Origin: Anaerolineae bacterium | GTDB taxonomy: Bacteria; Chloroflexota; Anaerolineae; Anaerolineales; Villigracilaceae | DNA length: 6,219 bases | Assembly: GCA_003524705.1 (NCBI GenBank) | Contig: DQGV01000183.1 | Coordinates: forward strand, 1 to 6,219 | Reading direction: 5' to 3' | Shown here: positions 1-6,219 of the stretch, in pieces | How positions within the stretch are numbered: position 1 is the first letter of the stretch | Layout of the letters: every line of letters starts with the position of its first letter | Made by a program: the position numbers and the translations under genes | The notes under the pieces: generated by a model | Database searches by the model: none | Told to the model about the DNA's origin: nothing | Seen by the model: only the letters and a program-made list of their open reading frames with translations

Positions 1-243
1 GCTATCTTCTTTGTCCATAAATTTTTCATCCATTTGCGCTTTCACGAAAATCTTCATATACATATTCTGATAAAAATCATCGGCGTCAAAAATAGGTGGG
101 TCAATCCGAATATTTTTTATATTTTTTTTTGATAATGCGTTTGCATATCGACGTATTTTTGCATCGTTTTTCTCTAGCCATAAACGAGCCTTTTCCCCTC
201 TTGCTACTAATTGTGGGTCTCTTGCAACTGTAGATGTAGACAT
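1..243 (-). CDS. Hypothetical protein, N-terminal part only (runs off left edge)
   Basis: The reverse strand reads open from an ATG at 243-241 to the window edge, giving 81 codons starting MSTSTVARDPQLVARGEK with no stop. The start is well supported: AGGAG (complement of 251-255) lies 7 bases upstream, and a near-consensus promoter lies about 55-85 bases upstream. The visible part is hydrophilic and rich in Lys, Asp and Ala, with no signal peptide or membrane segment. The first 40 residues look helical and basic; a short stretch around residues 47-60 (IRIDPPIFDADDFY) is less charged. I do not recognise the family and the C-terminal part is missing, so no function is offered. It is transcribed away from the replication block and has the best promoter in the window, so it may be an early or constitutively expressed gene; that is inference. 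Confidence 0.8.
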   Translation of the reverse strand, partial: MSTSTVARDPQLVARGEKARLWLEKNDAKIRRYANALSKKNIKNIRIDPPIFDADDFYQNMYMKIFVKAQMDEKFMDKEDS

Positions 244-269
244 AATATTTCTCCTATAAGTTTTGTTTT

Positions 270-288
270 CAGTCTCTGGCGGAGACCG
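270..288 (-). promoter_or_regulatory. 5' leader hairpin of the leftward transcript
   Basis: Read on the minus strand, 288-282 pairs with 276-270 in a 7-bp stem (five Watson-Crick pairs GTCTC/GAGAC, one G-U, then one C-G) around a CGCCA loop. The G-U pair becomes an A/C mismatch on the plus strand, so the structure suits the leftward RNA better. It would begin about four bases from the predicted 5' end and lies well before the Shine-Dalgarno. It has no following U-run, so it is not a terminator; a 5'-end stabilising hairpin is the simplest reading. Confidence 0.4.
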
Positions 289-298
289 ATTAAAAATG

Positions 299-328
299 AT
301 TATATACTAACGTGTATAAATTTGTCAA
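299..328 (-). promoter_or_regulatory. Near-consensus sigma-70 promoter for the leftward gene
   Basis: On the minus strand a perfect -35 TTGACA (complement of 323-328) is followed after 18 bases by a perfect -10 TATAAT (complement of 299-304). An alternative -10, TATATA (complement of 301-306), gives a 16-base spacer. Transcription would start near 292, leaving a leader of about 49 bases before the ATG at 243. Two perfect hexamers with usable spacing are unlikely by chance directly upstream of a gene with a good Shine-Dalgarno. Confidence 0.8.
303..318. promoter_or_regulatory. Candidate operator palindrome inside the leftward promoter
   Basis: TATAC-N6-GTATA forms a perfect 5-bp inverted repeat that begins inside the -10 and lies almost entirely in the spacer of the leftward promoter. 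A dimeric repressor bound here would block RNA polymerase. The arms are short and AT-rich, so chance is possible. No repressor gene is visible in the window. Confidence 0.35.
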
Positions 329-366
329 CCCCCAAAAAAACTAAACATTTAGACTGTTCCAATCGT

Positions 367-372
367 TATTAT
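367..372 (+). promoter_or_regulatory. Possible -10 element of a leaderless rightward promoter
   Basis: TATTAT (5 of 6 matches to TATAAT) lies at -10 to -5 relative to the ATG at 377, so transcription would begin at or beside the start codon. No Shine-Dalgarno-like purine run precedes this ATG, as expected for a leaderless mRNA. No good -35 is seen; the closest is TAAACA at 342-347 with a 19-base spacer. The AT-rich setting makes a chance -10 match possible. Confidence 0.35.
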
Positions 373-376
373 ATTC

Positions 377-913
377 ATGGAACAAAAATTACCTATCACC
401 AAAATCACAATTGAGCGCATCGGCACGAAAGATGCCTTTATCAGAAAATGGTACGAGGGATGGAATGAGGCAGATGCCGGTCCATGCAATATAGAAACTT
501 ACGAACAAAATGTAAATTTCTATAATCTATTAGATACATACAAAGAGCAAGGCTACACCGTTTGGGTAGATGGCTATGGGTTAGGACACGCACTCAAAGG
601 TCGCATCACTAGAATTGATATTTTGAAATGTGGGGAAGTCTGGAAGATTAAAAAATATCCCTATGGTTGGAGAGCAAGCACACCCGCCTTAGAAACAAAA
701 GAAATCAACGAGCAAGAATTAGACCAACTTATAAAGTGGCTCAAAGAAAAGAAATGGAATGTCTTTGAGTTTCAAAGTAAAGATAGATTTTTGGCTTTCA
801 AAGGCAAAGCCAGACCAATCAACGATAAGAGAACAATCCTATCTTTGCGACGCAAAGCAATTCAACAAAAAGTTAATTACTTTGTGGATTTTGCTTTCTA
901 TCCAACGGGATAA
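377..913 (+). CDS. Hypothetical protein, 178 aa
   Basis: This 178-residue soluble protein is not recognised. It is rich in aromatic residues (WYEGW at 25-29, GYTVWVDGYGLGHAL at 59-73, KKYPYGWRA at 92-100) and in lysine, with no signal peptide or membrane segment. A central beta-like part (about 59-100) is followed by a predicted helix (about 110-126, NEQELDQLIKWLKEKKW) and a basic C-terminal part (KRTILSLRRKAIQQK at 151-165). The ATG at 377 is the first in frame, and codon use resembles the genes downstream. There is no ribosome-binding site; a -10-like hexamer directly upstream suggests leaderless expression. It is divergent from the leftward gene and separated from the replication genes by 78 bases, so it may be a separate early unit. 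No function is proposed. Confidence 0.8.
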   Translation: MEQKLPITKITIERIGTKDAFIRKWYEGWNEADAGPCNIETYEQNVNFYNLLDTYKEQGYTVWVDGYGLGHALKGRITRIDILKCGEVWKIKKYPYGWRASTPALETKEINEQELDQLIKWLKEKKWNVFEFQSKDRFLAFKGKARPINDKRTILSLRRKAIQQKVNYFVDFAFYPTG

Positions 914-919
914 AGGAGG
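913..919 (+). promoter_or_regulatory. Orphan strong Shine-Dalgarno
   Basis: AAGGAGG, a near-perfect anti-16S match, starts on the last base of the preceding stop codon, but no ATG, GTG or TTG follows within range. The only in-register option is CTG at 927-929, which would open a 10-codon peptide (xKYKNIFLAF) stopping at 957-959. It could be a non-canonical leader peptide, a remnant of a lost gene, or chance. The next gene starts 72 bases further on with a much weaker site. Confidence 0.3.
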
Positions 920-991
920 AGATTATCTGAAATATAAAAATATCTTTTTAGCGTTTTAATAAAAATCACAAAATGAAAGCGAGAAATTTAC

Positions 992-1873
992 ATGTTAGAT
1001 ATTCCTGAAAAAGCTAGTAACGCATTTCAAGGAAACATGCAAAATGGCGGAGCAGTAGAACTGCCATTTCCTGCACCTAGTTTCTTTATCGTCAACGGTA
1101 ACGCACAACTTCAACAAGTCGGCGGAATTCACTATTTCGGTGGCTTTGCTTGTGCAAAAACAAAATTACAAGAAGCCGCCGAATCATGGGAAAACGTTGT
1201 CTACCCCGTTCCCGGACTGTACGAAACAGAAAAGATTTTAGAAAGCGGTGAAAAACTTCCAGTATTCGCATCTCGCAATTTAACTGTTGCAATGATTGGT
1301 ATGCGCTTGTTTGCCACACTTAAAAGCGATGGGAAAACCCGTGTTCCAGCATTCTCAAAAGAAGCAATCCCCGGTATTCAAGTAGTTTGTTTGTTGGGCT
1401 ACAAGAATGAGAATAAAGAAATCCTTCCTTGGGCTCCTATCATGATTAGTGCAAGCGGCTATCAAGTCAATAATGTCCGTGATGCTTTCATAAAATGGTT
1501 CAAGGCAATCAAACCAACTGTAAAAAAGTTAGCTCCAAACCAAGAACCTTCCAACATTACAAATTTATTTTGGATGTCCATTGGGACATTTGGAGAAACG
1601 CGCGTTCAAAAACCTGCTGGTCAAAAATTCATTACACCGGTTTCAAGTTTTATTCCAGATGTCTTGGATGAAGATGTTGTCAAATCACGTTATGTCGGCA
1701 ATGAAATCGCCTCTTTGATGGCAGATTTTGCTACTGACGCAAAAGAATGGTTGCACGTCTTTGACAAAGATAAGTTTACTGGTCCAACAAGTCCACAAGG
1801 TTTCACTGAACCTGCTGAAGACCCACATTGGGATTCGCAAGAACAACCACCCGAAGATGACATTCCATTCTAA
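992..1873 (+). CDS. Putative single-stranded DNA-binding protein with SSB-type C-terminal tip
   Basis: The 293-residue protein ends in an acidic, Pro-rich tail (about 272-293) whose last residues are EDDIPF. This matches the C-terminal tip by which bacterial SSBs (E. coli SSB ends DDDIPF) bind replication and repair partners. The rest does not look like the usual roughly 110-residue bacterial SSB OB domain: about 270 residues precede the tail, with a beta-rich N-terminal half (PAPSFFIVNGNAQLQQVGG at 28-46, GIQVVCLLGY at 128-137) and a mixed C-terminal half (VRDAFIKWFKAIKP at 162-175). An analogous phage ssDNA-binding protein, such as a gp2.5-like or unclassified OB-fold protein, is the best inference. 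Its place just ahead of initiator and helicase genes fits this role. ATG 992 follows a weak site (AAAGCGAG, 8 bases upstream). The alternative is a different replication or recombination protein that mimics the SSB tip. Confidence 0.65.
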   Translation: MLDIPEKASNAFQGNMQNGGAVELPFPAPSFFIVNGNAQLQQVGGIHYFGGFACAKTKLQEAAESWENVVYPVPGLYETEKILESGEKLPVFASRNLTVAMIGMRLFATLKSDGKTRVPAFSKEAIPGIQVVCLLGYKNENKEILPWAPIMISASGYQVNNVRDAFIKWFKAIKPTVKKLAPNQEPSNITNLFWMSIGTFGETRVQKPAGQKFITPVSSFIPDVLDEDVVKSRYVGNEIASLMADFATDAKEWLHVFDKDKFTGPTSPQGFTEPAEDPHWDSQEQPPEDDIPF

Positions 1874-1884
1874 GTAGCAACACA

Positions 1885-1906
1885 GGGACATGAGAAATCA
1901 TGTCCC
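1885..1906 (+). promoter_or_regulatory. Perfect 9-bp hairpin with GAAA tetraloop between genes
   Basis: GGGACATGA and TCATGTCCC form a perfect 9-bp stem around GAAA, a GNRA tetraloop only when transcribed rightward. It begins 11 bases after the SSB-like stop codon. The downstream sequence is CU- and U-rich but interrupted (TTCCACCATTTTATTTT), so it is at best a weak intrinsic terminator. More likely it is a partial terminator or an RNA-processing or 3'-end stabilising hairpin that lets the SSB-like protein be made in excess over the helicase genes. It ends 31 bases before the next ATG. Confidence 0.6.
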
Positions 1907-1924
1907 TTCCACCATTTTATTTTC

Positions 1925-1930
1925 AGAGGA
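1925..1930 (+). promoter_or_regulatory. Ribosome-binding site setting the start of the 78-aa gene
   Basis: AGAGGA lies 7 bases before the ATG at 1938. The longer in-frame ATG at 1890 lies inside the hairpin stem and has no such site, so this element decides the start. Confidence 0.6.
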
Positions 1931-1937
1931 TTCAATA

Positions 1938-2174
1938 ATGCCAGTGGTTAACTTCGCAAAGCAAAAATTTGTATCAACATTTTTATTCATCATTTCAAAA
2001 ATTATTGACCGTAAACCTCAACCCGGTTGCCATGTCATTTTCACAACGGACACCACGTTGATTATTTCACCTGATGGGTTCAACGTTGCCTTGAATCATC
2101 AAGCCGCCGCAGACCTTTCACAGAAACTGTCGCCTCAAAATAAACCGCAAGAAATTGTTAAAGCAAGTTTATAG
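1938..2174 (+). CDS. Small hypothetical protein, 78 aa
   Basis: Starting at MPVVNFAKQKF, the 78-residue product has a hydrophobic N-terminal stretch (FVSTFLFIISKII, about residues 11-23), a beta-like middle (CHVIFTTDTTLIISPDGFNVAL at about 31-52) and a polar, Gln/Lys-rich end. The hydrophobic run is short and flanked by lysines, so it is probably an amphipathic helix rather than a true membrane anchor. An upstream in-frame ATG at 1890 would add 16 residues but is buried in the hairpin. It sits between the SSB-like and initiator genes, and its stop (TAG) overlaps the next gene's Shine-Dalgarno, so it is probably translated as part of the replication operon. Family not recognised; an accessory replication role is inferred from position only. 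Confidence 0.65.
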   Translation: MPVVNFAKQKFVSTFLFIISKIIDRKPQPGCHVIFTTDTTLIISPDGFNVALNHQAAADLSQKLSPQNKPQEIVKASL

Positions 2175-2182
2175 GATAAACC

Positions 2183-3211
2183 ATGAGCGTAAAACTAATG
2201 ACCCTCACCTATGAAGCGCATTTCCATGATATTGAATTTATCAAAGAAGTTACCAAGAAATCTACAGGCGAAAAATTGGAAAAGAAAATAAAGATAGTTG
2301 CTTCAACTGCAAAGTCGGTAACACTTGCTCTATCTGACCACGCCAACGATGAAGGCGAGGGAGCATATCCAAGTTTAACAACTTTAGAAGATAAAACTGA
2401 ATTATCTCGTATGACTGTGGTTGTAACACTGCAAGCCCTAAAATACGCTGGAATTATTCATTATGCAGGCACAAGTAAATTCAGCACAAGTAACTATACG
2501 GTTATTAAGAAAAAACTTATTGAAATGGCATCTTGGGAAAGAAAAAGCAGAAAAAAGGTAGTAAAGCCACTTTACCAAGAAGATTTAGGCAGTAAAGCCA
2601 CTTTACCACAGGAAGTAAAGCCGCTTTCAGAAAATAGTAAAGCCGCTTTACCCGAACCATCCTTTAACCATCAATTAACCAATGACGCTGAAGCGTCTCT
2701 TTCTTCACAACCCCAAAACACCAAGAAAGGCGATGGCGTTGACTTCATGCTTTACGGCATGAAACTCGCCGAAGAAAAAGCCGCAAGGGAAGGGCTACCT
2801 GTTGATGTGTCCAATGCCTTGGCGAACTTTCCCGCAGAATGTCAAAAACCTGCTCGCCTGATTTATCAAAAATTCAAACTGATTCCACCTGAAAAACCAA
2901 AGTCTGGCAAGGGCGGTGATTTTGCCCTGTGGATTTTAGGCATTAATCAAATCCTGAAAACTTGTGGAATGTATAAAGTTTCTTTAGACGTGGCTTTTGA
3001 TGAACTTTATAAAAACTGGAACAAAAGTCCGTTTAGCTACAAAAGCCCTCAATCTTTTGTGGGTCCAATGCAATCAGCATTGGCACATTTAGAAATTAAA
3101 AATGCTGATGAAAACATCGAGTATGCCTCCCAATCCTCTAATACAAATAGCGTTCCAAATCCTATGCCAAGACCATTAACGCTAAAACCATTACGAAAGA
3201 AGACAGCCTAA
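2183..3211 (+). CDS. Winged-helix replication initiator-like protein (lambda O / replisome-organizer type), carrying the putative origin
   Basis: The N-terminal domain contains a helix-turn-helix of the kind used by phage and plasmid replication proteins (HTH_36-like): residues 62-92, with YPSLTTLEDKTELSRM and TLQALKYAGII. A polar linker follows (about 113-185), rich in Lys, Pro, Ser and Gln. A C-terminal domain of about 185-310 includes FALWILGINQIL (247-258) and a predicted helical segment, and the end is a basic, Pro-rich tail. The linker DNA holds four palindromic repeats (2561-2651), as in lambda gene O, where origin iterons lie mid-gene. By analogy the N-terminal domain would bind these repeats and the C-terminal part would recruit the helicase encoded next door. 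ATG 2183 is 8 bases past the previous stop, with AGGAT 5 bases upstream. A plain transcription regulator is less likely given the context. No distinct helicase-loader gene is present in the window. Confidence 0.75.
   Translation: MSVKLMTLTYEAHFHDIEFIKEVTKKSTGEKLEKKIKIVASTAKSVTLALSDHANDEGEGAYPSLTTLEDKTELSRMTVVVTLQALKYAGIIHYAGTSKFSTSNYTVIKKKLIEMASWERKSRKKVVKPLYQEDLGSKATLPQEVKPLSENSKAALPEPSFNHQLTNDAEASLSSQPQNTKKGDGVDFMLYGMKLAEEKAAREGLPVDVSNALANFPAECQKPARLIYQKFKLIPPEKPKSGKGGDFALWILGINQILKTCGMYKVSLDVAFDELYKNWNKSPFSYKSPQSFVGPMQSALAHLEIKNADENIEYASQSSNTNSVPNPMPRPLTLKPLRKKTA
2561..2651. repeat. Four iteron-like palindromic repeats, putative replication origin
   Basis: Four copies of a 15-bp element lie at 2561-2575, 2592-2606, 2615-2629 and 2637-2651. 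Copies 1 and 2 read GTAAAGCCACTTTAC, copy 4 reads GTAAAGCCGCTTTAC (a perfect 7-1-7 palindrome) and copy 3 ends CTTTCA instead of CTTTAC. Start-to-start distances are 31, 23 and 22 bases, near three, two and two helical turns, so sites would face about the same side of DNA. Copies 1 and 3 are read in one codon register (VKPLY, VKPLS) and copies 2 and 4 in another (SKATLP, SKAALP). The DNA word is therefore conserved while the peptide is not, which argues for a protein-binding site rather than a protein repeat. Confidence 0.75.
2663..2697. other. AT-rich patch and inverted repeat beside the iterons (possible unwinding element)
   Basis: Directly after the last iteron, 2661-2683 is about 70% A+T and contains TTAACCA twice (2664-2670 and 2675-2681), 11 bases apart. 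It is followed by GACGCT-GA-AGCGTC (2684-2697), a perfect 6-bp inverted repeat. In lambda the iterons are likewise followed by an AT-rich stretch and an inverted repeat. The AT bias is modest for this window, so the unwinding role is inference. Confidence 0.4.
2744..2763. repeat. 7-bp inverted repeat downstream of the putative origin
   Basis: TTCATGC, a 6-base loop TTTACG, then GCATGAA form a perfect hairpin-capable repeat inside the initiator gene, about 90 bases past the last iteron. It may be a primase or replication-fork signal or a chance repeat; nothing further distinguishes these. Confidence 0.3.
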
Positions 3212-4576
3212 ATGACAGATTATTTCCCTCACGAGAAAGAAACCCCTGCATCACCTAGTGTTCCCCATAGTCGTGAAGCCGAAGAAGCTGTTGTCGGCGC
3301 AGTGCTAATCAATCCAGATGTTTATTACGATATTGCCGCTTTTCTCAAAGGCGATGATTTTTATATTCATCGCAACAAGTGGATGTGGGAAGCAATAGAA
3401 AAACTAAAAGAGAAACGCACTGACATAGATTTACTCACCGTATCAAACGAACTGGAGAAAAGCGGAAAACTTTCAGAGATTGGCGGCTCTGCCTACATCA
3501 CATCTTTGATTAATCAAGTACCAACATCACTGAATGCAGAATCATACGCTCGTATTGTCAAAGAATATTCCATTCGTAGAGGATTAATTAATTCCGCCAA
3601 TGAAATTGCCTCACTTGCCTACAAAGAACAAGATATTGAAAAAATAAAATCAGGTGCTTACGACTCTGTTGAAAAGGCAATTTCCTATTCCGTATCTTCC
3701 GAAATGAAACCTGCCAAACAATTGATGTCAGAATTTTATGACCACGTTGATGAATTAAGTAGATTAGAGGAAGACCAAGACCCAAGAATAAAAACTGGTT
3801 TTATAGATTTAGATAAGCTACTAACGATTAATAACGGTGACTTAATAACAGTGGCTGGTCGTCCAGGTATGGGTAAATCCGGGTTCGCTACCAGTGTTGC
3901 CTTATACAATGTAATTGAAAAAAACAAAAGCGTCGCTATTTTTTCTCTTGAAATGAGCGATCTTCAAAATTCAAGCCGCTTGATTTCTCAACTTGAAAAT
4001 TTAGATTTACAAAAAGTTCAAAAAGGAAAATTAGAACAACATGAGTGGCCACGGTTTACACATGCAGTTGAACAGATTGCAAACAGTAACCTTTTTATCA
4101 ACGAGAATCCAGACTTAACAGTTCCTCAAATTAGAGCTTTATCTAAAAAAATAAAATCGCGTCATGGCTTAGATTTAATAATCATAGATTACTTAGGGTT
4201 AATAGAAGGGGTTGGAGAAAACCGTACACAAGAAGTTTCATACATAAGTCGAAATCTAAAAAAGATGGCAAGGGCATTAAATGTCCCAGTTCTTTCATTG
4301 CACCAAATGAATCGTGAAATTGAAAAAAGGGGCGATGGGAAACCCCAACTTTCTGACCTAAGAGACTCTGGCAGTATTGAACAAGATAGCGATTCCGTTC
4401 TTTTTTTCTATGGAAAAGGTGAGGTTTCCGCAATTAATCATACACGTCCAGTCAAAGCGTCTTTAGCAAAACAAAGACAAGGTCCCGCAGATAAAACCAT
4501 TGACTTAATCATCCACGAGAAAACAACCAAGTTCGATAATGCCGCAACAGTTCACCAAAGGAGTAACCAAAGATAA
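3212..4576 (+). CDS. dnaB: Replicative DNA helicase, DnaB family
   Basis: The 454-residue product is full length for DnaB (E. coli 471). The N-terminal helicase domain starts at PHSREAEEAVVGAVL (18-32). The RecA-like ATPase domain runs from about 195 to 443 with Walker A GRPGMGKS (216-223), SLEM (245-248), Walker B LIIIDY (322-327), a sensor segment ending in Q365 M N R, LSDLRDSGSIEQDSD (380-394) and the arginine-finger segment KQRQGP (420-425), then KFDN (440-443). It unwinds DNA ahead of the fork as a hexamer. The region just after SLEM (DLQNSSRLISQLENLDLQKV) departs from host DnaB, which usually has a recognisable QL-R sequence there, and H364 replaces the usual Ser before the sensor Gln; this suggests a mobile-element copy rather than the host gene. 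The ATG abuts the previous stop, so translation is probably coupled. Whether it replaces or supplements host DnaB is unknown. Confidence 0.95.
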   Translation: MTDYFPHEKETPASPSVPHSREAEEAVVGAVLINPDVYYDIAAFLKGDDFYIHRNKWMWEAIEKLKEKRTDIDLLTVSNELEKSGKLSEIGGSAYITSLINQVPTSLNAESYARIVKEYSIRRGLINSANEIASLAYKEQDIEKIKSGAYDSVEKAISYSVSSEMKPAKQLMSEFYDHVDELSRLEEDQDPRIKTGFIDLDKLLTINNGDLITVAGRPGMGKSGFATSVALYNVIEKNKSVAIFSLEMSDLQNSSRLISQLENLDLQKVQKGKLEQHEWPRFTHAVEQIANSNLFINENPDLTVPQIRALSKKIKSRHGLDLIIIDYLGLIEGVGENRTQEVSYISRNLKKMARALNVPVLSLHQMNREIEKRGDGKPQLSDLRDSGSIEQDSDSVLFFYGKGEVSAINHTRPVKASLAKQRQGPADKTIDLIIHEKTTKFDNAATVHQRSNQR

Positions 4577-4578
4577 CT

Positions 4579-5589
4579 ATGGGCGACAAAACAAAAATTG
4601 AATGGACGAATTTCTTCGGTCAGAATTCAGGTGCAACATGGAATCCTATCGCCGCATTTCATAAAGGGAAACGTGGGTGGGCGTGCGTAAAAATTGACCC
4701 TGCCTGTAGGCATTGCTACGCACAACAGATAAACCAAACCCGCCCGTTCGGTATGGGTACCGGACTTCCCTACGATGTAGAGAGTATGTCAAAGGTTGAA
4801 CTTGATTTAGTAAATTTAGATCAACCAATTCGATGGGGAAAGCCACGAGGCATATTTGTAGCATCCATGACAGATTTATTTGGAAACTTCGTTCCCGAAG
4901 AATACCGCCGCGCTATCTTCGTAATCATGGGATTTGCTCAACAACATATCTTCATTACACTTACAAAACGAATTCCTGAAATGGTTACTTGGTATCTAGA
5001 CCAAAGCCATAAACCAGACTTTGAAATTCCACAAGAATATGTCACCCCTGCCATTCTTAAAGCATGGAAAAAAAGAAATGGCGCAATCGGCTTATTCCCT
5101 GATTCAAACATAATCGTCGGCATTTCAATTGGTAATCAAACCTCAGCAGACAAAGCCTTGCCTTATATGAAGTTGTTAAGACAAAACTATAAGAACATGA
5201 AAATTATGGTCTCAAATGAACCTGCTTTAGAAACCGTTGACTTCACAGGATGGGAAGAAATTATCTCTTGGCTCGTCACAGGCGGCGAAAGCGGTAGAGA
5301 CGCTCGCCCCATGCACCCACATACTGCCTATGCTTCACGTGATTGGGCTTTGAAAAATAACATTCCATTTTTCTTCAAGCAGTGGGGAGAGTACGTTCCT
5401 TGTTCTACTAAGCTTGTTCATGGAATTAAATATGATGGCGTTATTTTTGTAAAACCTGATGGGTCTTTGGGTACAGGTGATGATTGGTTTTACGGAAAAG
5501 AAAACACAATTCCCATGGATAAGGTCGGCAAGAAACAAGCCGGTCATTTATTAGACGGAATTGCCTATCAACAATTTCCGAAAGTGTAA
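4579..5589 (+). CDS. Phage Gp37/Gp68 (DUF5131) family protein
   Basis: The 336-residue protein carries the family's landmarks in order: KIEWTN (6-11), ATWNP (19-23), the cysteine cluster C36-x6-C43-x2-C46 followed by YA, SMTDLFGNFVP (96-106), FITLTKR (125-131), GISIGNQ (181-187), SNEP (212-215), TGGESGRDARPMHP (234-247), FFFKQWGEY (264-272) and VGKKQAGHLLDG (316-327). The family is common in phages and mobile elements. The cysteines suggest a radical-SAM-like iron-sulfur or metal site, but no activity is established to my knowledge. An insertion-like segment (about 141-172) and a Gly/Lys-rich lead-in before C36 differ from the shortest members I recall. It starts 3 bases after the dnaB stop; AAAGGAG at 4557-4563 is 15 bases upstream, rather far, so coupling to dnaB translation is likely. 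Identification is firm; function is not. Confidence 0.9.
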   Translation: MGDKTKIEWTNFFGQNSGATWNPIAAFHKGKRGWACVKIDPACRHCYAQQINQTRPFGMGTGLPYDVESMSKVELDLVNLDQPIRWGKPRGIFVASMTDLFGNFVPEEYRRAIFVIMGFAQQHIFITLTKRIPEMVTWYLDQSHKPDFEIPQEYVTPAILKAWKKRNGAIGLFPDSNIIVGISIGNQTSADKALPYMKLLRQNYKNMKIMVSNEPALETVDFTGWEEIISWLVTGGESGRDARPMHPHTAYASRDWALKNNIPFFFKQWGEYVPCSTKLVHGIKYDGVIFVKPDGSLGTGDDWFYGKENTIPMDKVGKKQAGHLLDGIAYQQFPKV

Positions 5590-5594
5590 AAGCC

Positions 5595-5837
5595 ATGAAA
5601 AAAAATAACAGTTACTACAATCTCGCTATGTGGAAGATAAAAAACTATCTTCGTAAAAGATGGAAGAATTTAATCAAAGCCTATTTACTCATGTGGTTAA
5701 TTTTACTTACCCTTATGGTAGGCTGGCATCAAGCATTTTTCAACAGCCCTATCGGAACAACAAAATATGCCATGATATTTGTTACCCCTGTTTTAATTTC
5801 CATTGGCATATTTAGACTTTATCAAGAATCTGAATAA
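5595..5837 (+). CDS. Small two-helix membrane protein, 80 aa
   Basis: The product has a strongly basic N-terminal part (KIKNYLRKRWKNLIK, 14-28), then two hydrophobic segments, about 29-48 and 57-74, joined by a short loop, and an acidic end (QESE). The positive-inside rule puts both ends in the cytoplasm. No signal peptide cleavage site or known motif is visible. It starts 6 bases after the DUF5131 stop codon with only a weak AAAAG purine run ahead. Its stop overlaps the next gene's start (TAATG), so it is probably co-translated with the sigma factor. It could be a membrane partner such as an anti-sigma, a holin-like protein or an unrelated small inner-membrane protein; the sequence does not decide. 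Unlike a typical anti-sigma it lacks a sizeable cytoplasmic domain. Confidence 0.7.
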   Translation: MKKNNSYYNLAMWKIKNYLRKRWKNLIKAYLLMWLILLTLMVGWHQAFFNSPIGTTKYAMIFVTPVLISIGIFRLYQESE

Positions 5838-6219
5838 TGGAACTACATCATAGTTTATTAACCGCCAAAGAAGAAAAAGAAATCATCGCACGCATACAAA
5901 GCGGTGATGAATCAGCGCAGGTCACTTTACTTACACATAACGAGCGCATGATTTACGGCATAGCAAAAATGTTCTTATATAATGCCGCGCTTGATGTAGA
6001 AATGGAAGACCTCATGCAAGAAGGTCGCATGGCACTTCTCAAAGCGGCTCAAAAATATTCTCCAGAAATTGCAAAGAAACATAAATCAGATAAGTTTTCT
6101 ACCTATGCCACCTGGGGCATCCGTCAAGCTATCAAACGGTATGCTTCACGTCATAAAAGTGGATTCTCACGTTCAGCAGAACTAGACGAAGCTTCATATC
6201 GTGTATTAAGAATTCAAAA
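5837..6219 (+). CDS. Sigma-70-family RNA polymerase sigma factor, N-terminal part (runs off right edge)
   Basis: An ATG at 5837 overlaps the previous stop and opens a frame through the window edge (127 codons visible). Residues 7-36 (LLTAKEEKEIIARIQSGD and onward) match region 1.2, and 38-48 resemble region 2.1. DLMQEGRMALLKAAQKY (58-74) matches region 2.2, the core-polymerase contact, and KFSTYATWGIRQAI (86-99) matches regions 2.3-2.4, which melt and read the -10. Two departures are visible: the second Trp of the usual TWWIRQ is Gly94, and about five extra residues (EIAKKHKSDK region, 77-86) separate 2.2 from 2.3. There is no long region 1.1, so it is an alternative or element-encoded factor, plausibly for later genes. 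Regions 3-4 lie outside the window. Confidence 0.9.
   Translation, partial: MELHHSLLTAKEEKEIIARIQSGDESAQVTLLTHNERMIYGIAKMFLYNAALDVEMEDLMQEGRMALLKAAQKYSPEIAKKHKSDKFSTYATWGIRQAIKRYASRHKSGFSRSAELDEASYRVLRIQ

Follow-up and report, generated by a model that had tools for sequence, protein, structure and literature searches.

The question raised by this locus is whether a phage gene for a replication initiator also holds, within its own coding sequence, the origin at which replication would begin. The stretch analyzed here, referred to as the window, is 6,219 nucleotides long and spans positions 1742-7960 in a virus record of 52,417 bases. The initial annotation drew attention to four repeats inside the gene at 2183-3211 and read them as a self-encoded origin of the lambda O kind. 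Our analysis suggests that positions 2561-2687 are probably a phage replication origin located inside its own initiator gene, in which iterons private to this phage are followed by a common array that would serve in opening or helicase loading. The features on which this reading is built are as follows.

2183..3211, + strand: initiator gene (342 amino acids) that holds the proposed origin; Pfam HTH_36 and PHROG matches.
2189..2530, + strand: winged-helix domain, approximately residues 3-116; AlphaFold2 model and generic winged-helix matches in the PDB.
2411..2413, + strand: codon for Met77, a recognition-helix residue whose identity agrees with arm base 3 (34 of 39 aligned rows).
2561..2575, + strand: iteron 1, perfect dyad, frame 0; repeat search.
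2592..2606, + strand: iteron 2, perfect dyad, frame 1; repeat search.
2615..2629, + strand: iteron 3, right arm broken (CTTTCA), frame 0; repeat search.
2637..2651, + strand: iteron 4, perfect dyad, frame 1; repeat search.
2655..2687, + strand: AACC array, proposed opening or helicase-loading element; units at 2655 (AACCATCCTTT), 2666 (AACCATCAATT) and 2677 (AACCAATGACG).
2735..3118, + strand: helical C-terminal domain, approximately residues 185-312; AlphaFold2 model.
3212..4576, + strand: gene for a DnaB-like replicative helicase, directly downstream of the initiator gene; Pfam DnaB_C (E 6.9e-78) and phrog_19 (E 7.5e-97).

The identification of the gene product as an initiator-like protein encoded next to dnaB was borne out. 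Residues 42-92 matched Pfam HTH_36 (E 1e-6; 28.9 bits against a cut-off of 25), the only other Pfam match being a subthreshold one to HTH_46, and the protein matched phrog_1032 (replication initiation; E 2.9e-14), phrog_391 (O-like; E 1.6e-9) and two further PHROGs labeled O-like, phrog_678 and phrog_345. The match to the DnaD-like class was weak (phrog_186; E 0.0012), and PF07261 is a precomputed assignment for some relatives of the protein (P0011, P0025, and P0028). An AlphaFold2 model with a mean pLDDT of 82 predicted a winged helix at about residues 3-116, a low-confidence and nearly unstructured segment at about 117-184, and a helical domain at about 185-312, so that the Pfam match and the model together give the layout of HTH_36-type phage initiators, namely, an HTH_36 domain, a linker, and a C-terminal domain. 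The comparison with lambda held for the presence of origin-like iterons in an initiator gene. The protein, despite its matches to the O-like PHROGs, had no significant similarity to lambda O (best BLASTP E value of 1.9, over 22 residues), and a P-type or DnaC-like loader gene was absent from the place directly after the initiator gene, which is occupied by dnaB. The neighborhood also includes a gene for a DUF5131 protein directly after dnaB (4579-5589; Pfam E 7.1e-52; phrog_2045) and a phage sigma-70-like factor at 5837-6219 of the window (whole gene, L054 7578-8381; Pfam Sigma70_r2 E 2.7e-12; phrog_351). Upstream of the initiator lies a gene at 992-1873 (293 amino acids) that had no confident family match in Pfam or PHROG; its product ends in an acidic DDIPF, resembling the tails of single-strand binding proteins.

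The four GTAAAGCC(A/G)CTTTAC repeats start at 2561, 2592, 2615, and 2637, which confirmed the spacings of 31, 23, and 22 nt given initially. Iterons 1, 2, and 4 are perfect 6-3-6 dyads of the form GTAAAG-CCR-CTTTAC; iteron 3 ends in CTTTCA, and so the set consists of three perfect dyads and one broken one rather than four palindromes. The exact pattern GTAAAGNNNCTTTAC occurred only at the three perfect iterons across the 52,417-base record, and when up to three mismatches were allowed, the iteron word gave 9 matches in the window against a mean of 3.29 and a maximum of 8 in 200 shuffles. Three or more perfect 6-3-6 dyads arose in just 8 of 5,000 synonymous-codon permutations of the gene that kept the protein (mean, 0.26). 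Counted relative to the gene start, the iterons lie in frames 0, 1, 0, and 1, as had been noted, and they encode approximately residues 127-157, which places them in the predicted linker between the winged-helix and helical domains, the position originally described. A GC-skew profile of the first 20 kb, taken at 1-kb steps, gave no information. As judged from sequence, the self-encoded-origin reading of the iterons is well supported.

Whether the iteron word follows the recognition helix was examined in the 40 closest relatives returned by a protein search, besides the window's own entry. Neither a protein scan of viral contigs nor an alignment scan of genome contigs found close relatives at the DNA level, and these relatives were therefore analyzed as proteins only. 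For each linker, a back-translation scan sought the six-base arm, among all 4,096, that was most often encodable as a 6-3-6 dyad, with 20 shuffled linkers for comparison; applied to the window, it recovered GTAAAG. An arm of the form GTxAA(G/C) was best or tied for best (tied in 8) and above the shuffles in 22 of the 40 relatives, comprising GTAAAG in 12, GTCAAG in 6, GTGAAG in 2, and GTAAAC and GTCAAC in 1 each. The linker peptides of these 22 thus appear to fit the window dyad or a version of it with paired arm changes, the pairing of the half-site change being built into the construction of the test. A different arm exceeded the shuffles in two relatives (P0030 and P0036), and the shuffles were not exceeded in the remaining 16 of 40. 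In the GTCAAG class a perfect frame-1 copy would give a TGA stop, and the frame-1 peptides (SQATLP), read by eye, show leucine there.

Residue 77 agreed with the third base of the arm, as judged from peptides, in 34 of 39 aligned rows under marker rules that were drawn up after the data had been seen. Arm base A went with methionine (2 of 2), valine (10 of 11, with one tie), and proline (5 of 5), arm base G with asparagine (4 of 4) and histidine (2 of 2), and arm base C with glutamine (11 of 14, with two A and one tie). The exceptions were P0026 and P0032, which combine glutamine with A; P0019 and P0036 were ties, and P0038, which carries glycine at residue 77, yielded no arm-base call. Marker peptides were present in 38 of the 39 rows, the exception being the remote P0038, so none of these rows combined a near-identical HTH domain with a repeat-free linker. 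On a tree built without the helix columns, the link between helix residue and iteron base was not significant. The closest neighbors of the window (M, A) were rows of the N/H, G type; P0011 (M, A) clustered, at moderate support, with P0009 and P0014 (H or N, G). Asparagine or histidine against G gave one informative pair on well-supported branches, which was concordant, and four pairs on all branches; glutamine against C gave two pairs, of which an average of 0.9 agreed and 1.1 showed no difference. The covariation of word and HTH that had been suggested as a check is present in the peptide-derived counts and not significant on the tree, and the suggestion that residue 77 may set arm base 3 is a lead, not proof. 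The two reading frames, together with an iteron word that, from the peptides, seems to vary in relatives along with the recognition helix, agree with the original view that the repeats are kept as DNA and not as peptide. One relative, P0027, has the C-terminal domain of the window initiator joined to a different N-terminal domain and different linker repeats (RSPGEPERSPGE), as seen by eye in the protein; it is possible that a natural module exchange replaced the DNA-binding domain there along with its sites.

The region initially delimited (2561-2651) covered the iterons and missed the element at 2655-2687, which is the feature most widely common to other phages. Directly 3' of iteron 4, AACCA occurs at 2655, 2666, and 2677, with an 11-nt period and in frames 1, 0, and 2, and the 52,417-base record has no AACCA-N6-AACCA outside this array. 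Taken in the window alone, the array does not stand out, since an AACCA triple arose in 136 of 5,000 protein-preserving shuffles of the gene. By pairing stability it ranked 362 of 996, so that less stable parts exist elsewhere in the gene.

The array was assessed in initiators chosen by protein. Protein patterns from the HTH part gave 47 loci, to which three named Pseudomonas phages were added, and these 50 were cut by 5-mer overlap to 35 nonredundant initiators. AACC pairs at 11 nt were present in 12 of the 35, the highest count among all 4-mers at spacings of 7-30 nt not divisible by three, and this count was never reached in 500 codon-order shuffles (mean, 0.72; maximum, 5) or in 500 protein-preserving permutations (mean, 3.55; maximum, 9). 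Counts at spacings of 10, 12, and 13 nt were raised as well (8, 9, and 5 of 35), which makes the period roughly one helical turn and not strictly 11 nt; for spacings of 10-12 nt taken together, 24 of 35 initiators had pairs against a protein-preserving mean of 10.1 (maximum, 17; 200 tries). Pairs of AACCATC with at most one mismatch per word were found in 19 of 35 (mean, 5.2; maximum, 11). AACCATC was the most widespread 7-mer, occurring in 24 of the 35 open reading frames (ORFs), against 3 for its reverse complement and 0 to 3 for four scrambled words, and it was about 20-fold denser in the genes (35 copies in 26,880 bases) than in the flanks (14 in 220,434 bases). All but one of the 35 copies lay at residues 105-215, the other lying at 272, and all three frames were used. 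In 24 of 35 cases, the 44 nt from the first word belonged to the 10% of the gene with the weakest pairing, an outcome to which the word itself contributes.

Loci were also chosen by the motif instead of by protein. AACCATC-N4-AACCATC-N4-AACC was found in 108 IMG/VR stretches; the count was 5 when the units were spaced by 13 nt and 19 when the word was reversed. A sense ORF covered the motif in 79 of the 80 stretches examined, and removal of the one lacking it (L091), of six ORFs shorter than 100 amino acids (L087, L095, L101, L102, L107, and L133), and of two duplicates (L121 and L127) left 71 nonredundant ORFs. HTH_36 was matched by 48 of these and replication PHROGs by at least 63 (53 to phrog_270 and ten of 12 others inspected singly, the remaining two, L093 and L118, having no match). 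In 70 of 86 array loci, the 160 nt before the array contained a 7-10-nt word repeated at least three times, a count made with no shuffle control; these words were of many unrelated kinds, often about 22 nt apart, and were themselves array-like in L064, L067, and L069. A scan of GTDB genomes for the triple returned at least 115 stretches, of which 80 were examined. Their ORFs matched an initiator profile in 52 cases, a count to be read with the facts that the profile includes the linker and that the peptides of L202, L224, L262, L270, and L271 resemble tandem repeats by eye; the 28 stretches without a match were, by eye, in many cases short tandem repeats. In the genome set, one array-bearing initiator family recurs in prophage-like stretches of many Rhodobacteraceae (L199-L278).

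The array has limits. AACCATC was present in 9 of 13 JBD68-type genes, a set that overlaps the 35 initiators, in 8 of 58 DnaD-like genes, and in 0 of 1 nonredundant gene of the lambda O type (80 near-identical ORFs). Pairs of AACC at 11 nt occurred in 8 of 13 JBD68-type genes (synonymous mean, 1.64; maximum, 4) and 8 of 58 DnaD-like genes (synonymous mean, 3.76; maximum, 7). The DnaD-like set was gathered with six search peptides, two of which lie in the linker, and one of its eight array-bearing genes is the query itself, L112 (there L469), taken from the motif scan. The idea that the array is universal in phage origins was dropped on these counts. Among named phages, Tuc2009 and r1t have four AACC units (AACCA in Tuc2009) at 11 nt, and the array was missing from TP901-1 (rep), lambda (O), A2, 80alpha (organizer), and the Sfi21 and D3 stretches; the D3 stretch has no annotated replication gene and is therefore uninformative. 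The array is inverted in L101, L107, and L133, three genes encoding proteins with 37 to 41% identity to the Tuc2009 organizer. Separately, in the DnaD-like genes (L469-L548), ACAAGAA, AACAAGA, GATAAGA, and ATAAGAA each occurred in 52 to 55 of the 58 nonredundant genes, a frequency that may be built in because the peptide NKNDKNDK, which such DNA would encode, was among the six search patterns.

We infer binding, opening, loading, and origin activity from these patterns, and the following scheme is proposed. Dimers of the winged-helix domain would bind the iterons as two-fold sites, and this part would be private to the initiator and vary with its recognition helix. The array, in which AACCATC-type units follow one another on the coding strand at roughly one helical turn and which many HTH_36-type initiators with differing iterons have in common, would be the shared opening or helicase-loading element. 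Dimers on the iterons would bend the DNA and open the adjoining array. The initiator or a host factor may keep one strand of the array open, and the helicase loaded there would be the DnaB of the phage itself. In its general form, which we put forward tentatively and hold to be somewhat short of an even prospect, the proposal is that HTH_36-class phage initiators have a single origin element in common even though their iterons have diverged too far to be recognized, namely, AACCATCA units spaced by about one helical turn that lie on the coding strand immediately 3' of the iterons. This element would act as a general opening or helicase-loading signal read by a conserved face of the initiator or by a host factor. 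A fixed loading site would then stand next to an exchangeable specificity module made up of the iterons and the recognition helix.

The array may instead be a second set of double-stranded sites, phased by the helical turn and bound by a conserved part of the initiator or by a host protein, with the iterons still acting as the origin sites. This is rather unlikely in our judgment. In its favor, units are spaced 10-12 nt apart, about one turn, rather than strictly 11 nt; the inverted array in three Tuc2009-family genes is ill suited to a strand-specific element; Tuc2009 and r1t have AACC units and no dyad-type iteron was noticed there; and the Tuc2009 organizer is reported to bind direct repeats in its own gene (PMC8965321). 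It fits less well with the weak pairing of the array in 24 of 35 genes, with the constant sense orientation of the word in HTH_36-type genes (its reverse complement is present in 3 of 35 ORFs), or with the fact that the array sits where lambda has its AT-rich tract (lambda record and PMC7466680).

We consider it improbable that the repeats are operators through which the protein regulates its own gene or the operon and not an origin at all. Winged-helix proteins often act as repressors, and the sites do lie inside a transcribed gene, yet the initiator family matches and the dnaB neighbor speak for replication, the order of iterons and then array recurs across many initiators, and intragenic origins of the same layout are described in PMC7466680 and PMC8965321. 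Least probable of all, with very little chance of being correct, is that the repeats matter as protein, through selection for a repetitive linker peptide, or are functionless tandem DNA born of slippage. Disordered linkers tolerate repeats, in keeping with the low-confidence linker of the model, and the 28 of 80 GTDB stretches that lacked an initiator-profile match, many with tandem repeats by eye, lend this some color. Against it stand the two frames of the iterons and three of the array, the paired arm changes that the peptides of relatives suggest, and an array spacing count above every protein-preserving permutation. An origin with private iterons and a common array remains the reading that we prefer.

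Iterons inside an initiator gene are of a known kind, and the repeat word and apparent helix rule described here are a new case of it; the newer part is the shared AACCATC array, for which literature searches that covered few subscription journals found no report. Lambda and Stx phages have iterons and an AT-rich tract in the middle of the initiator gene (PMC7466680), and the lambda record annotates iterons 1-4 within gene O. The window resembles these origins in its four midgene iterons and in the putative opening tract adjoining them and differs from lambda in having another iteron, dnaB in place of a P-type loader gene as the next gene, and an AACC array that O lacks. For lactococcal phages, Tuc2009 among them, PMC8965321 reports origins made of direct repeats that lie within the gene of the replisome organizer and are bound by it. 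Of the organizers of Tuc2009, r1t, and TP901-1, the first two share the 11-nt AACC units with the window; all three belong to another initiator protein family, and TP901-1 rep is without the array. On the iteron plasmids RK2 and F, winged-helix Rep proteins (TrfA and RepE) simultaneously bind iterons and one strand of the repeats of the unwinding element (PMC4081077), which offers a model for the scheme proposed here. These differ from the window in being plasmid origins and in having 13-mers of other sequence. We know of no RK2 or F origin that sits inside its initiator gene. At oriC of Bacillus subtilis, the DnaD Recognition Element is a strand-specific single-strand motif with two TnnT that is bound by the C-terminal tail of DnaD (PMC10201434). 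The complement of the array unit, TGATGGT, reads TnnTnnT and so matches the TnnT spacing, a likeness to which we attach little weight because the motif is loose and the match may be due to chance.

If the proposal is true, the origins of many uncultured phages could be read from sequence as an HTH_36 initiator gene with repeats in its linker followed by an AACCATC array, and the apparent link between residue 77 and the arm base would be a testable rule of specificity. If the loading signal is indeed common to initiators of differing specificity, short synonymous changes would offer a direct test of what marks the entry site of the helicase in phage origins. In the Tuc2009 organizer family, the AACC array, in either orientation, is followed by a tract rich in TAG and TAAG (L192 1939-1982; L198 4213-4249; L101, L107, and L133), which we take to recall DnaA-trios.
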